This document shows positions 1-64,000 of a stretch of DNA of 64,000 nucleotides, piece by piece (position 1 is the first letter of the stretch; each line of letters begins with the position of its first letter). Origin of the DNA: a virus; IMG/VR virus record IMGVR_UViG_3300034407_001956, positions 1 to 64,000 of that record; one strand, given 5' to 3'. Below the pieces are notes generated by a model. The model was not told where the DNA came from and ran no database searches. It saw only the letters and a list, made by a program, of their open reading frames with translations. The position numbers and the translations under genes were made by a program.

Positions 1-1077
1 GCTGGAGTTCTTGCCGACTCTTTAAATAAGAAATTCAAAGACTATAAGGTTGCTTATTTCTTAGATGGTACAGACAATACACCAACGGATATAAAAGAAT
101 ACATTTCAACAGGTTCAACAATGTTAGACTTAGCAATTTCAAATCGCCCTAATGGTGGTATTGCAGTTGGTAGGATTACAGAATTGAATGGTTTGGAAAG
201 TAGTGGTAAATCATTAGTTGGTGCCCATCTACTTGCCGAAACTCAAAAGAAAGGTGGTGTCGCTGTTTACATAGATACAGAGACAGCAGTAAGTGAAGAT
301 TTCTTAGGAGTTATTGGTGTAGATATTAATAGTATGTTGTATCTTCATTTGGAAACAATAGAAGATATATTTGAAGCTATTGAAGAAATCGTAACCAAAG
401 TTAGAGAATCAGATAAGGATAGGTTAGTAACCATCTTAGTAGATTCATTAGCTGCTGCTACAACTAAGGTTGAATTAAATGCAGACTATGACAAAGATGG
501 TTGGGCTACTTCAAAGGCTATTATCATATCAAAGGCTATGAGAAAGATTACTCAGATGATTGGTAGACAAAGAGTTGCTTTGGTATTCACAAATCAGTTA
601 AGACAAAAACTCGGAGTAATGTTCGGAGACCCTTGGACTACATCAGGTGGTAAGGCTCTTCCTTTTCATGCATCAACTCGCGTGAGACTAAAGAACAAAG
701 GACAGATTAAAGATAGTAAAAAGAATACTATTGGTATGACTATTCTGGCTCAAGTGATTAAGAATCGTTTGGGTCCTCCACTAAGAAAGGCTGAGTTTCC
801 ACTCTACTTTGAAAGTGGTGTAGATGATGAGGGTAGTTGGTTACAAGTTCTTAAAGACCACAATTGTGTAAAGGTTGGTGGTGCTTGGTATACTATGAAA
901 GACCATAAAGGTGAGGAGATTAAGTTTCAATCTAAGGATTGGGCTGAGAAGTTAGAGGATGAAGAGTTTAAATCTTATTGCTATAAACTTATCTGTGACA
1001 AAGTTATACTAAAATACACCAAAGCTGATTTAGGTATTGATGATGTAGAAATTACAAAAGAGGTGTTAGGTGACTAA
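1..1077 (+). CDS. uvsX: UvsX/RecA-like recombinase, 5' end outside window
   Basis: ATP-dependent strand-exchange protein for recombination-dependent replication and repair. The frame is open from base 1, so the gene starts upstream; the ATG at 121 is internal, since the RecA-type 'STGSTMLDLAIS' element lies just before and across it. Walker A GLESSGKS is at about residues 64-71 counted from the window edge, a Walker B-like 'TILVDSLAA' follows near 144-152, and 'VFTNQLRQKLGVMFGDP' matches the RecA L1/L2 region. The end overlaps the following nuclease gene by 8 bases, placing it in the T4-type replication operon. Family assignment is firm; UvsX rather than cellular RecA is inferred from the neighbours. 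Confidence 0.93.
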   Translation, partial: AGVLADSLNKKFKDYKVAYFLDGTDNTPTDIKEYISTGSTMLDLAISNRPNGGIAVGRITELNGLESSGKSLVGAHLLAETQKKGGVAVYIDTETAVSEDFLGVIGVDINSMLYLHLETIEDIFEAIEEIVTKVRESDKDRLVTILVDSLAAATTKVELNADYDKDGWATSKAIIISKAMRKITQMIGRQRVALVFTNQLRQKLGVMFGDPWTTSGGKALPFHASTRVRLKNKGQIKDSKKNTIGMTILAQVIKNRLGPPLRKAEFPLYFESGVDDEGSWLQVLKDHNCVKVGGAWYTMKDHKGEEIKFQSKDWAEKLEDEEFKSYCYKLICDKVILKYTKADLGIDDVEITKEVLGD

Positions 1078-2104
1078 TGCCAAATACCTTTCGATACTTG
1101 AAGAGATAAAAAACAAAGGCGGTAAATTAGACTCAGAAGAACCTGATGATAAGGTACTGATTATAGATGGACTAAATACATTCATAAGATGTTTTAGCGC
1201 TATACCAACTCTCAATGATGACGGAGCTCATGTTGGGGGAATAGTTGGTTTTCTTAGGTCAGTCGGATACGCTATAAGGACTATTAGACCTACCCGAACT
1301 GTCATAGTATTTGATGGTAAAGGTGGGTCTAACCGCCGAAAAAAAGTATTTCCAGAGTATAAGGCTGGTAGGAATATGTCGGAAAGACTCAATCGTTCCT
1401 ATGATTTCAATGATAAAGAAGATGAACACCAATCTATGATTATGCAATTAACGAGAGTTATAGATTATTTAGATTATCTTCCAATCACATCGATTACGAT
1501 TGAGGGTATAGAAGCTGATGATACGATGGCTTATGTAACTAAACAAATCCTAAAAACATCTAAAATAGTTTTAATGTCTACGGACAAAGACTTTCTTCAA
1601 TTGGTAAATCACAGAGTATCGGTTTGGTCTCCAACGAAAAAGAAGATGTACGATCCTCCTAAAGTATTAGAGGACTATGGTATACCATCTCATAACTTTG
1701 CTGTCTACAGATCTATAGATGGTGATAAGTCTGATAATATAAATGGTGTTCGTGGTTGGGGATTAAAAACTATTCAAAAAAAACTACCGCTTTTGCTCGA
1801 AGATAAGATACTTAATATAGATGACATTATTAAAGAAGATGAAAAGCTTAAAGAGAGTGAAGAGTTGTTGAAAAGAAATTATCGGTTAATGCAATTAGAT
1901 GAAGTAGACATCAGCGCTTCTGCTAAAACTAAAATCTTAGACAAAATCAGAGAACCTATTAATAGGTTAAATAAAATACAATTCCAAAAGAGATTTATTG
2001 AGGATAGATTATTTGCTACATTACCAAATATGGATAGTTGGTTAGTACAATGCTTTGCTAAACTCAATCAAATGGCTGAGAAAACATATGGGAAGAAAAC
2101 GTAA
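1070..2104 (+). CDS. rnh: RNase H / 5'-3' exonuclease (T4 Rnh, FEN1 family)
   Basis: Flap/5' nuclease that would remove RNA primers and 5' flaps on the lagging strand. The 344-residue protein has the PIN/FEN order: 'VLIIDGLNTFIR' with the first metal Asp near residue 33, 'VFDGKGGSNRRKKVFPEYKAGR' basic region (~84-105), 'EGIEADDTM' acidic pair (~145-153), 'LMSTDKDFLQL' (~168-178) and the helix-hairpin-helix 'GDKSDNINGVRGWG' (~222-235). The size is close to T4 Rnh (305). Start GTG at 1070 is preceded by an AGAGG-like site and overlaps the recombinase stop, implying translational coupling. Confidence 0.93.
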   Translation: MTNAKYLSILEEIKNKGGKLDSEEPDDKVLIIDGLNTFIRCFSAIPTLNDDGAHVGGIVGFLRSVGYAIRTIRPTRTVIVFDGKGGSNRRKKVFPEYKAGRNMSERLNRSYDFNDKEDEHQSMIMQLTRVIDYLDYLPITSITIEGIEADDTMAYVTKQILKTSKIVLMSTDKDFLQLVNHRVSVWSPTKKKMYDPPKVLEDYGIPSHNFAVYRSIDGDKSDNINGVRGWGLKTIQKKLPLLLEDKILNIDDIIKEDEKLKESEELLKRNYRLMQLDEVDISASAKTKILDKIREPINRLNKIQFQKRFIEDRLFATLPNMDSWLVQCFAKLNQMAEKTYGKKT

Positions 2105-2267
2105 ATACATTTCAGAAGAAGAACGTAGAGAAGCACAGCGTAAATGGTCTATGGAATATTATCACAGGAATAGGGTTGTTCTACAAGCAAAAGCTAGAGA
2201 ACGCTACCGTAGGAAAAAACAAATGGAATTAAAAGAAATACAAAGAAGAGAACTATATGGCGAGTGA
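2088..2267 (+). CDS. small basic protein of unknown function
   Basis: A 59-residue, highly charged protein (Arg/Lys/Glu-rich, with an 'RERYRRKK' stretch), probably one long helix that could bind nucleic acid. The start at 2088 (MGRKRKY) is preferred over an upstream in-frame start deep inside the nuclease gene. It overlaps the nuclease end by 17 bases and the helicase start by 11, so it is expressed with the replisome. I do not recognise a family; T4 gp59/gp61-type helpers are much larger and show no resemblance. Confidence 0.6.
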   Translation: MGRKRKYISEEERREAQRKWSMEYYHRNRVVLQAKARERYRRKKQMELKEIQRRELYGE

Positions 2268-3627
2268 GAATTTTAATCAATTCGGTCCGACATTTCAATC
2301 AAAGATAATCTCATCTTTACTGTCGGACAATAAGTTCATACAAACAATAAGCGATATATTAGAACCAGAGTTCTTCGATTCGGATGCCAATAAATGGCTA
2401 ACAAAAGAAGTTAGTAAGTATTTTATGGAGTTTAGAAAAGCTCCTACATTAGAAGTTCTCAAAATAAAAATAACTCAAATGGATGATGAGATATTAAAAG
2501 TATCTATCATTGAGAATCTTAAAGAAGCTTGGAGAAACATAGAGGCTACTGATTTAGAGTTTGTAAAACAGGAGACTTTAGGTTTCTGTAAGAATCAGGT
2601 TATTAAAGAATCGATTATGCAATCGGTTGATTTATTAGAACAAAAGAAATATGATGAGATAAAGGTAATAATTGATGCGGCTATGAAAGCTGGTAGTGAA
2701 AGAGATTTAGGACATGACTATATTATATCTCTAAACGACAGACTTACAGAATCAGTAAGGGAGACATTACCAACACCTTGGGATTCTATTACCAATGTAA
2801 TGGATGGTGGATTAGCTGGTGGTGAGTTAGGAGTATTAGTTGCTGCTGCTGGTGTTGGTAAGACTTGGTGCTTACAATCTCTGGCTGCTCATTTGGTAAA
2901 GCAAGGTAAGACTGTAGTTCATTATACTTTAGAATTGAATGAGGCTTATGTTGGACTAAGATATGATACTGTGTTTAGTGGTACACCAACTGCTAATATA
3001 AAATACTATCAAGATGATGTTCAGAAAGTTATAGATAAGTTAGAAGGTAAGTTGATTATAAAATACTATCCAACTCGTTCTGCTTCGGTAAATACATTAG
3101 CTTCTCATCTGAAACAGATGGAAATACAGGAAATCAAACCTGATGTGGTTATAGTTGATTATGCTGATATTTTAAAACCAACCACATTCTATAAAGAGAA
3201 GAGGCATGCTACTGGTGAAACCTATGAGAATCTTCGTGGTATGGCTGGTGAGTTTGATATTCCAATATGGACTGCTTCACAGGCAAATAGAAGTTCGTTA
3301 GAAGAAGATGTGATTGATGCTAGTAAAGTATCAGAGGATTATAGTAAGGTTATGACAGCAGACTTTGTTATGTCAGTTAGTCGAAAGGTTGAGGATAAGA
3401 TTGCTAATACTGGTAGGGTGCATGTAATCAAAAACAGATTTGGTATTGATGGAATAACATTTCCTGCAGAAATCAATACAAATACAGGTCACATACAAGT
3501 GTATGAAGCATCAACGCAGGGTGGGAAATCAGCACAAGGTAAGATGGATAATTCAGAAGAATATTTAAGACAAACATTATCTAAAAAATATAATGACTTA
3601 AAACCAAAAACTGAAGGATTTGAGTAA
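2257..3627 (+). CDS. 41: DnaB-type replicative helicase (T4 gp41-like)
   Basis: Hexameric 5'-3' replicative helicase of the RecA-fold SF4 family. An N-terminal helical domain (~1-130) precedes the motor domain, with 'GGLAGGELGVLVAAAGVGKTW' carrying Walker A (~197-204), an H1a-like Glu in 'YTLELNE' (~226), Walker B 'PDVVIVDYADIL' (~293-305), and a motif 3 Gln in 'TASQANRSS' (~347). The length of 456 residues matches T4 gp41 (475). It sits between the primer-removal nuclease and nrdJ, like gp41 relatives in other T4-type phages. No separate primase is visible in the window. Confidence 0.93.
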   Translation: MASENFNQFGPTFQSKIISSLLSDNKFIQTISDILEPEFFDSDANKWLTKEVSKYFMEFRKAPTLEVLKIKITQMDDEILKVSIIENLKEAWRNIEATDLEFVKQETLGFCKNQVIKESIMQSVDLLEQKKYDEIKVIIDAAMKAGSERDLGHDYIISLNDRLTESVRETLPTPWDSITNVMDGGLAGGELGVLVAAAGVGKTWCLQSLAAHLVKQGKTVVHYTLELNEAYVGLRYDTVFSGTPTANIKYYQDDVQKVIDKLEGKLIIKYYPTRSASVNTLASHLKQMEIQEIKPDVVIVDYADILKPTTFYKEKRHATGETYENLRGMAGEFDIPIWTASQANRSSLEEDVIDASKVSEDYSKVMTADFVMSVSRKVEDKIANTGRVHVIKNRFGIDGITFPAEINTNTGHIQVYEASTQGGKSAQGKMDNSEEYLRQTLSKKYNDLKPKTEGFE

Positions 3628-3692
3628 AGAAGAATCGGTATATATTATATTTATTGATTGTGAGAAACAAACAGATTAATTTAGGAGTTACG

Positions 3693-5702
3693 ATGGAAAA
3701 ATTTACATTATCAGAAAATTTTATAAATAAGTTTAAAAGAAAAAAACCACCATTCGGTTTCAACGGATTAGGTGAGTTGGTTTATATGAGAACCTACTCA
3801 AGAATTAAAGAAGATGGAAAGAATGAAAGATGGTGGGAAACAGTTAGAAGAGTCGTAGAGGGAACATACTCTATGCAAAAAAATCACATTGATGGACATC
3901 AATTAGGGTGGAATCCGTGGCAAGCTCAAAAGTCAGCGCAAGATATGTATGAGCGCATTTTCAGTATGAAGTTTTTGCCACCTGGCCGTGGACTTTGGGC
4001 TATGGGAACAGCCATAACCGAAGAAAAGGGTTTATACGCCGCCCTCAACAATTGTGCATTTGTATCAACATCAACAATAAAAGATGACTATGCTAAACCA
4101 TTCTGTTTCCTTATGGATGCAAGTATGTTAGGAGTAGGAGTTGGATTTGATACTAAGGGTGCTGGTGAGATTATCGTAAAGGGTATAGACGAAAGTCGTG
4201 ATGAATCCCTATTTGAAATACCAGATACTCGTGAGGGTTGGGTTGAGTCTCTTAAAGTTCTTTTAGAAAGTTACTTTCACGGAACTGCTCCTATCAAATT
4301 TGATTACTCAAAGATAAGAGCGGCTGGAGAACCAATCGCAGGATTTGGTGGAGTATCAAGTGGTCACGAACCTTTGCTTGAAGTACACAAAGATATAATA
4401 AAGGTTTTAGAAAAAAATGAAGGTGAACCAATAACAATAACAACAATTGTAGACATAATGAATCTGATTGGCAAATGTGTTGTAGCAGGTAATGTAAGAA
4501 GAACTGCTGAGATTGTATTTGGTGATCCGCACGATGAAGAGTATTTAGATTTAAAAAATTACAAAGTAAATCCGGATAGGGAGACATATGGTTGGACTTC
4601 TAATAATAGTATATATGCAGAACTCGGTATGGATTATACTGATGTATGTCGAAGAATAGTAGATAATGGAGAACCAGGCTTTGCTTGGTTAGATAATATG
4701 AGACATTACTCTCGTATGAAGAATGGTGGGGATGATAAAGACCATAGGGTAATGGGCGGTAATCCTTGTTTAGAACAATCACTAGAATCATACGAGTTAT
4801 GTTGTTTAGTAGAAACATTTCCACACAATCACGATTCATTAGAAGATTATCAAAGAACTTTAAAATATGCATATTTGTATGCTAAAACAGTTACATTAGG
4901 AAGAACTCATTGGGCTGAAACCAATAGGGTTATGTTAAGAAATAGAAGAATAGGATGTTCTGTAAGTGGAGTAGCTCAGTTTATTACAAAGAATGGAATG
5001 GGTGAACTACAGAATTGGTTGGAGACAGGATATGATACAATACAAGAATGGGATAAACAATATTCTGATTGGTTTGCTGTACCGAAGTCAATTAAAACAA
5101 CATCAGTTAAACCAAGTGGCACTGTTTCCTTATTGGTTGGTGCTACTCCAGGAATGCATTACCCTGAGTCGAGGTTTTATATTAGGAGAATGAGATTATC
5201 AAAGCATTCAGAACTATTAGAACCACTAAAGAAAGCTAACTATAAATTAGAACCAGCTTTTGGTTCAGAGGACACAACAATGGTTGTTGAAGTTCCTGTA
5301 GATGTCGGTGAGGGGATAAGAACAGCAGCTGAACTTTCAATTTGGGAACAATTTAGTTTAGCTGCTTTCTTACAAAGACATTGGGCTGATAATCAGGTAA
5401 GTTGCACTGCTACTTTCGATCCAGAAACAGAAGCTAACCAACTACCACACGTTTTAAATTACTTTCAGTATAAATTAAAGGGTATATCATTACTACCACG
5501 ACACGAATTAGGTGCTTATAAACAGATGCCATATGAAGCTATCACAGAAGAAGAATATAATACTATGGTAGGTAAGTTAGGTAAATTATCTTTCGGTGTA
5601 ATCAAAAATGAAGAGGCTGATATAGATAAATTCTGTAATAACGATAGTTGTGAAGTACCACCTTTAACAGGTGATAATGACGATCAAGAATATGCAAATT
5701 AA
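3693..5702 (+). CDS. nrdJ: adenosylcobalamin-dependent ribonucleotide reductase, class II
   Basis: Reduces ribonucleotides to deoxynucleotides using coenzyme B12; the single-chain form fits the monomeric Lactobacillus-type triphosphate reductase. Visible catalytic elements are 'NNCAF' (Cys ~119), 'GGNPCLEQ' (radical Cys ~359 with its Glu), 'CCLVETFP' (second redox Cys ~370), 'KPSGTVSLL' (phosphate loop) and a C-terminal shuttle pair CNNDSC near 648-653, spaced C-x4-C as in the Lactobacillus enzyme. The ATG at 3693 follows TTAGGAG; an upstream TTG in frame lacks such a site. The length of 669 is a little short of the ~739 of the type enzyme. No NrdA/NrdB is present here. Confidence 0.94.
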   Translation: MEKFTLSENFINKFKRKKPPFGFNGLGELVYMRTYSRIKEDGKNERWWETVRRVVEGTYSMQKNHIDGHQLGWNPWQAQKSAQDMYERIFSMKFLPPGRGLWAMGTAITEEKGLYAALNNCAFVSTSTIKDDYAKPFCFLMDASMLGVGVGFDTKGAGEIIVKGIDESRDESLFEIPDTREGWVESLKVLLESYFHGTAPIKFDYSKIRAAGEPIAGFGGVSSGHEPLLEVHKDIIKVLEKNEGEPITITTIVDIMNLIGKCVVAGNVRRTAEIVFGDPHDEEYLDLKNYKVNPDRETYGWTSNNSIYAELGMDYTDVCRRIVDNGEPGFAWLDNMRHYSRMKNGGDDKDHRVMGGNPCLEQSLESYELCCLVETFPHNHDSLEDYQRTLKYAYLYAKTVTLGRTHWAETNRVMLRNRRIGCSVSGVAQFITKNGMGELQNWLETGYDTIQEWDKQYSDWFAVPKSIKTTSVKPSGTVSLLVGATPGMHYPESRFYIRRMRLSKHSELLEPLKKANYKLEPAFGSEDTTMVVEVPVDVGEGIRTAAELSIWEQFSLAAFLQRHWADNQVSCTATFDPETEANQLPHVLNYFQYKLKGISLLPRHELGAYKQMPYEAITEEEYNTMVGKLGKLSFGVIKNEEADIDKFCNNDSCEVPPLTGDNDDQEYAN

Positions 5703-5768
5703 ACGCGGACAGGCAGCTGACACACCTGTGAAAAAATGTGTCTTAACTAAGAAAAGAGGAGAACGTTA
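5703..5768 (+). promoter_or_regulatory. leader with two mutually exclusive hairpins before the receptor gene
   Basis: Between nrdJ and the receptor gene, 5709-5713 can pair with 5725-5729 (ACAGG/CCTGT), or 5719-5724 with 5737-5742 (GACACA/TGTGTC). The two stems overlap, so only one can form. A good ribosome site (AGAGGAG) follows at about 5755. No clear -35/-10 pair is visible. It might be an attenuator or a processing site; the function is a guess. Confidence 0.35.
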
Positions 5769-8498
5769 ATGAAGAAACGTAATCTAATAATAACATTACT
5801 AATGACAACAGGATTGTTCGCACAATCTATCGTTGGAGTTGTTGGTAATGGTAAAGAACCATTGGCAGGAGCTAATGTGATTGTTGTCGGAACTGATAAA
5901 GGTGGTGTAACAGATGAGTCTGGTAAATATACTATCGATGTTGGAGCTGAAGGCACATACACATTAACTGCTTCTTTCATTGGGTACTCATCTTTAACAC
6001 TTGATGTTAAGGTGGGTGATATAGTTGGAACAGCAAACTTCGATTTAGAAGCAGATGTTTTAGCTATGTCAGCGCTTGAGGTTTTAGCATCAAGAGCTGA
6101 TGAAACAACGCCTGTTGCTTACACTAATGTTAGTAAAGAGGATTTGGAATTTCGTCTTGGTTCACAAGATATTCCAATGGCTCTAAATACTACACCGAGT
6201 GTATACGCTACTGGCCAAGGTGGTGGAGCTGGAGATGCTCGTATCAATGTACGTGGTTTCAACCAAAGAAACGTTGCTGTTATGATTAACGGTGTTCCCC
6301 AAAATGATATGGAGAACGGATGGGTTTATTGGTCTAACTGGGATGGTGTTGCAGACGCAGCCCAATCAGTTCAGATGCAAAGAGGACTATCTGCTGTTAA
6401 TTTAGCTACACCGTCTATTGGTGGAACTATGAACATAATCACAGATCCTGCTGCTCAAGAAAAGGGTGGTAAAGTAAAGCAAGAAGTAGGTGAGGGTGGA
6501 TTCCTCAAATCTACTTTGAATTATAACTCAGGTCTTATCAATGATAAACTAGCACTTAGTGGAACTATTGTTCGTAAAACTGGTGATGGTTTCATCGATG
6601 GAACTTGGACAGATGCATGGGCTTACTATTTCGGAAGTTCTTATCAGCTGAATGATGAACATCGATTTGAGTTATATGGAATAGGCGCCCCACAAAGACA
6701 CGGTCAAAACCTATATAAACAGAACATAGCGACTTACTCACAAGATTTAGCAGGAGACATTAGTGGTTATAATGATTCTGCTTATGTAGCTGGTGAGAAG
6801 TTTGAAACTGAAGCTGGTAGGTTCTACAATCAGAATTGGGCTCCTGTCGATCCTTCTTATAAAGGTAAACAATACTTTTATATGTATGGTGATAAAACAC
6901 AGGATAGATTCAGTTCTGATTTTCTAAATGAAAGAGAAAACTTCTTTCATAAACCACTTGTAAACCTAAATCACTTTTATGATATAAATGATGATATGAG
7001 GTTAAGTTCAGTACTTTACTGGAGTGGTGGTTCAGGTGGTGGAACTGGTACTTACGGAAGTGTCAGTAGAAAACCTGCAGTTGAAGGAGAACCTTGGTAC
7101 GCAAGTTCACCTTGGATGTGGGATTGGAATGCCGAGATAGCTCAGAACTCTGCTAATGTAGATTCTGCTTTCTCTGATGTTGAAAATCGTTCAACAGGTA
7201 TTCTTAGGAACTCAATCAATAGACAAAATACTTATGGTTTGATTTCAAAATTAAACTATGATGTATCAGATGCTCTTGAAATTCAAGTCGGTATTGATTG
7301 GAGAACTGCTGGAATAGAACATGCTAGAGAAGTTCGTGACTTACTTGGTGGAGACTACTATGTAGATTACGCTGATGACAATGCTCCTGATGGTAAGAAA
7401 GTTGGGTTAGGTGATATTATCGCTTACCACAACGAAACCACAGTTGATTGGTTTGGTGCTTTCTTACAAGGTAAGTATGACATCGCTAAGTTCAACTTAT
7501 ATGGTATGGGTGGAATATCCACTATTGGATATACATATCAAGACCATTTCTCAGTTGATAAAGAAGTTGTTAAGGCTGATGCTATTACTACTTTCCAAGT
7601 GAAAGGTGGTGGTAGATATAATCTTGATGACAGACTTTCAGCATTTGCTAACATTGGGTATGTTGAGAAACCACCAATCTTAGACAATGTGATTGATTAT
7701 GATGGTAATGTTTCACAGAATCCAGATAATGAAAAGTTCATTTCTAACGAAATCGGTGGAGAATACAGAAGCGATTTAGTTGCTATCAAAGGTAGTTTTT
7801 ATAATACCCAATGGAAAGATAGAAACCTTACCAAATCTGTAACTACTGGACAAGGTGATTCAGGCGACTCAGACATCATTTATCTTACTGGCGTAAATCA
7901 AACTCATAGTGGTTTTGAGATAGAGTCTAAAGTTGCTCTTCACAAAATGGTTGAGTTAGATGTAGCGATAAGTATTGGTTCTTGGAAGTTCGATGGAGAT
8001 GCTAAAGGTGACTACACAGAGATGGAATACAATGATGATAATCAAATTATTGGACAAACATCTACTGAGTACCAATATGCTCTTAATGGTCTAATGGTTG
8101 GTGATATGCCACAAACTGCTTATGTTGGTGGCCTTACACTTAAACCAATTGATGGACTTAGCTTACAAGGTCTCTATAGAATATACGACAATCACTATGC
8201 TGATTGGAGTCCTGATTCTCGTGAGGTTGATGGTGATGCTGATAGGGCGCAAGTTTGGAAATCTCCTGGATATTCTAAGCTTGATTTACATATTGCATAT
8301 AAACTACCAGAAATTGCAGGTTTAGATATGACTATAACAGGTCATCTATTCAATGCACTTGACAATGTTTATGTTCAAGACGCTGTTGATAATAGTCAAT
8401 ATAATGGGTATGGTGACAAAGTTCACGCTGCTCATAATGCTGAAGTATTTCTTGGAACACCAAGACACTTCAACTTAGGACTTGCTGTCAATTTCTAA
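5769..8498 (+). CDS. TonB-dependent outer-membrane receptor
   Basis: Outer-membrane, TonB-energised transporter or receptor. A Sec signal peptide covers residues 1-19 ('LMTTGLFAQS' cleavage region), a carboxypeptidase-regulatory-like beta domain ~20-100 ('EPLAGANVIV', 'TDESGKYTI'), a plug domain ~105-225 ('RINVRGFNQRNVAVMINGVP', 'PSIGGTMNIITD'), and a long barrel ending in a terminal aromatic, 'LGLAVNF', as outer-membrane proteins do. The 909 residues exceed BtuB (~600) and resemble the larger receptors of Bacteroidota and Marinimicrobia-type bacteria. It lies between a B12-dependent reductase and the polymerase and is closed by its own terminator, like a horizontally acquired moron. Substrate is unknown; cobalamin is suggested only by context. 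Alternatives are a decoy or superinfection-exclusion protein. Confidence 0.93.
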   Translation: MKKRNLIITLLMTTGLFAQSIVGVVGNGKEPLAGANVIVVGTDKGGVTDESGKYTIDVGAEGTYTLTASFIGYSSLTLDVKVGDIVGTANFDLEADVLAMSALEVLASRADETTPVAYTNVSKEDLEFRLGSQDIPMALNTTPSVYATGQGGGAGDARINVRGFNQRNVAVMINGVPQNDMENGWVYWSNWDGVADAAQSVQMQRGLSAVNLATPSIGGTMNIITDPAAQEKGGKVKQEVGEGGFLKSTLNYNSGLINDKLALSGTIVRKTGDGFIDGTWTDAWAYYFGSSYQLNDEHRFELYGIGAPQRHGQNLYKQNIATYSQDLAGDISGYNDSAYVAGEKFETEAGRFYNQNWAPVDPSYKGKQYFYMYGDKTQDRFSSDFLNERENFFHKPLVNLNHFYDINDDMRLSSVLYWSGGSGGGTGTYGSVSRKPAVEGEPWYASSPWMWDWNAEIAQNSANVDSAFSDVENRSTGILRNSINRQNTYGLISKLNYDVSDALEIQVGIDWRTAGIEHAREVRDLLGGDYYVDYADDNAPDGKKVGLGDIIAYHNETTVDWFGAFLQGKYDIAKFNLYGMGGISTIGYTYQDHFSVDKEVVKADAITTFQVKGGGRYNLDDRLSAFANIGYVEKPPILDNVIDYDGNVSQNPDNEKFISNEIGGEYRSDLVAIKGSFYNTQWKDRNLTKSVTTGQGDSGDSDIIYLTGVNQTHSGFEIESKVALHKMVELDVAISIGSWKFDGDAKGDYTEMEYNDDNQIIGQTSTEYQYALNGLMVGDMPQTAYVGGLTLKPIDGLSLQGLYRIYDNHYADWSPDSREVDGDADRAQVWKSPGYSKLDLHIAYKLPEIAGLDMTITGHLFNALDNVYVQDAVDNSQYNGYGDKVHAAHNAEVFLGTPRHFNLGLAVNF

Positions 8499-8510
8499 AA
8501 TGGTAAACTT

Positions 8511-8536
8511 GGGGGGAATTTATTTCCCCCCTTTTA
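8511..8536 (+). terminator. rho-independent terminator after the receptor gene
   Basis: A perfect 8-bp stem (GGGGGGAA 8511-8518 with TTCCCCCC 8524-8531), a 5-base loop and a TTTT tract directly after it. It ends the transcript 13 bases past the receptor stop and separates it from the polymerase promoter downstream. Confidence 0.9.
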
Positions 8537-8548
8537 TCAAAATAAACC

Positions 8549-8578
8549 TTGACTTATGTAAGGTTTTAGTTGTATATT
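8549..8578 (+). promoter_or_regulatory. sigma-70-type promoter for DNA polymerase
   Basis: TTGACT at 8549-8554 and TATATT at 8573-8578 with an 18-base spacer, right after the terminator and 32 bases before the polymerase start. It belongs to the recurrent TTGACW-N17/18-TATATT set in this window. Confidence 0.75.
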
Positions 8579-8610
8579 AACGTATCGAAAATGGGGATAT
8601 TATAACCTAA

Positions 8611-11106
8611 ATGTATCAAAATATTTATTACGACAATAAAACGCAAACAGTTCATATTTGGGATGATGAAACAGGCTACTACACTTTACCATATAAGAAA
8701 TATGCTTATGTAAAAGACAGAGCTGGTACTCATATATCTCTATATGGAGATAAATTGAAGAAAGTATATAGATTCGATCCAGACACACCTAATTTATTTG
8801 AATCAGATGTACCGCCTGAAACTCGTGTGTTGGTAGACAACTACGCAGATTCAGAAGAACTATCAAATGGTCATCGTATTATGACAATCGATATTGAGGT
8901 AGAGGTTACAGATGGCTTTCCATATCCCGAAGATTCTAAAGATAAAATAACTGCTATCGCAGTTCATAACTCAGAAGAGGATGAGTATTATTGTTTGGTG
9001 TTAGATGAGAAAAAGAAACTCAGTTTGAAATCAAAAGATAATGAAATCATAGAATCCTTTGAAACAGAGTTTGATTTACTACAAAGATTTTTTCTATTAT
9101 ATTTAGATTGGAAACCAACCATTATTACAGGTTGGAACTCTGATTCATTTGATATGCCTTACATTTACAATAGAGCTTGTAAGATTGTTGGTTCTGATAT
9201 AGCTAATTTAATCTCACCAATAAGAGAAGTAAAGTGGAACAAACATCGTAAGAGGTTTATGTTTGCTGGTGTTAGTTGTTTAGATTACTTAGCTCTATAC
9301 AAACTATTCACATACACTCAACTATCCTCTTACAGATTAGATGCTGTAGCTGAACACGAACTTAGTGAAAAGAAAGTTGAGTATACAGGAACACTCAATG
9401 ACTTATATGAGAATAACATAGATAAGTTTGTGGAATATAATATCCATGATGTTAGGCTTGTAAAGAGATTGCACGACAAATTAGATTTAATCGATATGGC
9501 TAGAGGTGTGTGTCACGTAGGTCATGTTCCTTATGAGGATGTATATTTTTCCTCACGTTATTTAGAAGGTGCTATCTTAGTCTATTTAAAGAACTTAGAA
9601 GTCGTAGCACCAAATAAACCAGCAAGACCAAATATGAATAGTGATGAGAAGTTTGCTGGTGCTTATGTCCAACCACCACAAAGAGGTAAACACGATTGGG
9701 TATTTGATTTAGATATTACATCTATGTATCCATCCGTAATTATGTCTCTGAATGTATCACCCGAAACAAAGATGGGTAAATTAAAAGGTTGGGATGCTGA
9801 AGAATTTATGAAAGGTACAAAGAAAACCTATACCCTTATGTCAGGCGAAAAAGAGATGGGTAAACTTTCTGAATTAGAATTAAAAGATTTCTTTGACAAT
9901 AACAAAGTATCAGTATCTTCTAATGGTGTTCTATATCGTAGTGATAAGAAAGGTTTGATTCCAGCCCTATTAGAGAAGTGGTTCGATACTCGTGTGGAGT
10001 ATAGAAAGTTGATGAAGAAGTTCGGTGATGAGGGAAACAATGAAAAGTATACTTACTTTAAAAGTCGTCAGCTAATACAGAAGGTGGTTCTAAACTCTTT
10101 GTATGGTGTATTAGGTTTGCCAGTATTTAGGTTCTATGATTTAGATAATGCTGAGGCTACAACACTTACAGGTCAAGAGTTAATTAAGTTTACTAAAAAG
10201 ATTGGTAATCATTTCTACAATAAAGAATTGGGTACTAATGAAGATTATTGTATTTACATAGATACAGATTCAGTATTCTATTCAGCTCTTCCATTGGTTA
10301 AGAAGAGGTTTCCTACTATGGATTTCGATAGTGAGACTATGATGAGTAAGAGGATATTGGATGTGGCTGATGAGATGCAGGGGTTTCTAAATAAGTCTTA
10401 TGACTACTTCGGTAAGAAGTTCCTAAACTTAGATAAACATAGGTTTGAGATAAAGCAGGAATTGATTGCTAAATCAGGTTTATTCATTGTGAAGAAACGA
10501 TATGGTATGAAGATTATCAATGACAATGGAGTAAAGGTAAACAAACTGCATGTCAAAGGATTGGACTTGGTTCGTAGTAATTTTCCAAAGGCTATGGGTG
10601 AACTACTGAAGAGTGTGTTGGAAGATATTCTGGCTACTGTTCCAAAGGATAAGATAGATGAGAGGATTATAAACTTCAAAGAATCTATGAAACTATTAGA
10701 CTTTGATAGGATAGCGATGCCAACAGGTATAAATAATCTAAAGAAGTACACAAATGGTAAGGCTGGTAAGTTTACAAAGTTTGCTAAGGGTGCGCCTGCT
10801 CACATAAAAGCAGCACTAACCTATAATGATTTATTAAAACACTTCGGAGTTGGTAAGAAGTATGAGAAGATAAGTAACTCTGAAAAGATTAAGTGGGTGT
10901 ATCTCAGACCAAATGATTTAGGATTAGAATCATGCGGTTACAAAGGTTATGAAGACCCACCAGAAATAATTAATTTTATTAAGACAAACATAGATTACAA
11001 AAAGATGTATGCTCAGATGTTAGAGAAGAAGATAATGATGTTTTATGAATCTCTAAAATGGAATGAGCCGGTAAACAAAAAGACATCTATGGAAAGATTT
11101 TTTTGA
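8611..11106 (+). CDS. 43: family B DNA polymerase (T4 gp43-like)
   Basis: Replicative polymerase with 3'-5' proofreading. Exonuclease motifs are 'TIDIEVE' (~92-98), 'GWNSDSFDMPY' (~173-183) and 'YNIHDVRLV' (~276-284). Polymerase motif A is 'DLDITSMYPSVI' (~366), motif B 'KVVLNSLYGVLG' (~491) and motif C 'IDTDSVFY' (~550). All catalytic acids are present. The C-terminus ends 'TSMERFF', similar to the clamp-binding tail of T4-type polymerases, fitting the clamp gene next door. The length of 831 compares with 898 for T4 gp43. The ATG at 8611 is the first after the promoter, though its ribosome site is weak. Confidence 0.96.
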   Translation: MYQNIYYDNKTQTVHIWDDETGYYTLPYKKYAYVKDRAGTHISLYGDKLKKVYRFDPDTPNLFESDVPPETRVLVDNYADSEELSNGHRIMTIDIEVEVTDGFPYPEDSKDKITAIAVHNSEEDEYYCLVLDEKKKLSLKSKDNEIIESFETEFDLLQRFFLLYLDWKPTIITGWNSDSFDMPYIYNRACKIVGSDIANLISPIREVKWNKHRKRFMFAGVSCLDYLALYKLFTYTQLSSYRLDAVAEHELSEKKVEYTGTLNDLYENNIDKFVEYNIHDVRLVKRLHDKLDLIDMARGVCHVGHVPYEDVYFSSRYLEGAILVYLKNLEVVAPNKPARPNMNSDEKFAGAYVQPPQRGKHDWVFDLDITSMYPSVIMSLNVSPETKMGKLKGWDAEEFMKGTKKTYTLMSGEKEMGKLSELELKDFFDNNKVSVSSNGVLYRSDKKGLIPALLEKWFDTRVEYRKLMKKFGDEGNNEKYTYFKSRQLIQKVVLNSLYGVLGLPVFRFYDLDNAEATTLTGQELIKFTKKIGNHFYNKELGTNEDYCIYIDTDSVFYSALPLVKKRFPTMDFDSETMMSKRILDVADEMQGFLNKSYDYFGKKFLNLDKHRFEIKQELIAKSGLFIVKKRYGMKIINDNGVKVNKLHVKGLDLVRSNFPKAMGELLKSVLEDILATVPKDKIDERIINFKESMKLLDFDRIAMPTGINNLKKYTNGKAGKFTKFAKGAPAHIKAALTYNDLLKHFGVGKKYEKISNSEKIKWVYLRPNDLGLESCGYKGYEDPPEIINFIKTNIDYKKMYAQMLEKKIMMFYESLKWNEPVNKKTSMERFF

Positions 11107-11163
11107 TTTTGGAAATAAAAACAGATATATATTTATATATCATAAACTACATAAGGAGTAAAA

Positions 11164-11880
11164 ATGAACAAACATTCACTAAGCCGCTTTATTGATAAGT
11201 ACTATCTTGGCGGAAATTGTTCATCGGTTGTAATTAATAGTAAAGGGGATAATCTCTCTACTCGGTTTATTACTGGTGATAAGAATCTACTTGGAGAACT
11301 AACAATGACTGGTTGGAAGTTCGATGATGCTGATTTAGGTGTATATAACACAGAGCAGCTTGTTAAGTTACTATCGGTTCTATCAGAAAACATAACAATG
11401 AATCTTACAAAAGCTGGAGATAAAGCAGTATCTCTTAAAATATCAGATAGTAATTCCGATGTTAATTATATGCTTTCAGATTTATCTGTTATTAGTTCAC
11501 CACCTAATCTAAAGTCTATACCTGATTTTGAGGTAAAGATAAAAGTTGATAAGTCTTTTATGCAGAAGTTTATTGCTGGTAAAGGTGCTTTGGCTGATAC
11601 TGATAATTTTACAGTATTGACAAATGACGATGGCGTAAAGATTGTAATTGGTTATGCTGAGATTAGTACAAATCGTGTTACGCTTCCTGTAGAAACAGAA
11701 TCTTTTGATAAGATAGACAATGTTTCTTTTAACGCTAATCTATTCAGAGATGTGTTGGTAGCTAATAAAGAATGTGAAGGTGCGACATTGGAAGTAAGTT
11801 CAGGCGGTTTGGCTAGAATTAATTTCAAAGTTGATGAGTATGATGCCACATATTATTTAGTTGCTGAACAAGATGTGTAA
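11164..11880 (+). CDS. 45: sliding clamp (T4 gp45-like)
   Basis: Trimeric processivity clamp that tethers the polymerase and, in T4, also activates late transcription. The 238 residues match gp45 (228) in size, position between gp43 and gp44, and overall character: acidic, with a repeated beta-alpha-beta layout and a C-terminal half 'FNANLFRDVLVANKE...' typical of the gp45 C domain. Sequence conservation in this family is low, so context carries much of the call. A strong site (TAAGGAG) precedes the ATG. An AT-rich element (ATATATTTATATAT) around 11120 could hold a promoter. Confidence 0.88.
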   Translation: MNKHSLSRFIDKYYLGGNCSSVVINSKGDNLSTRFITGDKNLLGELTMTGWKFDDADLGVYNTEQLVKLLSVLSENITMNLTKAGDKAVSLKISDSNSDVNYMLSDLSVISSPPNLKSIPDFEVKIKVDKSFMQKFIAGKGALADTDNFTVLTNDDGVKIVIGYAEISTNRVTLPVETESFDKIDNVSFNANLFRDVLVANKECEGATLEVSSGGLARINFKVDEYDATYYLVAEQDV

Positions 11881-12647
11881 TGGAAGAAAAGTATGTAGAT
11901 AAGTCTAGAGTTTCTGTCAGGCCAATCTATAAACCATTGGCTAAGGATATGATAGAAAAAAACCACTATAGTGGTAGGTTGTCATCTTGTCGCTATCCGC
12001 TTGGAATCTTTTATCAAACTGATAATGAACATAAATTCTTTGCGGAACCTGAAGAGAAACTCATAGGAGTTGCTTGTTATGGTTTTCCTGTTGGAAGAAG
12101 GGTCTTAGGTTCTATCTTCTCTGAAGAGATATTAGAGAATAGAAACATATTAGAACTTACGAGACTCTTCATCCACGATGGTTATGGTAAGAATATTGAG
12201 TCTTTGGCATTAGGTCTTACATTCAAATGGATGAAAGATAATGCCAAAGATATAAAGGTTCTAATATCATATGCTGATCCCGAACAATCTCATGATGGTG
12301 CTATTTATCAAGCTACTAATTGGATTTATCAAGGTTGTGGTGCTTTTCAAATGGCACCAACCTTTTCTCTTAGACTTGAAGAAGATGGTGAATGGATGCA
12401 CAGTAGAAGTGTGTATTCAAAATTCGGTTCTTCTGCACCTGAAAAGATGAAGAAGTCAATAGGTCATGATTTTTGGTTAAAGAAGGAAGCCAGCAAACAT
12501 AGATACATTTACTTTTTAGGCAACAAAAAAGAGAATAGGAAATTTCATAGTGTGATGAAACACCCACAAATGAAGTATCCTAAGAACTACAAACACGATA
12601 TTGAAATAACAAAAATAGAGGTTAATAACGAAAAATGGAAAGATTAG
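11880..12647 (+). CDS. mom: Mom-like DNA modification protein, copy 1
   Basis: Resembles the Mom family (GNAT-like fold) that in phage Mu converts adenine to a carbamoylmethyl form and so blocks restriction. Seen here: an N-terminal 'IEKNHYSGR', 'ELTRLFIHDGYGKN' (~94-107), then 'ISYADPEQSHDGAIYQATNW' (~129-148), the last matching the Mom 'SYAD...H.G.IY.A' signature. It shares this frame with the proteins at 15030 and 49642. The start overlaps the clamp stop (TAATG) and the end overlaps the clamp loader by 13 bases, so it is made with the replisome. The exact chemistry and sequence specificity are unknown. Confidence 0.8.
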   Translation: MEEKYVDKSRVSVRPIYKPLAKDMIEKNHYSGRLSSCRYPLGIFYQTDNEHKFFAEPEEKLIGVACYGFPVGRRVLGSIFSEEILENRNILELTRLFIHDGYGKNIESLALGLTFKWMKDNAKDIKVLISYADPEQSHDGAIYQATNWIYQGCGAFQMAPTFSLRLEEDGEWMHSRSVYSKFGSSAPEKMKKSIGHDFWLKKEASKHRYIYFLGNKKENRKFHSVMKHPQMKYPKNYKHDIEITKIEVNNEKWKD

Positions 12648-13573
12648 ATAATACCCTATGGGTTGAAAAGTATCGCCCAAACGAATTAGATTCTTACATA
12701 GGTAATGATCATCTAAAGAAGAAAATCAAAGTTTATTTGGAGAGTGGAGATTTACCTCATCTACTATTGTATGGTAGAGCTGGAACAGGTAAAACTACAT
12801 TGGCTAAACTATTGGTTAATAATATAGAATGTGACCATATGTACATAAACGCTTCTGATGAAAATAGTGTAGATACAGTCCGTAATAAGGTTCGTGGGTT
12901 CGCTTCCACTATCGGATTCAAAGATATGAAGGTGGTTATATTAGATGAGTGTGATTACATTACACCTAACGCACAAGCTGCTCTTCGTAACCTTATGGAG
13001 ACTTTTTCTAAACACACTAGGTTTATTCTAACCTGTAACTATGTGGAGAGAATTATCGATCCGATACAGAGTCGTTGCCAACCATTTCAGATAGTTCCAC
13101 CATCGAGAAAAGAGGTTGCTATGCACCTACAAGAAATTCTGTCAGAGGAGAATGTTTCTAGAAAAACAGAAGATGTCGCTACATTAGTTAATGGTGGCTA
13201 TCCTGATATTCGTAGAGTCATAAACTTTGCTCAAAGACAGGTGGTTGATGGTGTGTTGTTAATCGACCAAGATAATCTAGCTGCTGTTGATTTAAATGTA
13301 AGTGTATTTTCTACACAGGTAGTTAATGTATTAAAAACTCAAGATAAAAAAGAGGCTTTCGTAACCATAAGAAAGATGTTAGGTGATAATCAAATATCAG
13401 ACTTTGCTGATGTATTTCGTTTATTGTATGATGAGGTAGATGATTATGGTAAAGGGCATGTAGCAGAGTGTATCTTATGTATAGCTAAGTATCAATTATC
13501 AGATGCACAAGTTGTTGATAAAGAAATCAATGTTATGGCTATGATGATAGAAATCTTAGGAATCATTAAATGA
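12635..13573 (+). CDS. 44: clamp loader large subunit (T4 gp44-like)
   Basis: AAA+ ATPase that opens the clamp and loads it at primer ends together with gp62. The N-terminus 'WVEKYRPNELDSYIG' is the usual RFC start; Walker A 'GRAGTGKTTLA' is at ~47-57, Walker B 'VVILDECDYIT' ~100-110, the arginine-finger 'SRCQPF' ~145-150, and 'GYPDIRRVINFAQ' sensor 2 ~189-201. The length of 312 matches gp44 (319). Overlaps the neighbours on both sides. Confidence 0.94.
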   Translation: MERLDNTLWVEKYRPNELDSYIGNDHLKKKIKVYLESGDLPHLLLYGRAGTGKTTLAKLLVNNIECDHMYINASDENSVDTVRNKVRGFASTIGFKDMKVVILDECDYITPNAQAALRNLMETFSKHTRFILTCNYVERIIDPIQSRCQPFQIVPPSRKEVAMHLQEILSEENVSRKTEDVATLVNGGYPDIRRVINFAQRQVVDGVLLIDQDNLAAVDLNVSVFSTQVVNVLKTQDKKEAFVTIRKMLGDNQISDFADVFRLLYDEVDDYGKGHVAECILCIAKYQLSDAQVVDKEINVMAMMIEILGIIK

Positions 13574-14337
13574 GAGTATTAGTAGTCGGAGATAGTTGCC
13601 AAGATATATTTGTTTATGGTGATATAGATAGAATATGTCCCGAAGGACCTGTTCCAGTGTTCAATAGAGAATGGGAAAAGGGTAATAATGGTATGGCTCT
13701 GAATGTAGTAGCTAATTTAGAATCATTGGGAGCTGAAGTAAAATATGTTACTAATCAAATAGGTATAGTTAAAACCAGATATGTTGATAAACGTTCCAAT
13801 CAGCTTGTTATGAGAGTCGATGATAATGATAGATGTGATAGGATTGAAAAGGATTATCTGTATAAGATACGAAATAATGCTGTAGGTGATTGGAAGTTTG
13901 ACTCTTTAGTAATTGCTGATTATAATAAAGGATTTTTAGATGAGGAAGATATAGCTTACCTTTGCCAAAACAATACTAATGTATTTATAGATACTAAGAA
14001 ACCAATCGATGAGTATATGACAGAGTGTTCTTATATAAAGATAAATGAATTAGAATACAAAGCTATTAAAGAGAATGCTATAACAAATTGGTACGATGAT
14101 AAATTAATAGTTACTCTCGGAGAAGATGGTTGTCAATATGATGGAAATATATACGACACAACTAAAGTTACAGGAGGAGATGTATCGGGTGCCGGCGATA
14201 CTTTTATGGCAGCTTTAGTTGTGAAGTATGGTGAGAGTAACAAAATACAAAGGGCTATAAAGTATGCTTTAAAAGCTGCAACCGAAGTAGTCAAAAAAAG
14301 TGGAGTTTCAATAATTACTAAAGAGGAAATAAAATGA
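13570..14337 (+). CDS. PfkB-family sugar kinase, HldE/RfaE kinase-domain-like
   Basis: Probably phosphorylates a sugar phosphate. 'DIDRICPEGPVPVF' (~16-29) matches the 'R(I/L)SPEAPVPV' element typical of the heptose-7-phosphate kinase domain of HldE, and 'GDVSGAGDTFMAAL' (~202-215) is the ribokinase-family anion hole and catalytic Asp. At 255 residues it is shorter than the ~315 of the cellular domain and has no adenylyltransferase half. It overlaps gp44 by ATGA and sits inside the clamp loader operon, between gp44 and gp62. With the HldD-like and GT9 proteins further on it suggests heptose metabolism; another sugar substrate remains possible. Confidence 0.82.
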   Translation: MRVLVVGDSCQDIFVYGDIDRICPEGPVPVFNREWEKGNNGMALNVVANLESLGAEVKYVTNQIGIVKTRYVDKRSNQLVMRVDDNDRCDRIEKDYLYKIRNNAVGDWKFDSLVIADYNKGFLDEEDIAYLCQNNTNVFIDTKKPIDEYMTECSYIKINELEYKAIKENAITNWYDDKLIVTLGEDGCQYDGNIYDTTKVTGGDVSGAGDTFMAALVVKYGESNKIQRAIKYALKAATEVVKKSGVSIITKEEIK

Positions 14338-14585
14338 GTACAAAACCAATGAAACCAATAAAACAACCAGCTCCAAATACAAATGTGAGTATGTCAGATA
14401 CAGAACCATTTGTATGTGAAGATTGTGGTAATGCTGTATTTATACCAGCAGTATTTTTAAGAAGATTATCACCACTAATGTCACCAACAGGAAAAGAAGC
14501 TATGATTCCAATACAGGTTTATAGTTGTGGTAATTGTGGAAAAGTTCCAAGCACACTAATGAAGGAATTCAATGGCGAAGGTTAA
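14334..14585 (+). CDS. small zinc-ribbon protein
   Basis: An 83-residue protein with two Cys pairs, 'CEDCG' (~28-32) and 'CGNCG' (~65-69), separated by ~36 residues: a zinc ribbon. The proline/lysine-rich N-terminus is probably disordered. It overlaps the kinase and gp62 genes. Its partner may be the clamp loader or RNA polymerase, but nothing in the sequence decides this. Confidence 0.65.
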   Translation: MSTKPMKPIKQPAPNTNVSMSDTEPFVCEDCGNAVFIPAVFLRRLSPLMSPTGKEAMIPIQVYSCGNCGKVPSTLMKEFNGEG

Positions 14586-15027
14586 AAAGAAAAGTTTATT
14601 TGATCATGTTAATGCTGTAACCAGCCAACAACATCCTAATTATTGGGATGAGATTTCAGATGATGATAAGAAGTCTTGGTCTAATTATATGATAAACAGG
14701 TTTCTATCTATGAAGCCTGATTGGATTGAATTTGTAAATGAAGTACAAAAGTATCCATTACAACCAAAAGAGTTATATAAAGTTTACACAGATATATTAC
14801 CAAAAAAGAAACAATGGTTAAAATATATTAAAGGAGATAAGAAAATGAAGTATCCAAAATGGGTTTATGAAATAGTTTCTAAACACTTACAATGTAGTAT
14901 GAGAGAAGCTAATGATGCCATAGAGATGTATGAAATCTCAGCTGGCGGACAAACAGAATTAGCAGATATTTTAGCTAAGTATGGGGTTGAACAAAAGGAG
15001 ATTCGTAAGCTCGGCTTAATATCGTAG
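14572..15027 (+). CDS. 62: clamp loader small subunit (T4 gp62-like)
   Basis: Non-ATPase partner of gp44 in the T4-type clamp loader. The 151-residue sequence shows the pattern I know from gp62 of T4-type cyanophages: 'NYMINRFLSMKPDWIEFVNE' (~42-61), then 'LPKKKQWLKYIKGDK' (~80-94) and a C-terminal helical region 'REANDAIEMYEIS'. It is shorter than T4 gp62 (187). The family diverges fast, so the match rests on this pattern plus position two genes from gp44. Confidence 0.75.
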   Translation: MAKVKKKSLFDHVNAVTSQQHPNYWDEISDDDKKSWSNYMINRFLSMKPDWIEFVNEVQKYPLQPKELYKVYTDILPKKKQWLKYIKGDKKMKYPKWVYEIVSKHLQCSMREANDAIEMYEISAGGQTELADILAKYGVEQKEIRKLGLIS

Positions 15028-15029
15028 AG

Positions 15030-15671
15030 ATGAGCGTAAAGAACTTCACAGTCGAAGAAGTAACTAGAAAATCAATTGTCAGTTTTATAGAGAAACACCA
15101 CTATTCACATAACGTAAATGGTGTTCAATCATTGTATCACTATGGATTATATACTGAAGGAAACTTTGGTATTCCAAAGATGATTGGGGCTATGATGTAT
15201 GCTCACCCATCAATGCCAGCTACAGCAGCTAAGTACAATCCTATCAATCCTAATAAGTGTTTAGAACTTAGGAGATTGGTTTGTATTGATGATACGCCAA
15301 AGAATACAGAAAGTTATTTTATAGGACAAACATTTAAGTTACTCAAAAGAGATACAGATATGGAAGTCATAGTCTCATTTGCTGACCAACACCACGGACA
15401 CACAGGTGTAATCTACAAAGCTAGTAACTTTGATTATTTAGGAGAGACTAAGCCTGGTAGAATACTAATGGTGGATGGTAAAGAAATGCACAGTAGGTCT
15501 TTGAATCAGTTAGACAGACCTTATGGAAGAGAATTGAATCGTAGATACAAAGCTGGTGATAAAAATATATTTTGGAAGAACACAAAACCAAAGCATATTT
15601 ATACTTACTATCTAAATAAAAAAATCAAAAGACAAATAAAAAAGCTTGACTTATACACCAAAAATGTGTAA
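15030..15671 (+). CDS. Mom-like DNA modification protein, copy 2
   Basis: A 213-residue second member of the Mom/GNAT-like group, shorter and diverged from copy 1. Shared elements: 'IEKHHYSHNVNG' near the start, 'LELRRLVCIDD' (~81-91), 'VSFADQHHGHTGVIYKASNF' (~115-134) and a late 'MHSRSLNQ' also found in copy 1 ('MHSRSVYS'). It starts 3 bases after gp62. It could modify a different base context from copy 1, or have a different role; no methyltransferase or restriction gene is next to it. Confidence 0.75.
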   Translation: MSVKNFTVEEVTRKSIVSFIEKHHYSHNVNGVQSLYHYGLYTEGNFGIPKMIGAMMYAHPSMPATAAKYNPINPNKCLELRRLVCIDDTPKNTESYFIGQTFKLLKRDTDMEVIVSFADQHHGHTGVIYKASNFDYLGETKPGRILMVDGKEMHSRSLNQLDRPYGRELNRRYKAGDKNIFWKNTKPKHIYTYYLNKKIKRQIKKLDLYTKNV

Positions 15672-15674
15672 CTT
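15646..15674 (+). promoter_or_regulatory. sigma-70-type promoter
   Basis: TTGACT (15646-15651), 17 bases, TAACTT (15669-15674), overlapping the 3' end of the second Mom-like gene and lying 24 bases before the DUF1599 gene, whose leader carries a GAGGAT ribosome site. Confidence 0.6.
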
Positions 15675-15697
15675 TAAGTGTAGAAAATGAGGATTAT

Positions 15698-16099
15698 ATG
15701 AAAAATATAAAAGAATCAAATACAAAAAAAGAAGTAAATTCTTACCTAACAGGTGATGGTGCCGATATAGTGGCATTGATGGAGAAAGAATGGCCGGAAA
15801 TGACTAAGGAGTTTCGTAGGTTACAAAAAGAACAATACGAATTATTTCTTAAAAAACAACACGACTATGGTCCTGGTAATATTTCCGTAGGAACACAATT
15901 ACAGACAGAAGAAGAAGTACATCTAGCACTTACTGGTTTATGGTTCAGAATGAACGATAAGATACAGAGGTTAAAAACTTTATTGATGGGTAAGAGAGGT
16001 AATGCGGTAGAAGGAGAACCAATGGAAGATGCTTATTTAGATGTGAGTAACTATGGTATTATGGCTACTATCGTAAAGAATGGTAAGTGGGGTAAATGA
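15698..16099 (+). CDS. DUF1599 / nucleotide-modification-associated domain protein
   Basis: A 133-residue protein with 'LFLKKQHDYGPGNIS' (~48-62) and 'GLWFRMNDKIQRLKTLL' (~81-97), the hallmarks of DUF1599 (called nucleotide modification associated domain 1), common in phages. Its biochemical role is not settled. 'DAYLDVSNYGIMA' near the end completes the family pattern. It heads a new transcription unit after a promoter and ends in ATGA overlap with a small gene. It may link to base modification with the Mom-like proteins nearby. Confidence 0.75.
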   Translation: MKNIKESNTKKEVNSYLTGDGADIVALMEKEWPEMTKEFRRLQKEQYELFLKKQHDYGPGNISVGTQLQTEEEVHLALTGLWFRMNDKIQRLKTLLMGKRGNAVEGEPMEDAYLDVSNYGIMATIVKNGKWGK

Positions 16100-16233
16100 T
16101 GGGATACAAACCTAAATATAGACTTGAAGTAGAAGAGGGTTCTTATGAATCCGATAATTTATTCTTCTTGTTTTGTCAAATTATACTACATAGATTCTGG
16201 CATTTAGTAAAGCACGGAAAGTGGGCAGATTAA
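16099..16233 (+). CDS. 44-residue small protein
   Basis: Short frame MGYKPKYRLEV... ending '...HLVKHGKWAD', starting at the ATG that overlaps the DUF1599 stop and ending in a TAATG overlap with the nuclease gene. It fills the gap exactly, which supports translation. A central hydrophobic 'LFFLFCQIILHRFW' may be a buried or membrane helix. No family recognised. Confidence 0.55.
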   Translation: MGYKPKYRLEVEEGSYESDNLFFLFCQIILHRFWHLVKHGKWAD

Positions 16234-17099
16234 TGAAGAAAATAAGTTATAGTCAGTATTCAATGTGGGCTCAATGCCCATTCAGATGGAAAACTGCATA
16301 TGTAGATGGTAAGAGAGAGTTTACAGAATCGATACATACTCTCTTTGGAACATCAATGCATGAGGTAATACAAACATTTCTAACTGTGATGTATGAAGAT
16401 ACAGCAAAAGCAGCTGAGGCTCTGCCATTACCTGAAATGTTAAGAATTAGAATGAAACGTAATTATGAAAATGCTATGTCAAAGAATGGTGGTGTTGAGT
16501 TTTGTAGCCAAAAGGATATGGTGGAGTTTTATGAACACGGACTATTGATATTAGACTTTATCAAAAAGAAGAGGGCTCAGTACTTCAGTAAGAAAGGTTA
16601 TGAACTTATAGGCATAGAAGTTCCACTTGACTATGACTTACCTAATGGTATTAAGTTTATAGGTTATTTGGATGTGGTTATAAGAGATACAGTCAGAGAT
16701 GTAATTAAGATATACGACATTAAGACATCTACTATGGGTTGGAACAAATATCAAAAGGCTGATAAACTAAAGAGTGACCAATTATTATTATACAAACAAT
16801 TCTACTCAAAACAATTCAATCATCCGTTGGATAAGATAGAGGTTGAATATTTTATTGTGAAACGAAAGCTGTATGAGAACTTAGACTTTCCCCAAAAGAG
16901 GGTACAGAAATTTGTGCCTGCTAATGGCAAACCATCAATCAATCAGGTTACAAAAAGATTGAGTGAATTTATGGAAGAATGCTTTAAAACTGATGGAGAA
17001 TACAATACTGAACATACTTATAGTAAAGTGGCATCTAAGAAAAATTGCAGGTATTGTGATTTCAATCAAACAGAATTTTGTGACGCGGGAGTAAAATAA
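16233..17099 (+). CDS. PD-(D/E)XK exonuclease with Fe-S cluster motif (Cas4/RecB-like)
   Basis: Nuclease of the RecB/Cas4/AddB group. 'SYSQYSMWAQCPFRWK' at the N-terminus holds the first cluster Cys (~11); the catalytic core is 'GIEVPLDYD' (~129), 'GYLDVVIRD' (~144) and 'YDIKTSTMGW' (~161); the last three Cys are in 'CRYCDFNQTEFC' (~272-283). One Cys N-terminal and three C-terminal is the 4Fe-4S arrangement of Cas4 and AddB. Start 16233 (MKKISYSQ) is chosen over a GTG 12 bases upstream because it overlaps the preceding stop. A role in end processing for recombination is likely. Confidence 0.86.
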   Translation: MKKISYSQYSMWAQCPFRWKTAYVDGKREFTESIHTLFGTSMHEVIQTFLTVMYEDTAKAAEALPLPEMLRIRMKRNYENAMSKNGGVEFCSQKDMVEFYEHGLLILDFIKKKRAQYFSKKGYELIGIEVPLDYDLPNGIKFIGYLDVVIRDTVRDVIKIYDIKTSTMGWNKYQKADKLKSDQLLLYKQFYSKQFNHPLDKIEVEYFIVKRKLYENLDFPQKRVQKFVPANGKPSINQVTKRLSEFMEECFKTDGEYNTEHTYSKVASKKNCRYCDFNQTEFCDAGVK

Positions 17100-17536
17100 T
17101 GAGTATGATGAAAATGAATCTAAGAATGAATCTATTTCATTTTCTTAATAAACCTTTTGAGGAAGAAGTTATAGAGAAATTAGAAAAAGCACATAAGGAT
17201 AATATTAAGTTTTATTTGTGTCTATGGTACAAAGATGGTACTTTAGAGCCAAAAGATTTGAAACAATTTTTACTAAAATATGAATCAAGGTTACATTTTA
17301 AAACTAATATAAATGTAGGAGATACATTAAAGCCTAATGACTTTATTTGGTACGATTTGTCAAATATACCTGATTATAGTGGTGATAGGATTAGATTTCA
17401 ATATACTTATATTGAGAAGGAAAACATTTTAAAGGGATTGGATGAGTTTTATAAGTGTGCTAAATTTTGTTCATCCGATAAGCCAGCTAAAAGACAAAAG
17501 AGGAATGACTATGAAAGTAGCGATAGTAGGAAGTAG
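17099..17536 (+). CDS. hypothetical protein, 145 residues
   Basis: Charged, mostly helical protein with several aromatic residues and a basic, low-complexity tail ('KPAKRQKRNDYESSDSRK'). TAATG overlap with the nuclease gene and 26-base overlap with the following SLOG gene show it is read in the same operon. No motif that I recognise. Confidence 0.6.
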   Translation: MSMMKMNLRMNLFHFLNKPFEEEVIEKLEKAHKDNIKFYLCLWYKDGTLEPKDLKQFLLKYESRLHFKTNINVGDTLKPNDFIWYDLSNIPDYSGDRIRFQYTYIEKENILKGLDEFYKCAKFCSSDKPAKRQKRNDYESSDSRK

Positions 17537-17912
17537 ACAATATACAAACAAAAGAAAAATTCAGGAGTTTGTATTTAAACTAAAGCAAAAATATGGTGAA
17601 AAATTAGAAATAGTTAGTGGTGGACAAAAGGAAGGCGCTGATGGGTATGCTAAAAAGTATGCTTTAGAATTTGATGTAAACTATTCAGAGTTTCCACCAG
17701 CACACTACACTCACAATATGCATTGTGTCCTACCCAAATTCAGATATGGTAAAGCCTTTTATAAGAGTAATTATCACAAAAGAAACGCACAAATAGCTGA
17801 ACACTGTGATGTAATGGTAGCTTTCTTACCAAAAAATACTTCATCAAAAGGCACAGAAAGCGCTTTAAATGAAGCCAAAGAAAAACAAAAAAAATATGTA
17901 ATAATAAATTAA
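17511..17912 (+). CDS. DUF2493 / SLOG-superfamily protein
   Basis: Rossmann-like nucleotide- or ligand-binding protein of the SLOG group. Start 'MKVAIVGSRQYTN' has the GSR loop; 'IVSGGQKEGADGYAKKYA' (~38-55) is the family's GGA(D) element, followed by 'FPPAHY' and 'HCDVMVAF' (~94-101). ATG 17511 has AAGAGG seven bases upstream; ATG 17505 is too close to that site. 133 residues fits the family (~120-140). Function in phages is unknown; related proteins sense nucleotides. Confidence 0.78.
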   Translation: MKVAIVGSRQYTNKRKIQEFVFKLKQKYGEKLEIVSGGQKEGADGYAKKYALEFDVNYSEFPPAHYTHNMHCVLPKFRYGKAFYKSNYHKRNAQIAEHCDVMVAFLPKNTSSKGTESALNEAKEKQKKYVIIN

Positions 17913-17952
17913 TTTTATATACTTATATATATATATACGGAGGAAATGTTCA

Positions 17953-18141
17953 ATGTTAAAATTAACATCCGTAAAGTTATTAGATAATCTTTATAAGAAA
18001 TTTAAGATAAGTAATTTAGATGATAGCTTTACATTACAAAAGTTAGTTAATCGGTCTATGGATATGTATGTTCATGACAAAGAGTTTAGACAATCGATTA
18101 ATGAATGGAAAAACCTTAAACCAAGTGGGAGTGCATTATGA
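17953..18141 (+). CDS. small protein, possible ribbon-helix-helix type
   Basis: 62 residues, mostly helical; 'LDNLYKKFKISNLDDSFTLQKLVNRSMDMYV' could be a ribbon-helix-helix-like regulator but no diagnostic motif proves it. GGAGG ten bases before the ATG is one of the strongest ribosome sites in the window. The leader is very AT-rich (TTATATATATATATA), possibly promoter sequence. ATGA overlap with the next small gene. Confidence 0.5.
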   Translation: MLKLTSVKLLDNLYKKFKISNLDDSFTLQKLVNRSMDMYVHDKEFRQSINEWKNLKPSGSAL

Positions 18142-18245
18142 ATGATAAATTAGAAAAAGCATTAAATCAAATAGTTAATCTTTTGACATCAATGAATAAT
18201 AAATTGCAAGATATAGAAACTGCAATTAAAAAACAAAAAAAGTAA
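18138..18245 (+). CDS. 35-residue coiled-coil peptide
   Basis: Frame MNDKLEKALNQIVNLL... with heptad-spaced Leu/Ile/Met and a KKQKK tail, starting in ATGA overlap with the preceding gene. Two bases separate it from the next gene, whose start it precedes. Likely real because of the tight packing; function unknown. Confidence 0.45.
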   Translation: MNDKLEKALNQIVNLLTSMNNKLQDIETAIKKQKK

Positions 18246-18247
18246 TT

Positions 18248-18487
18248 ATGAATAAATGGTTACGAGCAGAATTAGATTATTGGCAATCTCAAAAATCTCA
18301 ATCTTTAGCTACATTGGAATTGTATTTTAATAGTTCGGTAGGCATCGGAGAACACTCTGATATATCGAAAGAAATACACGAATGGACAGGCAAATTGTCT
18401 GAGTCTATAGAGAATTTGGAAAACCTTAAATCATTTTTTGGAAAAGATGGGAAAGTAAAAACAGAAAAAACGTTATTAAAAGACTAA
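18248..18487 (+). CDS. hypothetical helical protein, 79 residues
   Basis: Charged helical protein with Leu-rich C-terminal half ('LSESIENLENLKSFFGKDG'), probably a coiled coil. It is the last small gene before the glycan island and lies in the same direction with a 9-base gap to the first glycosyltransferase. Confidence 0.5.
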   Translation: MNKWLRAELDYWQSQKSQSLATLELYFNSSVGIGEHSDISKEIHEWTGKLSESIENLENLKSFFGKDGKVKTEKTLLKD

Positions 18488-18496
18488 GAGGGTTAT

Positions 18497-19909
18497 ATGC
18501 AAGATAAAAAAAAGATATTACTTCTTTCAGACGATATGAGAATGTCATCTGGAGTTGGTACAATGTCTCGTGAATTTGTATTAGGAACATTAGAACACTA
18601 CCAATGGGTACAAATTGGTGGGGCGATTAAACATCCTGATGAAGGTAAAATCATTGATATGAATGAGTCTGTCAGAAAAGAAACAGGTATTGAAGATGCT
18701 TATCTTAAAATATATCCTGTGAGTGGTTATGGGAATGGTAGCCTATTGAAAGAAGTTTTGAAGATGGAGACAAAAGATGGTGTCGGTGTTGATGCTATTC
18801 TTCATTATACAGACCCTAGGTTTTGGGGTTGGTTGTATCAGATGGAACACGAAATAAGACAAAACATTCCTATATTCTATTATAATATTTGGGATGATTT
18901 ACCTTATCCAAGATGGAATGAACCATTCTATGAGTCTTGTGATTTGATTATGAATATATCTAAACAGACAGTTAATATTGTAGATAAAGTTTGTGAGAAA
19001 AAACCAAGAACAGATTGGGATAATACCTATGTACCACATGGAATTAATCATAAAAACTTTTATCCTGTAACTGAATTGAATACTAAAGAATGGGGTGATT
19101 TTTTAAATTTGAAACGTAATGTTACTAATAATAAAGAATACGATTTCGTAGTATTTTGGAACAACAGAAACATCAGAAGAAAATTACCTGGTGATGTTGT
19201 GATGTCTTATAAATTATTTTGTGATACACTAACAAAAGAACAATCAGAAAAATGTGCTTTGATAATGCACACTCAACCTCGTGATGAGAATGGTACAGAT
19301 TTACCTGCATTAGTTAAAGAACTTTGTCCAGATTATGATGTTATATTCTCACACAAAAAGTTAAGTGATAAAGAGTTATGTTATATGTACAACTTAGCTG
19401 ATGTTACAATCAATATGGCGTCTAACGAAGGTTTTGGTTTAGGAACTTGTGAGTCTCTGATGTGTGGAACGCCAATATCAGTTAATGTTACAGGTGGATT
19501 ACAAGACCAAGTTGGTTTTAAGTACAAAGATAAACTCTTAACCTATAAAGATTATAGTTGGATTGAGTCGTTGCATGATGATAAGAAGTGGAAAGACAAT
19601 GAAGATTTAACTTGGGGTGAATGGTGTAAGCCGGTTTGGCCATCCAATAGAAGCTTGCAGGGTTCAATACCTACACCATACATCTATGATGACAGGCCTC
19701 GTGCAGAAGATTTTGCTGATGCTTTGAAAGAGTGGTATGATATGGGTAAGGAAAAAAGAGATGAGTGTGGTAAGTTAGGTCATGAATTTGTTATGGGTGA
19801 GGATGCTATGATGACAGCTGAAGCTATGTCTAATTTGTTTATAGACCATATGGATACTGCATTTGATAAATGGACACCACGTAAACGTTACACAATTTTT
19901 GAAGGATAG
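18497..19909 (+). CDS. glycosyltransferase, GT-B fold, GT4-like
   Basis: 470-residue GT-B enzyme that would transfer a sugar from a nucleotide sugar. The C-terminal 'NMASNEGFGLGTCESLMCGTPI' region (~308-328) is the GT4 donor-binding E(x7)E pattern. N-terminal 'LLLSDDMRMSSGVGTMSRE' is the acceptor-side Gly-rich loop. First gene of the 30-kb island, preceded by GAGGG. Donor and acceptor cannot be read from sequence. Confidence 0.85.
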   Translation: MQDKKKILLLSDDMRMSSGVGTMSREFVLGTLEHYQWVQIGGAIKHPDEGKIIDMNESVRKETGIEDAYLKIYPVSGYGNGSLLKEVLKMETKDGVGVDAILHYTDPRFWGWLYQMEHEIRQNIPIFYYNIWDDLPYPRWNEPFYESCDLIMNISKQTVNIVDKVCEKKPRTDWDNTYVPHGINHKNFYPVTELNTKEWGDFLNLKRNVTNNKEYDFVVFWNNRNIRRKLPGDVVMSYKLFCDTLTKEQSEKCALIMHTQPRDENGTDLPALVKELCPDYDVIFSHKKLSDKELCYMYNLADVTINMASNEGFGLGTCESLMCGTPISVNVTGGLQDQVGFKYKDKLLTYKDYSWIESLHDDKKWKDNEDLTWGEWCKPVWPSNRSLQGSIPTPYIYDDRPRAEDFADALKEWYDMGKEKRDECGKLGHEFVMGEDAMMTAEAMSNLFIDHMDTAFDKWTPRKRYTIFEG

Positions 19910-19917
19910 GAGTTAGA

Positions 19918-21261
19918 ATGAAACCATTAATGTTAATTACAGCGCCGGTTGCCACTAGAAGTGGATATGGTTCTCATAGTAGAGATTTAGTTAGAGGTCT
20001 CATATCTATGGATAAATTTGATATACACATCAACTCAATGAGGTGGGGTAATTGCCCAATGAACGCATTGAATGATAAGAATCCAAATGATAAAGTGATA
20101 TTAGATAGAGTTATACAACAGCAAAATCTACCAAGACAACCCGAAGTTCATATACAGATAAGTGTACCTAATGAATTTACACCAATAGCTAAATATAATA
20201 TAGGTATAACTGCTGGTATAGAAACCACAGCACCAAAGCCTGAATGGATTCAAGGTATGAATAAAATGGATTTGAATATTGTTCCATCTAAGTTTACAAA
20301 AGAAGTATTTGAAAAGACTACATATGAACAGATGGATGAAAAAACAAATCAGAAGATAGGTGAAGTCAAAGTTCTTAAACCAATCGAAGTTCTTTTTGAG
20401 GGTATTGATACAAATATTTATAAAAAGACAAATGAAATATCGGATGAATTAAATGAAGAGATGAATAAGATTCCTGAAAAGTTTGCATTTCTTTATACTG
20501 GTCATTGGTTGCAAGGTGGTTTAGGAGAAGATAGAAAAGATACTGGTATGTTAGTTAAGACTTTCTTAGAAAGTTTTAAAAATCATAAAAAACCACCAGC
20601 TCTTATTATGAAAACAAGTGGTGCTACCTTTTCAATCATAGATAGAAATGATATATTAGAAAAGATAGGAGAGATTAAGAAAACTGTAAAGGGTGATTTA
20701 CCAAAAATATATGTTTTGCATGGAGACTTAACTGATAAAGAAATGAATGAAATGTATAACCACCCAAAAGTAAAAGCGCATGTTAGTTTTACGCATGGTG
20801 AGGGTTTTGGTCGTCCTTTATTAGAAGCCAGCGTATCAGAAAAACCTGTTATTGCTCCTAATTGGAGTGGTCACGTAGACTTCTTAAATAAACAAAATGC
20901 TGTATTACTGCCAGGATCTTTAACAAAAGTTCCAGCAGCATCTTTACCACAAGAGATGCATGTAGAACAGGCGCAGTGGTTTACAATAAACTACCAATAC
21001 GCTTCTCAGATGTTAAAGAGTATATTTAAATCTAAAAAGAACTTTACTTTTAAAGCTAAGAAGCTTGCTATGTACAATAGAGTATCTTTTTCTTTAGATA
21101 ATATGAATAAGAAGTTTGAAACTATGTTAGATAATTATCTACCCGAGTTTCAGGAACAAGCACAGGCGGTTAATTTAAAACTACCTAAATTAAAAAAGGT
21201 GGGAGATGATAAACCAGCAGAACCAACTAAAATGAAATTACCTAAATTGAAAAGGGTTTAA
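19918..21261 (+). CDS. glycosyltransferase, GT-B fold, GT4-like
   Basis: Second GT-B enzyme (447 residues) with 'APVATRSGYGSHSRDL' at the N-terminus and 'THGEGFGRPLLEASVSEKPV' (~293-312) in the donor site. Lysine-rich repeats close the protein: 'LKLPKLKKVG' and 'MKLPKLKRV' form a short tandem tail motif. GGAG before the ATG; 8 bases after the first transferase. Probably acts in the same glycan assembly. Confidence 0.85.
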   Translation: MKPLMLITAPVATRSGYGSHSRDLVRGLISMDKFDIHINSMRWGNCPMNALNDKNPNDKVILDRVIQQQNLPRQPEVHIQISVPNEFTPIAKYNIGITAGIETTAPKPEWIQGMNKMDLNIVPSKFTKEVFEKTTYEQMDEKTNQKIGEVKVLKPIEVLFEGIDTNIYKKTNEISDELNEEMNKIPEKFAFLYTGHWLQGGLGEDRKDTGMLVKTFLESFKNHKKPPALIMKTSGATFSIIDRNDILEKIGEIKKTVKGDLPKIYVLHGDLTDKEMNEMYNHPKVKAHVSFTHGEGFGRPLLEASVSEKPVIAPNWSGHVDFLNKQNAVLLPGSLTKVPAASLPQEMHVEQAQWFTINYQYASQMLKSIFKSKKNFTFKAKKLAMYNRVSFSLDNMNKKFETMLDNYLPEFQEQAQAVNLKLPKLKKVGDDKPAEPTKMKLPKLKRV

Positions 21262-21262
21262 T

Positions 21263-21730
21263 ATGGAACAACCAAAAGAAGTAAAAACAGATTGTCCTTT
21301 ATGTGCAGATATGCATGACAATTGTTTTGTAGAAACGACAGAGATAGATGGTAGTAAATTTGAATCATACATATGCTTTGCATGTGGTATGACAACCAAT
21401 TCGTATTTAGCTTTCGATAGTGATAAGTTAGAAGAGTATACAAAAAGCCACACTAAACTTATGAATGATTTGAAAATATTCGATAAGAAAAGAGACTTGG
21501 TTTGGTTTCCATCCGTAATCAATATGGGTGAAAAGGGTATAATTTATCCAGAGGGAGAAATTAACAATTGGTTTTGGTATTACGCTAAAGTTATAGATGT
21601 GCCTGAAGAAGAAAGAGAACAATATGAAGGTCACGCAAAAAGATTGGATATACAAAATCCTCAAAAATTTGGTCAGTTTGAGTTTATGGATGCTTGTATA
21701 GCGATGGGGATTATAAAAGACAATGGCTAA
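21263..21730 (+). CDS. zinc-binding hypothetical protein
   Basis: 155 residues with 'CPLC' (~10-13) and 'CFACG' (~41-45), a zinc ribbon, followed by a Trp/Tyr-rich domain ('LVWFPSVINMGEKGIIYPEG', 'WFWYYAKVIDVPEEE'). Starts one base after the previous stop and overlaps the next gene by 8. Proteins like this occur in T4-type phages without known function. It does not look like a carbohydrate enzyme. Confidence 0.6.
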   Translation: MEQPKEVKTDCPLCADMHDNCFVETTEIDGSKFESYICFACGMTTNSYLAFDSDKLEEYTKSHTKLMNDLKIFDKKRDLVWFPSVINMGEKGIIYPEGEINNWFWYYAKVIDVPEEEREQYEGHAKRLDIQNPQKFGQFEFMDACIAMGIIKDNG

Positions 21731-22133
21731 ATTACCATACACTTGGTCTAAGGTTAGTAGAGGTGATATTGTTTCATTTATATATGTAAGTAAAGAAGGT
21801 AGGAGACTACGCAGAACTATACTTGTATTAGAACCAAAACTAAAAGGTTTAGTTCACGGAATACAATTGGAAGTATCCAATGTACCAACCAACGCAGAGA
21901 TTAAAAAGATATTAGAATCCGCTGGTGATACAGAAATTGTAGATGCTGATAAGAAAATCTATAAAGTTAATTTGGCTGGCAATTCTAAAAAAGTTTATTC
22001 CAAATTAAAGACATTGATAAAAAGACACGGGATTTATAGAACCTACACTTATGATAAAGCCAAAAAAAGTCAAGTATTTTTAGAGGATTTGAAACTACCA
22101 TCTCAGTTTATAAGGGAATTAAATGAAAATTAG
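21723..22133 (+). CDS. hypothetical beta-rich protein, 136 residues
   Basis: 'VSRGDIVSFIYVSKEGRRLRRTILVLEP' suggests a small beta-barrel (SH3/PemK-like pattern) at the N-terminus, followed by helices and a basic segment ('KTLIKRHGIYRTYTYDKAKK'). Overlaps both neighbours. I have seen this 'GDI.SF.Y......RT.LVL.PK' pattern in phage hypothetical proteins but cannot name a function. Confidence 0.55.
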   Translation: MAKLPYTWSKVSRGDIVSFIYVSKEGRRLRRTILVLEPKLKGLVHGIQLEVSNVPTNAEIKKILESAGDTEIVDADKKIYKVNLAGNSKKVYSKLKTLIKRHGIYRTYTYDKAKKSQVFLEDLKLPSQFIRELNEN

Positions 22134-22785
22134 TTATGGTATTACAGTTCATAATGAGTCAGATGAATTAAATAGGTTATTAGAAGTATTAGTACATAAT
22201 ATTACAGATGAAGATGAGATAGTAATTTGTATTGATGGTAATGATGAAAAGGTAAATGAAGTTGTAACAAGTTGGATACAGCAATATGGACATATTAGAG
22301 ATTTTATAACTTATAATAGAAAACTTAATGGTAATTTTTCAGACCAAAAAAATTCAGTTATAGAAAAGTCAAGTGGTGATTATATCTTTCATATTGATGC
22401 TGATGAATATCCAAATAAGGTATTACTACAACAATTAAAACAAATATTAGAAATGAATGATGGTGTTGATTTGATTTGGATTCCACGAGTAAATACAATT
22501 GATGGTATGAAAGAAGAACACATACAAAGATGGGGTTGGAAAGTTAGCGAAAAAGGTTGGGTAAACTATCCTGATTATCAAGCTCGTGTGTTTCGTAATG
22601 ATGAAAAGATTAGATGGACACGACCACTACACGAATTTATAGATGGGTGTAAAACATATTCACATTTGCCACCACACGAAGAATTGAGTTTATATCATCC
22701 AAAAACTATTCAAAGGCAAGAAGAACAGAATATTTGGTACAACAAAAACTTTAGCAAAGAAATGAATGTAAGGAGTGGAATTTGA
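22123..22785 (+). CDS. family 2 glycosyltransferase
   Basis: GT-A enzyme: 'SYGITVHNESDELNRLLE' at the N-terminus, 'IVICIDGND' (~36-44) and the metal-binding DxD-type 'FHIDADEYP' (~85-93). The later 'FRNDEKIRWTRPLHE' is usual for GT2 enzymes of the LgtF-like group. 220 residues, compact. Overlaps the previous gene by 11 bases. Confidence 0.85.
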   Translation: MKISYGITVHNESDELNRLLEVLVHNITDEDEIVICIDGNDEKVNEVVTSWIQQYGHIRDFITYNRKLNGNFSDQKNSVIEKSSGDYIFHIDADEYPNKVLLQQLKQILEMNDGVDLIWIPRVNTIDGMKEEHIQRWGWKVSEKGWVNYPDYQARVFRNDEKIRWTRPLHEFIDGCKTYSHLPPHEELSLYHPKTIQRQEEQNIWYNKNFSKEMNVRSGI

Positions 22786-24239
22786 TGGAAGAAATAAAAC
22801 CTATATTCTTTAGAATGGTGGATGATAAATTATATCACGCCGGCGAAGTTGATACATTAGGTTTTGAAGAAGCTGAAGGTTATAGAATACCAGATGATTA
22901 TTTACAAAAAGGTGAGTTTACAATTATGAGAACTTGTCATGGAATAGGTGATTGGGGAATACTATCTGCGATGCCTCGTTTATTGAAAGAGAAGTATCCA
23001 AATTGTAAGGTATTCATACCATCTGTAAAATTATTAGAAAAGATTTGTGGAGATATTGGAGATGAATGGGGAAGTTGGAAAAACCCATTAGAAAATGCAA
23101 TCAACGTATTTAAAAATAATCCATATGTAGATGATTTTGTAGATAGTGTAGCTGGTGAAATATTTCACGATCACTATAGGGTTTATAATAAAGATAATCC
23201 GAATATTCCATTATTAGAACAAATGTTAAAGTTTTGGCAGTTTGAAGAAAGTGAATACATAGACTCAGCACCAGAACTATATTTTAGTGATGAAGAAAAA
23301 AAGATGGGTGAAGAAATCATCACCCAACATAGCGATGGGGAGTTTGGTTGTTTACTTCTATCAGATAGATATGATTATACTATGGATAGATTAATGTTAG
23401 ATGTTATAGATTCAAAATTAAAACATTTCTATTGGACAGAGAGACCAATCGAACATACATCATTTGGTTTTTTAGATAGAGCGTTGGATATGAGACATAT
23501 GCCAGTTAGGATGCAACTTTATATTAGGTCTAAAGCTAAGTATAATGTCGGAAATCAATGTGGAACTACACAACTGGTAGTTAGAAGTTCTGATGTGTAC
23601 ACTGTACAAAGACAATTTCCTATAGGTGGCAATTATGTTAATGATGAAATATATCTAACAGATGATAAGATAAGGAATCTATTGAAGGGATTGCCTGATA
23701 AGACAGAATCAAAAACCACTACGAGCTTAAAATTCAAAGCTGATTTCATAAACTTCTTTGATAAAGAAGAATACAAAGATATGAAAGTATTAGAGGTTGG
23801 TTCTTCATTAGGGCATAGTACAGGAATGTTGAGTTACTTATTTAAAAAGGTTATAGCCCTTGACAATCTTTATGAAAGACACGAAGAATCAAAGAAATTA
23901 AATAGTAATTGTGATAATGTTGATTATATTGTAATAGATGTGTACACTCAAACTTGGAACTTTGAACCAGTTGATGTTGTATTTATAGATTGTGTTCACG
24001 ATTATACTCACGTAAAAAGTGATATAGACAATTCTCTGAATAGTTTTGGCAAAGGAACTATAATTGCTTTTGATGACTATGGTTTATTTCCTGAAGTGAA
24101 ACGAGCTATAGATGAGTATATTGATAGAGGACAATTAAAAGTTTTAAAAAAGATAGGCCAGTTAAAGGGTACATACTTCCCAACAACACAATTTAAAGTA
24201 TTAAAAGATTATGAGGGTATAATATGTCAAAGCGTGTAA
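22785..24239 (+). CDS. fusion: GT9-like glycosyltransferase domain + SAM methyltransferase
   Basis: N-terminal ~300 residues resemble a heptosyltransferase-type GT-B ('RTCHGIGDWGILSAMPRLLK'), without an obvious full donor site; C-terminal ~170 residues form a class I methyltransferase ('LEVGSSLGHSTGML' ~341-354, 'VDVVFIDCVHDYTHV' ~399-413, 'IIAFDDYG'). The ATG at 22785 overlaps the previous stop and follows AGGAG; a TTG directly before it is less likely. The fusion could build and methylate one residue. Confidence 0.75.
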   Translation: MEEIKPIFFRMVDDKLYHAGEVDTLGFEEAEGYRIPDDYLQKGEFTIMRTCHGIGDWGILSAMPRLLKEKYPNCKVFIPSVKLLEKICGDIGDEWGSWKNPLENAINVFKNNPYVDDFVDSVAGEIFHDHYRVYNKDNPNIPLLEQMLKFWQFEESEYIDSAPELYFSDEEKKMGEEIITQHSDGEFGCLLLSDRYDYTMDRLMLDVIDSKLKHFYWTERPIEHTSFGFLDRALDMRHMPVRMQLYIRSKAKYNVGNQCGTTQLVVRSSDVYTVQRQFPIGGNYVNDEIYLTDDKIRNLLKGLPDKTESKTTTSLKFKADFINFFDKEEYKDMKVLEVGSSLGHSTGMLSYLFKKVIALDNLYERHEESKKLNSNCDNVDYIVIDVYTQTWNFEPVDVVFIDCVHDYTHVKSDIDNSLNSFGKGTIIAFDDYGLFPEVKRAIDEYIDRGQLKVLKKIGQLKGTYFPTTQFKVLKDYEGIICQSV

Positions 24240-24910
24240 TTTACACTTCTATATTTGGTGGATATGATAAGGTTACAGAACAGAGTTCTGATGGTTGGGA
24301 TTGGAAATGCTTTAGTGAAGAAAATAGTACACCATTGTATGAAGATAATAATAGAAATGCTAAAAAGTTTAAGGTATTACCACACAGATATTTACAGGAC
24401 TATGAGTATAGTATTTTTATAGATGGTAATATGGATGTAAGAGGAAACTTGGATGAGTTGGTTGATAAGTATTTAAGTGACAAAAATGTTGCTTTTTTCA
24501 GTCACAATAATAATAAATTAGATGCAAGGATTTGTCCTTTCAAAGAAGCACAGACTATAATTGACTTAGGTAATAAGAATATGAAACTTACACCCGAAAG
24601 GGGCATGTTGAATTACAAAGATGATCCTTACCTAATTCAAAAACAGATGACTAAGTATGCTATGTTAGGATTTCCAAGAAAAAACGGATTAATTACTGGT
24701 ATGGTTATTCTAAGGAGACACAACGAAAAGGATTGTATAAAAACTATGGAAGATTGGTGGACAGAAATTAAGTATGGTAGTAAGAGAGACCAACTTAGTT
24801 TTAATTATTGTGCTTGGAAGAACAAATTAAAATTTAATTATATGGATGGTGATTCGAGAGACAATGAATATTTTTACAGAAGTACAACTGCACATATAGG
24901 AAAGAAATGA
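24224..24910 (+). CDS. DUF616/TOD1-like glycosyltransferase
   Basis: 'IYTSIFGGYDKV' at the N-terminus, 'YSIFIDGNMDVRG' (~62-74) in place of DxD, and 'GLITGMVILRRHN' late match the DUF616 (TOD1/MUCI70) glycosyltransferase group. 228 residues. Overlaps the fused gene upstream and the next transferase by ATGA. Substrate unknown. Confidence 0.78.
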   Translation: MSKRVIYTSIFGGYDKVTEQSSDGWDWKCFSEENSTPLYEDNNRNAKKFKVLPHRYLQDYEYSIFIDGNMDVRGNLDELVDKYLSDKNVAFFSHNNNKLDARICPFKEAQTIIDLGNKNMKLTPERGMLNYKDDPYLIQKQMTKYAMLGFPRKNGLITGMVILRRHNEKDCIKTMEDWWTEIKYGSKRDQLSFNYCAWKNKLKFNYMDGDSRDNEYFYRSTTAHIGKK

Positions 24911-25713
24911 AGAATATAATTTTTATACCTTATATCAAAAGAGAAAAAGATTTAACTGGTGAATCAAGCATAGGACACTCAAACAGACATCAAGGTTATG
25001 AATGGGGAATAAAGTCTTGGAAAGCTTGGGCTAAAAAGAATGGTCACGAAGTATATGTTATGTCAGACTTACTTTGTCCTGAATCTGAAATGTTAATAAC
25101 TTGGCAGAGATGGCAGGTTCTAAATATATTAGAACACAACGAAATAGAATACGACCAAGTATTAGTTGTCGATGCTGATTCAGTAGTTCATCCTGATTGT
25201 CCTAACTTTTTTGAGATGACAGATGGTAAATTTACAAGTGTTTTAACTGATGGGGATTTTGAGTGGATGAACAGAGCTATAAATGGTTACTCTAAAATGT
25301 TTTGGAACAAAGAGTTTTGTATACCATCTTTTGAGTTCTTTCAAACTGGCTTTGTTATTATCAATAAAACACATCAAGACTTTTTTAATAAAGTATTTGA
25401 TTTTTATGAAAAGAACAAACAAAAGATTATTGATTCATATGATATATTATTGACTGGTAGTGATATAACATTGATGAATTGTATGAGAAAAGAATTTGGT
25501 TTAGAACTAAATTTATTACCAAGACAATTTGGTATGATGGATATGATTAGAAAGCAGTTATTTTATTATCACGAAAGTTGTTATTGGGAAGATAGCTTAA
25601 CAAATCTTTATAATTCAGCTTGGGTTTATCAGTATAATGCCATACCACCAAGTGAAATGGGAAGAGACAGAACTTATTGGATGAAACGTACATATGAGGA
25701 GTTATACAAATGA
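24907..25713 (+). CDS. GT-A-type glycosyltransferase
   Basis: 268 residues with 'YDQVLVVDADSVVHP' (~80-94), a DxD-like donor/metal site of the GT8/GT32 kind, then 'SFEFFQTGFVIINKTHQDF' (a usual receptor-side strand). ATGA overlaps at both ends. Donor and acceptor cannot be named. Confidence 0.75.
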   Translation: MKNIIFIPYIKREKDLTGESSIGHSNRHQGYEWGIKSWKAWAKKNGHEVYVMSDLLCPESEMLITWQRWQVLNILEHNEIEYDQVLVVDADSVVHPDCPNFFEMTDGKFTSVLTDGDFEWMNRAINGYSKMFWNKEFCIPSFEFFQTGFVIINKTHQDFFNKVFDFYEKNKQKIIDSYDILLTGSDITLMNCMRKEFGLELNLLPRQFGMMDMIRKQLFYYHESCYWEDSLTNLYNSAWVYQYNAIPPSEMGRDRTYWMKRTYEELYK

Positions 25714-26513
25714 GATTATTAGTAACTGGTACAGAGGGTTTTATTGGAAAGAATGTTTATCAAAAACTTATGAAAATTGATGATGTCACTAAAGTAACTT
25801 GTTTAGAAAAAGATTATATGAATCACATTGGGTGGGAAACTACATTAGCAAAATGTGTTGATGAGTGTGATGCTATATTACACATAGGTGCTATATCAGA
25901 TACTATGTTGAAAGACCCAAATGAAATGTTAAAGTACAATTATCTATTTAGTAAAGAACTATTTGATTTGGCATTGATATATGAAAAGAAAGTAGTATAC
26001 TCTTCTTCAGCTGCAAATACAGGTGAAAATGGAACACCATCTAATATCTATGGTTGGTCTAAATATTTAGCTGAAGAGTATGGTTCTTGTAGAGTCAAAG
26101 ATTTTTATGCTCTGAGATATTTCAATGTTTACGGGCCTGGTGAAGAACACAAAGGTAAGATGGCTTCTGTTGCTTATCAAGCTCATTCAGCTGGTAGGTT
26201 TATGTTATTTCCAAAAAAACCTCTGAGAGATTTTGTTTATATAGATGATGTTGTTGATGCTACATTATATCCATTGTTCAATGATGTACAAAATGGTGTT
26301 TATGAAGTTGGTAGTGGAGAAGCCCGTTCTTTTGAGGATGTTTTAGAGCTGATGGAAATACCATATGAATATAAAGGTGAGTATGAAATACCAAAAGGCT
26401 ATCAGTTCTACACAAAGTCATCTGAAATCAAATTTATGAGTGGGTGGAAACCAAAGTACAATTTGGAAAAGGGGATAAAAAAATACAAAGAATATCTCAA
26501 TGAAAGCATGTAG
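25710..26513 (+). CDS. hldD: HldD-like ADP-heptose 6-epimerase / NAD-dependent epimerase
   Basis: Short-chain dehydrogenase-type sugar-nucleotide epimerase. NAD loop 'VTGTEGFIGKN' (~5-15), active site 'YGWSK' (~115-119), and 'FNVYGPGEEHKGKMASVAYQ' plus 'RDFVYIDDVVDA', which follow the HldD (RfaD) pattern rather than generic GalE. 267 residues versus ~310 in E. coli. Would convert ADP-D,D-heptose to the L,D form for LPS core. It directly precedes a GT9 heptosyltransferase-like gene, supporting the assignment. Confidence 0.8.
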   Translation: MRLLVTGTEGFIGKNVYQKLMKIDDVTKVTCLEKDYMNHIGWETTLAKCVDECDAILHIGAISDTMLKDPNEMLKYNYLFSKELFDLALIYEKKVVYSSSAANTGENGTPSNIYGWSKYLAEEYGSCRVKDFYALRYFNVYGPGEEHKGKMASVAYQAHSAGRFMLFPKKPLRDFVYIDDVVDATLYPLFNDVQNGVYEVGSGEARSFEDVLELMEIPYEYKGEYEIPKGYQFYTKSSEIKFMSGWKPKYNLEKGIKKYKEYLNESM

Positions 26514-27642
26514 ACATTTCAAAGGAGACAGGCCTTGTAAATACTATTGGATAGATAGGTCTTGGAATTGTTTTGAATGTGAACACCATAATCCATATAA
26601 TGAAAGAATACTATTAATAAAATTAGATGCTTTGGGTGATGTAGTTAGAGCAACTGCTCTAGCGGAAGGAATCAAAAAGAAGTATCCTAATTGCCAGTTG
26701 AGTTGGTTGACTGTGAAAGATGCTGTATATTTTGTAGAGTCAAATCCATTCGTAGATAGAACATTAGAATACAATACAGAAAATGTAAGACGATTACAAT
26801 TTGAAAAATTCGATACTATTATAAATTTAGACAAAGACCCAAAGGCTACATCAATGATGATGTCTTTTAATTCAGAAGATAAAAGAGGTTATGGATTGAG
26901 TTCTGAAGGGCATGTTGTACCCTTAAACGATGGTAGTAAATACCACTATAACATTTGTTTGGATAATTATGGTGGGAAAACTAAGAATCAAAAAAGCTAT
27001 CAACAATTAATATTTGAAGTAGCTGATTTAGATTATGATAATGAGAAACCATTTTTTGAGTTGGATTCAGAAAGGTTTAAAAGCTTTAAGGAATCATTTC
27101 TATACAGCGATGATAATCTACAGCCTTTGTATATTAAAGATTTGATAATATTAAACACTGGTTGTGGACCTGTATACCCACATAAGAAATGGACTTATGA
27201 TGGATACAATAAACTCATAAAACGTTTATCAAAAGATAGTGAGTGTGTCGTTCTACTCTGTGGTTCAAAGTCTGAAGTTGAATTAAATAAAAAATTATAT
27301 GACGAAAATAAATCGGACAGTTTGATAAACCTAACAGATAATTATTCAATAGAAGAGTTTAGTTATTTGATTAAAATGGCAAATGTTATAGTCACAGGCG
27401 ATACAGTTGCTTTACATATCGCTATCTCATTAGGTACAAAAATAGTTAGTTTCTTTGGTCCGACACCACATCAGGAAGTTAATCTTTTTGGGTTGGGTAT
27501 AAAACTATTTAGAGAGGAGTTAGATTGTTTGAATTGTTACGATCAGTTTCCGTGTCCATATGATGGTAAGTGTATGAGTTTAATATCAGATAAAGATGTG
27601 TATAAATCTATAAGAAGAATTTTATTAGGGGGAACATATTGA
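26500..27642 (+). CDS. heptosyltransferase-like GT9 with N-terminal Cys cluster
   Basis: GT9 enzyme that would add heptose to LPS. After a Cys-rich leader (Cys ~4, 13, 24, 27; 'CFECEHH') comes 'LLIKLDALGDVVRATALAEG' (~36-55), the GT9 start; 'NTGCGPVYPHKKW' and 'ITGDT'-like 'VIVTGDTVALHIAISLG' (~297-313) with 'SFFGPT' form the ADP-heptose site. A similar Cys-rich leader occurs in a subgroup of GT9 proteins. 380 residues. Overlaps the epimerase by 14 bases. Confidence 0.85.
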   Translation: MKACRHFKGDRPCKYYWIDRSWNCFECEHHNPYNERILLIKLDALGDVVRATALAEGIKKKYPNCQLSWLTVKDAVYFVESNPFVDRTLEYNTENVRRLQFEKFDTIINLDKDPKATSMMMSFNSEDKRGYGLSSEGHVVPLNDGSKYHYNICLDNYGGKTKNQKSYQQLIFEVADLDYDNEKPFFELDSERFKSFKESFLYSDDNLQPLYIKDLIILNTGCGPVYPHKKWTYDGYNKLIKRLSKDSECVVLLCGSKSEVELNKKLYDENKSDSLINLTDNYSIEEFSYLIKMANVIVTGDTVALHIAISLGTKIVSFFGPTPHQEVNLFGLGIKLFREELDCLNCYDQFPCPYDGKCMSLISDKDVYKSIRRILLGGTY

Positions 27643-28400
27643 GTTTAGATATAATTTTCGCAGAGTTTGGTGATAGAGATAAAGCTAATCAAAAGTGGGA
27701 AAATCCAATCGGTAGATTAGATCCAACATATGAGGGAGTTAAGGAGTATTTTCCTGAAGCTAATATAATTTGTTATTCGGATGACAAATCAATAGGTGAT
27801 AATTACGATGTGGAACTTAGGTATGTAGATCCTGAATCAACGCCCTTTGATAAGAATTATAAAGAGGGTAGCGGTAAATTAAAGTGGGGCTATCATTGTT
27901 GTGACTACTATCAGATAAAAGGTTTATTAGAGTCTACAGCAGATGTTGCTATAGCTATGGATTCAGATTTGATGTTTGTATCTGATGAAGTCAGAACTTT
28001 AGTTCCTATCATAAAAAGATTTGGAATTTGTTGTCCACAAAATGAGAGACAAATGGTTAAGGTTGATGGTTTACATACTCGTGGGAATGATGGAGATTAT
28101 CGTATAGGAGAAGATGAGAGTGGCGGAAATACATTGACATATGATTTGTGGTGGACTGGATTTCGTACAGATGATAATAGAGGTCGGGCTTATTTAAGTG
28201 AGTTTCTTAAACTTATGAAATCTAATCCAAAGAGGGGGCCTTTACAATTGAGTAGAGCAGCTTGGAATACAGGAGTATATCCGTATCCGATGCCAAAACA
28301 ATTTGGAGTTGGTGTTGGACACATAGGTTGTGGAAATGAAATAATATTACACGTTGGTCACGATGCTGTACAAGACCACTATTTAGAAAGGAGAATATAA
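27639..28400 (+). CDS. putative glycosyltransferase, GT-A-like
   Basis: 253 residues with 'VAIAMDSDLMFVSDE' (~103-117), a DxD-like element, and many aromatic residues in the C-terminal half. The TTG start at 27639 overlaps the previous TGA and is preceded by the strong site AGGGGG; no nearby ATG fits. I cannot assign a CAZy family. Confidence 0.62.
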   Translation: MSLDIIFAEFGDRDKANQKWENPIGRLDPTYEGVKEYFPEANIICYSDDKSIGDNYDVELRYVDPESTPFDKNYKEGSGKLKWGYHCCDYYQIKGLLESTADVAIAMDSDLMFVSDEVRTLVPIIKRFGICCPQNERQMVKVDGLHTRGNDGDYRIGEDESGGNTLTYDLWWTGFRTDDNRGRAYLSEFLKLMKSNPKRGPLQLSRAAWNTGVYPYPMPKQFGVGVGHIGCGNEIILHVGHDAVQDHYLERRI

Positions 28401-29626
28401 TGAAGATATATTGTATACTAATGGACACAGTTCCAAGACACGGAAAGATTAGAGATGCTTTTAATAGTAAGGGAGTACAATTTTCAGACCACATAACTTG
28501 TAGTTCTACTGTGCCAACTCTTATAACTATGTTTGGTGGCAAAACGCCAACAGAAATGTTTGGAATAGGTGGGGTTGGTCATTCACATTCGTATGGTAGA
28601 TTGGTTACTGATAAGAAGAAGTGGGATGAACAGATGTTGTTTCATATGATTCCTAATGATTGGACAATACATATTCACTCAATGCCATTAACTAGAGGAG
28701 ATGGAGGAAGAGGTGATTTCGGAGACACTAGCTTTAAACTTTTACCTGATGATATATGTGGTAGAACAGACAATATGAAATTCTATGAATACGATTCAAT
28801 GCGAGATGAGAATACTTTTATAAAAAAGATGCAGAACTTACCAACAGATGGTGTAGCTCGAGACATTCCATCTAAACCAAATCACTTCATAGTTTTAAAG
28901 TTTAATCACTACCACGACTCAGCTAGAGGACATCATATAAATTACGGTGGTGAGACAATAGAAGCTACTTCTGAAAATATAATAGATATGTATGCTGATA
29001 TGATAAAGGAAATGGATTTTGAACAACCGGATTCTTTATTTTGGGTATTTGCAGATCATGGAGAACCACATAATATTAATATAATGATGCCGCCGCCAGA
29101 TTCTTGGTTGGCTTGGTGTGGTGTTAAGGATAATATTAGTGGCAGAAAAGATATTAAGAAAATAATAGGTTGCGATGACTTTAAGAATACAGTATTAAAT
29201 AGAGTATATGATACAAGTAAAGGAGATGAAGAGCACATTCCTTTGCCAAATGATGCTTTCGGTGAGTTGGATATGGATAGAATTTATGTTCGTGAAGATG
29301 GTAGAAGTGCTGTAAATCCTAATTATGCTTCAACAGTATCTGCTGTGAAGGCTTTAGATGAGGATCGTTACATACAATATATAAACCACTCACCGAATGC
29401 ACATAAAAGACAATTTCACAATCAACAAGAAAGAGTTATTATCTACAATAAAACTACAAATACCATTGATATACCAAATGTAATAGAATCAGAAATTGGT
29501 GAAAAATTAAAACAACACCTTTTAGATGGGCCTTGGGAATGGTACTTTAGGAGAGTAGATGGAGAAGATGAAGAGGAAAAGAAAAGAGCTGAACCTAAAC
29601 CTGTAAAGAGAAGAGTAATAGGATGA
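28400..29626 (+). CDS. alkaline-phosphatase-fold protein, possible phosphono/phospho-transferase
   Basis: Sulfatase/phosphoethanolamine-transferase superfamily. 'CILMDTVPRHG' (metal Asp ~9), 'DHITCSSTVPTLITMFGG' with the probable Ser/Thr nucleophile (~34-36), 'HYHDSARGHH' (~173-182) and 'FADHGEPHN' (~217-225) give the metal ligands. It lacks the N-terminal membrane helices of EptA-type transferases and ends in a charged tail. 408 residues. It is directly upstream of, and overlaps by 4 bases, the PEP mutase gene, so I infer that it may place the phosphonate group on a glycan; a phosphatase or sulfatase is the alternative. Confidence 0.72.
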   Translation: MKIYCILMDTVPRHGKIRDAFNSKGVQFSDHITCSSTVPTLITMFGGKTPTEMFGIGGVGHSHSYGRLVTDKKKWDEQMLFHMIPNDWTIHIHSMPLTRGDGGRGDFGDTSFKLLPDDICGRTDNMKFYEYDSMRDENTFIKKMQNLPTDGVARDIPSKPNHFIVLKFNHYHDSARGHHINYGGETIEATSENIIDMYADMIKEMDFEQPDSLFWVFADHGEPHNINIMMPPPDSWLAWCGVKDNISGRKDIKKIIGCDDFKNTVLNRVYDTSKGDEEHIPLPNDAFGELDMDRIYVREDGRSAVNPNYASTVSAVKALDEDRYIQYINHSPNAHKRQFHNQQERVIIYNKTTNTIDIPNVIESEIGEKLKQHLLDGPWEWYFRRVDGEDEEEKKRAEPKPVKRRVIG

Positions 29627-30912
29627 GCAAAGTTTATGTTGGAATGTGTGCTGATTTAATTCATCACGGACATCTTAATATAATAAAAGAAGCTAAAAAA
29701 TATGGAGATGTTGTGGTAGGTTTACTTACTGATTCTGCTATAGCTAGTTATAAAAGATTACCTGCTTTAAGTTACAAAGAAAGAAAAATAGTTGTAGAAA
29801 ATATAGTCGGTGTTAGTGAAGTTATACCACAAGAAACATTGGATTATATACCTAACATAGAAGAACTGAAACCAAAATATGTGGTGCACGGAGATGATTG
29901 GAAAGAAGGAGTTCAAAAGCAAGTTAGGCAGGGAGTGATAGATAAGTTAAAAGAGTGGGGTGGAGAAGTTATTGATGTTCCATATACTAAAGGAGTATCA
30001 TCTACTAAATTGCACAATCACTTAAAGGATATAGGAACAACGCCTGATATTAGAAGGAAGATGTTAAAGAGATTGTTGAATTCAAAACCGATTGTAAAGG
30101 TATTAGAAGCACACAATGGATTGACTGGTTTAATCGTAGAAAAAACAAAGGTGGGAAGTGATGAGTTTGATGCTATGTGGTTAAGTAGCCTAACTCATTC
30201 AGCCTCTAAAGGTAAACCAGACAATCAGTATGTAGATATAACCACAGTTAGTCAAACGTTAAGTGAGATATTTGATGTTACAACAAAGCCGATGATTGTT
30301 GATTTAGATAATGGTGGTATGATTGAACACTTTAAATTTACAATAAGAACCTTAGAAAGAATGGGTGTATCTGCTGTAATAATTGAAGATAAGATTGGTT
30401 CTAAAAGAAACTCTCTTTTTAAAGATACATCTAATCAGACACAAGATAATCCGAATGAGTTTGGAAACAAAATATCAGAGGGTAAAAAGTCTTTAGTAAC
30501 AAAAGAGTTTATGATTATAGCTAGGATAGAAAGTTTTATATTAGATAAGGGTATTGATGACGCTATCTATAGAGCAAGCATTTATATCAGTAATGGTGCT
30601 GATGGTATTATGATTCATAGTAAGAGTGAAAGTACCAATGAAATATTATCTTTCTGTAAACGTTATGAAAAGTTTAAGAAAAAAGTTCCTTTGGTGGTTG
30701 TGCCATCTACTTATAATAGAGTGGTAGAAGAAGAATTAATTAATATTGGAGTAGATGTAGTTATTTATGCTAATCATTTATTAAGAAGTTCTTATCCAGC
30801 GATGATTAATACTGCTAAATCTATTTTAGAAAATAAAAGGTCTTATGAGGCTAATAAAAGTTGTTTACCAATAAAAGAAGTTTTGGAGTTAATACCAAAT
30901 GATTATACTTAA
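29623..30912 (+). CDS. pepM: nucleotidyltransferase-phosphoenolpyruvate mutase fusion
   Basis: Committed step of phosphonate synthesis: PEP to phosphonopyruvate. Residues 1-~135 are a cytidylyltransferase-like domain ('GMCADLIHHGHLNII' with the HxGH site, 'GVSSTKLHNHL'). Residues ~145-429 are PEP mutase with 'VDLDNGG' metal Asp pair (~224-230) and the diagnostic EDK-x5-NS motif as EDKIGSKRNS (~255-264), which separates true mutases from isocitrate-lyase relatives. This fused architecture is known from bacterial capsule clusters. Start ATG in ATGA overlap; the end overlaps the decarboxylase gene by 14 bases. Full length and intact. Confidence 0.95.
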   Translation: MSKVYVGMCADLIHHGHLNIIKEAKKYGDVVVGLLTDSAIASYKRLPALSYKERKIVVENIVGVSEVIPQETLDYIPNIEELKPKYVVHGDDWKEGVQKQVRQGVIDKLKEWGGEVIDVPYTKGVSSTKLHNHLKDIGTTPDIRRKMLKRLLNSKPIVKVLEAHNGLTGLIVEKTKVGSDEFDAMWLSSLTHSASKGKPDNQYVDITTVSQTLSEIFDVTTKPMIVDLDNGGMIEHFKFTIRTLERMGVSAVIIEDKIGSKRNSLFKDTSNQTQDNPNEFGNKISEGKKSLVTKEFMIIARIESFILDKGIDDAIYRASIYISNGADGIMIHSKSESTNEILSFCKRYEKFKKKVPLVVVPSTYNRVVEEELINIGVDVVIYANHLLRSSYPAMINTAKSILENKRSYEANKSCLPIKEVLELIPNDYT

Positions 30913-31288
30913 AGCAGTTACAGATGATGGTTATAATTTCTTCACAGGAGTACCTGATAGTGGATTAAAACCATTCATAAAAGAGATACAGAAATCAGAA
31001 TTTGAACACATACCCGCAACCAATGAAGGACAAGCGATTGGAATCGCAGTTGGTGCAGAGTTGGCTGGTATGAAGAGTTGTGTTTATTTACAAAACTCAG
31101 GACTTGGCAATTGTATAAACGCTTTGACAAGTTTATGTATACCACACAATATACTTCCATTGTTAGTGATAGGACACAGACATACTTTGCCACAACATGC
31201 GATAATGGGTAGGGTGGATAAACAAATGTTAGATTTGATTGGTTATTGGAATTATATAATAGTAGAGGGGGATAATAATGTCAAGTAG
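30899..31288 (+). CDS. ppd: phosphonopyruvate decarboxylase, alpha (pyrimidine-binding) subunit
   Basis: N-terminal half of a ThDP-dependent decarboxylase that makes phosphonoacetaldehyde and pulls the unfavourable mutase step forward. 'FFTGVPDSGLKPFI' (~14-27) and the thiamine-activating Glu in 'ATNEGQAIGIAVGAELAG' (~41-58) are present, then 'YLQNSGLGNCINALTSL'. 129 residues, somewhat shorter than the matching half of one-chain Ppd. It overlaps the beta subunit by 11 bases. Confidence 0.9.
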   Translation: MIILKAVTDDGYNFFTGVPDSGLKPFIKEIQKSEFEHIPATNEGQAIGIAVGAELAGMKSCVYLQNSGLGNCINALTSLCIPHNILPLLVIGHRHTLPQHAIMGRVDKQMLDLIGYWNYIIVEGDNNVK

Positions 31289-31748
31289 AAAAAAGGCTAT
31301 AGAATTTATATTTGATAGACATCCTGATGCTATCTTTGTAACCAATACAGGTTATATATCTAGAGCAGTTTATGATATGTATCCAAAAAGTAAAAACATA
31401 TTCTATATGCAAGGTAGTATGGGATTGGCTCCGTGTATCGGATTCGGTATGGCTTTGAATACAAACAAAGAGGTTGTAGTTTTGAGTGGAGATGCTGCTC
31501 TGTTAATGCACTTAGGAATAACTCACACCATAGCTGATAGAGAGTTGGGTAATCTTTTTGTATATGTTTTAGATAATGGATGCCACGAATCAGTTGGTGA
31601 GTTTTTTAGTTCTCAATTAGAAGATTCTTATTTAGGTATTGATGATATAATCCCAATTACCAAAGATGGTAAGAAGGGAAGAGTAGAATTAGATTGTGAA
31701 AAGAATACAAAACAAATAAAGGAGTTATTTAATAGTGAGAGGATTTAA
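31278..31748 (+). CDS. ppd: phosphonopyruvate decarboxylase, beta (ThDP-binding) subunit
   Basis: Second half of the split enzyme. 'FVTNTGYISRAVYD' and 'MQGSMGLAPCIGFGMAL' are typical of Ppd and sulfopyruvate decarboxylase; the diphosphate/Mg site is 'SGDAALLMHLG' (~70-80) with 'VLDNGCHESVGE' (~96-107). With the alpha gene it totals 285 residues, against ~375 for single-chain Ppd. The mutase upstream favours phosphonopyruvate over sulfopyruvate as substrate. Confidence 0.9.
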   Translation: MSSRKKAIEFIFDRHPDAIFVTNTGYISRAVYDMYPKSKNIFYMQGSMGLAPCIGFGMALNTNKEVVVLSGDAALLMHLGITHTIADRELGNLFVYVLDNGCHESVGEFFSSQLEDSYLGIDDIIPITKDGKKGRVELDCEKNTKQIKELFNSERI

Positions 31749-32520
31749 TGGTACATTATTAGTATGTTCAGAATCTACTAAAGATTTTATGGATGGATTT
31801 GATAAAGTTAGAGTTGTAAAAGGAGCTCCTGATGTTAGTATTTTAGATGAGCTTGGAACTTATGAAAAGGTTACAGCAATAGGTGGTGGTGCTGTAATAG
31901 ATACAGCAAAAATACTAGCTAAGAATCCTATAATATCATATCCAACTACAGCAGCTGGTTCTACAGAAACTTCTTGGTCTGTTTATTGGGATGGTAAAAA
32001 GAAGTGTAGTGTAAAAAGACATAAACCAAGAGATGTTATTATAAACTCAGAGTTCTTAAATTTACCATATGGGATTGTAGCTGAGACTACGTTTGATGTT
32101 GTGAGTCATTGTTTGGATAGTATGAATTCAAAAAAGGCTACAAAAGAAAGCGTAGAATATTGTAATAGAGCTTTAAAGATATTAAGAAATAGTGGTAGAG
32201 GTAATGTCGATTTGATTAGGGCTGGTCGAGAAGCAGGAAAAGCTATAGAAATTGCTGGTACTAATTTATTACACTCACTTTCTTATCCATTAACAGGACA
32301 CTATGGTGTATCGCATGGATTAGCTTTAGGTTATTTCTTACCAAAGATTTCAGATTTTATGATGCATGATGTGGATGGCATTATATCTCAATTCTCAAAC
32401 TTCACAATTGATTTCGATATTGATTTAGAAATGGTAGTTGATGAAGCACTAAAATATGATAAGATTTATGAGTGTAATATATTTATTGATAAATCAATTT
32501 TAATGGAGGTTTTAAAATGA
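31735..32520 (+). CDS. phpC: phosphonoacetaldehyde reductase (Fe-type alcohol dehydrogenase, PhpC-like)
   Basis: Would reduce phosphonoacetaldehyde to 2-hydroxyethylphosphonate. NAD loop 'AIGGGAVIDTAK' (~47-58), 'YPTTAAGSTETSWSV' (~68-82), metal site 'TFDVVSHCLDS' (D-x3-H, ~120-130) and 'HSLSYPLTGHYGVSHGLALG' (~180-199) with two further His. All catalytic positions of group III dehydrogenases are kept, but 261 residues is much shorter than the usual ~370-400; the missing part is the C-terminal helical end. GTG start, with 14-base overlap with ppd beta. A phosphonoacetaldehyde transaminase is not seen nearby, so hydroxyethylphosphonate rather than aminoethylphosphonate is the likely product. 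Confidence 0.87.
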   Translation: MRGFNGTLLVCSESTKDFMDGFDKVRVVKGAPDVSILDELGTYEKVTAIGGGAVIDTAKILAKNPIISYPTTAAGSTETSWSVYWDGKKKCSVKRHKPRDVIINSEFLNLPYGIVAETTFDVVSHCLDSMNSKKATKESVEYCNRALKILRNSGRGNVDLIRAGREAGKAIEIAGTNLLHSLSYPLTGHYGVSHGLALGYFLPKISDFMMHDVDGIISQFSNFTIDFDIDLEMVVDEALKYDKIYECNIFIDKSILMEVLK

Positions 32521-33236
32521 GTAGTTTGACAGAGATAGCTGCTAAGTATGATTGTGACAAATATGATTTAGGTTATTTACAACACTATGAAGATAAATTT
32601 GAACCTATAAGAAATGATGTTACTAAGATATTGGAGATAGGCTTAAATACAGGTGGCTCACATTTGATGTGGTTAGAATATTTTCCAAACGCTATGGTGT
32701 ATGCTATCGACAGCAGAATACTTTATGAAGTGGTTGTTAAAAATAAACACACTGGTGGAAGAATAGAAATGGTTGATGGATGGAATGAAAGAGATGAAGA
32801 TAGGTTAGTTGTATTTGAGGGTGACCAATCCAGTGATGAGGATTTAAATAAATTCTGTAGTTTATATGGTGGAGAATTTGATATTATTATCGATGATGGT
32901 GGGCATTCAATGAGACAACAACAAATATCTCTAAGAGCTTTATATAATCAATTAAAGTCAAATGGAATTTATGTAATAGAAGATTTGCATACTGGCAGTA
33001 ACCAATGGCCAAATCTATACGACAGTTCAGTTATTGAAGAAGGAGACACTATAACAATAGATTTGATGAAGGACTTTGAAAACAATGATGGTTCGATATT
33101 AGAAACTAAACATATATCAAATGAACAGATGGTTGGAATTAGACAGAAAATAACCGATTGTAAAGTTTTAGTTGGAATGGATAGATATAAAAATTATAAA
33201 TGGGCAACAACATTAGCTTTTATGGATTTCAAATGA
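32517..33236 (+). CDS. SAM-dependent O-methyltransferase, MycE/TylF-like
   Basis: 239 residues with 'ILEIGLNTGGSHLMWLEYFPNAMVYAID' region (SAM site, ~39-66) and 'DIIIDDGGHSMRQQQ' (~121-135), as in sugar O-methyltransferases of the MycE type, where Asp and His bind the metal and act as base. ATGA overlap on both sides. It follows the phosphonate genes and might methylate the same glycan. Confidence 0.78.
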   Translation: MSSLTEIAAKYDCDKYDLGYLQHYEDKFEPIRNDVTKILEIGLNTGGSHLMWLEYFPNAMVYAIDSRILYEVVVKNKHTGGRIEMVDGWNERDEDRLVVFEGDQSSDEDLNKFCSLYGGEFDIIIDDGGHSMRQQQISLRALYNQLKSNGIYVIEDLHTGSNQWPNLYDSSVIEEGDTITIDLMKDFENNDGSILETKHISNEQMVGIRQKITDCKVLVGMDRYKNYKWATTLAFMDFK

Positions 33237-33967
33237 GTAAGGTTGCAGTCATAGTAGAAACCAGAGAACACGATGCTTTCCCATTTGTTATTAATAATGT
33301 TATGTCGATTTTGCCAGATGATTGGAGTCTGCAGGTATTTCACGGTACATCTAACTATGATTATGTTTATGATTCTGTTGAAAATGATATGACGTTGCTT
33401 TGGAAAGAAGTTGAGTTTACAAATTTAGGAATAGATTCAATATCTGCTGATGACTCTAGCTTAGAGATTATGCTAACGGAAGATTTTTGGAATAAGGTGG
33501 TTGGTGAAACTGTATTGTACTTTGAATGTGATTCGATGCTATGTCCTAATTCAGAACATAAAGTTGAGGACTTTGAACACTTTGATTTCATAGGTGGTTA
33601 TTGGGGAAATCAATTAGATATGTTAGACAATGATTACTCAAAGGTTATGAATGGTGGGTTGTCAATTAGAAAGAAGAGTTTTATGTTGGACATAATTAAA
33701 AACGAATTACAACCATATTTAGAGAGAGGTGGAAATCCTTGTGAGGATTACTTTGTGACAGACAGAATAAGAACTAAACCAAAGGTAAGAGATGTGTTGA
33801 ACTTCTCAATAGACAATGGTTATATGTATCCATTGGATGACAAAGCACCATTTGGATTACACAAACCGTGGGGTGTTAATCCAGCAAAAGGTCACGGAAA
33901 GTATTATAATGAAATTAAAAAAGTATGTAAAGATGTAGAGAAATTGGAGATTTACAATGGCGTATAG
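33233..33967 (+). CDS. DUF5672-like glycosyltransferase
   Basis: Start MSKVAVIVETREHDA at the ATGA overlap; an earlier in-frame start lies inside the previous gene and is rejected. 'VIVETREHDAFPFVINNVM' and 'LYFECDSMLCP' (~99-109) followed by 'FDFIGGYWG' and 'NGGLSIRKKSFM' match the DUF5672 group found in polysaccharide clusters. 244 residues. Donor unknown. Confidence 0.72.
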   Translation: MSKVAVIVETREHDAFPFVINNVMSILPDDWSLQVFHGTSNYDYVYDSVENDMTLLWKEVEFTNLGIDSISADDSSLEIMLTEDFWNKVVGETVLYFECDSMLCPNSEHKVEDFEHFDFIGGYWGNQLDMLDNDYSKVMNGGLSIRKKSFMLDIIKNELQPYLERGGNPCEDYFVTDRIRTKPKVRDVLNFSIDNGYMYPLDDKAPFGLHKPWGVNPAKGHGKYYNEIKKVCKDVEKLEIYNGV

Positions 33968-34610
33968 AGCTGGAGAAACAATGAGATTAGAGGATGTTGA
34001 TAAATTAGGAATCCATCCAAATGCTATCTTAGATATAGGTGCACATTCAGGTCAGTTTCATAGTTGGGCTAAAAGGGTTTGGGGTGATGCTGGCGTATTT
34101 ATGATAGAAGCTAATCCATTACACGAAGGTGTTCTAAGAAACATAGCAAGTGCTAATGGTGATAATTATTTGATTGCTGCTATGGGTGATGAGGAAAGAG
34201 ATGTTACTTTTTACACTCGAAGTGATAAACCACATACTGAGGGTAATTCTTATTACAAAGAGAATAACTATTGGGATATACCACAACTGGTACAGGAAAG
34301 TAAAGTAACCTTACAGAAGTTAGATAATCTATTTGAGGATGATGCTGTATTTGATATTATAAAAGTTGATACGCAAGGTTCTGAAATAGATATATTGAAG
34401 GGTGGTAAAGATTTGGTTAGTAGAGCACAAGCGGTTATATTGGAAGTTTCTTTTATACCATATAATGAAGGAGCACCAACAGACCAAGAAACTATTGACT
34501 ATATGAATGAGATTGGTTTTGAGGAAAGAATGAGTGTCGGTGAACATTATGATGGAGACACAATAGTTCAGAAAGATTTAATATTTACAAATAAGGAGTT
34601 AGTTAGATGA
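33957..34610 (+). CDS. FkbM-family methyltransferase
   Basis: 217 residues; 'AILDIGAHSGQFHSWAK' (SAM loop, ~23-39), 'MIEANPLHEGVL', and 'FDIIKVDTQGSEIDILKGG' (~125-143) are FkbM hallmarks. These enzymes O-methylate sugars in surface polysaccharides. It overlaps neighbours by 11 and 4 bases. Confidence 0.85.
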   Translation: MAYRAGETMRLEDVDKLGIHPNAILDIGAHSGQFHSWAKRVWGDAGVFMIEANPLHEGVLRNIASANGDNYLIAAMGDEERDVTFYTRSDKPHTEGNSYYKENNYWDIPQLVQESKVTLQKLDNLFEDDAVFDIIKVDTQGSEIDILKGGKDLVSRAQAVILEVSFIPYNEGAPTDQETIDYMNEIGFEERMSVGEHYDGDTIVQKDLIFTNKELVR

Positions 34611-35794
34611 AGAGAGAGTTTTTAGACTTAGGTAGACAACCTATAGCAAATAAGTTTTTAAAGGAAGAAGAAATTAATGATGAGTTCTTCTTTGATTTAA
34701 AAGTAGTTTTTGATGAAGAGACTAAATTAGTTTCTATGAAGGACTTTGTAAAGCCAGAGTTGATGTTCAATGAAGATTACAAATACAATACATCATTGTC
34801 TACACCAATGGTTAATCACTTCAGAGATACTGCACAAATGTTAGATGAAAGGTTTAAACCTAATAAAGTATTGGAGATAGGTTCTAATGACGGTCCTTTC
34901 ATAAGTAATTTTGAAAAAGAAAATTCTATTTGTGTAGAACCTTGTGATAATTTTGCAAAGGTTACGGCTGATATGGGATACAAAACAAGCACAGAGTTTT
35001 GGACAACAGAACTTTCTCAGAAGATTAAAGATTCCAATGGTGAGATGGATTTAATTTACTCTGCTAATTGTATATGTCATATACAGGACTTAGACGATTG
35101 TTTTAGTGCAGTAGCTAACTTACTTAGTGATAAAGGAGTGTTTGTATTTGAAGACCCATCTTTGCTTAGGATGTTAGAAAGAGGTTCATATGACCAAATA
35201 TATGACGAACACGCGCATGTATTTTCAGTCACAGCACTCGATAATATTTTAAGAAAGAATGGTTTGATTATATTTGATGTTGACAACTTATCAGTTCACG
35301 GTGGTTCTAATAGAATCTATGCTAAAAAACCAAATATTCCATCTAACAATACTATAAGTGAAAATGTTCACAGAAATCTAAAAGAGGAAGAATCTTTTGG
35401 AGTTGGTAATTTTGAAACATATGAAATATTTGCCAAAAGAGTTAAAGACTCAAAGGATGAGTTGCTTAGGTGTTTGAAAAACCTAAGACATAATGGTAAA
35501 TCGATAATCAGTATTGGTGCTACATCAAAGTCTACTACTGTATTTAATTATTGTGGTATTGATAGTTCTTTGATTGATTGTATTACCGACACAACACCTG
35601 ATAAACAGAACTTACTTGCGCCAGGTAGTCACATACCTGTAGTAGATAGAGAGTCAGTAAACTTAAATGATTACGACTATGCTTTCTTAGGCGCTTGGAA
35701 CTTCAAAGATGTTATAGCAAATAAGGAAAGTGAATTTGTTGCTGGTGGTGGACAATTCATAACGCATGTACCAAAAATAATGACATTTTCATAA
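34607..35794 (+). CDS. NDP-sugar C-methyltransferase-like protein without its zinc site
   Basis: Three-part C-methyltransferase family (TylC3/TcaB9 type) acting on keto-sugars. 'FLDLGRQPIANKFL' (~5-18) is the end of the usual N-terminal module; 'LEIGSNDGPFISNF' (~88-101) is the SAM loop; 'YDEHAHVFSVTAL' (~198-210) and 'HGGSNRIYA' carry catalytic residues; 'GATSKSTTVFNY' and 'SHIPVV' are the C-terminal lobe. The family's first Cys pair is missing because the protein begins late, and the second pair ('C..C') is replaced by DEET. 395 residues. Still likely active, since the catalytic core is intact. Confidence 0.82.
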   Translation: MKREFLDLGRQPIANKFLKEEEINDEFFFDLKVVFDEETKLVSMKDFVKPELMFNEDYKYNTSLSTPMVNHFRDTAQMLDERFKPNKVLEIGSNDGPFISNFEKENSICVEPCDNFAKVTADMGYKTSTEFWTTELSQKIKDSNGEMDLIYSANCICHIQDLDDCFSAVANLLSDKGVFVFEDPSLLRMLERGSYDQIYDEHAHVFSVTALDNILRKNGLIIFDVDNLSVHGGSNRIYAKKPNIPSNNTISENVHRNLKEEESFGVGNFETYEIFAKRVKDSKDELLRCLKNLRHNGKSIISIGATSKSTTVFNYCGIDSSLIDCITDTTPDKQNLLAPGSHIPVVDRESVNLNDYDYAFLGAWNFKDVIANKESEFVAGGGQFITHVPKIMTFS

Positions 35795-35805
35795 AGGAGA
35801 TTGAT

Positions 35806-36189
35806 ATGTATTACAATGAGGATGATAGAGCTCAAAGGTTATTAGATGTTTTTGAAGTTTTAGACGGACAAATAAATGTTTCATACGTTAATAGTACAGA
35901 ACACATTGTCGCTTGGCATAAACACGATATACAATCGGATTATTGGACTTGCATCAAAGGTTCTTTTAAGGTGGGAATGGCTACCGAAGAAGATGGTTGT
36001 GATTTTGTGTATCTATCAGACAAAGACCCGAGAGTCGTTGAAATGAAACCAGGAGTCTATCACGGATATAAAGCATTAGAACCAGGTTCTATACTACTAT
36101 ATTACCTAACAGAGAAGTATAATCCCAACGATGAGTTCAGAGTACCAGTTGGACATTTCGGAGAGGAATGGGGAAGGGCAAATAAATGA
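35806..36189 (+). CDS. rmlC: RmlC-like cupin (dTDP-sugar 3,5-epimerase type)
   Basis: 127-residue cupin: 'WHKHDIQSDYWTCIKGSFKVG' start of the barrel, 'PGVYHGYKALEPGSILLYYLTEKYNP' (~84-109) as in RmlC. Acts on dTDP-4-keto-6-deoxy-glucose-type sugars. Shorter than RmlC (~180), so substrate and reaction need caution. GGAG eight bases before the ATG. Confidence 0.7.
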   Translation: MYYNEDDRAQRLLDVFEVLDGQINVSYVNSTEHIVAWHKHDIQSDYWTCIKGSFKVGMATEEDGCDFVYLSDKDPRVVEMKPGVYHGYKALEPGSILLYYLTEKYNPNDEFRVPVGHFGEEWGRANK

Positions 36190-37094
36190 AAAACTACTTG
36201 GAAGAGTATATGGATTTTTATTCTGAAAAGAACAATTTAGATAGAGGTTCAGTTGGAAAGGTTTTTTACAAATCTATGGGTGCTTTTAAAGATGGTAAAG
36301 GTTGGAATGGTGAGGGTTTGTTAGAGCTTGGAGACACTATGGCAGAGATTATGCAGTGGAAATACATTTCAAAAGAAAAAGAAAGTAGTTTCTACAATGA
36401 TGACAGAATAGATTTTAGAAAAATGTATATTTATATGCAAGATTTAGATTTAATGAGAATGTTGTCTTACGGTCCTTCACTAAATGAAGAACATTTGAAA
36501 GATATTACAAGAGATTTTGTTAATAATTTGCGTGATAAATATAATTATAGTCAAATGAATATCAGTTGGGTTGGTGGAAATCAAAATAATGAAGATTTAA
36601 AAGAAATATCAATAGTTGATTATGGTTGTGGTTTAGCTTATTGGACAATATCTATTTGTAAACAATTAACCGAAATGGGAATCCCAAACAAATTAACATT
36701 GGTAGATATTAACAGAGAATCTTTTGTTGAATTTCTAGATTATCTCTGTAAAAAAAGAAATATTAATTATGAGTTTATAGAAGTTACACATAGTAAATTA
36801 GTTCCCGAACTACCTAAATTTGATTACGCACATATTATGGCAGTTTTAGAACATACTTCAGAGCCTGAAGAAATTGTTGAAGAATTAGTTGAAAAGGCAA
36901 GACACAGTGCTCTTATATTTGGAACATTTTACGATGATCCTTTTGATGACTTTGAACATATATCATATGATTTAAGTGGTTGTAGAGAAATATTGGAGAA
37001 CAACAAAAAATGGGATATTACAAACATTGGTTCTCATTGGAATGATGAGACAACTGTTTATCAGATTTCAAAACCTAATGAGGCGTGGAATTAG
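36186..37094 (+). CDS. SAM-dependent methyltransferase
   Basis: 302 residues; an N-terminal helical ~130-residue region is followed by 'SIVDYGCGLAYWTISICK' (~141-158), 'LVDINRES' and 'YAHIMAVLEHTSEPEEIV' (~215-232), a class I methyltransferase. Product class unknown. ATGA overlap with the RmlC-like gene. Confidence 0.75.
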   Translation: MKNYLEEYMDFYSEKNNLDRGSVGKVFYKSMGAFKDGKGWNGEGLLELGDTMAEIMQWKYISKEKESSFYNDDRIDFRKMYIYMQDLDLMRMLSYGPSLNEEHLKDITRDFVNNLRDKYNYSQMNISWVGGNQNNEDLKEISIVDYGCGLAYWTISICKQLTEMGIPNKLTLVDINRESFVEFLDYLCKKRNINYEFIEVTHSKLVPELPKFDYAHIMAVLEHTSEPEEIVEELVEKARHSALIFGTFYDDPFDDFEHISYDLSGCREILENNKKWDITNIGSHWNDETTVYQISKPNEAWN

Positions 37095-37508
37095 ATGACA
37101 ACGATAGATGATGTTAAAAGAATCAATTTAAAGTATATTGAAGATTACGATGGAAAATTGGCACCAATTGAATTTCATAAAGATGTTCCATTTGAAGTTA
37201 AAAGAATGTTCTATGTATTTGGTGTACATAATCAGAACGACAGAGGAAAGCATAGTCACTATAAAACTAAACAATTACTAATTTCTATAGCTGGTAAGAT
37301 TATTGTTAGATGTGATGATGGTTTAGGGTTTGTATCAAGTCATATATTAGATAAACCGTGGAAGGCTTTATACATACCTGAAATGATTTGGGATGAACAA
37401 ATTTATACTAGTAAGGATTCTGTGTTATTGGTATTGTCGAATACTTTATACGATCCTTCTGATTATATAGAGGACTTTAAAAAATTTGTGGAGATAAAAA
37501 ATGGCTAG
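37095..37508 (+). CDS. fdtA: FdtA/QdtA-like dTDP-sugar 3,4-ketoisomerase (WxcM-like cupin)
   Basis: 137-residue cupin: 'GKLAPIEFHKDVPFEVKRMFYVFGV' (~17-41), 'RGKHSHYKTKQLLISIAG' (~47-64) and 'VLLVLSNTLYDPSDYIEDF' near the end closely follow the FdtA family. It would move the keto group of dTDP-4-keto-6-deoxyglucose from C4 to C3, before 3-amination. The DegT aminotransferase at 40685 is its natural partner. Full length for the family. Confidence 0.86.
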   Translation: MTTIDDVKRINLKYIEDYDGKLAPIEFHKDVPFEVKRMFYVFGVHNQNDRGKHSHYKTKQLLISIAGKIIVRCDDGLGFVSSHILDKPWKALYIPEMIWDEQIYTSKDSVLLVLSNTLYDPSDYIEDFKKFVEIKNG

Positions 37509-38151
37509 AACTATAAGTTATAATCCATATCCTTGGATGACTATAGAAAACTTTCATCCATCAGAGGCTATGGTAAGAGCAGCTGCTGAAAGCTTTGATG
37601 ATGTAAAAGATTGGGTTAAATATGGTGGTGATGATGCTGGACAGATTCAGTATTGTTCTAAGTTAGGTCGTCAGAATGTACCAGCACCCGCCTTACTTTT
37701 ATTAGACTATATAGCAACACATTGTAATCCCGATAATGAGATGGGATTCGATACTAAATGTTTTCCCGATATGTCTCACTATGGTGGTGGTATGATGATT
37801 ACACCTAATAAAAATGGTGAAGGTGGTTATTTAGGAGCGCATGTAGATGCTAGTCATCACGGAATACATAACGATTGGAAAAGGGAGTTTAGTGCTATAC
37901 TCTGTTTGTCAGAAGATTACGATTCTTCTTTTGATTTAAGAGTAAGTGATGGGAAAGAGCAAGGAACTATACCATATAAATTTAATCAGTTAAATGTGTT
38001 CAAATGTTCTGATAATTCTTGGCATGGTTTACCTGAGATTACAAAGGGTATGGATAGAAAAACGTTAGGAGTTATGTTTTGGTCTAAGGATGAAGAGGGT
38101 AAACAAATAAAAGCTAAATTCAATAATGATTTGGAGTGGGATAATGAGTAA
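37501..38151 (+). CDS. 2-oxoglutarate/Fe(II) oxygenase-like protein
   Basis: 216 residues. 'LGAHVDASHHG' (~112-122) gives the HxD pair and 'NSWHGLPEITKGMDRKTLGVMFW' (~169-191) the distal His and 2OG-binding Arg, as in prolyl-4-hydroxylase-type oxygenases (PKHD) of phage and glycan clusters. Substrate may be a sugar chain or a protein. Overlaps neighbours by 8 bases each. Confidence 0.8.
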   Translation: MARTISYNPYPWMTIENFHPSEAMVRAAAESFDDVKDWVKYGGDDAGQIQYCSKLGRQNVPAPALLLLDYIATHCNPDNEMGFDTKCFPDMSHYGGGMMITPNKNGEGGYLGAHVDASHHGIHNDWKREFSAILCLSEDYDSSFDLRVSDGKEQGTIPYKFNQLNVFKCSDNSWHGLPEITKGMDRKTLGVMFWSKDEEGKQIKAKFNNDLEWDNE

Positions 38152-38965
38152 AAAATATAAAGTACTTGATTTAGAAACATATAAAGCAGGCATTGGTACT
38201 TCTACAAGACCAATGTGGAAAGATTTAGAGTTACAACCAAAAGAACTTTGGGATAAAGTATATGATGAAAATTATCTTAACTGGTGGCATACTGATTCTA
38301 AAAGTGGAGAGGGAACTGTAAAAGAAGCTGATAGAAGAATCAGAGTAATAAATAATATTTTAGAAGATTATGAAATAGAGAACATTTTAGATATAGGTTG
38401 TGGTGATTTGTATTGGGCAAAAAAACTGAACTTAGATAAAATAAAAAGATATGCTGCAGTAGATATTTCAGAAAGATGCGTAGCAGAAAATCTTTATAAA
38501 GAAACAGATACTTTAGAAATTTACCAATGTGATATGACAAACCCAAATGAGAATTACAGATTTTACAGTCCAAGAACTCTGAAGTATCCAAAAAATGAAT
38601 GGGATTTGGTTATGATGTTTGATGTATTGAACCATTGTATTCAAGAAGAGATTGATGAGATAATAAACTTTTTACTGAATGCTAATGTAAAATATGTTCT
38701 TACCAATAACTTCTCTTTAAAAAGAATGGAGTTTGAAAATAAAGAGTTTGAAAATACTCCCGAAGAGACTGGCGTATGGTGGCCTGGACATTGGGATGGT
38801 AAAACAAAAGAGGTTAGAAATATGCCTGTCAATTTAGAAATACACCCAAAGTGGAGATGGAAAACTATAAAGTCTGATGAAGAGTTTCATCTAACGACAT
38901 CAGAAAGTGGAACGCAATTGCCACAAGGAAATGAGTGTTTAGATTTATATAAAATAAATGAATAG
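38144..38965 (+). CDS. SAM-dependent methyltransferase
   Basis: 273 residues starting MSKKYKVLDLE at an ATG overlapping the previous stop. 'ILDIGCGDLYWAKKLN' (~85-100), 'YAAVDISERC' and 'WDLVMMFDVLNHC' (~152-164) are class I methyltransferase elements. Extended N-terminus rich in Trp. Acceptor unknown. Confidence 0.76.
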   Translation: MSKKYKVLDLETYKAGIGTSTRPMWKDLELQPKELWDKVYDENYLNWWHTDSKSGEGTVKEADRRIRVINNILEDYEIENILDIGCGDLYWAKKLNLDKIKRYAAVDISERCVAENLYKETDTLEIYQCDMTNPNENYRFYSPRTLKYPKNEWDLVMMFDVLNHCIQEEIDEIINFLLNANVKYVLTNNFSLKRMEFENKEFENTPEETGVWWPGHWDGKTKEVRNMPVNLEIHPKWRWKTIKSDEEFHLTTSESGTQLPQGNECLDLYKINE

Positions 38966-39695
38966 AATATTAGTTACGGGTGGGGATGGAGAATTTTGTA
39001 AAAACTTAGTCGAACAAGGAACAGATTGTCAATTTCTAACACCAACAAAAAAAGAAGCTGATGTAAAAGACTATTGGAATTTAGATAGTTATTTTTATAC
39101 ACATCAAAAAGAATTTGATTATGTAATACACGCAGCTGCTATTACACGACCTATGGTTATACACGAAGATAATCCACCACTAAGTATAAAGACAAATATA
39201 GTTGGTACTTCTAATGTGGTATTAATGTGTGAAAGGTATAATAAAAAAATAGTTTACATATCTACTGATTACGTTTATGAGGGAACAGATGGTAATTACA
39301 AAGAGAAAGATGCTTTAAAACCATTCACTAAATATGGTTGGTCTAAGTTAGGTGGAGAATGTGCAGTGCAAATGTATGACAACCATTTAATATTAAGAAT
39401 GGCTATGAATAAGAAACCATTTCCACATCCAAAAGCATTGATAGATATGAAAAAGAGTTTGATGTGGATTGAAGATGCCGCTAAAACAACTTTAAAATTA
39501 TTAGATGAAACTGGCATAGTAAATGTCGGTGGGAAGTCACAATCTGTTTATGACTTTGTGAAGGAAGAAAATCCTAAAATCAAACCAATCGTATTGGATG
39601 ATATACCTGATGTTAATATGGCTACTGATTGTTCTATGGATACAACAAAGTTAAAGATGTTATTAAAAATGAAGAGGCTTATAGATGAATCTTAA
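38958..39695 (+). CDS. RmlD-like dTDP-sugar reductase / epimerase
   Basis: 245-residue SDR: 'ILVTGGDGEFCKNL' (~4-17), 'VIHAAAITRP' (~56-65), 'YISTDYVYEG' (~96-105) and active-site 'YGWSK' (~118-122) resemble RmlD-type 4-ketoreductases. It is shorter than RmlD (~290). Would finish a deoxysugar made by the cupins nearby. Confidence 0.76.
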   Translation: MNRILVTGGDGEFCKNLVEQGTDCQFLTPTKKEADVKDYWNLDSYFYTHQKEFDYVIHAAAITRPMVIHEDNPPLSIKTNIVGTSNVVLMCERYNKKIVYISTDYVYEGTDGNYKEKDALKPFTKYGWSKLGGECAVQMYDNHLILRMAMNKKPFPHPKALIDMKKSLMWIEDAAKTTLKLLDETGIVNVGGKSQSVYDFVKEENPKIKPIVLDDIPDVNMATDCSMDTTKLKMLLKMKRLIDES

Positions 39696-40701
39696 AGCTT
39701 ATGGAGGACACAAACGTGTATGTATAATTGGACATAAAGGTTATATTGGTTCTACTCTTTACAATGTATTAAAGAGTAGTGATGTACACACAACAATATT
39801 TGATGATTTAAATATAAACTCTTGTCGTGATGTTGAAGAAGCTTTTCTTCCCTCATTTGCAGGCGGCCGCCATAAAAAGTTTGATGTTATATTTTGGTTA
39901 GCATCAGCTGATTTATCTTCCATACCAAGCAATATGAAAGAAAAGGATATAGATGCTTTAATCAGAGAAAGAGGTGTAAATTGTGATTCTCTTTTATACT
40001 TATACAAAGCTCTTGAAGGACAAACACCAACAATTGTATTTACAAGCTCTACAAATGTTTATGGTGATATTCCACATCAAATTGTTTCTGAAGATACAAT
40101 TGAAAATCCACAAACTTTATGGCAAGCACACAAAATCTTATCTGAAAATTATATAAACACTCTGTTTCCAAATTCTATTTGTTTAAGAATACCTAACATT
40201 TATGGTATTATGCCATATCGTAATAAAGAGGTGTATGGTGCAAACTCACACGATACAAGTATGCCTAAAGAACAACTTCTTAATACAAATACATACTTTA
40301 GACCTGTAGTAAATAAAATTATTCGTTTGGGTATTGAAGATGAAAAATTAACCTTATATAAAAATAAATTGTGTTTCAGAGATTATCTACATATTTATGA
40401 TCTAATAAACGCTTTGGTATTAGCTGGTTTACAGAAATCAACTGAAAAAAGATACTACACGTTGGGTTGTGGAAGTCGTTCAACAATTGAGGATGTTTGG
40501 AACATTATCGCTGAGTATCTCGGTAGTATACCTATAGAATATAATGACAAAGCATTAAGCGATATGGAGACTCGTAGTTTTACTTCAGATTACACTCGGT
40601 TTAAAGATTTAACGGGGTGGAATCCTAAGTATACATTACGTTTTGGCATAAAGGAGAGTATAGAACAAATCAAAAAGGTTTTAAATGATTCAACTTTTTA
40701 A
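39685..40701 (+). CDS. NAD-dependent epimerase/dehydratase-like, catalytic Tyr replaced
   Basis: 338-residue SDR with 'CIIGHKGYIGSTLYN' NAD loop (~13-27), 'TSSTNVYGD' (~117-125), 'LRIPNIYG' and a GalE-like C-terminal lobe. The YxxxK pair is read as WQAHK (about residues 147-151), so the catalytic Tyr is Trp while Lys stays. It may use a different mechanism, be non-catalytic or bind only. Overlaps the neighbours by 11 and 17 bases. Confidence 0.72.
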   Translation: MNLKAYGGHKRVCIIGHKGYIGSTLYNVLKSSDVHTTIFDDLNINSCRDVEEAFLPSFAGGRHKKFDVIFWLASADLSSIPSNMKEKDIDALIRERGVNCDSLLYLYKALEGQTPTIVFTSSTNVYGDIPHQIVSEDTIENPQTLWQAHKILSENYINTLFPNSICLRIPNIYGIMPYRNKEVYGANSHDTSMPKEQLLNTNTYFRPVVNKIIRLGIEDEKLTLYKNKLCFRDYLHIYDLINALVLAGLQKSTEKRYYTLGCGSRSTIEDVWNIIAEYLGSIPIEYNDKALSDMETRSFTSDYTRFKDLTGWNPKYTLRFGIKESIEQIKKVLNDSTF

Positions 40702-41617
40702 TGTAAATAATCACATAGTAGATACATCTGAATTTTCTAATATGTTACACGATGATATAGTGATTCAGTATGAAAAAGAGATTGCAAATTATGTTGGTGC
40801 TAAATATGCTTGTGCTGTAAATAGTGCGACCAATGCTATATTTTTAACGATGGTGATGGAAAAATATATGAATCCACGAGTCATCAAAATACCGAGCATA
40901 ATACCACCTGTAGTTGCTAACGCAATAATAACAAGCGGAAATAAAGTAGAGTTTACTGATAATGTTGAGTGGGTTGGTGATTCTTATGTACTACATAAAT
41001 TCAGAACATATAAGGTGGTTGATTCTGCACAGAAATTAGAAAGAAATCAGTTTACAAAAGAATGTAATCCAAATGATTTGATGATGTTTAGTCACTATCC
41101 AACAAAACCTTTAGGTGGTGCTGATGGTGGAGTTATTGTTACAGATGATTATAAGAAGTATAAATGGTTTAAACAAGCAGTTTTAAATGGAACTACATTC
41201 TCTAATAATAATTGGGAAAGGGGTATATCTTTTCCTGGTTACAAATCTTATATGAGTTCTATACAAGCAAAAATAATTATGAATAACTTCGTAAACTTTG
41301 ATAAAAAAATGAGAAGTTTGGGTAGTTTAGTTGATATGTATAATAAAGAATTAGGTTATGAAAACACTAGTAAACATCTTTATAGGATTGAGGTTGTGAA
41401 TCAAGAAAAGTTCATTAATAATATGAAAAGAGCTGGAATAGTTTGTGGTATACATTACCCAGCATTACATCTTAATTCCATTTACAATAATGGTAAGAAA
41501 TTCGATTTACCAAAATCTGAAAAGGTAGCTAAACATACTGTTTCAATACCAATGAATGAAACCTTATCTTTTAATGATATGGAATATCTTTTAGAAAAAA
41601 TAAAGGAGAATATGTAG
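40685..41617 (+). CDS. DegT/DnrJ/EryC1-type PLP sugar aminotransferase
   Basis: 310 residues. 'YACAVNSATNAIFL' (PLP phosphate loop, ~40-53), 'VVDSAQKL' with the PLP Asp (~118-125), and the PLP Lys in 'FSHYPTKPLGGADGG' (~140-154). Shorter than the usual ~370 because surface regions are trimmed. Together with the FdtA-like ketoisomerase it could make a 3-amino-3,6-dideoxy sugar. Confidence 0.85.
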   Translation: MIQLFNVNNHIVDTSEFSNMLHDDIVIQYEKEIANYVGAKYACAVNSATNAIFLTMVMEKYMNPRVIKIPSIIPPVVANAIITSGNKVEFTDNVEWVGDSYVLHKFRTYKVVDSAQKLERNQFTKECNPNDLMMFSHYPTKPLGGADGGVIVTDDYKKYKWFKQAVLNGTTFSNNNWERGISFPGYKSYMSSIQAKIIMNNFVNFDKKMRSLGSLVDMYNKELGYENTSKHLYRIEVVNQEKFINNMKRAGIVCGIHYPALHLNSIYNNGKKFDLPKSEKVAKHTVSIPMNETLSFNDMEYLLEKIKENM

Positions 41618-42225
41618 TGGCTGTATCTTTTTATGATGGCACATCGGACTTTTATCTCAATGATTCTGAGTTTAACGGTCCTCGTGATAAGGGTAAATTA
41701 GAGCCAGTTTATACTAAATTGTATGAGTTGGTTAAGAATGCCAAACCTAATAATATAGTGGAGTTAGGAGTTGGTTCAGGTGCTTGTACTGTCGCTATGG
41801 CTAGAGGTTTGGAAGAAGTAAATGCTGATGGTAGGATGATTGGTTTCGATACTTTTGATGCTTGGGGTGGAATCAGAACTGTTTATAAGAAGTTAAAATC
41901 ACGGAACCTACATAATTTCATACATAGTATGAAAGAGGGTAATGTCTTTGATTTATGGGTAAATAATCCAACTGATTTTGATTTTTTGTGGATAGACATT
42001 GACAACACTTGGAGAAGTACATATGATGTTGTTTTTGGTAATGAAAAGATACTAAACCAAATAAAAGAAGGTAGTCCTGTTTACATAGAAGGTGGTGCTG
42101 ATGCACATCCGAGAATGAATAAAAATACTCTCAATGATTTCCATAATAGTTTGGGTAAAGAAGTTTTTAAGTACACACTTCTATCAGGTTTGAGAGTTAG
42201 TATCTCAAAATTAGAATTAATATAA
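41617..42225 (+). CDS. SAM-dependent methyltransferase
   Basis: 202 residues from a GTG overlapping the previous stop, with GGAG upstream. 'IVELGVGSGACTVAMARGL' (~47-65) and 'FDFLWIDIDNTW' (~116-127) fit the Methyltransf_24-like group of class I enzymes. The acceptor is unknown. Confidence 0.72.
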   Translation: MAVSFYDGTSDFYLNDSEFNGPRDKGKLEPVYTKLYELVKNAKPNNIVELGVGSGACTVAMARGLEEVNADGRMIGFDTFDAWGGIRTVYKKLKSRNLHNFIHSMKEGNVFDLWVNNPTDFDFLWIDIDNTWRSTYDVVFGNEKILNQIKEGSPVYIEGGADAHPRMNKNTLNDFHNSLGKEVFKYTLLSGLRVSISKLELI

Positions 42226-42233
42226 GGAATAGT

Positions 42234-43157
42234 ATGAAAAAAATATTGGTATTAGCAACTGGTTGGCATTTCAGTTCTCATTTTTATGAGGAGATGGTTA
42301 AACAAAAAGTACCTGATGGTTGGGAAGTTGATTATTTTTGTATTGCACATAGAGCACCTGAAGATGAGAATACTATAGCTGAGAAACAAAACATCAGAGA
42401 TTCGGAGCCTGAAAACTTCTTAGTTGAGATGGATAAACAAATGTATGAGTATCCAATAACTGAAGAAGATTTAACCAATTTAGGGTGGATTTATTTGTTG
42501 GAAGATAATACCTGTTGTGATGGTGAAATATTTAATCAATGGGCAGATAATGAAAACCATAACTACGAAGATTACGACATTATATGTTTAACGCACGATG
42601 ACAATTACATACTATCAGATAATCTGTTTATGGATATGTTAGAGAATAATATTAAGGTACACAAACCAATAATTCATAGTAGATATGGTGTAGCTAACCA
42701 TCAATTTAAAACTGAAGAGGTTGCTATAAATGATATAGATTGGATGTTCTTAGAAAATGGTTATAGTGAACACGTTCCAAAGGCTTTCACACCAAGATCT
42801 TCCTTTTGTTTCTTTAAAAAAGAATTAGTTGATTTACTACCTGATAATAGATTTGACATAACTGAAACAGTGACTGGTAATAAACTGATGAGTAGAGTTG
42901 GTGAGACAAAAAGTTTTGATGAACATATGGATTTAAATGATTGGAATAGTCCTGTTGGAACATTGAGAGAATGGTTATACAATGTAAAGCCGGATTTAGG
43001 AATGTTAAATCATTGTGGATGGTTCTCAGTATCAGCTCAAAGGGTTAGTCGTTATTGTATAGAAGGAGAAAGAGGACTTGTCAGTAAACATCAAAGTGAT
43101 TGTGGTAAATATGTTCCATCACTTCTAAAACAATTAGAAGAAATAGGGATGGTGTGA
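42234..43157 (+). CDS. putative glycosyltransferase-like protein
   Basis: 307 residues, acidic. 'ILVLATGWHFSSHFYEEMV' begins a Rossmann-like domain; 'DIICLTHDDNYIL' (~115-127) looks like a GT-A DxD segment ('HDDN'). The rest has no motif that I know. Placed among transferases, so a glycan role is likely but not shown. Confidence 0.5.
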   Translation: MKKILVLATGWHFSSHFYEEMVKQKVPDGWEVDYFCIAHRAPEDENTIAEKQNIRDSEPENFLVEMDKQMYEYPITEEDLTNLGWIYLLEDNTCCDGEIFNQWADNENHNYEDYDIICLTHDDNYILSDNLFMDMLENNIKVHKPIIHSRYGVANHQFKTEEVAINDIDWMFLENGYSEHVPKAFTPRSSFCFFKKELVDLLPDNRFDITETVTGNKLMSRVGETKSFDEHMDLNDWNSPVGTLREWLYNVKPDLGMLNHCGWFSVSAQRVSRYCIEGERGLVSKHQSDCGKYVPSLLKQLEEIGMV

Positions 43158-43158
43158 T

Positions 43159-43896
43159 ATGAATATAACTACGCCAGTAATTCACGATAGACATTTAGTT
43201 AGAGAAGCCTTTGAACTTCTGAAGAGTCAAACAGAACCAGGTATATTTACACATCCAAAAGACTTAACAATATTGACTTGTAGAAATGAGGGTTCGTTAG
43301 AGGATAGAATTATAGATAGTTTGGTTGGTTATGATGAGACTTCGATATTAGAAGCTAATACAGAATATTTAGGTTTGGATTTAGTTGTACTGAAAGATGC
43401 TAGATTACCTTGGAGAAACACATTTAAATTTGAATTGATAAACAACTATCTTCAATCGGGCAAATGTACTACAGAATATTTTATGTTTTGTGATGCTGTC
43501 GATGTTATTTTTGTAGACCATCCAACTAAAGTTATTGATATATTTAAATCTTTTCAATGTCAAGCTTTATTTATGTCTACCTCATCGTTAGATGGATACA
43601 ATTGTATGCCAGAGGTATTAGATTGGGTTCATAATACAAATGGGGGTATACCTCGTTATTTAAATAGTGGTGTCTATATTGGAAAAACATCTTTCATAAA
43701 AGAATTATTTGAAATGTCTATGGAATATGCTCTACCACACGGAGTCATTATGGATGAATACAGAGATTATTTAGCTAAAGAACCTAAAGATTATCCGCAT
43801 GGTTCACAAGACCAAGATATTATTAGATATTTAGAACCAAAACTTTATCCACAATTAAGGGTGGATTATCAAAACAAAATGGCATTTAGGGGTTGA
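43159..43896 (+). CDS. PLOD-type glycosyltransferase-like protein
   Basis: 245 residues. 'TEYFMFCDAVDVIFVD' (~105-120) holds a DxxD-like donor site; 'YLNSGVYIGKTSFIKEL' (~167-183) and 'HGSQDQDIIRYLEPKLYPQL' (~212-231) match the galactosyl/glucosyltransferase domain of lysyl hydroxylase-type (PLOD) proteins. Two-base gaps on each side. Confidence 0.7.
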   Translation: MNITTPVIHDRHLVREAFELLKSQTEPGIFTHPKDLTILTCRNEGSLEDRIIDSLVGYDETSILEANTEYLGLDLVVLKDARLPWRNTFKFELINNYLQSGKCTTEYFMFCDAVDVIFVDHPTKVIDIFKSFQCQALFMSTSSLDGYNCMPEVLDWVHNTNGGIPRYLNSGVYIGKTSFIKELFEMSMEYALPHGVIMDEYRDYLAKEPKDYPHGSQDQDIIRYLEPKLYPQLRVDYQNKMAFRG

Positions 43897-43897
43897 T

Positions 43898-44806
43898 ATG
43901 AAAATATTAATAACAGGAGGAACTGGAACTGTAGGTAAATCTCTCATAAAACAAAATGATAATGAGTATATCAGCATAAGTAGGAATGAAGAGAACATAA
44001 CTAATTTAAAAAGAGAATATCCAAATGTTAAATGTTATGTTGGTAATATAGAAGATAAGTCTTTACTGCTCAGAGTATTTAAAGATGTAAAGCCAGATGC
44101 TGTAGTACACGCAGCTGCTATGAAACACATTGATTTGATGGAAGAGAATCCAATAGCTGGTTGTAATGTAAATGTTGTGGGAAGTCTGAATGTGGTAGAG
44201 GCTAGTATTATAAATGATGTTCCAATAACCATTGGTGTCAGTACAGACAAAGCTTGCTTATCAGAAAGTGTTTATGGTGCTTCAAAGTATCTGATGGAAA
44301 GAGTCTTTATGAATAGCAACAATGATAATGGTAGTAGATTTGCTTTGACTAGATTTGCTAATGTGGCTCATAGTAATGGTTCAGTATTACCATTTTGGTT
44401 GAAGTTAAAATCAGAACGTAAACCACTCAAACTTACAGATCCAAAGATGAACAGATTAATATTCTCAAAAGATGACGCTGCTAGTTTGATTAATAGAACC
44501 ATTGACTTTACCCAAAAATATGGTGGTGGATTTGTAAAGTCGTATAAGATGAAATGTGTGAATATGCTAGATTTAGCTAAAGTAATATCTGATAATATAG
44601 AGATAGTCGGTACGAGACCTGGTGAAAAAAGAGATGAGGATTTAATATCTGAAAGAGAAATAGCTCGTACTTTTATTTATGATGACGACATACATATAAA
44701 AGCTGAAAAGAATACTGAAGTAAATAGGTTATTTGAACCATATAATTCAGCTAGTGCTGAGAAGATGAGTTGGGAAGAGATGTTAGAGTTGGTCAATAGA
44801 TGTTAA
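43898..44806 (+). CDS. CapD/FnlA-like UDP-sugar dehydratase/epimerase
   Basis: 302-residue SDR. 'ILITGGTGTVGKSL' (~3-16), 'VVHAAAMKHIDLMEENP' (~68-84), 'GVSTDKACLSESVYGASKYLMER' and 'TRFANVAHSNGSVLPFW' are the polysaccharide biosynthesis (CapD/FnlA/WbjB) signature, with active site YGASK (~127-131). Acts on UDP-GlcNAc-type sugars, so a second nucleotide-sugar line besides the dTDP one. Soluble, without CapD's membrane part. Confidence 0.85.
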   Translation: MKILITGGTGTVGKSLIKQNDNEYISISRNEENITNLKREYPNVKCYVGNIEDKSLLLRVFKDVKPDAVVHAAAMKHIDLMEENPIAGCNVNVVGSLNVVEASIINDVPITIGVSTDKACLSESVYGASKYLMERVFMNSNNDNGSRFALTRFANVAHSNGSVLPFWLKLKSERKPLKLTDPKMNRLIFSKDDAASLINRTIDFTQKYGGGFVKSYKMKCVNMLDLAKVISDNIEIVGTRPGEKRDEDLISEREIARTFIYDDDIHIKAEKNTEVNRLFEPYNSASAEKMSWEEMLELVNRC

Positions 44807-45819
44807 AAGATTATAAAATAGCTTGGTTCACAGAAGGTGGATGGACAGGTAAAGTTGGATTAGATAATCCTAATATGAGAAATGATGTATCTACGATGTA
44901 TACATTAGGAGCTGAACACTTTCCTATATTTCAAATATCACAAGTCTTACAACATTTTGGTGAGAATCACTTTGATTTTGGTATTGTAACTTTACCAAAA
45001 ACAAAGACAGAAGAACTAATGAAGTTTGATATGGTTGGTGATTTAAAGAAGTTATGTAAGAAAACTATATCAATGCAAGAAGGTCCTCATTGGTTGTTTC
45101 AAGACTACACAATGGAACAACAGATTTGGTGGTTTAATGCCCTTACAGAATTTGATTTACTATTTGCTCATAATAAAAAAGATGTAAACTATTATAAAGG
45201 GGTTACAGATAAACCTGTACATAAAATGCCAACACTAATGTTAGCGGAGAGGCTTGGAGTAGTTCCTAAAATTGATTCTTTGGTAGATGAGTATGGAGAT
45301 TTACCCAGCCCAAAAGCTTATGAACAACACAAAGTAATTATCGGCGGTAATATGGTAAGATGGTATGGTGGGTTTGATTCTTATGTGATTGCTAGAGAAT
45401 TTGATATGCCAATTGTTGCTCCATCTATGGGTAGAAGAATAGAAAGAGAAGAAGAAATGGGTATAAATCATCTTCCTTATATGGGCTGGACAGAATGGAT
45501 GAATAATTTGAGTTCAATGTACATCGGTGTTCATCTGATGCCAACACATGCGGCTGGTACATTTGCATTGAATTGTGCATACCACGGAATACCTTGTATT
45601 GGTTACAGAGGATTAGATACTCAACAGGAACTACATCCTTTATTATCGGTGGATGATGGGGATTTAAATGCTGCTATAAACTTAGCACAGAGATTAAAAG
45701 AACCAAATCATTATAATCAATATAGTATTAGTTGTAGAGAGAATTATAAAAACTCTCTTTATAACGAAGAGAACTTTGTACCTTACATAACAGAAATATT
45801 GGAGTCTTTAAATGGATAA
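44800..45819 (+). CDS. glycosyltransferase-like protein, GT-B-type
   Basis: 339 residues. 'YKIAWFTEGGWTGKVG' N-terminal loop, 'KVIIGGNMVRWYGGFDSYVIA' mid, and 'GVHLMPTHAAGTFALNCAYHGIPCIG' (~244-269) like the donor-side helix of GT-B enzymes. Not a typical GT4. Overlaps by 7 and 8 bases with its neighbours. Confidence 0.62.
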   Translation: MLKDYKIAWFTEGGWTGKVGLDNPNMRNDVSTMYTLGAEHFPIFQISQVLQHFGENHFDFGIVTLPKTKTEELMKFDMVGDLKKLCKKTISMQEGPHWLFQDYTMEQQIWWFNALTEFDLLFAHNKKDVNYYKGVTDKPVHKMPTLMLAERLGVVPKIDSLVDEYGDLPSPKAYEQHKVIIGGNMVRWYGGFDSYVIAREFDMPIVAPSMGRRIEREEEMGINHLPYMGWTEWMNNLSSMYIGVHLMPTHAAGTFALNCAYHGIPCIGYRGLDTQQELHPLLSVDDGDLNAAINLAQRLKEPNHYNQYSISCRENYKNSLYNEENFVPYITEILESLNG

Positions 45820-46060
45820 TAAATTACAAGAGCTATTAACAATCACAATGGAAGAATGTGGTGAGTTGATTCAAGCATGCAGTAAAGCAATTCGTTGTGA
45901 TACATACTATGATAATGATAAGCTATTGGAGGAGGTTGGTGATGTCCAACAGATGATAGAGCTGATGCACGATTACGATTTAATTAGTTGGGAAGATGTT
46001 CAAGTCCGTATGAAGTTAAAAGAAGAAAAATTAAAGAAATGGAGTAAGTTATATGATTGA
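45812..46060 (+). CDS. MazG-like nucleotide pyrophosphohydrolase
   Basis: 82-residue all-helical protein with 'MEECGELIQACSK' (~12-24) and 'LLEEVGDVQQMIEL' (~37-50), the EExxE...EExxD metal site of the MazG/dUTPase-like superfamily. It could clean the dNTP pool or hydrolyse non-standard nucleotides. Odd place, between two glycosyltransferase genes. Confidence 0.85.
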   Translation: MDNKLQELLTITMEECGELIQACSKAIRCDTYYDNDKLLEEVGDVQQMIELMHDYDLISWEDVQVRMKLKEEKLKKWSKLYD

Positions 46061-47285
46061 TGATAGAATAATAAGTTTTATCCAACCTAGCAGAAATAAT
46101 TTAAAGTATTTAAAATGGAGCTATAATAGTATCCGTAAGAACTTAGGATACAGACACGAGATATGTTGGGCTGATGATTTCTCTGATGATGGAACTTGGG
46201 AGTGGATGCAGGAGATTGCAGACAAAGATAAGAATGTAAAGATATATAGAAACGAAGGACCTGAAAGATTAGGACATACTATATTATATGATACATTAGT
46301 CAAAATAGCAACAAGTGATATTGTAATGATATATCATGCAGATATGTATGCTTGTCCTGGTATGGATGATGCAGTTCTACGACATTTAGAACGTGGGAAG
46401 GTGGTTAGTGCTACTAGAATAGAACCACCACTACATCCAGACGGGCCTGAGAAAATATTAGTAGATTTCGGAATAGAACCTGAAGAGTTTGAAGAACAAA
46501 AACTGATGGAATGGTTAGAGGGTGATATGAAAGTCTCAACAAATGTGGGTAGAACTACTGAAGGAATATTTGCTCCGTGGGCTATATACAAAGATGATTT
46601 TTTGGCAATCGGTGGGCACGATCCTTTGTACGCTCCACAATCAAAAGAGGACTCTGATATATTCAATAGGTTTGTATTAGCTGGATACGAAACAATACAG
46701 ACTTGGCAGGGCTTTGTATACCATATGACTTGTAGAGGTAGTAGATTCAAAGATGGTGCTATGAGGAATCCTGCTGGTCAGGTCTTTATGAAAGGTAGAG
46801 AATCGTCAGAGTGGTTGGCTCAAAATCTAAGGAGTACTCGTAACTTCATTCGTAAATGGGGGCATATGGTAAATCACGACCAATTTCTTAAACCTATTGT
46901 ACCACCCAAATATGACATAGGGTTTGTGGTAAAAAATTGTGATAGCAATATGTTGAAAGAATTAGAACCTTGGTGTTCTGATATGTATGGTGATTGGGTT
47001 GGACATAAAGGTTTTGGTGTGAATCAGTATATCGAAGAAGAACAACCAAATACAAAGTTTAAATTGAGTAATAAATTACACTCACATCATACAAAACCAA
47101 CCAATGATATAGTAGTTAGTTTCGATGCTCAAAAGCTAACACCACAGAACTTTCAGGTCATTGTCAATATGTCTGAACTAATAACAGATAGTGGTGAGGT
47201 GGGTGAGATGGAATATGATATATTTAAATTTAAAATCAACTCTATAAAAACATATGAAAAGGAGTTAATAATATGCGAGTCTTAG
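46053..47285 (+). CDS. family 2 glycosyltransferase
   Basis: 410 residues; GT-A domain 'SFIQPSRNNLKYLKWSYNSI' (~7-26), 'CWADDFSDDGTWEW' (~36-49), 'IVMIYHADMYACPG' (~88-101, DxD position), 'IGGHDPLYAPQSKEDSD' (~185-201). About 130 extra C-terminal residues have no clear match. Overlaps the next gene by 13 bases. Confidence 0.82.
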   Translation: MIDDRIISFIQPSRNNLKYLKWSYNSIRKNLGYRHEICWADDFSDDGTWEWMQEIADKDKNVKIYRNEGPERLGHTILYDTLVKIATSDIVMIYHADMYACPGMDDAVLRHLERGKVVSATRIEPPLHPDGPEKILVDFGIEPEEFEEQKLMEWLEGDMKVSTNVGRTTEGIFAPWAIYKDDFLAIGGHDPLYAPQSKEDSDIFNRFVLAGYETIQTWQGFVYHMTCRGSRFKDGAMRNPAGQVFMKGRESSEWLAQNLRSTRNFIRKWGHMVNHDQFLKPIVPPKYDIGFVVKNCDSNMLKELEPWCSDMYGDWVGHKGFGVNQYIEEEQPNTKFKLSNKLHSHHTKPTNDIVVSFDAQKLTPQNFQVIVNMSELITDSGEVGEMEYDIFKFKINSIKTYEKELIICES

Positions 47286-48193
47286 TAACAGGTGGTGCCG
47301 GATTTGTTGGAACTAATCTAATAAAGAGATTATTAAAAGATGGTCACGAAGTAGTATCGGTAGACAATTATTCAACAGGTAAAAAAGAAAATGAACAAAA
47401 AGGTTGTGAATATCATCACAGAGATTTGTCAAATAGTGATTGGTGGGCATTATGGGATAATTGTGAGTGCCAGTTTAGCTGTGACTGTCAGATAGAACCT
47501 GTCGATATAATATATCATTTAGCTGCTCTACCAAGAATTGTACCATCATTTGAAAAGCCGGTTGATACATTTAAATCAGGTCCTATGGCAACTATTAATG
47601 TATTAGATTGGGCTAAACATTCAGAGACACCAGTCATATATGCTGGTTCATCATCAGTTACAGGCGATGTGTATGCTAATCCATATACCTTTACTAAGTG
47701 GCAGAATGAACATCTAATGGATTTGTATAATAAGCTATTTAGTGTTCCAACTGCTATTTGTAGGTTCTACAATGTGTATGGTGAACACCAGGCAAGCGAA
47801 GGTAGTTATTGTAATGTATTGGGTATATTCCAAAGACAGTTCAGTAATGGAGAACCACTAACCATTACAGGCGATGGAGAACAACGAAGGGATTTTACAT
47901 ATGTTGGCGATATTGTAGATGGTTTAGTTAAATGTGGTACATCTTTGTTGATTCCAAATGCATATCACGCTAAAATCAATGGTGAATCATTTGAATTGGG
48001 TAATGGTGATAATCGTTCTATCAACGAATTGGCTGAAGCATTCGGAGACTATCCTACAGAGTATATTGACGCTAGGCCAGGTGAAATGAGAGAGACTCTA
48101 AATACGGATACAAAAGCTCAAGAAAAGTTAGGTTGGAAACCAAATGGTGACATAATAAGATTTATTAAAGAAAATTATGTTTTAGATAAATGA
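47273..48193 (+). CDS. NAD-dependent sugar-nucleotide epimerase (GalE-like)
   Basis: 306-residue SDR. 'VLVTGGAGFVGTNLIKRLL' (~3-21), 'IYHLAALPRIVPSFEKP' (~82-98), 'AGSSSVTGD' and active-site YTFTK (~141-145), then 'ICRFYNVYGEHQ' and 'RRDFTYVGDIVDGL'. UDP-glucose 4-epimerase-like. An inserted Cys-rich stretch 'CECQFSCDCQ' (~65-74) is unusual for the family. Last enzyme of the glycan island. Confidence 0.85.
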   Translation: MRVLVTGGAGFVGTNLIKRLLKDGHEVVSVDNYSTGKKENEQKGCEYHHRDLSNSDWWALWDNCECQFSCDCQIEPVDIIYHLAALPRIVPSFEKPVDTFKSGPMATINVLDWAKHSETPVIYAGSSSVTGDVYANPYTFTKWQNEHLMDLYNKLFSVPTAICRFYNVYGEHQASEGSYCNVLGIFQRQFSNGEPLTITGDGEQRRDFTYVGDIVDGLVKCGTSLLIPNAYHAKINGESFELGNGDNRSINELAEAFGDYPTEYIDARPGEMRETLNTDTKAQEKLGWKPNGDIIRFIKENYVLDK

Positions 48194-48426
48194 CATACTA
48201 TATATTATTAGGTAATGATTCCGTAGAAGATATATGGGATGAAAACATTTTAGGAGAAGAATCTTTTGAAACGTTTTATACAGGTAATGGTTTTAAAGCT
48301 TTAAATAATATAGTTATAAGACAACCTGATTTATTAGAGACTGTAACTATTATAGATGAACAAAAAAGGACATACGAAGTGTCAGAATTTTTGGATTTAA
48401 TTACAAAATGGAAAATAATGTCTTGA
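48190..48426 (+). CDS. hypothetical protein, 78 residues
   Basis: Small acidic protein ('YYILLGNDSVEDIWDENILGE'), ATGA overlap with the epimerase. No domain recognised. Its 3' end contains the -35 element of the following promoter, marking the end of the island. Confidence 0.55.
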   Translation: MTYYILLGNDSVEDIWDENILGEESFETFYTGNGFKALNNIVIRQPDLLETVTIIDEQKRTYEVSEFLDLITKWKIMS

Positions 48427-48452
48427 CTTTTAGTGTAAAAGTTGAGTATATT
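48423..48452 (+). promoter_or_regulatory. sigma-70-type promoter
   Basis: TTGACT (48423-48428), 18 bases, TATATT (48447-48452), followed by AGGAGA and a small gene at 48467. Begins a new unit after the glycan island. Confidence 0.75.
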
Positions 48453-48466
48453 TAGGAGAAGATAAG

Positions 48467-48646
48467 ATGAATTTAGACTACAGGGATTGGGAAGAGCTTG
48501 AAGATGAAGCATTGGAAGAATCTCAACAGACTAAGAAAAAACCAAAAAAGAAAAAGAAAACTTGGAAGGAATTAAACACAAATGAACAGACTAAAAGGAA
48601 TAAAAAGACTGGCAAACTATGGTCTAATCACCCTAATAGGATTTAA
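48467..48646 (+). CDS. 59-residue lysine-rich protein
   Basis: Starts 15 bases after the promoter -10 with AGGAGA before it. Acidic N-terminus ('YRDWEELEDEALEE'), then a lysine run ('KKKPKKKKKTWKEL') and 'KRNKKTGKLWSNHPNRI'. The 3' part overlaps the lipoprotein gene by 65 bases in another frame, unusually long for this genome. Possibly a nucleic-acid-binding peptide. Confidence 0.5.
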   Translation: MNLDYRDWEELEDEALEESQQTKKKPKKKKKTWKELNTNEQTKRNKKTGKLWSNHPNRI

Positions 48647-49130
48647 CTTATTTATAGGTTGTGAAGATAGCAACCACATAGAGCCGATAGAATTTGTATT
48701 AGAATCTAATTTAACTGAAGATTCTAATGGCTTTTACCACTTAGAGATAGATACTTCGGTATGGCAAACTCTACATAGAATAAGTGGTGGTGTTTACAGA
48801 AATGGCGAATCTGTAGATGTAATAAAATTTGGATGGTACAGTTCTCATCATTGGATAATAGGAGATGAGTTCGGTTACGTTATAGCTAACAATGGATTAA
48901 CCGATGATATGACATACGTTGGTTATGACACGACATATATTACTTGGTTTACTGGTTGGGAAGTTCCAATCGTAAATGGTGCATCTTATAGTAATTCGGA
49001 TGGAGAAGTGAATACTATGATGGCGCCTATAAAAACTATGGTAGGAGATACTGCTGCTATTCAATACTCTTTCTACGATGACTGGAGAGGGGAAGAAACC
49101 AATGGGGTATTTTATGTAATATTTGATTAG
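48582..49130 (+). CDS. putative lipoprotein, 182 residues
   Basis: N-terminal basic segment and hydrophobic stretch 'YGLITLIGFNLFIGC' ending in a lipobox Cys (~27), then a predicted beta-rich exported domain with many Trp/Tyr ('WQTLHRISGGVYRNG', 'WFTGWEVPIVNG'). No recognised family. A phage-made lipoprotein can act in superinfection exclusion, but that is speculation. Confidence 0.65.
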   Translation: MNRLKGIKRLANYGLITLIGFNLFIGCEDSNHIEPIEFVLESNLTEDSNGFYHLEIDTSVWQTLHRISGGVYRNGESVDVIKFGWYSSHHWIIGDEFGYVIANNGLTDDMTYVGYDTTYITWFTGWEVPIVNGASYSNSDGEVNTMMAPIKTMVGDTAAIQYSFYDDWRGEETNGVFYVIFD

Positions 49131-49143
49131 TAGGAGATGAGCT

Positions 49144-49392
49144 ATGAAGTTTGTGTTGGTAGATAAATTAGACAACATAACTGATAAGAGAGATTTTAGC
49201 AATATAGAAGAAGCTAATAGGTATTTTATCAGCAGGAAGCAAATAGAAGAGAATGAATTTAATAACTTGTGGAAAGTAATGTTACAGAGTGATTATGACA
49301 CTCAAAGGCAGATTTCACAAAGGCAAGGAAGTACAATACAATATGAGTGGTGGAGAGAAGAGGATACATATTTGGATGGGGAGAAGTCGTAA
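49144..49392 (+). CDS. hypothetical protein, 82 residues
   Basis: Charged, helical protein ('FSNIEEANRYFISRKQIEENEF'), GGAG before the ATG, TAATG overlap with the next small gene. No family recognised. Confidence 0.55.
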   Translation: MKFVLVDKLDNITDKRDFSNIEEANRYFISRKQIEENEFNNLWKVMLQSDYDTQRQISQRQGSTIQYEWWREEDTYLDGEKS

Positions 49393-49481
49393 TGAATTGG
49401 AATAAATTTATAAGAGATGAAATGGTACACATTTATATTGGTATGTTTATATTAATTATTTTAATCGTGTTGAATAAATGA
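49392..49481 (+). CDS. 29-residue single-span membrane peptide
   Basis: MNWNKFIRDEMVHI... followed by an uninterrupted hydrophobic stretch (residues ~13-27) and a short 'NK' tail. Overlaps the stop before it (TAATG) and the next start (ATGA), so it is very probably translated. Confidence 0.5.
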   Translation: MNWNKFIRDEMVHIYIGMFILIILIVLNK

Positions 49482-49645
49482 AAGAATTAACTAAAGAACA
49501 ACAAAAAGAATTGGAAATGCTGGCTACTGAAATAGAAGCAGAAGCTATCCAAATGAAAATAGACTATGAGAACAATCCATCAGAAATGAGCGGAAGTATT
49601 GTAGTTGTACACGAAGAATCAGAATACTTAGATGAGGAAGAGTGA
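49478..49645 (+). CDS. 55-residue acidic protein
   Basis: Glu-rich helix (MKELTKEQQKELEML...) then 'GSIVVVHEESEYLDEEE'. Begins in ATGA overlap with the membrane peptide and ends in GTGA overlap with the third Mom-like gene. Unknown function. Confidence 0.5.
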   Translation: MKELTKEQQKELEMLATEIEAEAIQMKIDYENNPSEMSGSIVVVHEESEYLDEEE

Positions 49646-50406
49646 CTAAAAAATATGTAGATACATCTAAACTATCTGTTAGAGAAATAGATAGAAAGAT
49701 TGCTAAGAAATTAATAGTTGAGAATCATTATTCACATCAATGGACAAAATGTACTCACGCATTGGGTTTGTTTACCACAACGGGTAGAGAACACTCATTT
49801 TTTGATGAACCTGAAGAGAAGTTAATTGGTGCTATATGTTATGGAGATCCAATAGGTAGAAACTCTGGCGCTTCAATATCATTAGCAGTACCGAGAACAG
49901 CAGTATTTGAGTTGGTAAGATTATTTGTATTTGATGGTTATGGTGGCAATATAGAATCATATCTAATAGGTGAGAGTTTTAGGTGGTTGAAGAAGAATAG
50001 GCCGGATATAAAAGCTCTCATATCATATTCAGACCCAATGCAAGGTCATGTTGGAACTGTGTATCAGGCAACCAATTGGATATACCAAGGTAATAATATA
50101 AGGTGGTCTGATAGTTGGTTGTTTAGATTTGAAGAGGATGGTAAGTGGCAACACGGAAGAACTATATTTCCTTATTATGGCACAAATGATATAAAGAAGA
50201 TGAAAGGCTTAGTTAAGAATGACTTTTGGGTAAAGAAAGAGGTGAAGAAACATAGATATGTTTATCTATTAGGAACTAAGGGAGACAGAAAGAAAGCTTT
50301 AAGAAAAATAAAACATCCGATTCTACCATATCCGAAAACAGGTGATATAATGGAATCAGAAATAGTAAAAATAAAAGTACACAAATTTGGGAGGATTGAT
50401 GGCTAA
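49642..50406 (+). CDS. mom: Mom-like DNA modification protein, copy 3
   Basis: 254 residues, closely patterned on copy 1: 'YVDTSKLSVREIDRK' against 'YVDKSRVSVRPIYKP', 'VENHYSHQW', 'ELVRLFVFDGYGGNIES' (~93-109), 'ISYSDPMQGHVGTVYQATNW' (~129-148), 'FWVKKEVKKHRYVYLLG'. GTG start. Far from the other copies (35 kb), with a different set of neighbours, so probably an independent duplicate rather than a tandem one. Confidence 0.78.
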   Translation: MTKKYVDTSKLSVREIDRKIAKKLIVENHYSHQWTKCTHALGLFTTTGREHSFFDEPEEKLIGAICYGDPIGRNSGASISLAVPRTAVFELVRLFVFDGYGGNIESYLIGESFRWLKKNRPDIKALISYSDPMQGHVGTVYQATNWIYQGNNIRWSDSWLFRFEEDGKWQHGRTIFPYYGTNDIKKMKGLVKNDFWVKKEVKKHRYVYLLGTKGDRKKALRKIKHPILPYPKTGDIMESEIVKIKVHKFGRIDG

Positions 50407-50947
50407 TCACGTATGGACAAGAACAGTAATAAATTCGGATAAAGAAGAGGTTCATTCTAAATTATTGGAGTGGTATGGTGAAATAAAACAACACCACGAT
50501 GTAAAAGGAGTTGTTGAACCAATATTCGGAAAAGATTGGGATTATGATATAAACTTAATAGGTAGCAAATGGATTGTGATAGAAGATTGTACATTAGGTG
50601 ATGCTCCAGATACAGAGATTAACTTCTGTTCAGCCTGGTCTCCGCCAATAGAGTTTATGGAAGAATTTACGGCAACTTTAGTAGCTATAGATGATACAGT
50701 TACGGTAGAGTTTACAGGCGATGAAGAATCAGATGACTTTTTGTTTGCTGGTTATGGTAGTAAGAATGGATTTCATTGTGAAGAAGATTCTGATGTTCCT
50801 GAAAGACCATTTGAAGAAGAATGTGAAGAGGATGGTACAGATTATGATGAATTGGTAGATGAGTTTTACGATGAGTGTTGGTCGATACAAAATAATATGT
50901 TAAGTATGTGTAAAAAGAAGGTAGAAGAAAATGATAAAGATAATTAG
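50399..50947 (+). CDS. YubB/Api92-like ferredoxin-fold protein
   Basis: 182 residues. The early 'GSKWIVIEDCTLGD' and 'FCSAWSPPIEFMEEF' (~75-89) are the YubB/Api92 (DUF1281) signature, found in many phages and plasmids with unknown role. Acidic tail. ATG 50399 with GGGAGGA just before is preferred to the upstream TTG. Confidence 0.7.
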   Translation: MANHVWTRTVINSDKEEVHSKLLEWYGEIKQHHDVKGVVEPIFGKDWDYDINLIGSKWIVIEDCTLGDAPDTEINFCSAWSPPIEFMEEFTATLVAIDDTVTVEFTGDEESDDFLFAGYGSKNGFHCEEDSDVPERPFEEECEEDGTDYDELVDEFYDECWSIQNNMLSMCKKKVEENDKDN

Positions 50948-51086
50948 TATAACGCTAGCATTGTTACTTTTCAATAGTTGCGCTTGGTTGTCTGCACCTT
51001 ACGAATCAGACAATGATAGGCAGACAGAAAAAAAGAAGAAACAAAAACGAAACAAAGGTGAAAAGCCTGATTTAGATAGGATGTAA
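50931..51086 (+). CDS. 51-residue putative lipoprotein
   Basis: MIKIISITLALLLFNSC... a hydrophobic signal ending in Cys (~17), then a hydrophilic, Lys-rich tail ('QTEKKKKQKRNKGEKP'). It overlaps the previous gene by 17 bases. Size and layout recall small outer-membrane spanins, but no partner is proven. Confidence 0.55.
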   Translation: MIKIISITLALLLFNSCAWLSAPYESDNDRQTEKKKKQKRNKGEKPDLDRM

Positions 51087-51088
51087 AT

Positions 51089-51328
51089 ATGATACAAATA
51101 GAAATAATAGGTTGGGTGTGGTTAGGAATAATCGTAGGTATGCTAATAGGCATAGTTTTAAGTTCTTTAATGGGTGCTAGTAAGTTTGGTGATTTACAGG
51201 CAGACAATGTAAAGCTTAAATTTATAGCAGACTCACTCAAAGAGGAAATATTCAGATTAGAAAACCAAGTCAAGCCAAAACCAAGAAAGAAAAGAATTCA
51301 AGCTAAATCAATAAAAATTGGTGAATAA
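51089..51328 (+). CDS. membrane-anchored coiled-coil protein
   Basis: 79 residues: one N-terminal membrane span ('WVWLGIIVGMLIGIVLSSLMG', ~9-29) followed by a heptad helix ('LKFIADSLKEEIFRLENQV') and a basic tail. Type II topology resembles an inner-membrane spanin (Rz-like), here just downstream of a small lipoprotein. That reading is inference from layout only. Confidence 0.5.
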   Translation: MIQIEIIGWVWLGIIVGMLIGIVLSSLMGASKFGDLQADNVKLKFIADSLKEEIFRLENQVKPKPRKKRIQAKSIKIGE

Positions 51329-51395
51329 ATAATATCTTTGATATTTATTTATAAGTTAAAAAACTGCAGAATATAACTTAAATGGAGATCGAATA

Positions 51396-51677
51396 GTGAA
51401 TCAAAATGACCGGAAGGAATTTGAGATTGTTCATTTAAAGATAGATGAACTCAAAAATAATATAGAGAAAATGCAAGCAGATATGGAAAAGGCTCATCTT
51501 AAAACGGATGACAATCTAAGTTTCATTAAGGAAAATCTATTCAATCCCCAAGAAGGCCTATGGGCTGAGACAAAACAAAATAGTCAATTCAGAGAATCCG
51601 CTGGTAAGTGGAGAAGTATGATTGGCGCTGGTTTTATTGGGCTGTTCTTCAAGCAGCTATATGACGTTTTCGGATAA
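51396..51677 (+). CDS. XhlA-like protein: coiled coil plus C-terminal membrane span
   Basis: 93 residues; heptad helix (~8-45), then 'SMIGAGFIGLFFKQLYDVFG' at the end, a hydrophobic span. Such 'coiled coil + C-terminal TM' proteins occur as XhlA haemolysin/holin accessory factors. GTG start with GGAGA upstream. The last 17 bases overlap the next gene. Confidence 0.5.
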   Translation: MNQNDRKEFEIVHLKIDELKNNIEKMQADMEKAHLKTDDNLSFIKENLFNPQEGLWAETKQNSQFRESAGKWRSMIGAGFIGLFFKQLYDVFG

Positions 51678-52152
51678 AATATCACCAATAAACTTAGAAT
51701 CGTTTCTCAATATGACTGTCGTTACAGGTCATGGTGGGAAAGAAGTCGTTAATTTAGATGGAAAGCTAAAGACTGTCAGAGAATTAGTTGATTATTGGAA
51801 TCCTCAAAGAATACAACAAACTATAGATAAACTATCAATGGGTAAAAATAAAGAGACAATGGAGAAAACTGGTTCATTTGATTTTTGCCGTAATCCACAA
51901 TATTTAAATTGTATGGTGGCTGGCTTCAGACATAATGTAGCAAACCACCACGAAATTGGTTGGGATAAGATGACTAAAGAATATTATGATTCATTAGAAC
52001 CAATGAGTGATGAAGAGATAGAGATATACCTAAGAGAGAATCCAGTAGAGTTTGATAAAGGACATATACATAGCTCGTATCACAGAGCTTGTGCTATGGT
52101 TGGTAGATTAATAAAAGGTCAAAAATATATAACATTTTATGTACGAGAATAA
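51661..52152 (+). CDS. hypothetical protein, 163 residues
   Basis: Start MTFSDKISPIN. The C-terminal 'GHIHSSYHRACAMVGRLIKG' (~131-150) faintly recalls the ParB/sulfiredoxin 'G.HR..A...LG' loop, but I would not rely on it. It overlaps the nucleotidyltransferase-like gene by 14 bases and seems to form a unit with it and the kinase-like gene. Confidence 0.55.
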   Translation: MTFSDKISPINLESFLNMTVVTGHGGKEVVNLDGKLKTVRELVDYWNPQRIQQTIDKLSMGKNKETMEKTGSFDFCRNPQYLNCMVAGFRHNVANHHEIGWDKMTKEYYDSLEPMSDEEIEIYLRENPVEFDKGHIHSSYHRACAMVGRLIKGQKYITFYVRE

Positions 52153-52660
52153 GGATTGGATTTGGATGATGCCCCACGGAGACATAACACGAGTAAAGTA
52201 TTTAGATGAGGTGGATATGCCAAAGGATGAGTTTGCTATATGCCAGTCTAGCATATTAGCTCTGATGGGTATAAGAGATAATGAAGATTTAGATATAATA
52301 ACAACCAATGAACCAACTAAACGAACTGAACCACACAATGAACATTCTTTATCTGCTTGGGGGCGTGGTAGTACAAATGGTCACGTTGAGTCGGTTCATC
52401 CATATGAATATGGTATAGATAATATAGAAGATAGTAGTTTCAAATTCAAAGGTTATAATTTCCTATATCCTAAGTACTATTTCAGATATAAGAAAGTGCC
52501 ACCAATGGGTGACCAAAACGATTGGGAAAGGGATATATCAGATTGGAAAGGTATAGTACAATTCTTTGATATTAGTAGTCACTTAGACTATCCATTTAAT
52601 CAGCTAACAGAAGAACAATTAGGAGTCGAATATCTTAAAAGATATACAGAAACTATTTGA
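52139..52660 (+). CDS. nucleotidyltransferase-like protein
   Basis: 173 residues. 'FAICQSSILALMGIRDNEDLDIITT' (~32-56, seen as S...G.R...DLDI) matches the start of minimal nucleotidyltransferase folds, with the DLDI acids. The last third ('GYNFLYPKYYFRYKKVPP') is aromatic. It lies immediately before a kinase-like gene; reading frames overlap beyond its stop (see findings). Confidence 0.5.
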   Translation: MYENKDWIWMMPHGDITRVKYLDEVDMPKDEFAICQSSILALMGIRDNEDLDIITTNEPTKRTEPHNEHSLSAWGRGSTNGHVESVHPYEYGIDNIEDSSFKFKGYNFLYPKYYFRYKKVPPMGDQNDWERDISDWKGIVQFFDISSHLDYPFNQLTEEQLGVEYLKRYTETI

Positions 52661-52721
52661 GTGGGTAGGCGATAGAGAAGTCGTAGATTTAGGTAGGAAT
52701 GGTGGATTCGCTCATAAGGGT

Positions 52722-53153
52722 ATGTATAAGATAGAAAACAAATGGATAATGAAAGTTACTAATCTAAGAGAGTATACTATTACTCATCATTTACAAGGGC
52801 ACGACAATATAGTATCTATGATGCCAATGTCTCAAAGGAGTGGTAAATACGCTTCGGTAGTTATGGAGTATTGTGATAAAGGTAATCTATCCAACTGTGA
52901 TATTACAGAGATTGGTAAACAAAATATAATAGAGGATATAACTAAAGGCATAGGATATATGCTGAGTAAGGGATATATTCAGAATGACTTATGGAGAGAA
53001 AGAGGAGAACACCTTAGTAATTTCTTCGTAAGAAAGAACGGAACTGTGGTATTGGGTGACTTCGGTAATGTGAGTAAGGTTACTAATAAAAATCTAACAG
53101 AATTAATGAAACAACTTGATAATATTATTGAATATATTAATATATATTGTTGA
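52722..53153 (+). CDS. eukaryotic-like protein kinase fold protein, start uncertain
   Basis: Kinase-like fold: 'MEYCDKGNLSNC' hinge (~48-59), 'GYIQNDLWRERGEHLSNFFV' catalytic loop (D and N), and 'VLGDFGNVSK' (DFG). The conserved glycine loop 'GRNGGFAHKG' and part of the N-lobe lie upstream of the first ATG, in an open frame running back to the TAG at 52620-52622, which has no ATG, GTG or TTG before 52722. The true start is therefore either an unusual codon or a frameshift from the preceding gene, or the N-lobe has been lost. 143 residues from the ATG. Confidence 0.55.
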   Translation: MYKIENKWIMKVTNLREYTITHHLQGHDNIVSMMPMSQRSGKYASVVMEYCDKGNLSNCDITEIGKQNIIEDITKGIGYMLSKGYIQNDLWRERGEHLSNFFVRKNGTVVLGDFGNVSKVTNKNLTELMKQLDNIIEYINIYC

Positions 53154-53155
53154 GG

Positions 53156-53220
53156 GGTGTCAATGGCGGAGACACCGAAAACGCGTGTGAATACGTGTAT
53201 CGCTTAATTTCTTTGACACC
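53156..53220 (+). promoter_or_regulatory. switchable hairpin pair in leader
   Basis: GGTGTCAA (53156-53163) can pair with GACACC (53171-53176, 6 bp) or with TTGACACC (53213-53220, 8 bp). TTGACA inside the last arm also looks like a -35 box, though no good -10 lies 17 or 18 bases downstream. Could be an attenuator or an operator for the following accessory genes. Confidence 0.4.
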
Positions 53221-53227
53221 ATTGGTA

Positions 53228-53248
53228 AAATCTACTAATCGTAGATTT
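53228..53248 (+). promoter_or_regulatory. perfect 8-bp inverted repeat in leader
   Basis: AAATCTAC (53228-53235), loop TAATC, GTAGATTT (53241-53248). Directly after it TATAAT appears at 53253-53258. No T-run follows, so this is more likely an operator or RNA stem than a terminator. A second small stem (TTTCCC/GGGAAA) precedes the gene at 53323. Confidence 0.4.
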
Positions 53249-53322
53249 CACCTATAATTGTACTTAATGGTAAATCATAAGGCTTTCCCAATTGAGGGAA
53301 ATGCTCGGTCGGGAGATTAGTT

Positions 53323-53496
53323 ATGAAAAGGGATATATTAAAAAGGTTTTTGGAATTGGTTCAATCAAAGAATAGGCTCGGTGAGTTAGAAGAATCACTA
53401 CTCAGAGCAAAAACACTCATCAGCTTAGACATAAAGCTTGATAGTATAGAGGATGATTACTTTATGAACCGTGAACATAGAAGGGTAAAGAAATGA
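53323..53496 (+). CDS. 57-residue helical protein
   Basis: MKRDILKRFLELVQ... charged helix with Leu heptads and a basic end ('NREHRRVKK'). GGGAG precedes the ATG and it overlaps the next start by ATGA. First gene of an accessory block with somewhat different codon choice (more AGG, GGG, TAC) from the island. Confidence 0.5.
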   Translation: MKRDILKRFLELVQSKNRLGELEESLLRAKTLISLDIKLDSIEDDYFMNREHRRVKK

Positions 53497-53828
53497 AAAT
53501 GAGATGGCAAGATTTATATCTGCTTCCGAAGTGGTGGAGCATAGCGGTATGGTCAATAACAATAATCCTATACCTAACCCTAATCGGTTGTAAGGAGGAT
53601 ATGTATATAATGGGCTACGGATTGGTGCCGGGTGATAAGGAAGAAGCAACCCTAAACTTTCCCCTAATTGATAAGAACAATGTAACGCACAACTTTCTTA
53701 AAGAATATAACATCGGTATATACGATGAGGATGTAATGTATTGTGCTAGTCATCATACTTGGGAAAGCATACGTGGTGTATACGATATGGAATCCGATAT
53801 GAAGGTATACGAGGTAAGGGATAAATAA
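53493..53828 (+). CDS. membrane-anchored or lipoprotein, 111 residues
   Basis: A hydrophobic stretch 'SIAVWSITIILYLTLIGC' (~16-33) ends at a lipobox-like Cys followed by KED. The rest is a hydrophilic exported domain. No family recognised. Confidence 0.55.
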   Translation: MKMRWQDLYLLPKWWSIAVWSITIILYLTLIGCKEDMYIMGYGLVPGDKEEATLNFPLIDKNNVTHNFLKEYNIGIYDEDVMYCASHHTWESIRGVYDMESDMKVYEVRDK

Positions 53829-53848
53829 TAATATAATGGAGAAATATA

Positions 53849-53920
53849 ATGAAAGAATATAAATGTCCAAATTGCACCTGCAGTGATGATGATTTGTGTG
53901 CTTGTTGTATAAATAAATAA
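53849..53920 (+). CDS. 23-residue Cys-rich peptide
   Basis: MKEYKCPNCTCSDDDLC... followed by 'ACCINK'. Six Cys in 23 residues suggest a zinc knuckle. It has a good ribosome site (TGGAGA) and sits one base before the next gene, so translation is plausible. Could be chance, as the frame is very short. Confidence 0.4.
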   Translation: MKEYKCPNCTCSDDDLCACCINK

Positions 53921-53921
53921 T

Positions 53922-54338
53922 ATGGTAAATAAAAATGATATGAGATGGCCTAAGGTTTGTGAGGGTGAATGTGTACCGAAGGGATGGGGAGAAGAAATAA
54001 TAATAGCTAATAACAAAGACTATTGTGGTAAGGTATTGGTATTCAAAGAAAGCGGTAAGTTCTCAATGCACTTCCATATGATAAAGGACGAGACGTGGTA
54101 TGTAGAGAAGGGAAGGTTTGTGTATAGGTGGATAGATATATTAACAGCGGAGATAAAAGAAAACCTATTAAAGCCAGGCGACGTGGTAAGACAAAGGCCA
54201 GGCCAACCTCACCAATTGGAGTGTCTAAACGGTGGCGGTAGGATATTTGAGGTGAGTACAGAACATAAGGATTCAGACTCATATAGGGTAATGCCAGGTG
54301 ACTCTCAATCTAAGAAGGACATCAACCCATTTAAGTAA
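53922..54338 (+). CDS. cupin protein, mannose-6-phosphate isomerase type
   Basis: 138 residues, single cupin barrel: 'PKGWGEEIIIANN' (~20-32), 'GKFSMHFHMIKDETWYVEKGRF' (~46-67, metal His, His, Glu) and 'PGDVVRQRPGQPHQLECL' (~87-104, final His). Similar to cupins of sugar-phosphate isomerases that sit beside glycan genes. Full metal site present. It lies 5.7 kb from the island but could serve it. Confidence 0.8.
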   Translation: MVNKNDMRWPKVCEGECVPKGWGEEIIIANNKDYCGKVLVFKESGKFSMHFHMIKDETWYVEKGRFVYRWIDILTAEIKENLLKPGDVVRQRPGQPHQLECLNGGGRIFEVSTEHKDSDSYRVMPGDSQSKKDINPFK

Positions 54339-54368
54339 AATAAATTTCAGCGTCATATACTTATATGT

Positions 54369-54644
54369 ATGACAGACAACTTCAAAAAGCTAGATAAGAT
54401 TCCAACAATCAAATCATTGGATACTAAGGTAAGAAGGCTTACCAATGTAATAAAGGATCCTGATGGTTATAATAGTGGAATAGCCTCATCGAAGAGGATT
54501 GAAAAAGTAGAGGAGAGAGTGGATGAATTAACCGCTATTTCCCACCCACCTGTTGATTTCTCCCATAAGTTAGATTCATTACACCATAAGATAGATAGGA
54601 TGATTGAGATGCTTGAGCGTCTTACAGACGAGCAATCAAATTAA
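54369..54644 (+). CDS. coiled-coil protein, 91 residues
   Basis: Charged helical protein with heptads ('RIEKVEERVDELTA', 'KLDSLHHKIDRMIEMLERL'). The AT-rich leader just before it (TCATATACTTATATGTATG) includes a palindrome. No domain recognised; ends at a terminator. Confidence 0.5.
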   Translation: MTDNFKKLDKIPTIKSLDTKVRRLTNVIKDPDGYNSGIASSKRIEKVEERVDELTAISHPPVDFSHKLDSLHHKIDRMIEMLERLTDEQSN

Positions 54645-54646
54645 TT

Positions 54647-54670
54647 GGTTAGAGATTCTCTCTAGCCTTT
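54647..54670 (+). terminator. probable terminator
   Basis: GGTTAGAGA (54647-54655), loop TTC, TCTCTAGCC (54659-54667): a 9-bp stem with one G-U pair, then only TTT. The T-run is short, so efficiency is doubtful. Confidence 0.55.
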
Positions 54671-54739
54671 ACTATCTATTACTATTCATCCTCATATGTA
54701 AACTATGGTGGGATGAGACTTAACCCACTTTAACCCTTT

Positions 54740-54859
54740 TTGACACACTTCACTACTTATTAGATATAAATCAGTATGTCAGGGAGCGCAGAGTATATCG
54801 CTCGTATGTCATACTGTCAGAGTATTTTTTATAGTAGCTTTGATATTATCGGTATGTCA
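54740..54859 (+). promoter_or_regulatory. promoter region with three GTATGTCA repeats
   Basis: TTGACA (54740-54745) and TATAAA (54765-54770) are 19 bases apart. GTATGTCA occurs at 54774, 54804 and 54852, with GTATGTCATAC a small palindrome at 54804 and a TGACAG at 54863. Spaced copies between a promoter and the gene for a helix-turn-helix/HNH-type protein suggest operators, perhaps for autoregulation. Confidence 0.45.
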
Positions 54860-54882
54860 AAGTGACAGAAATGGAGGGTTTT

Positions 54883-55398
54883 ATGGCTAAAGTAAGCAAA
54901 TCTAAGGTAGTATGGGCGATTAATGAGACTCAGAGTATGCGTCAAGCCTCTCAATTGTTAGGCTTAGCGTATAATACGTTTAAGAAGTACGCAAAGTTGT
55001 ATGAGGTGTGGGCTCCGTTAGAGACAAACGCAGGTATACCACAGCGTAGTAGCGGAGGACTTAAACCAGCTGAGTTGGAAGATATATTCGCTGGAAAGAA
55101 TCCATCGTATAGTTCTACTAAGTTATTACACCGCTGTTTTAGGGAAGGATACTTAGCAGAGGAGTGTAGTAACTGTGGATATGATGAGTACCGCCCCTCT
55201 GATATGACTAAACCGCTAATGTTGGATTACTTAGATGATGACCAGACCAATAAGGAGCTAGCCAATCTCAGGGTATTGTGTTATTGTTGTTATTATATAC
55301 TCAAAATGGACAGATTAGAGGTAGAAGTACCAGCAAATGTCAAATCCTTTCAGAAAGCCATATACACCGCTTTTAATCAGAGTAACGAATCCAAGTAG
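54883..55398 (+). CDS. HTH plus degenerate HNH-type protein
   Basis: 171 residues from an ATG with GGAGG just upstream. N-terminal helix-turn-helix-like 'MRQASQLLGLAYNTFKKYAK' (~16-35). C-terminal 'CSNCG' (~96-100), 'LMLDYLDDDQTNKELANLRVLCYCCYYIL' (~112-140) follows the HNH layout 'LDHIDGD..N...NLR.LC..CH', but both key His are replaced (Asp-Tyr, and Tyr in the last Cys pair). The zinc Cys remain. Likely a former homing nuclease now acting as a DNA-binding protein. Confidence 0.7.
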   Translation: MAKVSKSKVVWAINETQSMRQASQLLGLAYNTFKKYAKLYEVWAPLETNAGIPQRSSGGLKPAELEDIFAGKNPSYSSTKLLHRCFREGYLAEECSNCGYDEYRPSDMTKPLMLDYLDDDQTNKELANLRVLCYCCYYILKMDRLEVEVPANVKSFQKAIYTAFNQSNESK

Positions 55399-55410
55399 TT
55401 TGTTATATCT

Positions 55411-55431
55411 TTCAGGGCCAACCCTGAATTT
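55411..55431 (+). terminator. terminator after the HNH-like gene
   Basis: TTCAGGG (55411-55417), loop CCAA, CCCTGAA (55422-55428) and TTT: a perfect 7-bp stem 13 bases past the stop codon. Confidence 0.65.
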
Positions 55432-55528
55432 ACACAATTCTGACGTAAAAGTCAAGCCATAATATAACTTTTTTTAATAGAAGCGCTGTCATGATGCCGT
55501 GCGCAGAGTCGCCAATCCAAAATAAATG

Positions 55529-55583
55529 AAAATAAGGCTTGACATTGTGGTTTATTCTGTGTATATTAAGGTGTTGAATGAGG
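55529..55583 (+). promoter_or_regulatory. promoter, first copy of a 55-bp tandem pair
   Basis: TTGACA (55539-55544), 17 bases, TATATT (55562-55567): the best consensus promoter in the window. This 55-base unit is repeated 104 bases downstream with 48 of 55 bases the same. No gene follows for over 600 bases, so it drives the structured RNA region. Confidence 0.82.
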
Positions 55584-55632
55584 GGATTAAACGATGGATT
55601 CAACGCTCTTTGAAAATTAGTTAAAAAAAGTT

Positions 55633-55687
55633 AAAATAAGGCTTGACTTTCTCATTTATTCTCTGTATATTAAGGGGTTGGATGAGG
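55633..55687 (+). promoter_or_regulatory. promoter, second copy of the 55-bp pair
   Basis: TTGACT (55643-55648), 17 bases, TATATT (55666-55671). The shared flanks (AAAATAAGGC before, and TTGRATGAGG after) are kept, while the spacer differs. The expected start of transcription is near 55678, at the edge of the folded region. Confidence 0.82.
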
Positions 55688-56142
55688 TGAGTTTTTTGAA
55701 AAGTTAAAGAATTAGGAACTAAGGTTAAGAGCCACTGCTAGTCGTCATTCGACTTCTGGAGTTCCGAAAGACATCGCACCGAAAGGGGCTGAAACGCTGG
55801 GTTTGGAAACCTAACTGAGTAAGGTGCGGACATAGAAGGCCTGTGATAGAGTTCTAATCAAACTCTTAGGTAAGAGGTTGTCTGAGGACAAAAGGGAGTG
55901 ATTGCCTGAGTAGTCCGTTAGTAAGGCTGTGGGGTTCGAATCCCCACCTTTGTTTTCGGTTGTTGGTCCGATATAAAACCAACAAAGATTTTAGTTGAGC
56001 TGAGGAGCCAAAAACCGACCCGATTAAATACGAGCTTGATGATGGGTGTTAATAGACAGTTTAAAGCCTGATGGACAGACAACTAAGTATGGAGGCTGGA
56101 GACTAGCGATGTCAATAAGACTCTCTCCCCTCCGCCGGTTTT
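55678..56142 (+). ncRNA. probable structured noncoding RNA, about 465 nt
   Basis: There is no gene from 55399 to 56235. After the tandem promoters, short perfect stems follow each other: 55715-55720/55760-55765 enclosing 55740-55744/55750-55754; 55775-55780/55823-55828 enclosing 55800-55803/55808-55811; 55848-55853/55861-55866; 55878-55882/55887-55891; 55929-55934/55942-55947; 55960-55967/55978-55985; and a closing 56091-56102/56124-56133 stem (2-base bulge) followed by GGTTTT. Stem 55929-55947 has a TTCGAAT loop exactly like a tRNA T-arm. GAAA-type loops occur. I do not recognise the family; large phage RNAs such as GOLLD or ROOL are the kind to compare. 55432-55528 and 56143-56235 show nothing else. 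Confidence 0.65.
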
Positions 56143-56235
56143 GTGACAGAATGACAGAGTAATATAATATCAGCGGTACGCTGAAAAATAAGTAGCTCAT
56201 AACTATTTATTACCATATAACGGAGAACACTATAT

Positions 56236-56427
56236 ATGAAGCAAACTAAGAAAGCAACAGATTTCGACATAATAGAGATAATAGAGCAGGAGATGATAAG
56301 CATGTGGAATACAGGTGAGATTCCCTATCTGCTGAAGAAGGATCCGGAATTCGTACAGGTGATAATGGAAGGGCTGATGTTGGAACGCAGCTTTTGGAGT
56401 CAGAATATGGTGGTGGGAGAGGCTTGA
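56236..56427 (+). CDS. hypothetical acidic protein, 63 residues
   Basis: Helical, acidic ('FDIIEIIEQEMISMWNTGEIP'), ACGGAG 9 bases upstream of the ATG. First gene after the RNA region. No family recognised. Confidence 0.55.
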   Translation: MKQTKKATDFDIIEIIEQEMISMWNTGEIPYLLKKDPEFVQVIMEGLMLERSFWSQNMVVGEA

Positions 56428-56589
56428 CAATATGACATACCCCCGGCATTAAGTCGTTAATCGCCAAACTATGACAAAGTGACAGGCGCTCCATATTGGT
56501 TCCTGAATCGGACCAGGTTTTGAGTTCCTATAGAAATTGATATATTATGTGTATCGTAAACGATAAAAAATAAACAGCTAGGAGTTATA

Positions 56590-56928
56590 ATGAAAAGAAT
56601 ATTAGGAAGTATAATACATATACTTTTGGTATTAGGTACTTTACTATTATGTACATCTAAACTAAATGGGATGCAGAGTAATGTAGAGATGATTCCATAT
56701 AGATTAGTTCCATCGATGGATATAGAGTGTCCTATACAGATAGAAATAATCCATCCTATATCTATATTGGGTGTTCCAATAATATATGAGGATGAGTTCA
56801 TAGAGGTTATAAAAGAAAGGGTTATATTTGAAACCACCAATCCATTCGCTCAGAATGAGATATTCAGTATAGATGGTAAACAATACTATTTACTCAGAGT
56901 TCCCTACACAGGAGTTAGTTGGAAATAA
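56590..56928 (+). CDS. hypothetical exported or membrane protein, 112 residues
   Basis: N-terminal hydrophobic segment 'ILGSIIHILLVLGTLLLC' (~4-21) then a beta-prone domain rich in Ile/Pro/Glu ('IPYRLVPSMDIECPIQIEIIHP'). The TAGGAG site supports the ATG. Signal anchor or signal peptide cannot be told apart. The 160 bases before it hold only a weak stem near 56497-56515. Confidence 0.55.
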   Translation: MKRILGSIIHILLVLGTLLLCTSKLNGMQSNVEMIPYRLVPSMDIECPIQIEIIHPISILGVPIIYEDEFIEVIKERVIFETTNPFAQNEIFSIDGKQYYLLRVPYTGVSWK

Positions 56929-56941
56929 TTAAAGAAAAGGC

Positions 56942-56971
56942 TTGACTCGTATAGGTATTTCTTCGTATGAT
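56942..56971 (+). promoter_or_regulatory. sigma-70-type promoter
   Basis: TTGACT (56942-56947), 18 bases, TATGAT (56966-56971), with the same AAGGC lead-in as the tandem promoters. It starts the block of small genes to about 58 kb. Confidence 0.65.
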
Positions 56972-57018
56972 CTGGTATGAGAAAAGAGAGATTAACTAAC
57001 TTTACAAAAGGAAAAAGA

Positions 57019-57252
57019 ATGAAGAATTTAAAAGTAAACGCTTTCGGTGATGTAGTGGAAAGAGGATTGTATGACTATGGTAATCACAAAGCCCAACTAA
57101 GTTTTAACTTTGAAAAAAAGTACGAAGTAGTAATGCATCAAATAAACATTCAGAAGATGGGAGAGTTCAAATTAAAGATGAATGAATTACAGAATGAGAT
57201 GGATGACTGGTTTAAACAAATGGATGCTGAATTAAAAAAAGGAAATAACTAA
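57019..57252 (+). CDS. hypothetical protein, 77 residues
   Basis: Start MKNLKVNAFGDV with AAAAGGAAAAAG before it; an in-frame ATG at 56977 lies at the transcription start and is rejected. Helical C-terminal half ('KMNELQNEMDDWFKQMDAELKKG'). TAATG overlap with the next gene. Unknown function. Confidence 0.55.
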   Translation: MKNLKVNAFGDVVERGLYDYGNHKAQLSFNFEKKYEVVMHQINIQKMGEFKLKMNELQNEMDDWFKQMDAELKKGNN

Positions 57253-57584
57253 TGAACTTAAACGAAACTATATTTCATAAGAATCACATAATCGGTGTCG
57301 AAGAGTTAGACCCACCATTCAGAGAGGTTCGCTTCCAACATCTAATGAAAGAGTTCTGTGAGGACTACAATCATTATGAGGCTGATGAATTTGCCGTAGT
57401 ATGGTATGAGAAAGATGAAGATTTATATATCGAACAAATATACAATCACGATACAGGTGAGGTATATTGGGAAGATAGGAGTAAACAACTTCCAAACCCA
57501 AATTGGACAGACAACGATGAGATACTTTATTGTAGTCTTTTAATGTGGGGTAATTTAGAACAAACTATAGGAATGAATATATAA
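57252..57584 (+). CDS. hypothetical acidic protein, 110 residues
   Basis: Acidic, rich in Trp/Tyr ('FAVVWYEKDEDLYIEQIYNHD'). TAATG overlaps on both sides put it in the small-gene operon. No recognised family; acidic, aromatic proteins of this kind in phages are often host-takeover factors or DNA mimics, but there is no direct evidence. Confidence 0.5.
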   Translation: MNLNETIFHKNHIIGVEELDPPFREVRFQHLMKEFCEDYNHYEADEFAVVWYEKDEDLYIEQIYNHDTGEVYWEDRSKQLPNPNWTDNDEILYCSLLMWGNLEQTIGMNI

Positions 57585-57826
57585 TGGCCATATTAAAATC
57601 AGCGCCCTACAACAAACCAATGATTGACTTATCAGGTCCGAAAGGTAATGCTTTCTATCTGCTTAATTTAGCACAGAAGTATGGTAAACAATTCGGTTGG
57701 GGAGTTATGGAGATTAATGCTATGCTTGATAATCTAAAGAGCGGAGACTATAAACATTTGGTAGAAGCATTCGATGGGTACTTTGGTGAGGTTGTTGATT
57801 TAAATCTAGCGGGCATAGAACTATAA
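57584..57826 (+). CDS. conserved phage protein of unknown function, 80 residues
   Basis: 'IDLSGPKGNAFYLLNLAQKYGKQFGW' followed by 'SGDYKHLVEAFDGYFGEVVDL' is a pattern I know from many phages (an 'L.G..GNAF.L...A' small helical protein), without an assigned role. TAATG overlaps at both ends. Confidence 0.65.
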   Translation: MAILKSAPYNKPMIDLSGPKGNAFYLLNLAQKYGKQFGWGVMEINAMLDNLKSGDYKHLVEAFDGYFGEVVDLNLAGIEL

Positions 57827-58062
57827 TGTGGGAAGAGAAGGCTGAAAGAGAACTAAAATATCGTCAGCGATTTAAAAGGTTACAGAGTACTATGATGAGA
57901 TGGGCTGATAAGAATAAACGAGCTCATCTATATGGGGATTATGAACTAACCGATAGATGGAAACAGGACCTAAAGGTTGTATTGGTGTATGAGCGACAGA
58001 AGCACCTAACGGCTGAGGCTATGAGGATATTGAATGACTTATATAATAAATATAGGTCTTGA
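57826..58062 (+). CDS. hypothetical basic protein, 78 residues
   Basis: Lys/Arg-rich helical protein ('KAERELKYRQRFKRLQSTMMRW'). TAATG overlap with the previous gene. Ends at TCTTGACTCGTATA, a sequence also seen at the promoter before 57019, but without a suitable -10 here. Confidence 0.5.
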   Translation: MWEEKAERELKYRQRFKRLQSTMMRWADKNKRAHLYGDYELTDRWKQDLKVVLVYERQKHLTAEAMRILNDLYNKYRS

Positions 58063-58077
58063 CTCGTATAACATATT

Positions 58078-58290
58078 ATGAGTAAGTTCTTTGATTATGG
58101 AGATGTCGATTCCGAAGATTCCCAATGGTTTCATATTAAGGCTAGGGATATGGATATATTCCAACCTGATGGTAAGGTTATTACCTTTTGGCTATGGGGA
58201 GTATCGGAAACAGACATACGACATATACTCTCTAAAAAAAATATAAAGGATATAGAATGGATAAAGAAAAAGACACCACCCTTTGCGTAG
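58078..58290 (+). CDS. hypothetical protein, 70 residues
   Basis: Small acidic protein with 'WFHIKARDMDIFQPDGKVITFWLWG'. Very close to a -35-like TTGACT upstream, so its leader would be extremely short. It overlaps the zinc-binding gene by 34 bases, so one of the two starts could be wrong. Confidence 0.45.
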   Translation: MSKFFDYGDVDSEDSQWFHIKARDMDIFQPDGKVITFWLWGVSETDIRHILSKKNIKDIEWIKKKTPPFA

Positions 58291-58799
58291 GTTGTGAGAC
58301 CACCCTATCCGATGAGCGTATACACTTAGGCTTTACCGATTGTGTGGAGTGTAGTAAGGTAGATAAGTATTCTTCTCATACCATATACCCACATAAGACA
58401 GGTGGCTTTATACAACCTGTGTCAGCTGAACAAGCGGACAATATGAAAAGGCTAGACCGCCGAAGTGTAGGCGGTGAGCGTAGAGCCAAAGGAATCGTAG
58501 CGGATAATAGTTGGGATAGGTGGTTGAAGGATTACCTATCTAAGAAAGACTCTCCCCCAAGTGAGCCTAAGACTAATCCATTACCTACACCATTACCAAT
58601 TTTCATCCCTTACCAAAAAGCAATCGATGAGGCGTTAGCCAAGTTTGAAGATAGGGGTTACGAAGCAGCGGCGGAACTTACACAATCGATGTATACGAGC
58701 GACAAGATTTCGTTAGCACACAAAGCGAAGATTATGAACGAGCTTTCCTCACTAGCCCTACTCACGACCAAGCAACGAAGATGGATGAAAAAATTATGA
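58257..58799 (+). CDS. zinc-finger protein, 180 residues
   Basis: 'CVGCETTLSDERIHLGFTDC' then 'CVEC' makes a C-x2-C...C-x2-C zinc ribbon (~10-32), followed by 'YSSHTIYPHKTGGFIQP' (~38-54), an arrangement I know from phage hypothetical proteins. Then a proline-rich linker ('PPSEPKTNPLPTPLPIFIP') and a helical C-terminus. Probably DNA- or RNA-binding. Confidence 0.6.
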   Translation: MDKEKDTTLCVGCETTLSDERIHLGFTDCVECSKVDKYSSHTIYPHKTGGFIQPVSAEQADNMKRLDRRSVGGERRAKGIVADNSWDRWLKDYLSKKDSPPSEPKTNPLPTPLPIFIPYQKAIDEALAKFEDRGYEAAAELTQSMYTSDKISLAHKAKIMNELSSLALLTTKQRRWMKKL

Positions 58800-59056
58800 T
58801 GTTTAACAAATTGGGGCACTATTTATTTAAGAGAATGAGCAAAGACCAAATAGCGTTAAGGAAAACTAGACCACAAAATATGGTGGGTTTATACATCAAT
58901 TCAAAAGACATTCAACAGTACATAAATGATTATTATAATTATGGTATAGATTATATGGGTGACGATAATATGTCATCAGAAGATTTTGTAGAATCACAAA
59001 TAAACGAACCAGGCGAAGAACTTTATTGGGATGACGCTGATGGGGAGGAAAGTTAA
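58781..59056 (+). CDS. hypothetical acidic protein, 91 residues
   Basis: Helical N-terminus, very acidic C-terminus ('EPGEELYWDDADGEES'). It overlaps the previous stop by 19 bases and ends in a TAATG overlap with a small membrane protein. No family recognised. Confidence 0.5.
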   Translation: MDEKIMMFNKLGHYLFKRMSKDQIALRKTRPQNMVGLYINSKDIQQYINDYYNYGIDYMGDDNMSSEDFVESQINEPGEELYWDDADGEES

Positions 59057-59172
59057 TGAGGGCAAAAATGTTAGATGAGGTAATGAAGAGTAGGAGTAAC
59101 ATACCAATGTTACTATTCGTTGCGGTAGTTTGTTTTTTAATAGGATTAACAATAGGAGTTATGTCAGTATGA
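59056..59172 (+). CDS. 38-residue single-span membrane peptide
   Basis: Short hydrophilic N-terminus (MRAKMLDEVMKSR...), then a hydrophobic span of about 20 residues ('MLLFVAVVCFLIGLTIGVM'). Linked by TAATG and ATGA overlaps to the genes on each side. Confidence 0.5.
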   Translation: MRAKMLDEVMKSRSNIPMLLFVAVVCFLIGLTIGVMSV

Positions 59173-60080
59173 ACATAGGTTACGCTTGTATCAATATGCA
59201 ATTATCATCACAGAAACCAAAGGTGTATACCGGCAGAAGTATGATTAAACGAACCTTTAAAGCTAGGGGCATTGAGTATGCATCTGAGCTAGGTTTACAG
59301 AATTGTAAAGACTTATTTGAAATAGTTAAATGGAATAATGAGAATGGGTTTCCTTTCTTTCGTATTACATCTAATTTATTTCCTTGGTCATCTGAATACA
59401 AACTTGAGGATATGCCAGACTATTTTGAGATAGGTAGTACACTAGCAAATGTGGGTAAGTATGTAGCTGACAATAATATGAGGATTACTTCTCATCCTGG
59501 TCCATTCAATGTTCTTACTTCACCACACCCACACGTTGTAGATAATTGTATCAATGACTTATCCACACACGGAGAAGTATTTGATATGATGGGATTGAGT
59601 AGAACACCTTACAACAAAATCAATATTCATATTGGTGGTGCTTATGGAGATAAGGAATCAGCTATGGCTAGATTCTGTACCAACTTTGTTAGATTGCCAG
59701 ATTCGGTTAAGAGTAGACTCACTGTTGAGAATGATGATAAGGCTACTATGTATTCTGTTAGAGATTTATATGATGGAGTTTACAAAGTAATTGGTATTCC
59801 TATTGTATTTGATTACCACCACCATCAGTTCTGTACAGGTGATTTGACAGAACAAAAAGCATTGGAGTTGGCTATTAAAACGTGGGGTGATATTAAACCT
59901 GTTGTTCATTATTCAGAGAGCAGACGTGACGAAAAGAAAGATGATACTATCAGAGTACAGGCTCATTCAGATTATGTTTATGAGAAGATTGAGACATATG
60001 GTCACGACATTGATATTATGATTGAGGCTAAACATAAAGAGCTAGCAGTTCAGAGATATAGGGAACTACATATTGACTAA
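59169..60080 (+). CDS. uvsE: UV damage endonuclease UvsE/UVDE
   Basis: TIM-barrel endonuclease that nicks 5' of UV photoproducts and some other lesions. 'MNIGYACINMQLSS' is the typical N-terminus; 'RITSHPGPFNVL' (~100-111), 'INIHIGGAYGDKESAMARF' (~148-166), 'TVENDDKATMY' (metal Glu, ~182-192) and 'FDYHHHQFC' (metal His/Asp, ~211-219) are conserved. The start is the ATGA overlap; a further-upstream start inside the membrane peptide gene is rejected. Repair would help a phage exposed to sunlight. Confidence 0.93.
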   Translation: MNIGYACINMQLSSQKPKVYTGRSMIKRTFKARGIEYASELGLQNCKDLFEIVKWNNENGFPFFRITSNLFPWSSEYKLEDMPDYFEIGSTLANVGKYVADNNMRITSHPGPFNVLTSPHPHVVDNCINDLSTHGEVFDMMGLSRTPYNKINIHIGGAYGDKESAMARFCTNFVRLPDSVKSRLTVENDDKATMYSVRDLYDGVYKVIGIPIVFDYHHHQFCTGDLTEQKALELAIKTWGDIKPVVHYSESRRDEKKDDTIRVQAHSDYVYEKIETYGHDIDIMIEAKHKELAVQRYRELHID

Positions 60081-60846
60081 TCTAAATATGACAGTATACC
60101 ACATACCGAGATGTGCTGGTACAACCTTTCAATACTATCTATTAAGTCTGTATGGTGTAGGAGTAGAAGTAGAAAAATATGATACTTCAGATAGTAATCC
60201 ACACCTACAGATAAACGAATTGGAATTTACAGGTGATTTGGTTAGAGACTACTCATCTATAAATTGGGATTCTAAAACATTTGGCTATAAGATATTATTG
60301 GATAATGAAAGCACTGTAAATGAAGATGTTGGAGAAAACATATACAGATACGGAGATGTAGACTTTGATTTGATGTATGGACATTTTGGTATAGATAAGT
60401 ATCCATCAGAAAATCGTAATAAAGTAGTTTGGTTAAGAGAACCATTAGAAAGAGCATTATCACAAGCTAAGTATCTGGCATACGCTCAAAGATACTACGC
60501 TTCAGATTTAGATTGGCCGTTTGAGAATATGGATATAAATGATTACATAAACTCTGATGATGTTGTGAATACTATGACAAAATATGTTGGTAAAGATTTA
60601 TCTGATTTTAAGTTTGTTGGTATAGTTGAACATATGGATAGAGATATTGCAAGGTTTCAAGATATGTTTGGATTAGAAAAAACTAAGCTACCTAAAACAA
60701 ATCAGTATGATTCTATGGTTAGAGTAGCTCCAATACATTGTGATGAGTGCTCCAAAAGATTTGATTTCATATCAGCTGATATAGATAGACAAAGATTTTT
60801 TGAAAATAATAAAGAGGACTATGAACTATACAATACTTATATATAA
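60073..60846 (+). CDS. sulfotransferase-like protein
   Basis: PAPS-dependent carbohydrate sulfotransferase pattern: 'YHIPRCAGTTFQYYL' (~9-23) is the 5' phosphosulfate loop and 'VVWLREPLERALSQAKYLAY' (~122-141) the 3' phosphate site. 257 residues if TTG 60073 (AGGGA 9 bases upstream, overlapping the UvsE stop) is used; 252 if the ATG at 60088 is. Likely sulfates a glycan, so it may work with the island 12 kb away. Confidence 0.8.
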   Translation: MTNLNMTVYHIPRCAGTTFQYYLLSLYGVGVEVEKYDTSDSNPHLQINELEFTGDLVRDYSSINWDSKTFGYKILLDNESTVNEDVGENIYRYGDVDFDLMYGHFGIDKYPSENRNKVVWLREPLERALSQAKYLAYAQRYYASDLDWPFENMDINDYINSDDVVNTMTKYVGKDLSDFKFVGIVEHMDRDIARFQDMFGLEKTKLPKTNQYDSMVRVAPIHCDECSKRFDFISADIDRQRFFENNKEDYELYNTYI

Positions 60847-60858
60847 ACGGAGAATATT

Positions 60859-61164
60859 ATGTACTTAGATGATAATAAATCTTACCTTTTATTTGGAAAG
60901 GATTTAAATTCAATTATAGCAATTTTACAATCGGTAAGCGATCGTAATCCTGATATAGATAAGTTAAATGAACTTATACAGAAGCTAAAAGATATGAGGT
61001 CTTATGAAGATATGTTAAATGATTTTATATTTGGTGACCAAAAAACTTATCCGAGAGATAAAAAAGAAATTGGTAAAAAGGATAATATGACATTAGAAGA
61101 AATGATGAAAGATTTGGAATTGAGATTTATGGATGAGAGGGATAAAGATAATGGAAAGAATTGA
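60859..61164 (+). CDS. hypothetical protein, 101 residues
   Basis: Helical, charged, with 'NSIIAILQSVSDRNPDIDKLNELIQKLKDM' (heptad-like). ACGGAG upstream of the ATG. Overlaps the VOC gene by 14 bases. No family recognised. Confidence 0.5.
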   Translation: MYLDDNKSYLLFGKDLNSIIAILQSVSDRNPDIDKLNELIQKLKDMRSYEDMLNDFIFGDQKTYPRDKKEIGKKDNMTLEEMMKDLELRFMDERDKDNGKN

Positions 61165-61435
61165 CCATATAGCTATAGTAGTTACAAACATATCACAGGC
61201 GGTTAGATGGTATACCAATAAATTTGATTGTAAAGTAAACTACGAAGATAAGAGTTGGGCAGAATTACAATTTGATAATATTAAGTTAGCTTTGGTATTA
61301 CCACAAGACCATCCACCACACATAGCATTTGAATCAGATGATTTAACTAACCCAACCAAACACAGAGATGGTTCTGAATCTGTTTACGATCACGATTCGT
61401 TTGGTAATATAATAGAGTATATAAAGTATGAGTAG
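61151..61435 (+). CDS. VOC/glyoxalase-like protein
   Basis: 94 residues from MERIDHIAIVV. 'IDHIAIVVTNISQAVRWYTNKF' (~4-25) is the first beta-alpha-beta unit with the metal His; 'AELQFDNIKLALVL' and 'PHIAFESDD' follow; 'DSFGNIIEYIKY' carries the last metal Glu. Half-length VOC (one domain pair), so probably a dimer. Substrate unknown; fosfomycin-type or glyoxalase roles cannot be chosen. Confidence 0.72.
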   Translation: MERIDHIAIVVTNISQAVRWYTNKFDCKVNYEDKSWAELQFDNIKLALVLPQDHPPHIAFESDDLTNPTKHRDGSESVYDHDSFGNIIEYIKYE

Positions 61436-61556
61436 TAAAGAACAAATAGAATATATCTACATCGGCATAGCTATTGGTTTTATGATTGGATTTGCCGTAG
61501 GTTTTTATTTAGAAAGCTATTTAGCGGTAGAGAATTTAGTTATGGAAATGTCTTGA
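61428..61556 (+). CDS. 42-residue single-span membrane peptide
   Basis: MSSKEQIEYIYIGIAIGF... with a hydrophobic segment of about 20 residues and an acidic tail. It overlaps the VOC stop by 8 bases. The -35 box of the next promoter overlaps its stop codon. Confidence 0.5.
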   Translation: MSSKEQIEYIYIGIAIGFMIGFAVGFYLESYLAVENLVMEMS

Positions 61557-61582
61557 CATATATAGTATTTATTTAGTATATT
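61553..61582 (+). promoter_or_regulatory. sigma-70-type promoter
   Basis: TTGACA (61553-61558), 18 bases, TATATT (61577-61582). The predicted start is near 61589, which rules out the ATG at 61588 as the gene start and favours 61606. Confidence 0.75.
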
Positions 61583-61605
61583 CATATATGACAAAAGGGG
61601 TAAAA

Positions 61606-62139
61606 ATGAAAAAGACAATAATTTTTGATTTAGATGGAACACTAGCAGACATCGAAGCTAGGAGGCAGTTGGCTATGATTCCAGGTAAAAGAGTCAATGA
61701 GAATGGATTCAATGTTCCTAAATTGGATTGGGATATATTCTTTGATGCTGAAAGCATTAAGTTAGATAAACCAAATGCTCCTGTTATTAAGATGGCTCAG
61801 ATGTTTAAAGCTGATGGTTTTAAGATTGTCATCTTTAGTGGTAGGAATGATAGGTCTTTCTTTACTACTAAAAAATGGTTATTAGATAATGATGTACCAT
61901 TTGATTTATTGGTGTTAAGGCCTGATAAGTTTCAAGCTGATTCTTGGCCGATTGCTGATGGTAATCCAGCTACTAAAGAAATGAGGTTTATGCCTGATGA
62001 AATCCTAAAGAAGAAGATGTTAGATACTTTTGTAGACATTGACGATGTATTCTTAGTTGTCGATGACAGACAGAAAGTTGTGGATATGTGGAGAGCTTTA
62101 GGACTTAATACATTTCAGGTAGCACCAGGAAATTTCTAA
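61606..62139 (+). CDS. HAD phosphatase, T4 polynucleotide kinase 3'-phosphatase-like
   Basis: 177 residues. 'IIFDLDGTLADIEARR' (~4-19) is HAD motif I with the nucleophile Asp; 'IVIFSGRND' (~77-85) motif II; 'DDVFLVVDDRQKVVDMWRALG' (~145-165) motif IV, and 'FQVAPGNF' ends as in the PNK phosphatase domain. No kinase domain is attached. ATG with AAAAGGGG seven bases before. Could trim 3' phosphates in RNA or DNA repair. Confidence 0.86.
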   Translation: MKKTIIFDLDGTLADIEARRQLAMIPGKRVNENGFNVPKLDWDIFFDAESIKLDKPNAPVIKMAQMFKADGFKIVIFSGRNDRSFFTTKKWLLDNDVPFDLLVLRPDKFQADSWPIADGNPATKEMRFMPDEILKKKMLDTFVDIDDVFLVVDDRQKVVDMWRALGLNTFQVAPGNF

Positions 62140-62147
62140 AAAAAGTC

Positions 62148-62177
62148 TTGACTTGTATTGCAATTATATATTATATT
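62148..62177 (+). promoter_or_regulatory. sigma-70-type promoter
   Basis: TTGACT (62148-62153), 18 bases, TATATT (62172-62177), 27 bases before the next start codon, with an AAAAAGGAAAA leader. Confidence 0.75.
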
Positions 62178-62204
62178 TACATATAACAAAAAAGGAAAAA
62201 ATAA

Positions 62205-62540
62205 ATGACTTACACTTTTGAAAAAACATTTGGAAAATTTGACTCTTCCACTAACTTTGAAGGAAACAAACTCATTGTAGAGTATGTTTACTCTTCTGTT
62301 AGTGATTGTATCAAAGTAGTTGAGATGAGTAGGGTTGATTCTGAGGGTACTCACTTCCATAGGCTTAATTGGATGAGTAAAGAAGGTCAAGCTTCTTTGA
62401 TGGAAGATTTAGAAAATGATATGACAGATAGAATGTGTGGTACTGGTAATTATAGTAATAGTATAGAGAATGATTTAGAGATTGCCAATATGGAAGCGGA
62501 TTGGTTGATACAAAAAGCAGAAATACATTATGGTATATAG
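62205..62540 (+). CDS. hypothetical protein, 111 residues
   Basis: Acidic protein with 'YVYSSVSDCIKVVEMSRVDSEG' and a helical C-terminus. It heads a promoter-driven run of small genes and overlaps the next by 11 bases. No family recognised. Confidence 0.55.
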   Translation: MTYTFEKTFGKFDSSTNFEGNKLIVEYVYSSVSDCIKVVEMSRVDSEGTHFHRLNWMSKEGQASLMEDLENDMTDRMCGTGNYSNSIENDLEIANMEADWLIQKAEIHYGI

Positions 62541-62748
62541 GTTAAATAGTATTAAAGCTGAGTTGGATGGAGACACCATACAATATGATAATGGAGAGAG
62601 TATATGGTTAGTTACTTATCTATCTCAATATGATTGGGATAATCCAGCTCCACATAGTACTGAAGATGCGTTTAAGATTGGTAAGGTGGTTAAAGAATAT
62701 AATATCACTTGGCAAGAAATAGAAGAAGAAGCGAGGATGTATGTATAA
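62530..62748 (+). CDS. hypothetical protein, 72 residues
   Basis: Small acidic protein ('LDGDTIQYDNGESIWLVTYLSQYDW'). Overlaps both neighbours. Nothing recognised. Confidence 0.5.
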   Translation: MVYRLNSIKAELDGDTIQYDNGESIWLVTYLSQYDWDNPAPHSTEDAFKIGKVVKEYNITWQEIEEEARMYV

Positions 62749-62965
62749 AGAAATATTAGAAAAGTTAGAGGCTATAGGTGTTGCTATAGATGATGGTTAT
62801 AATACTGCAGTGGATACAGAAGAGAACAGCGATTCAATGTACTATACTAATCACGCTAGTGATTTACTTAACGAACTGATGGTTAGTGTTGAGAAGCAAA
62901 TTCAAAGTGAGAGAGAAGAAATACCTGGCTTTGAGGGAACTATGGGAGCATTGGAAAACTTATGA
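62741..62965 (+). CDS. hypothetical protein, 74 residues
   Basis: Acidic helical protein ('LEKLEAIGVAIDDGYN', 'ERE' runs). Overlaps neighbours by 8 and 4 bases. Nothing recognised. Confidence 0.5.
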   Translation: MYKEILEKLEAIGVAIDDGYNTAVDTEENSDSMYYTNHASDLLNELMVSVEKQIQSEREEIPGFEGTMGALENL

Positions 62966-63177
62966 ATCTATTAGACAAACTAATTGAAACATTTGATGGC
63001 GAAATTATGGTAGACAATCAATGGCGTGTAAATGGTTCTAATGGTGTTCACTATACAGTAGAATGGGATCCTTATCACAGACATTATAGTTGTGGTTGTA
63101 AAGGTTATAAGTTTAGAAGAAAATGTAGACACATTACAGAATTGAGCGAATCATTTAGGAAAAGAATACAAAACTAA
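62962..63177 (+). CDS. SWIM-type zinc-finger protein
   Basis: 71 residues. 'YSCGCKGYKFRRKCRHI' (~41-57) is the SWIM CxC...CxH zinc motif, used for nucleic-acid or protein binding. It begins in ATGA overlap and ends six bases before the tRNA gene. Confidence 0.78.
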   Translation: MNLLDKLIETFDGEIMVDNQWRVNGSNGVHYTVEWDPYHRHYSCGCKGYKFRRKCRHITELSESFRKRIQN

Positions 63178-63182
63178 AAACT

Positions 63183-63254
63183 GCGAGTATCGTATAATGG
63201 TTATTACCTTAGCCTTCCAAGCTAATGATGTTGGTTCGATTCCAACTACTCGCT
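63183..63254 (+). tRNA. trnG: tRNA-Gly (anticodon UCC)
   Basis: 72 nt cloverleaf: acceptor GCGAGTA/TACTCGC with unpaired T, D-loop with TAATGGTTA, anticodon loop CTTCCAA (UCC) on stem TTAGC/GCTAA, and T-arm GTTGG-TTCGATT-CCAAC. CCA is not encoded. It reads GGA (and GGG) codons, both used often in these genes. The only canonical tRNA that I see. Confidence 0.92.
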
Positions 63255-63283
63255 CAAAAATTTATAAAAACTAAGGAGTAAAA

Positions 63284-63496
63284 ATGGTTGAAATACAAAA
63301 AAATAGCCGTGAGGTTATTCGTATATCTGAATCTGAATACGAAGGTCATAAGTTTGTAGACCTACGAATTTGGTATACTGATGGTGGAGATTATAAACCT
63401 ACAAAAAAAGGTATATCATTCCATCCATCTAAAACTAAAGAAATAGTTGAAGGGATATTAAAGATAGCTGAATCAGGTGATTGGGATAATTTTTAG
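63284..63496 (+). CDS. PC4/p15-like single-strand DNA-binding protein
   Basis: 70 residues with 'RISESEYEGHKFVDLRIWY' (~13-31) and 'YKPTKKGISFHPSKTKEIVEGI' (~36-57), the transcription coactivator PC4 fold, known in bacteria and phages as a single-strand or transcription-bubble binding protein. TAAGGAG before the ATG. Confidence 0.85.
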   Translation: MVEIQKNSREVIRISESEYEGHKFVDLRIWYTDGGDYKPTKKGISFHPSKTKEIVEGILKIAESGDWDNF

Positions 63497-63843
63497 TGAG
63501 TAAATTGTGGTGGGCTGTAGGAGCTCAAGCACTTGGTTCTATAATTGCTTTCTATCAGTTACAAGGACACTACGCATTTCCTCAATATAAAAAGTTTTTT
63601 GGTAGCATGTGGTTTGTGTACTTAACGAGTATACCAATAGCACCACTATTCTTTTATGCTACTAAATGGTCTTATGAACACTTTGGTGCATTTTGGAATT
63701 TTAGATTGGCTGGATTTGGTATTGGTACAATTGTATTTGGTATGATGGCTTGGTATATATTTGGAGAAGTACCAACCTTAAAAACTATTATCAGTTTGCT
63801 GTTGGCTATGGCAATAATATTAATACAGGTTTCTAATTTATAG
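63496..63843 (+). CDS. four-span membrane protein, small multidrug/DMT transporter-like
   Basis: 115 residues, four predicted spans (~5-20, 38-56, 68-89, 93-113). 'YIFGEVPTLKTIISLLLAMAIILIQV' at the end recalls the last helix pair of EmrE/DMT proteins, but the N-terminal Glu used by EmrE is not seen. GTG start overlapping the PC4 stop. Transporter function is not proven. Confidence 0.62.
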   Translation: MSKLWWAVGAQALGSIIAFYQLQGHYAFPQYKKFFGSMWFVYLTSIPIAPLFFYATKWSYEHFGAFWNFRLAGFGIGTIVFGMMAWYIFGEVPTLKTIISLLLAMAIILIQVSNL

Positions 63844-63914
63844 AAGTAATACTAAAAACTTAATTTTTATATATTTATTTACATAACAATAACGCGTTAA
63901 TTGAGGACTGTATT

Positions 63915-64000
63915 ATGAAAACAATACTAACAACAATACTTTCTTTGTTTATCTTCTTTGGTGCTGTTCCAAATTTGAATGCTTCAGATATGAAGATGGA
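63915..64000 (+). CDS. exported protein, 3' end outside window
   Basis: Begins MKTILTTILSLFIFFGAV... with a Sec signal peptide (n, h and c regions, likely cleaved after 'NLNA'). Only 28 codons are in the window, so the product cannot be named. The AT-rich leader (TTTTTATATATTTATTTACATAA) may carry its promoter. Confidence 0.55.
   Translation, partial: MKTILTTILSLFIFFGAVPNLNASDMKM

Follow-up and report, generated by a model that had tools for sequence, protein, structure and literature searches.

TonB-dependent outer-membrane receptors (TBDRs) mostly import scarce nutrients such as iron-siderophores, peptides and glycans, and are also common receptors for phages. To our knowledge, outer-membrane uptake receptors are seldom carried by phages themselves. 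In gene regulation, the PreQ1-I riboswitch and the leader of T4 gene 32 represent a small H-type pseudoknot topology with an A-rich loop before the ribosome-binding site; in the gene 32 leader the pseudoknot is followed by an A-rich, mostly unpaired stretch in front of the Shine-Dalgarno (SD) sequence. One phage-encoded TBDR, the SusC-like protein of the megaphage Mar_Mega_1, was read as a carbohydrate uptake protein, and neither an nrdJ pairing nor a leader RNA was reported for that phage (PMC9723777). In Riemerella, an outer-membrane barrel with an N-terminal CarboxypepD_reg domain (RA0C_RS04915), which is paired with a DUF5689 protein, is essential for natural transformation (PMC8459023), and tonB mutations were reported to lower transformation (PMC8383284).

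The TBDR gene described here lies within the window, i.e., the whole analysed stretch of 64,000 nucleotides, which corresponds to positions 1-64,000 of a virus record of 94,369 bases. According to profile searches of the open reading frames, a T4-like replication block spans 1-15 kb of the window in the order UvsX/RecA, 5'-3' exonuclease, DnaB, NrdJ, receptor, family B polymerase (PolB), sliding clamp and clamp loader. nrdJ (3693-5702) and the TBDR gene (5769-8498) are two intact reading frames on the plus strand with 66 nt between them. On the same strand, this gap holds a pseudoknot RNA element (5709-5742; model span 5705-5746) and a Shine-Dalgarno-like AGAGGAG (5755-5761), the latter also having counterparts in relatives. 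The receptor gene is followed by a strong hairpin resembling an intrinsic terminator, GGGGGGAATTTATTTCCCCCC-TTTT (8511-8531, plus strand), and G/C-rich hairpins occupy the equivalent position in most relatives. The initial annotation, which placed a complete receptor with its own terminator 66 bases after nrdJ, was therefore correct, as confirmed by the reading frames, domains, terminal Phe and hairpin; it overlooked the conserved pseudoknot within the gap and the commonness of the receptor in this marine phage lineage. In three relatives (L067, L070 and L076) a tRNA-like sequence directly follows the TBDR gene, replacing the terminator of the other phages; it could help to name the host.

We are highly confident that this phage TBDR is widespread, host-derived and preceded by a new leader RNA. 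As for its role, our best explanation, to which we give a probability of about 40%, is that this host-derived, pseudoknot-led receptor would import nucleic-acid breakdown products for viral replication.

The receptor (909 aa) comprises a signal peptide (residues ~1-19), a carboxypeptidase-regulatory-like domain (~22-100), a conserved TonB-box-proximal segment LEVLASRAD (103-111), a plug (112-225) and a barrel (226-909) ending in Phe. CarbopepD_reg_2 and Plug Pfam models both score above their cut-offs (54.8 bits against 23.9 for the plug, PF07715); the barrel Pfam model does not match the window protein. A TBDR-type barrel is predicted by AlphaFold2 (pLDDT mostly 80-90; the plug is poorly modelled, with pLDDT below 50 for residues 131-225), and Foldseek matches it to Fiu, FhuA and FecA. 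All Foldseek matches were generic TBDRs at a TM-score of ~0.5 and the plug was mis-modelled, so this approach was dropped as a guide to the substrate. Assignment to the SusC/RagA family was rejected as well, since TIGR04056 scored 46.7 bits against a cut-off of 368 and the phage neighbours are nrdJ and PolB, not a SusD partner.

Uptake of another scarce nutrient (iron-siderophore, peptide or glycan) as a general auxiliary metabolic function is possible, though we would not call it probable. It would agree with the usual role of TBDRs, with the 8-30 TBDRs carried by the hosts, with siderophore receptors being the top Foldseek matches, albeit at a low TM-score, and with the interpretation of the megaphage protein (PMC9723777). 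However, no siderophore or SusD-type neighbours were recognised at the orthologs inspected, and NCBIfam matches were confined to the plug and N-terminus, far below the cut-offs.

Phage-encoded TBDRs had been expected to be very unusual. This is wrong for the lineage in question: scanning IMG/VR with the window receptor gave at least 313 confirmed stretches encoding its relatives, the best 80 of which are 74-100% identical to it. Yet the receptor has no close relative among the annotated phage records of the collection searched: among 50,697 phage records, the only full-length matches were two unannotated human-faecal fragments (~31%). A0A8D9FQQ5, an uncultured marine phage entry of BFVD, shares only 12% identity with the window receptor.

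The pairing with nrdJ recurs in other phage contigs, as the initial annotation proposed to check. nrdJ is located upstream of the receptor gene in 75 of the best 80 stretches, with a spacing of normally 70-120 nt; in four of the other five the contig stops no more than 131 nt from the receptor, and in L079 nrdJ is ~27 kb away. All eight TBDR records tested contain nrdJ somewhere. When the search was seeded with nrdJ, the receptor adjoined it in 58 of 80 loci and 11 contigs were too short to tell; in the other 11, nrdJ is followed directly by PolB (ten loci, 65-157 nt) or by a glutamine-synthetase-like ORF (L170). Among 102 loci having both nrdJ and PolB, 92 hold the receptor and ten do not, and one 95.9-kb nrdJ record has no receptor anywhere. 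The nrdJ-PolB interval can also carry glutamine synthetase, a dUTPase-like ORF and others. As nrdJ loci without the receptor and with alternative cargo exist, the nrdJ-receptor pair is real and frequent but not obligatory, and the interval is a cargo site. The idea of strict functional coupling between the receptor and nrdJ is weakened, the site being able to hold glutamine synthetase or nothing.

Glutamine synthetase as an alternative or extra cargo between nrdJ and PolB is exemplified by L198:8016-9008 (PF00120/PF03951); similar ORFs are found in this interval at L217:8008-9000 and L170:6967-7596 and in L008, L012, L043, L058, L064, L077 and L158. Two contigs filed under Flavobacteriales and Euryarchaeota MAGs (L082 and L128, respectively) are actually phage contigs with the phage replication genes.

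The nearest cellular proteins are solitary chromosomal TBDRs of Neomarinimicrobiota (SAR406, Marinimicrobia), which are ~57-68% identical to the phage receptor end to end and have the same architecture, TonB-box-proximal motif and plug. Unlike the phage gene, they have housekeeping genes as neighbours and no pseudoknot leader in front of them. Homologs were found in 114 of 199 Neomarinimicrobiota genomes at E<=1e-60. In a tree of 86 proteins, 52 viral sequences together with L083, a 4.3-kb MAG contig, form one clade inside the SAR406 TBDRs (SH-aLRT 100). This single viral clade points to one acquisition of the gene from a SAR406-like host, the host assignment being based on the receptor phylogeny.

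The receptor is intact and full-length in 112 viral loci, and pairwise dN/dS values of 0.03-0.18 indicate purifying selection. The LEVLASRAD segment and the plug are almost invariant in both viral and cellular receptors. The regions most variable among hosts vary less among viruses, the viral set being also shallower. These observations bear on the idea of exclusion, in which the phage copy would replace or mask the host receptor, or be shed as a decoy, and thereby block rival phages. The frequent use of TBDRs by phages for adsorption and the close, not identical, relationship of the phage copy to the host homolog would be compatible with this role. However, its TonB-box region and plug show the same degree of conservation as those of the hosts, the host-variable regions are not diversified among the viruses, and an extra receptor would more simply help the rivals, which makes exclusion quite improbable in our opinion. 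Since a decoy need not keep the TonB-box region and plug so strictly, the pattern of conservation favours the viral receptor being kept as a working transporter. If it does transport nutrients, infection gives the cell an additional uptake capacity determined by the virus.

Comparison of 48 dereplicated phages has revealed a conserved block of 34 nt in the gap between nrdJ and the TBDR gene, AYAGGCAGNNGRCRCACCTRTNNAAAAATGYGYC (5709-5742). It can be folded into an H-type pseudoknot of two interleaved helices, P1 (5709-5713 with 5725-5729; ACAGG/CCUGU) and P2 (5719-5724 with 5737-5742; GRCRCA/UGYGYC), with an A-rich loop at 5730-5736. Covariation is seen in both helices: in 48 distinct sequences 98.5% of cells are paired, five of the 11 pairs change on both sides, and 38 double changes are observed against 9.6 expected from shuffling, the signal collapsing when the partners are slid. 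The element occurs once in the window, with 0 occurrences expected by chance.

In the TBDR phage loci examined the element is conserved, being located no further than 160 nt ahead of the TBDR gene in all 134 loci that match the pattern, and a pseudoknot model finds it in variant loci missed by the pattern. When the whole collection of viral contigs was scanned without seeding by the receptor, all 73 newly fetched pseudoknot loci were found to precede a TBDR gene: in 68 of them it is the next gene, and in five the contig ends with the start of the receptor gene visible. The element stays by the receptor where glutamine synthetase intervenes after nrdJ (L012 and L198) and in L079, where the receptor is remote from nrdJ. 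It was not found in nrdJ loci without the receptor, nor upstream of cellular TBDRs in 75 host loci. With its conserved structure, compensatory changes and TBDR-only context, this element is a structured cis-regulatory RNA. Since it accompanies the TBDR gene and not nrdJ and is absent from the cellular copies, it seems to be a regulator of the receptor gene that is specific to the viruses. The receptor occurs in the majority of the sampled members of this large, uncultured marine phage lineage and has a dedicated RNA leader. Rfam 15 gave no match on the strand of the element at E up to 10, and the sole match, to ncS16 on the opposite strand (E 6.4), is due to chance, so the pseudoknot is new in the sense of being previously unlisted. 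No earlier report of the receptor-RNA pair was found in the open-licence literature.

The element resembles both the PreQ1-I riboswitch and the T4 gene 32 leader in topology, being a small pseudoknot of the H type that has an A-rich loop and precedes the ribosome-binding site; a difference is the lack of any Rfam model matching the element. The SD-like motif of the relatives is located 11-27 nt downstream of the pseudoknot, and the leader between them is A-rich and mostly unpaired. Among the loop positions, C10, A11 and A28-A32 do not vary. A simple switch sequestering the SD sequence is not supported: since this sequence is mostly open with the element present in the fold or taken out (0.68 vs. 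0.77), plain masking is not evident.

Instead of a metabolite riboswitch, the pseudoknot could be an operator for a phage protein, similar to that of T4 gene 32, which would fit any receptor substrate. The T4-like replisome of the phage and the order of pseudoknot, unpaired A-rich leader and SD sequence are in line with this reading, but the element precedes the receptor gene and not a gene for a single-stranded DNA-binding protein (SSB), none of the ORFs scanned was recognised as an SSB gene, and the invariance of the listed loop bases is as in ligand-binding pseudoknots. We regard such an operator as a possibility to be taken seriously but still as rather unlikely. A small-molecule riboswitch is a further possibility; its more specific version, in which the pseudoknot, as a new class of viral riboswitch, would sense a nucleotide-type metabolite and control a receptor that draws DNA or RNA fragments from outside into the infected cell for use by NrdJ and in viral DNA synthesis, appears doubtful. 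As the element is short, highly conserved and not in Rfam, its ligand or binding protein can be searched for directly with the 34-nt RNA, and this partner, once identified, would also point to the purpose of the receptor.

nrdJ codes for an RTPR-type adenosylcobalamin-dependent ribonucleoside-triphosphate reductase of 669 aa. It belongs to class II RTPRs according to TIGR02505 (350.7 bits, cut-off 340.05), matches PF17975, PF21995 and PF02867, aligns to the solved RTPR structure (PDB 1l1l) and has the cysteine motifs NNC, NPC-E and C-terminal CNNDSC. NrdJ had no match in 16 Marinimicrobia genomes in a search that lacked a positive control.

The cofactor requirement of NrdJ had led to the proposal that the phage raises B12 uptake, with the receptor importing cobalamin for its own reductase. 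The location of nrdJ next to and ahead of the TBDR gene in almost every TBDR phage and its presence in all eight records tested fit this proposal, as do matches of a phage AAA ATPase and its large partner to the PHROGs "porphyrin biosynthesis" and "cobalamin biosynthesis protein". Family models, host riboswitch context and presence/absence data speak against it. The window receptor does not match the BtuB model TIGR01779, and just one of 49 family members matches it at all; the window receptor and BtuB share the TBDR fold. Among 16 Marinimicrobia genomes, 12 have exactly one cobalamin riboswitch each, and ten of these 12 riboswitches precede a different TBDR with a frame of ~660-730 aa; these separate host B12 receptors show only local similarity of 17-26% to the phage receptor. 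Neither cobalamin riboswitches nor cobalamin genes were found in the window or at the 12 cellular ortholog loci scanned, and, according to the Rfam search, the leader RNA of the phage is no cobalamin riboswitch. Moreover, the TBDR gene is absent from the ten nrdJ-PolB loci mentioned above, and the leader RNA moves with the TBDR gene, not with nrdJ. We therefore consider a B12 receptor unlikely and have rejected this explanation.

The single SAR406 cobalamin riboswitch, found in L225, L227, L229, L235 and others, is usually located ahead of a dedicated BtuB-like TBDR gene, whereas the gene that it precedes in L231 and L234 is a smaller one encoding a secreted protein. The phage AAA ATPase mentioned above is MoxR-like (CbbQ_C) and is found with its large partner at L447:14055-15998 and L448:332-1540; CobT is not confirmed by Pfam, and the two may be a generic AAA pair.

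Nucleic-acid fragments, either DNA or oligonucleotides, are in our view a plausible, if tentative, candidate substrate. The argument comes mainly from the gene neighbourhoods of more distant homologs (~34-51% identity). In many Flavobacteriales and one Bacteroidales genome the gene is flanked by those for a secreted protein with a lamin-tail domain and for a secreted nuclease (Endonuclease I or PLD-type), often with DUF5689, and in one genome from Ignavibacteria a type I phosphodiesterase gene comes after it. The gene is often in an operon with these enzymes. A nuclease-type neighbour within two genes was found for 11 of 34 Flavobacteriales, Bacteroidales and Ignavibacteria homologs and for none of the 17 TBDRs that served as controls, which came from two Flavobacteriales genomes, but the Fisher p of 0.009 is only indicative because the case loci supplied the seeds and are related to each other, hence not phylogenetically independent. 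The glutamine synthetase among the co-cargo of relatives was also counted in favour of this reading.

In Marinimicrobia, a deoxynucleoside kinase gene directly follows the receptor gene in three lineages (L086, L127 and L271), a phosphodiesterase gene adjoins it in L285, and an S1/P1 nuclease is encoded close to it in L088, L089 and L115. Most copies are solitary, with a nuclease within two genes in just two of 83, and their deoxynucleoside kinase, SRAP and DnaG neighbours may merely reflect a housekeeping region. As the neighbours are mostly housekeeping genes, this chromosomal context was of little help and was set aside as direct evidence on the substrate.

As a precedent for such uptake, the Riemerella transformation barrel is similar to the phage receptor in its CarboxypepD_reg N-domain and in the DUF5689 partner seen at the nuclease-linked loci (PMC8459023). 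Look-alike loci of this type (L368-L376) form a related but separate and more distant lineage, and the phage-receptor family profile scores other TBDRs of those genomes higher. Judged by these look-alikes, RA0C_RS04915 may represent a different gene.

Import of nucleic acids would suit a phage that brings its own reductase. In this scenario, a phage lineage with a T4-like replisome would have acquired in a single event, from a Marinimicrobia (SAR406)-like host, the TBDR found across that phylum. It would have retained it as a transport-competent receptor with a separate RNA leader, the H-type pseudoknot located immediately ahead of the ribosome-binding site. During infection, the receptor would presumably be made alongside the replication genes, inserted in the outer membrane and energised by the host TonB, so that imported oligonucleotides or DNA pieces could provide NrdJ and the polymerase with nucleotides, nitrogen and phosphorus. 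The role of the pseudoknot would be to adjust translation to a metabolite or to a phage RNA-binding protein. This is also a first substrate hypothesis for a TBDR widespread in SAR406 bacteria.

Pilin- or pseudopilin-like ORFs are located at L447:10399-11535 (record 74399-75535) and, in another TBDR phage, at L079:17470-19023; one of them has the N-terminal methylation motif (PF07963). As type IV pili are involved in DNA uptake in other systems, there may be a link.

Several other genes of the phage record deserve mention. The window encodes three Mom-like DNA-modification proteins (11880-12647, 15030-15671 and 49642-50406), a DUF1599 nucleotide-modification protein (15698-16099), a cysteine-dioxygenase-like protein (53922-54338), a UvdE endonuclease (59130-60080), a sulfotransferase (60073-60846) and a polynucleotide-kinase-like protein (61588-62139). 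A DruA-like protein (PF14236, Druantia) is also phage-encoded, at L448:11621-12814 (record 91621-92814).
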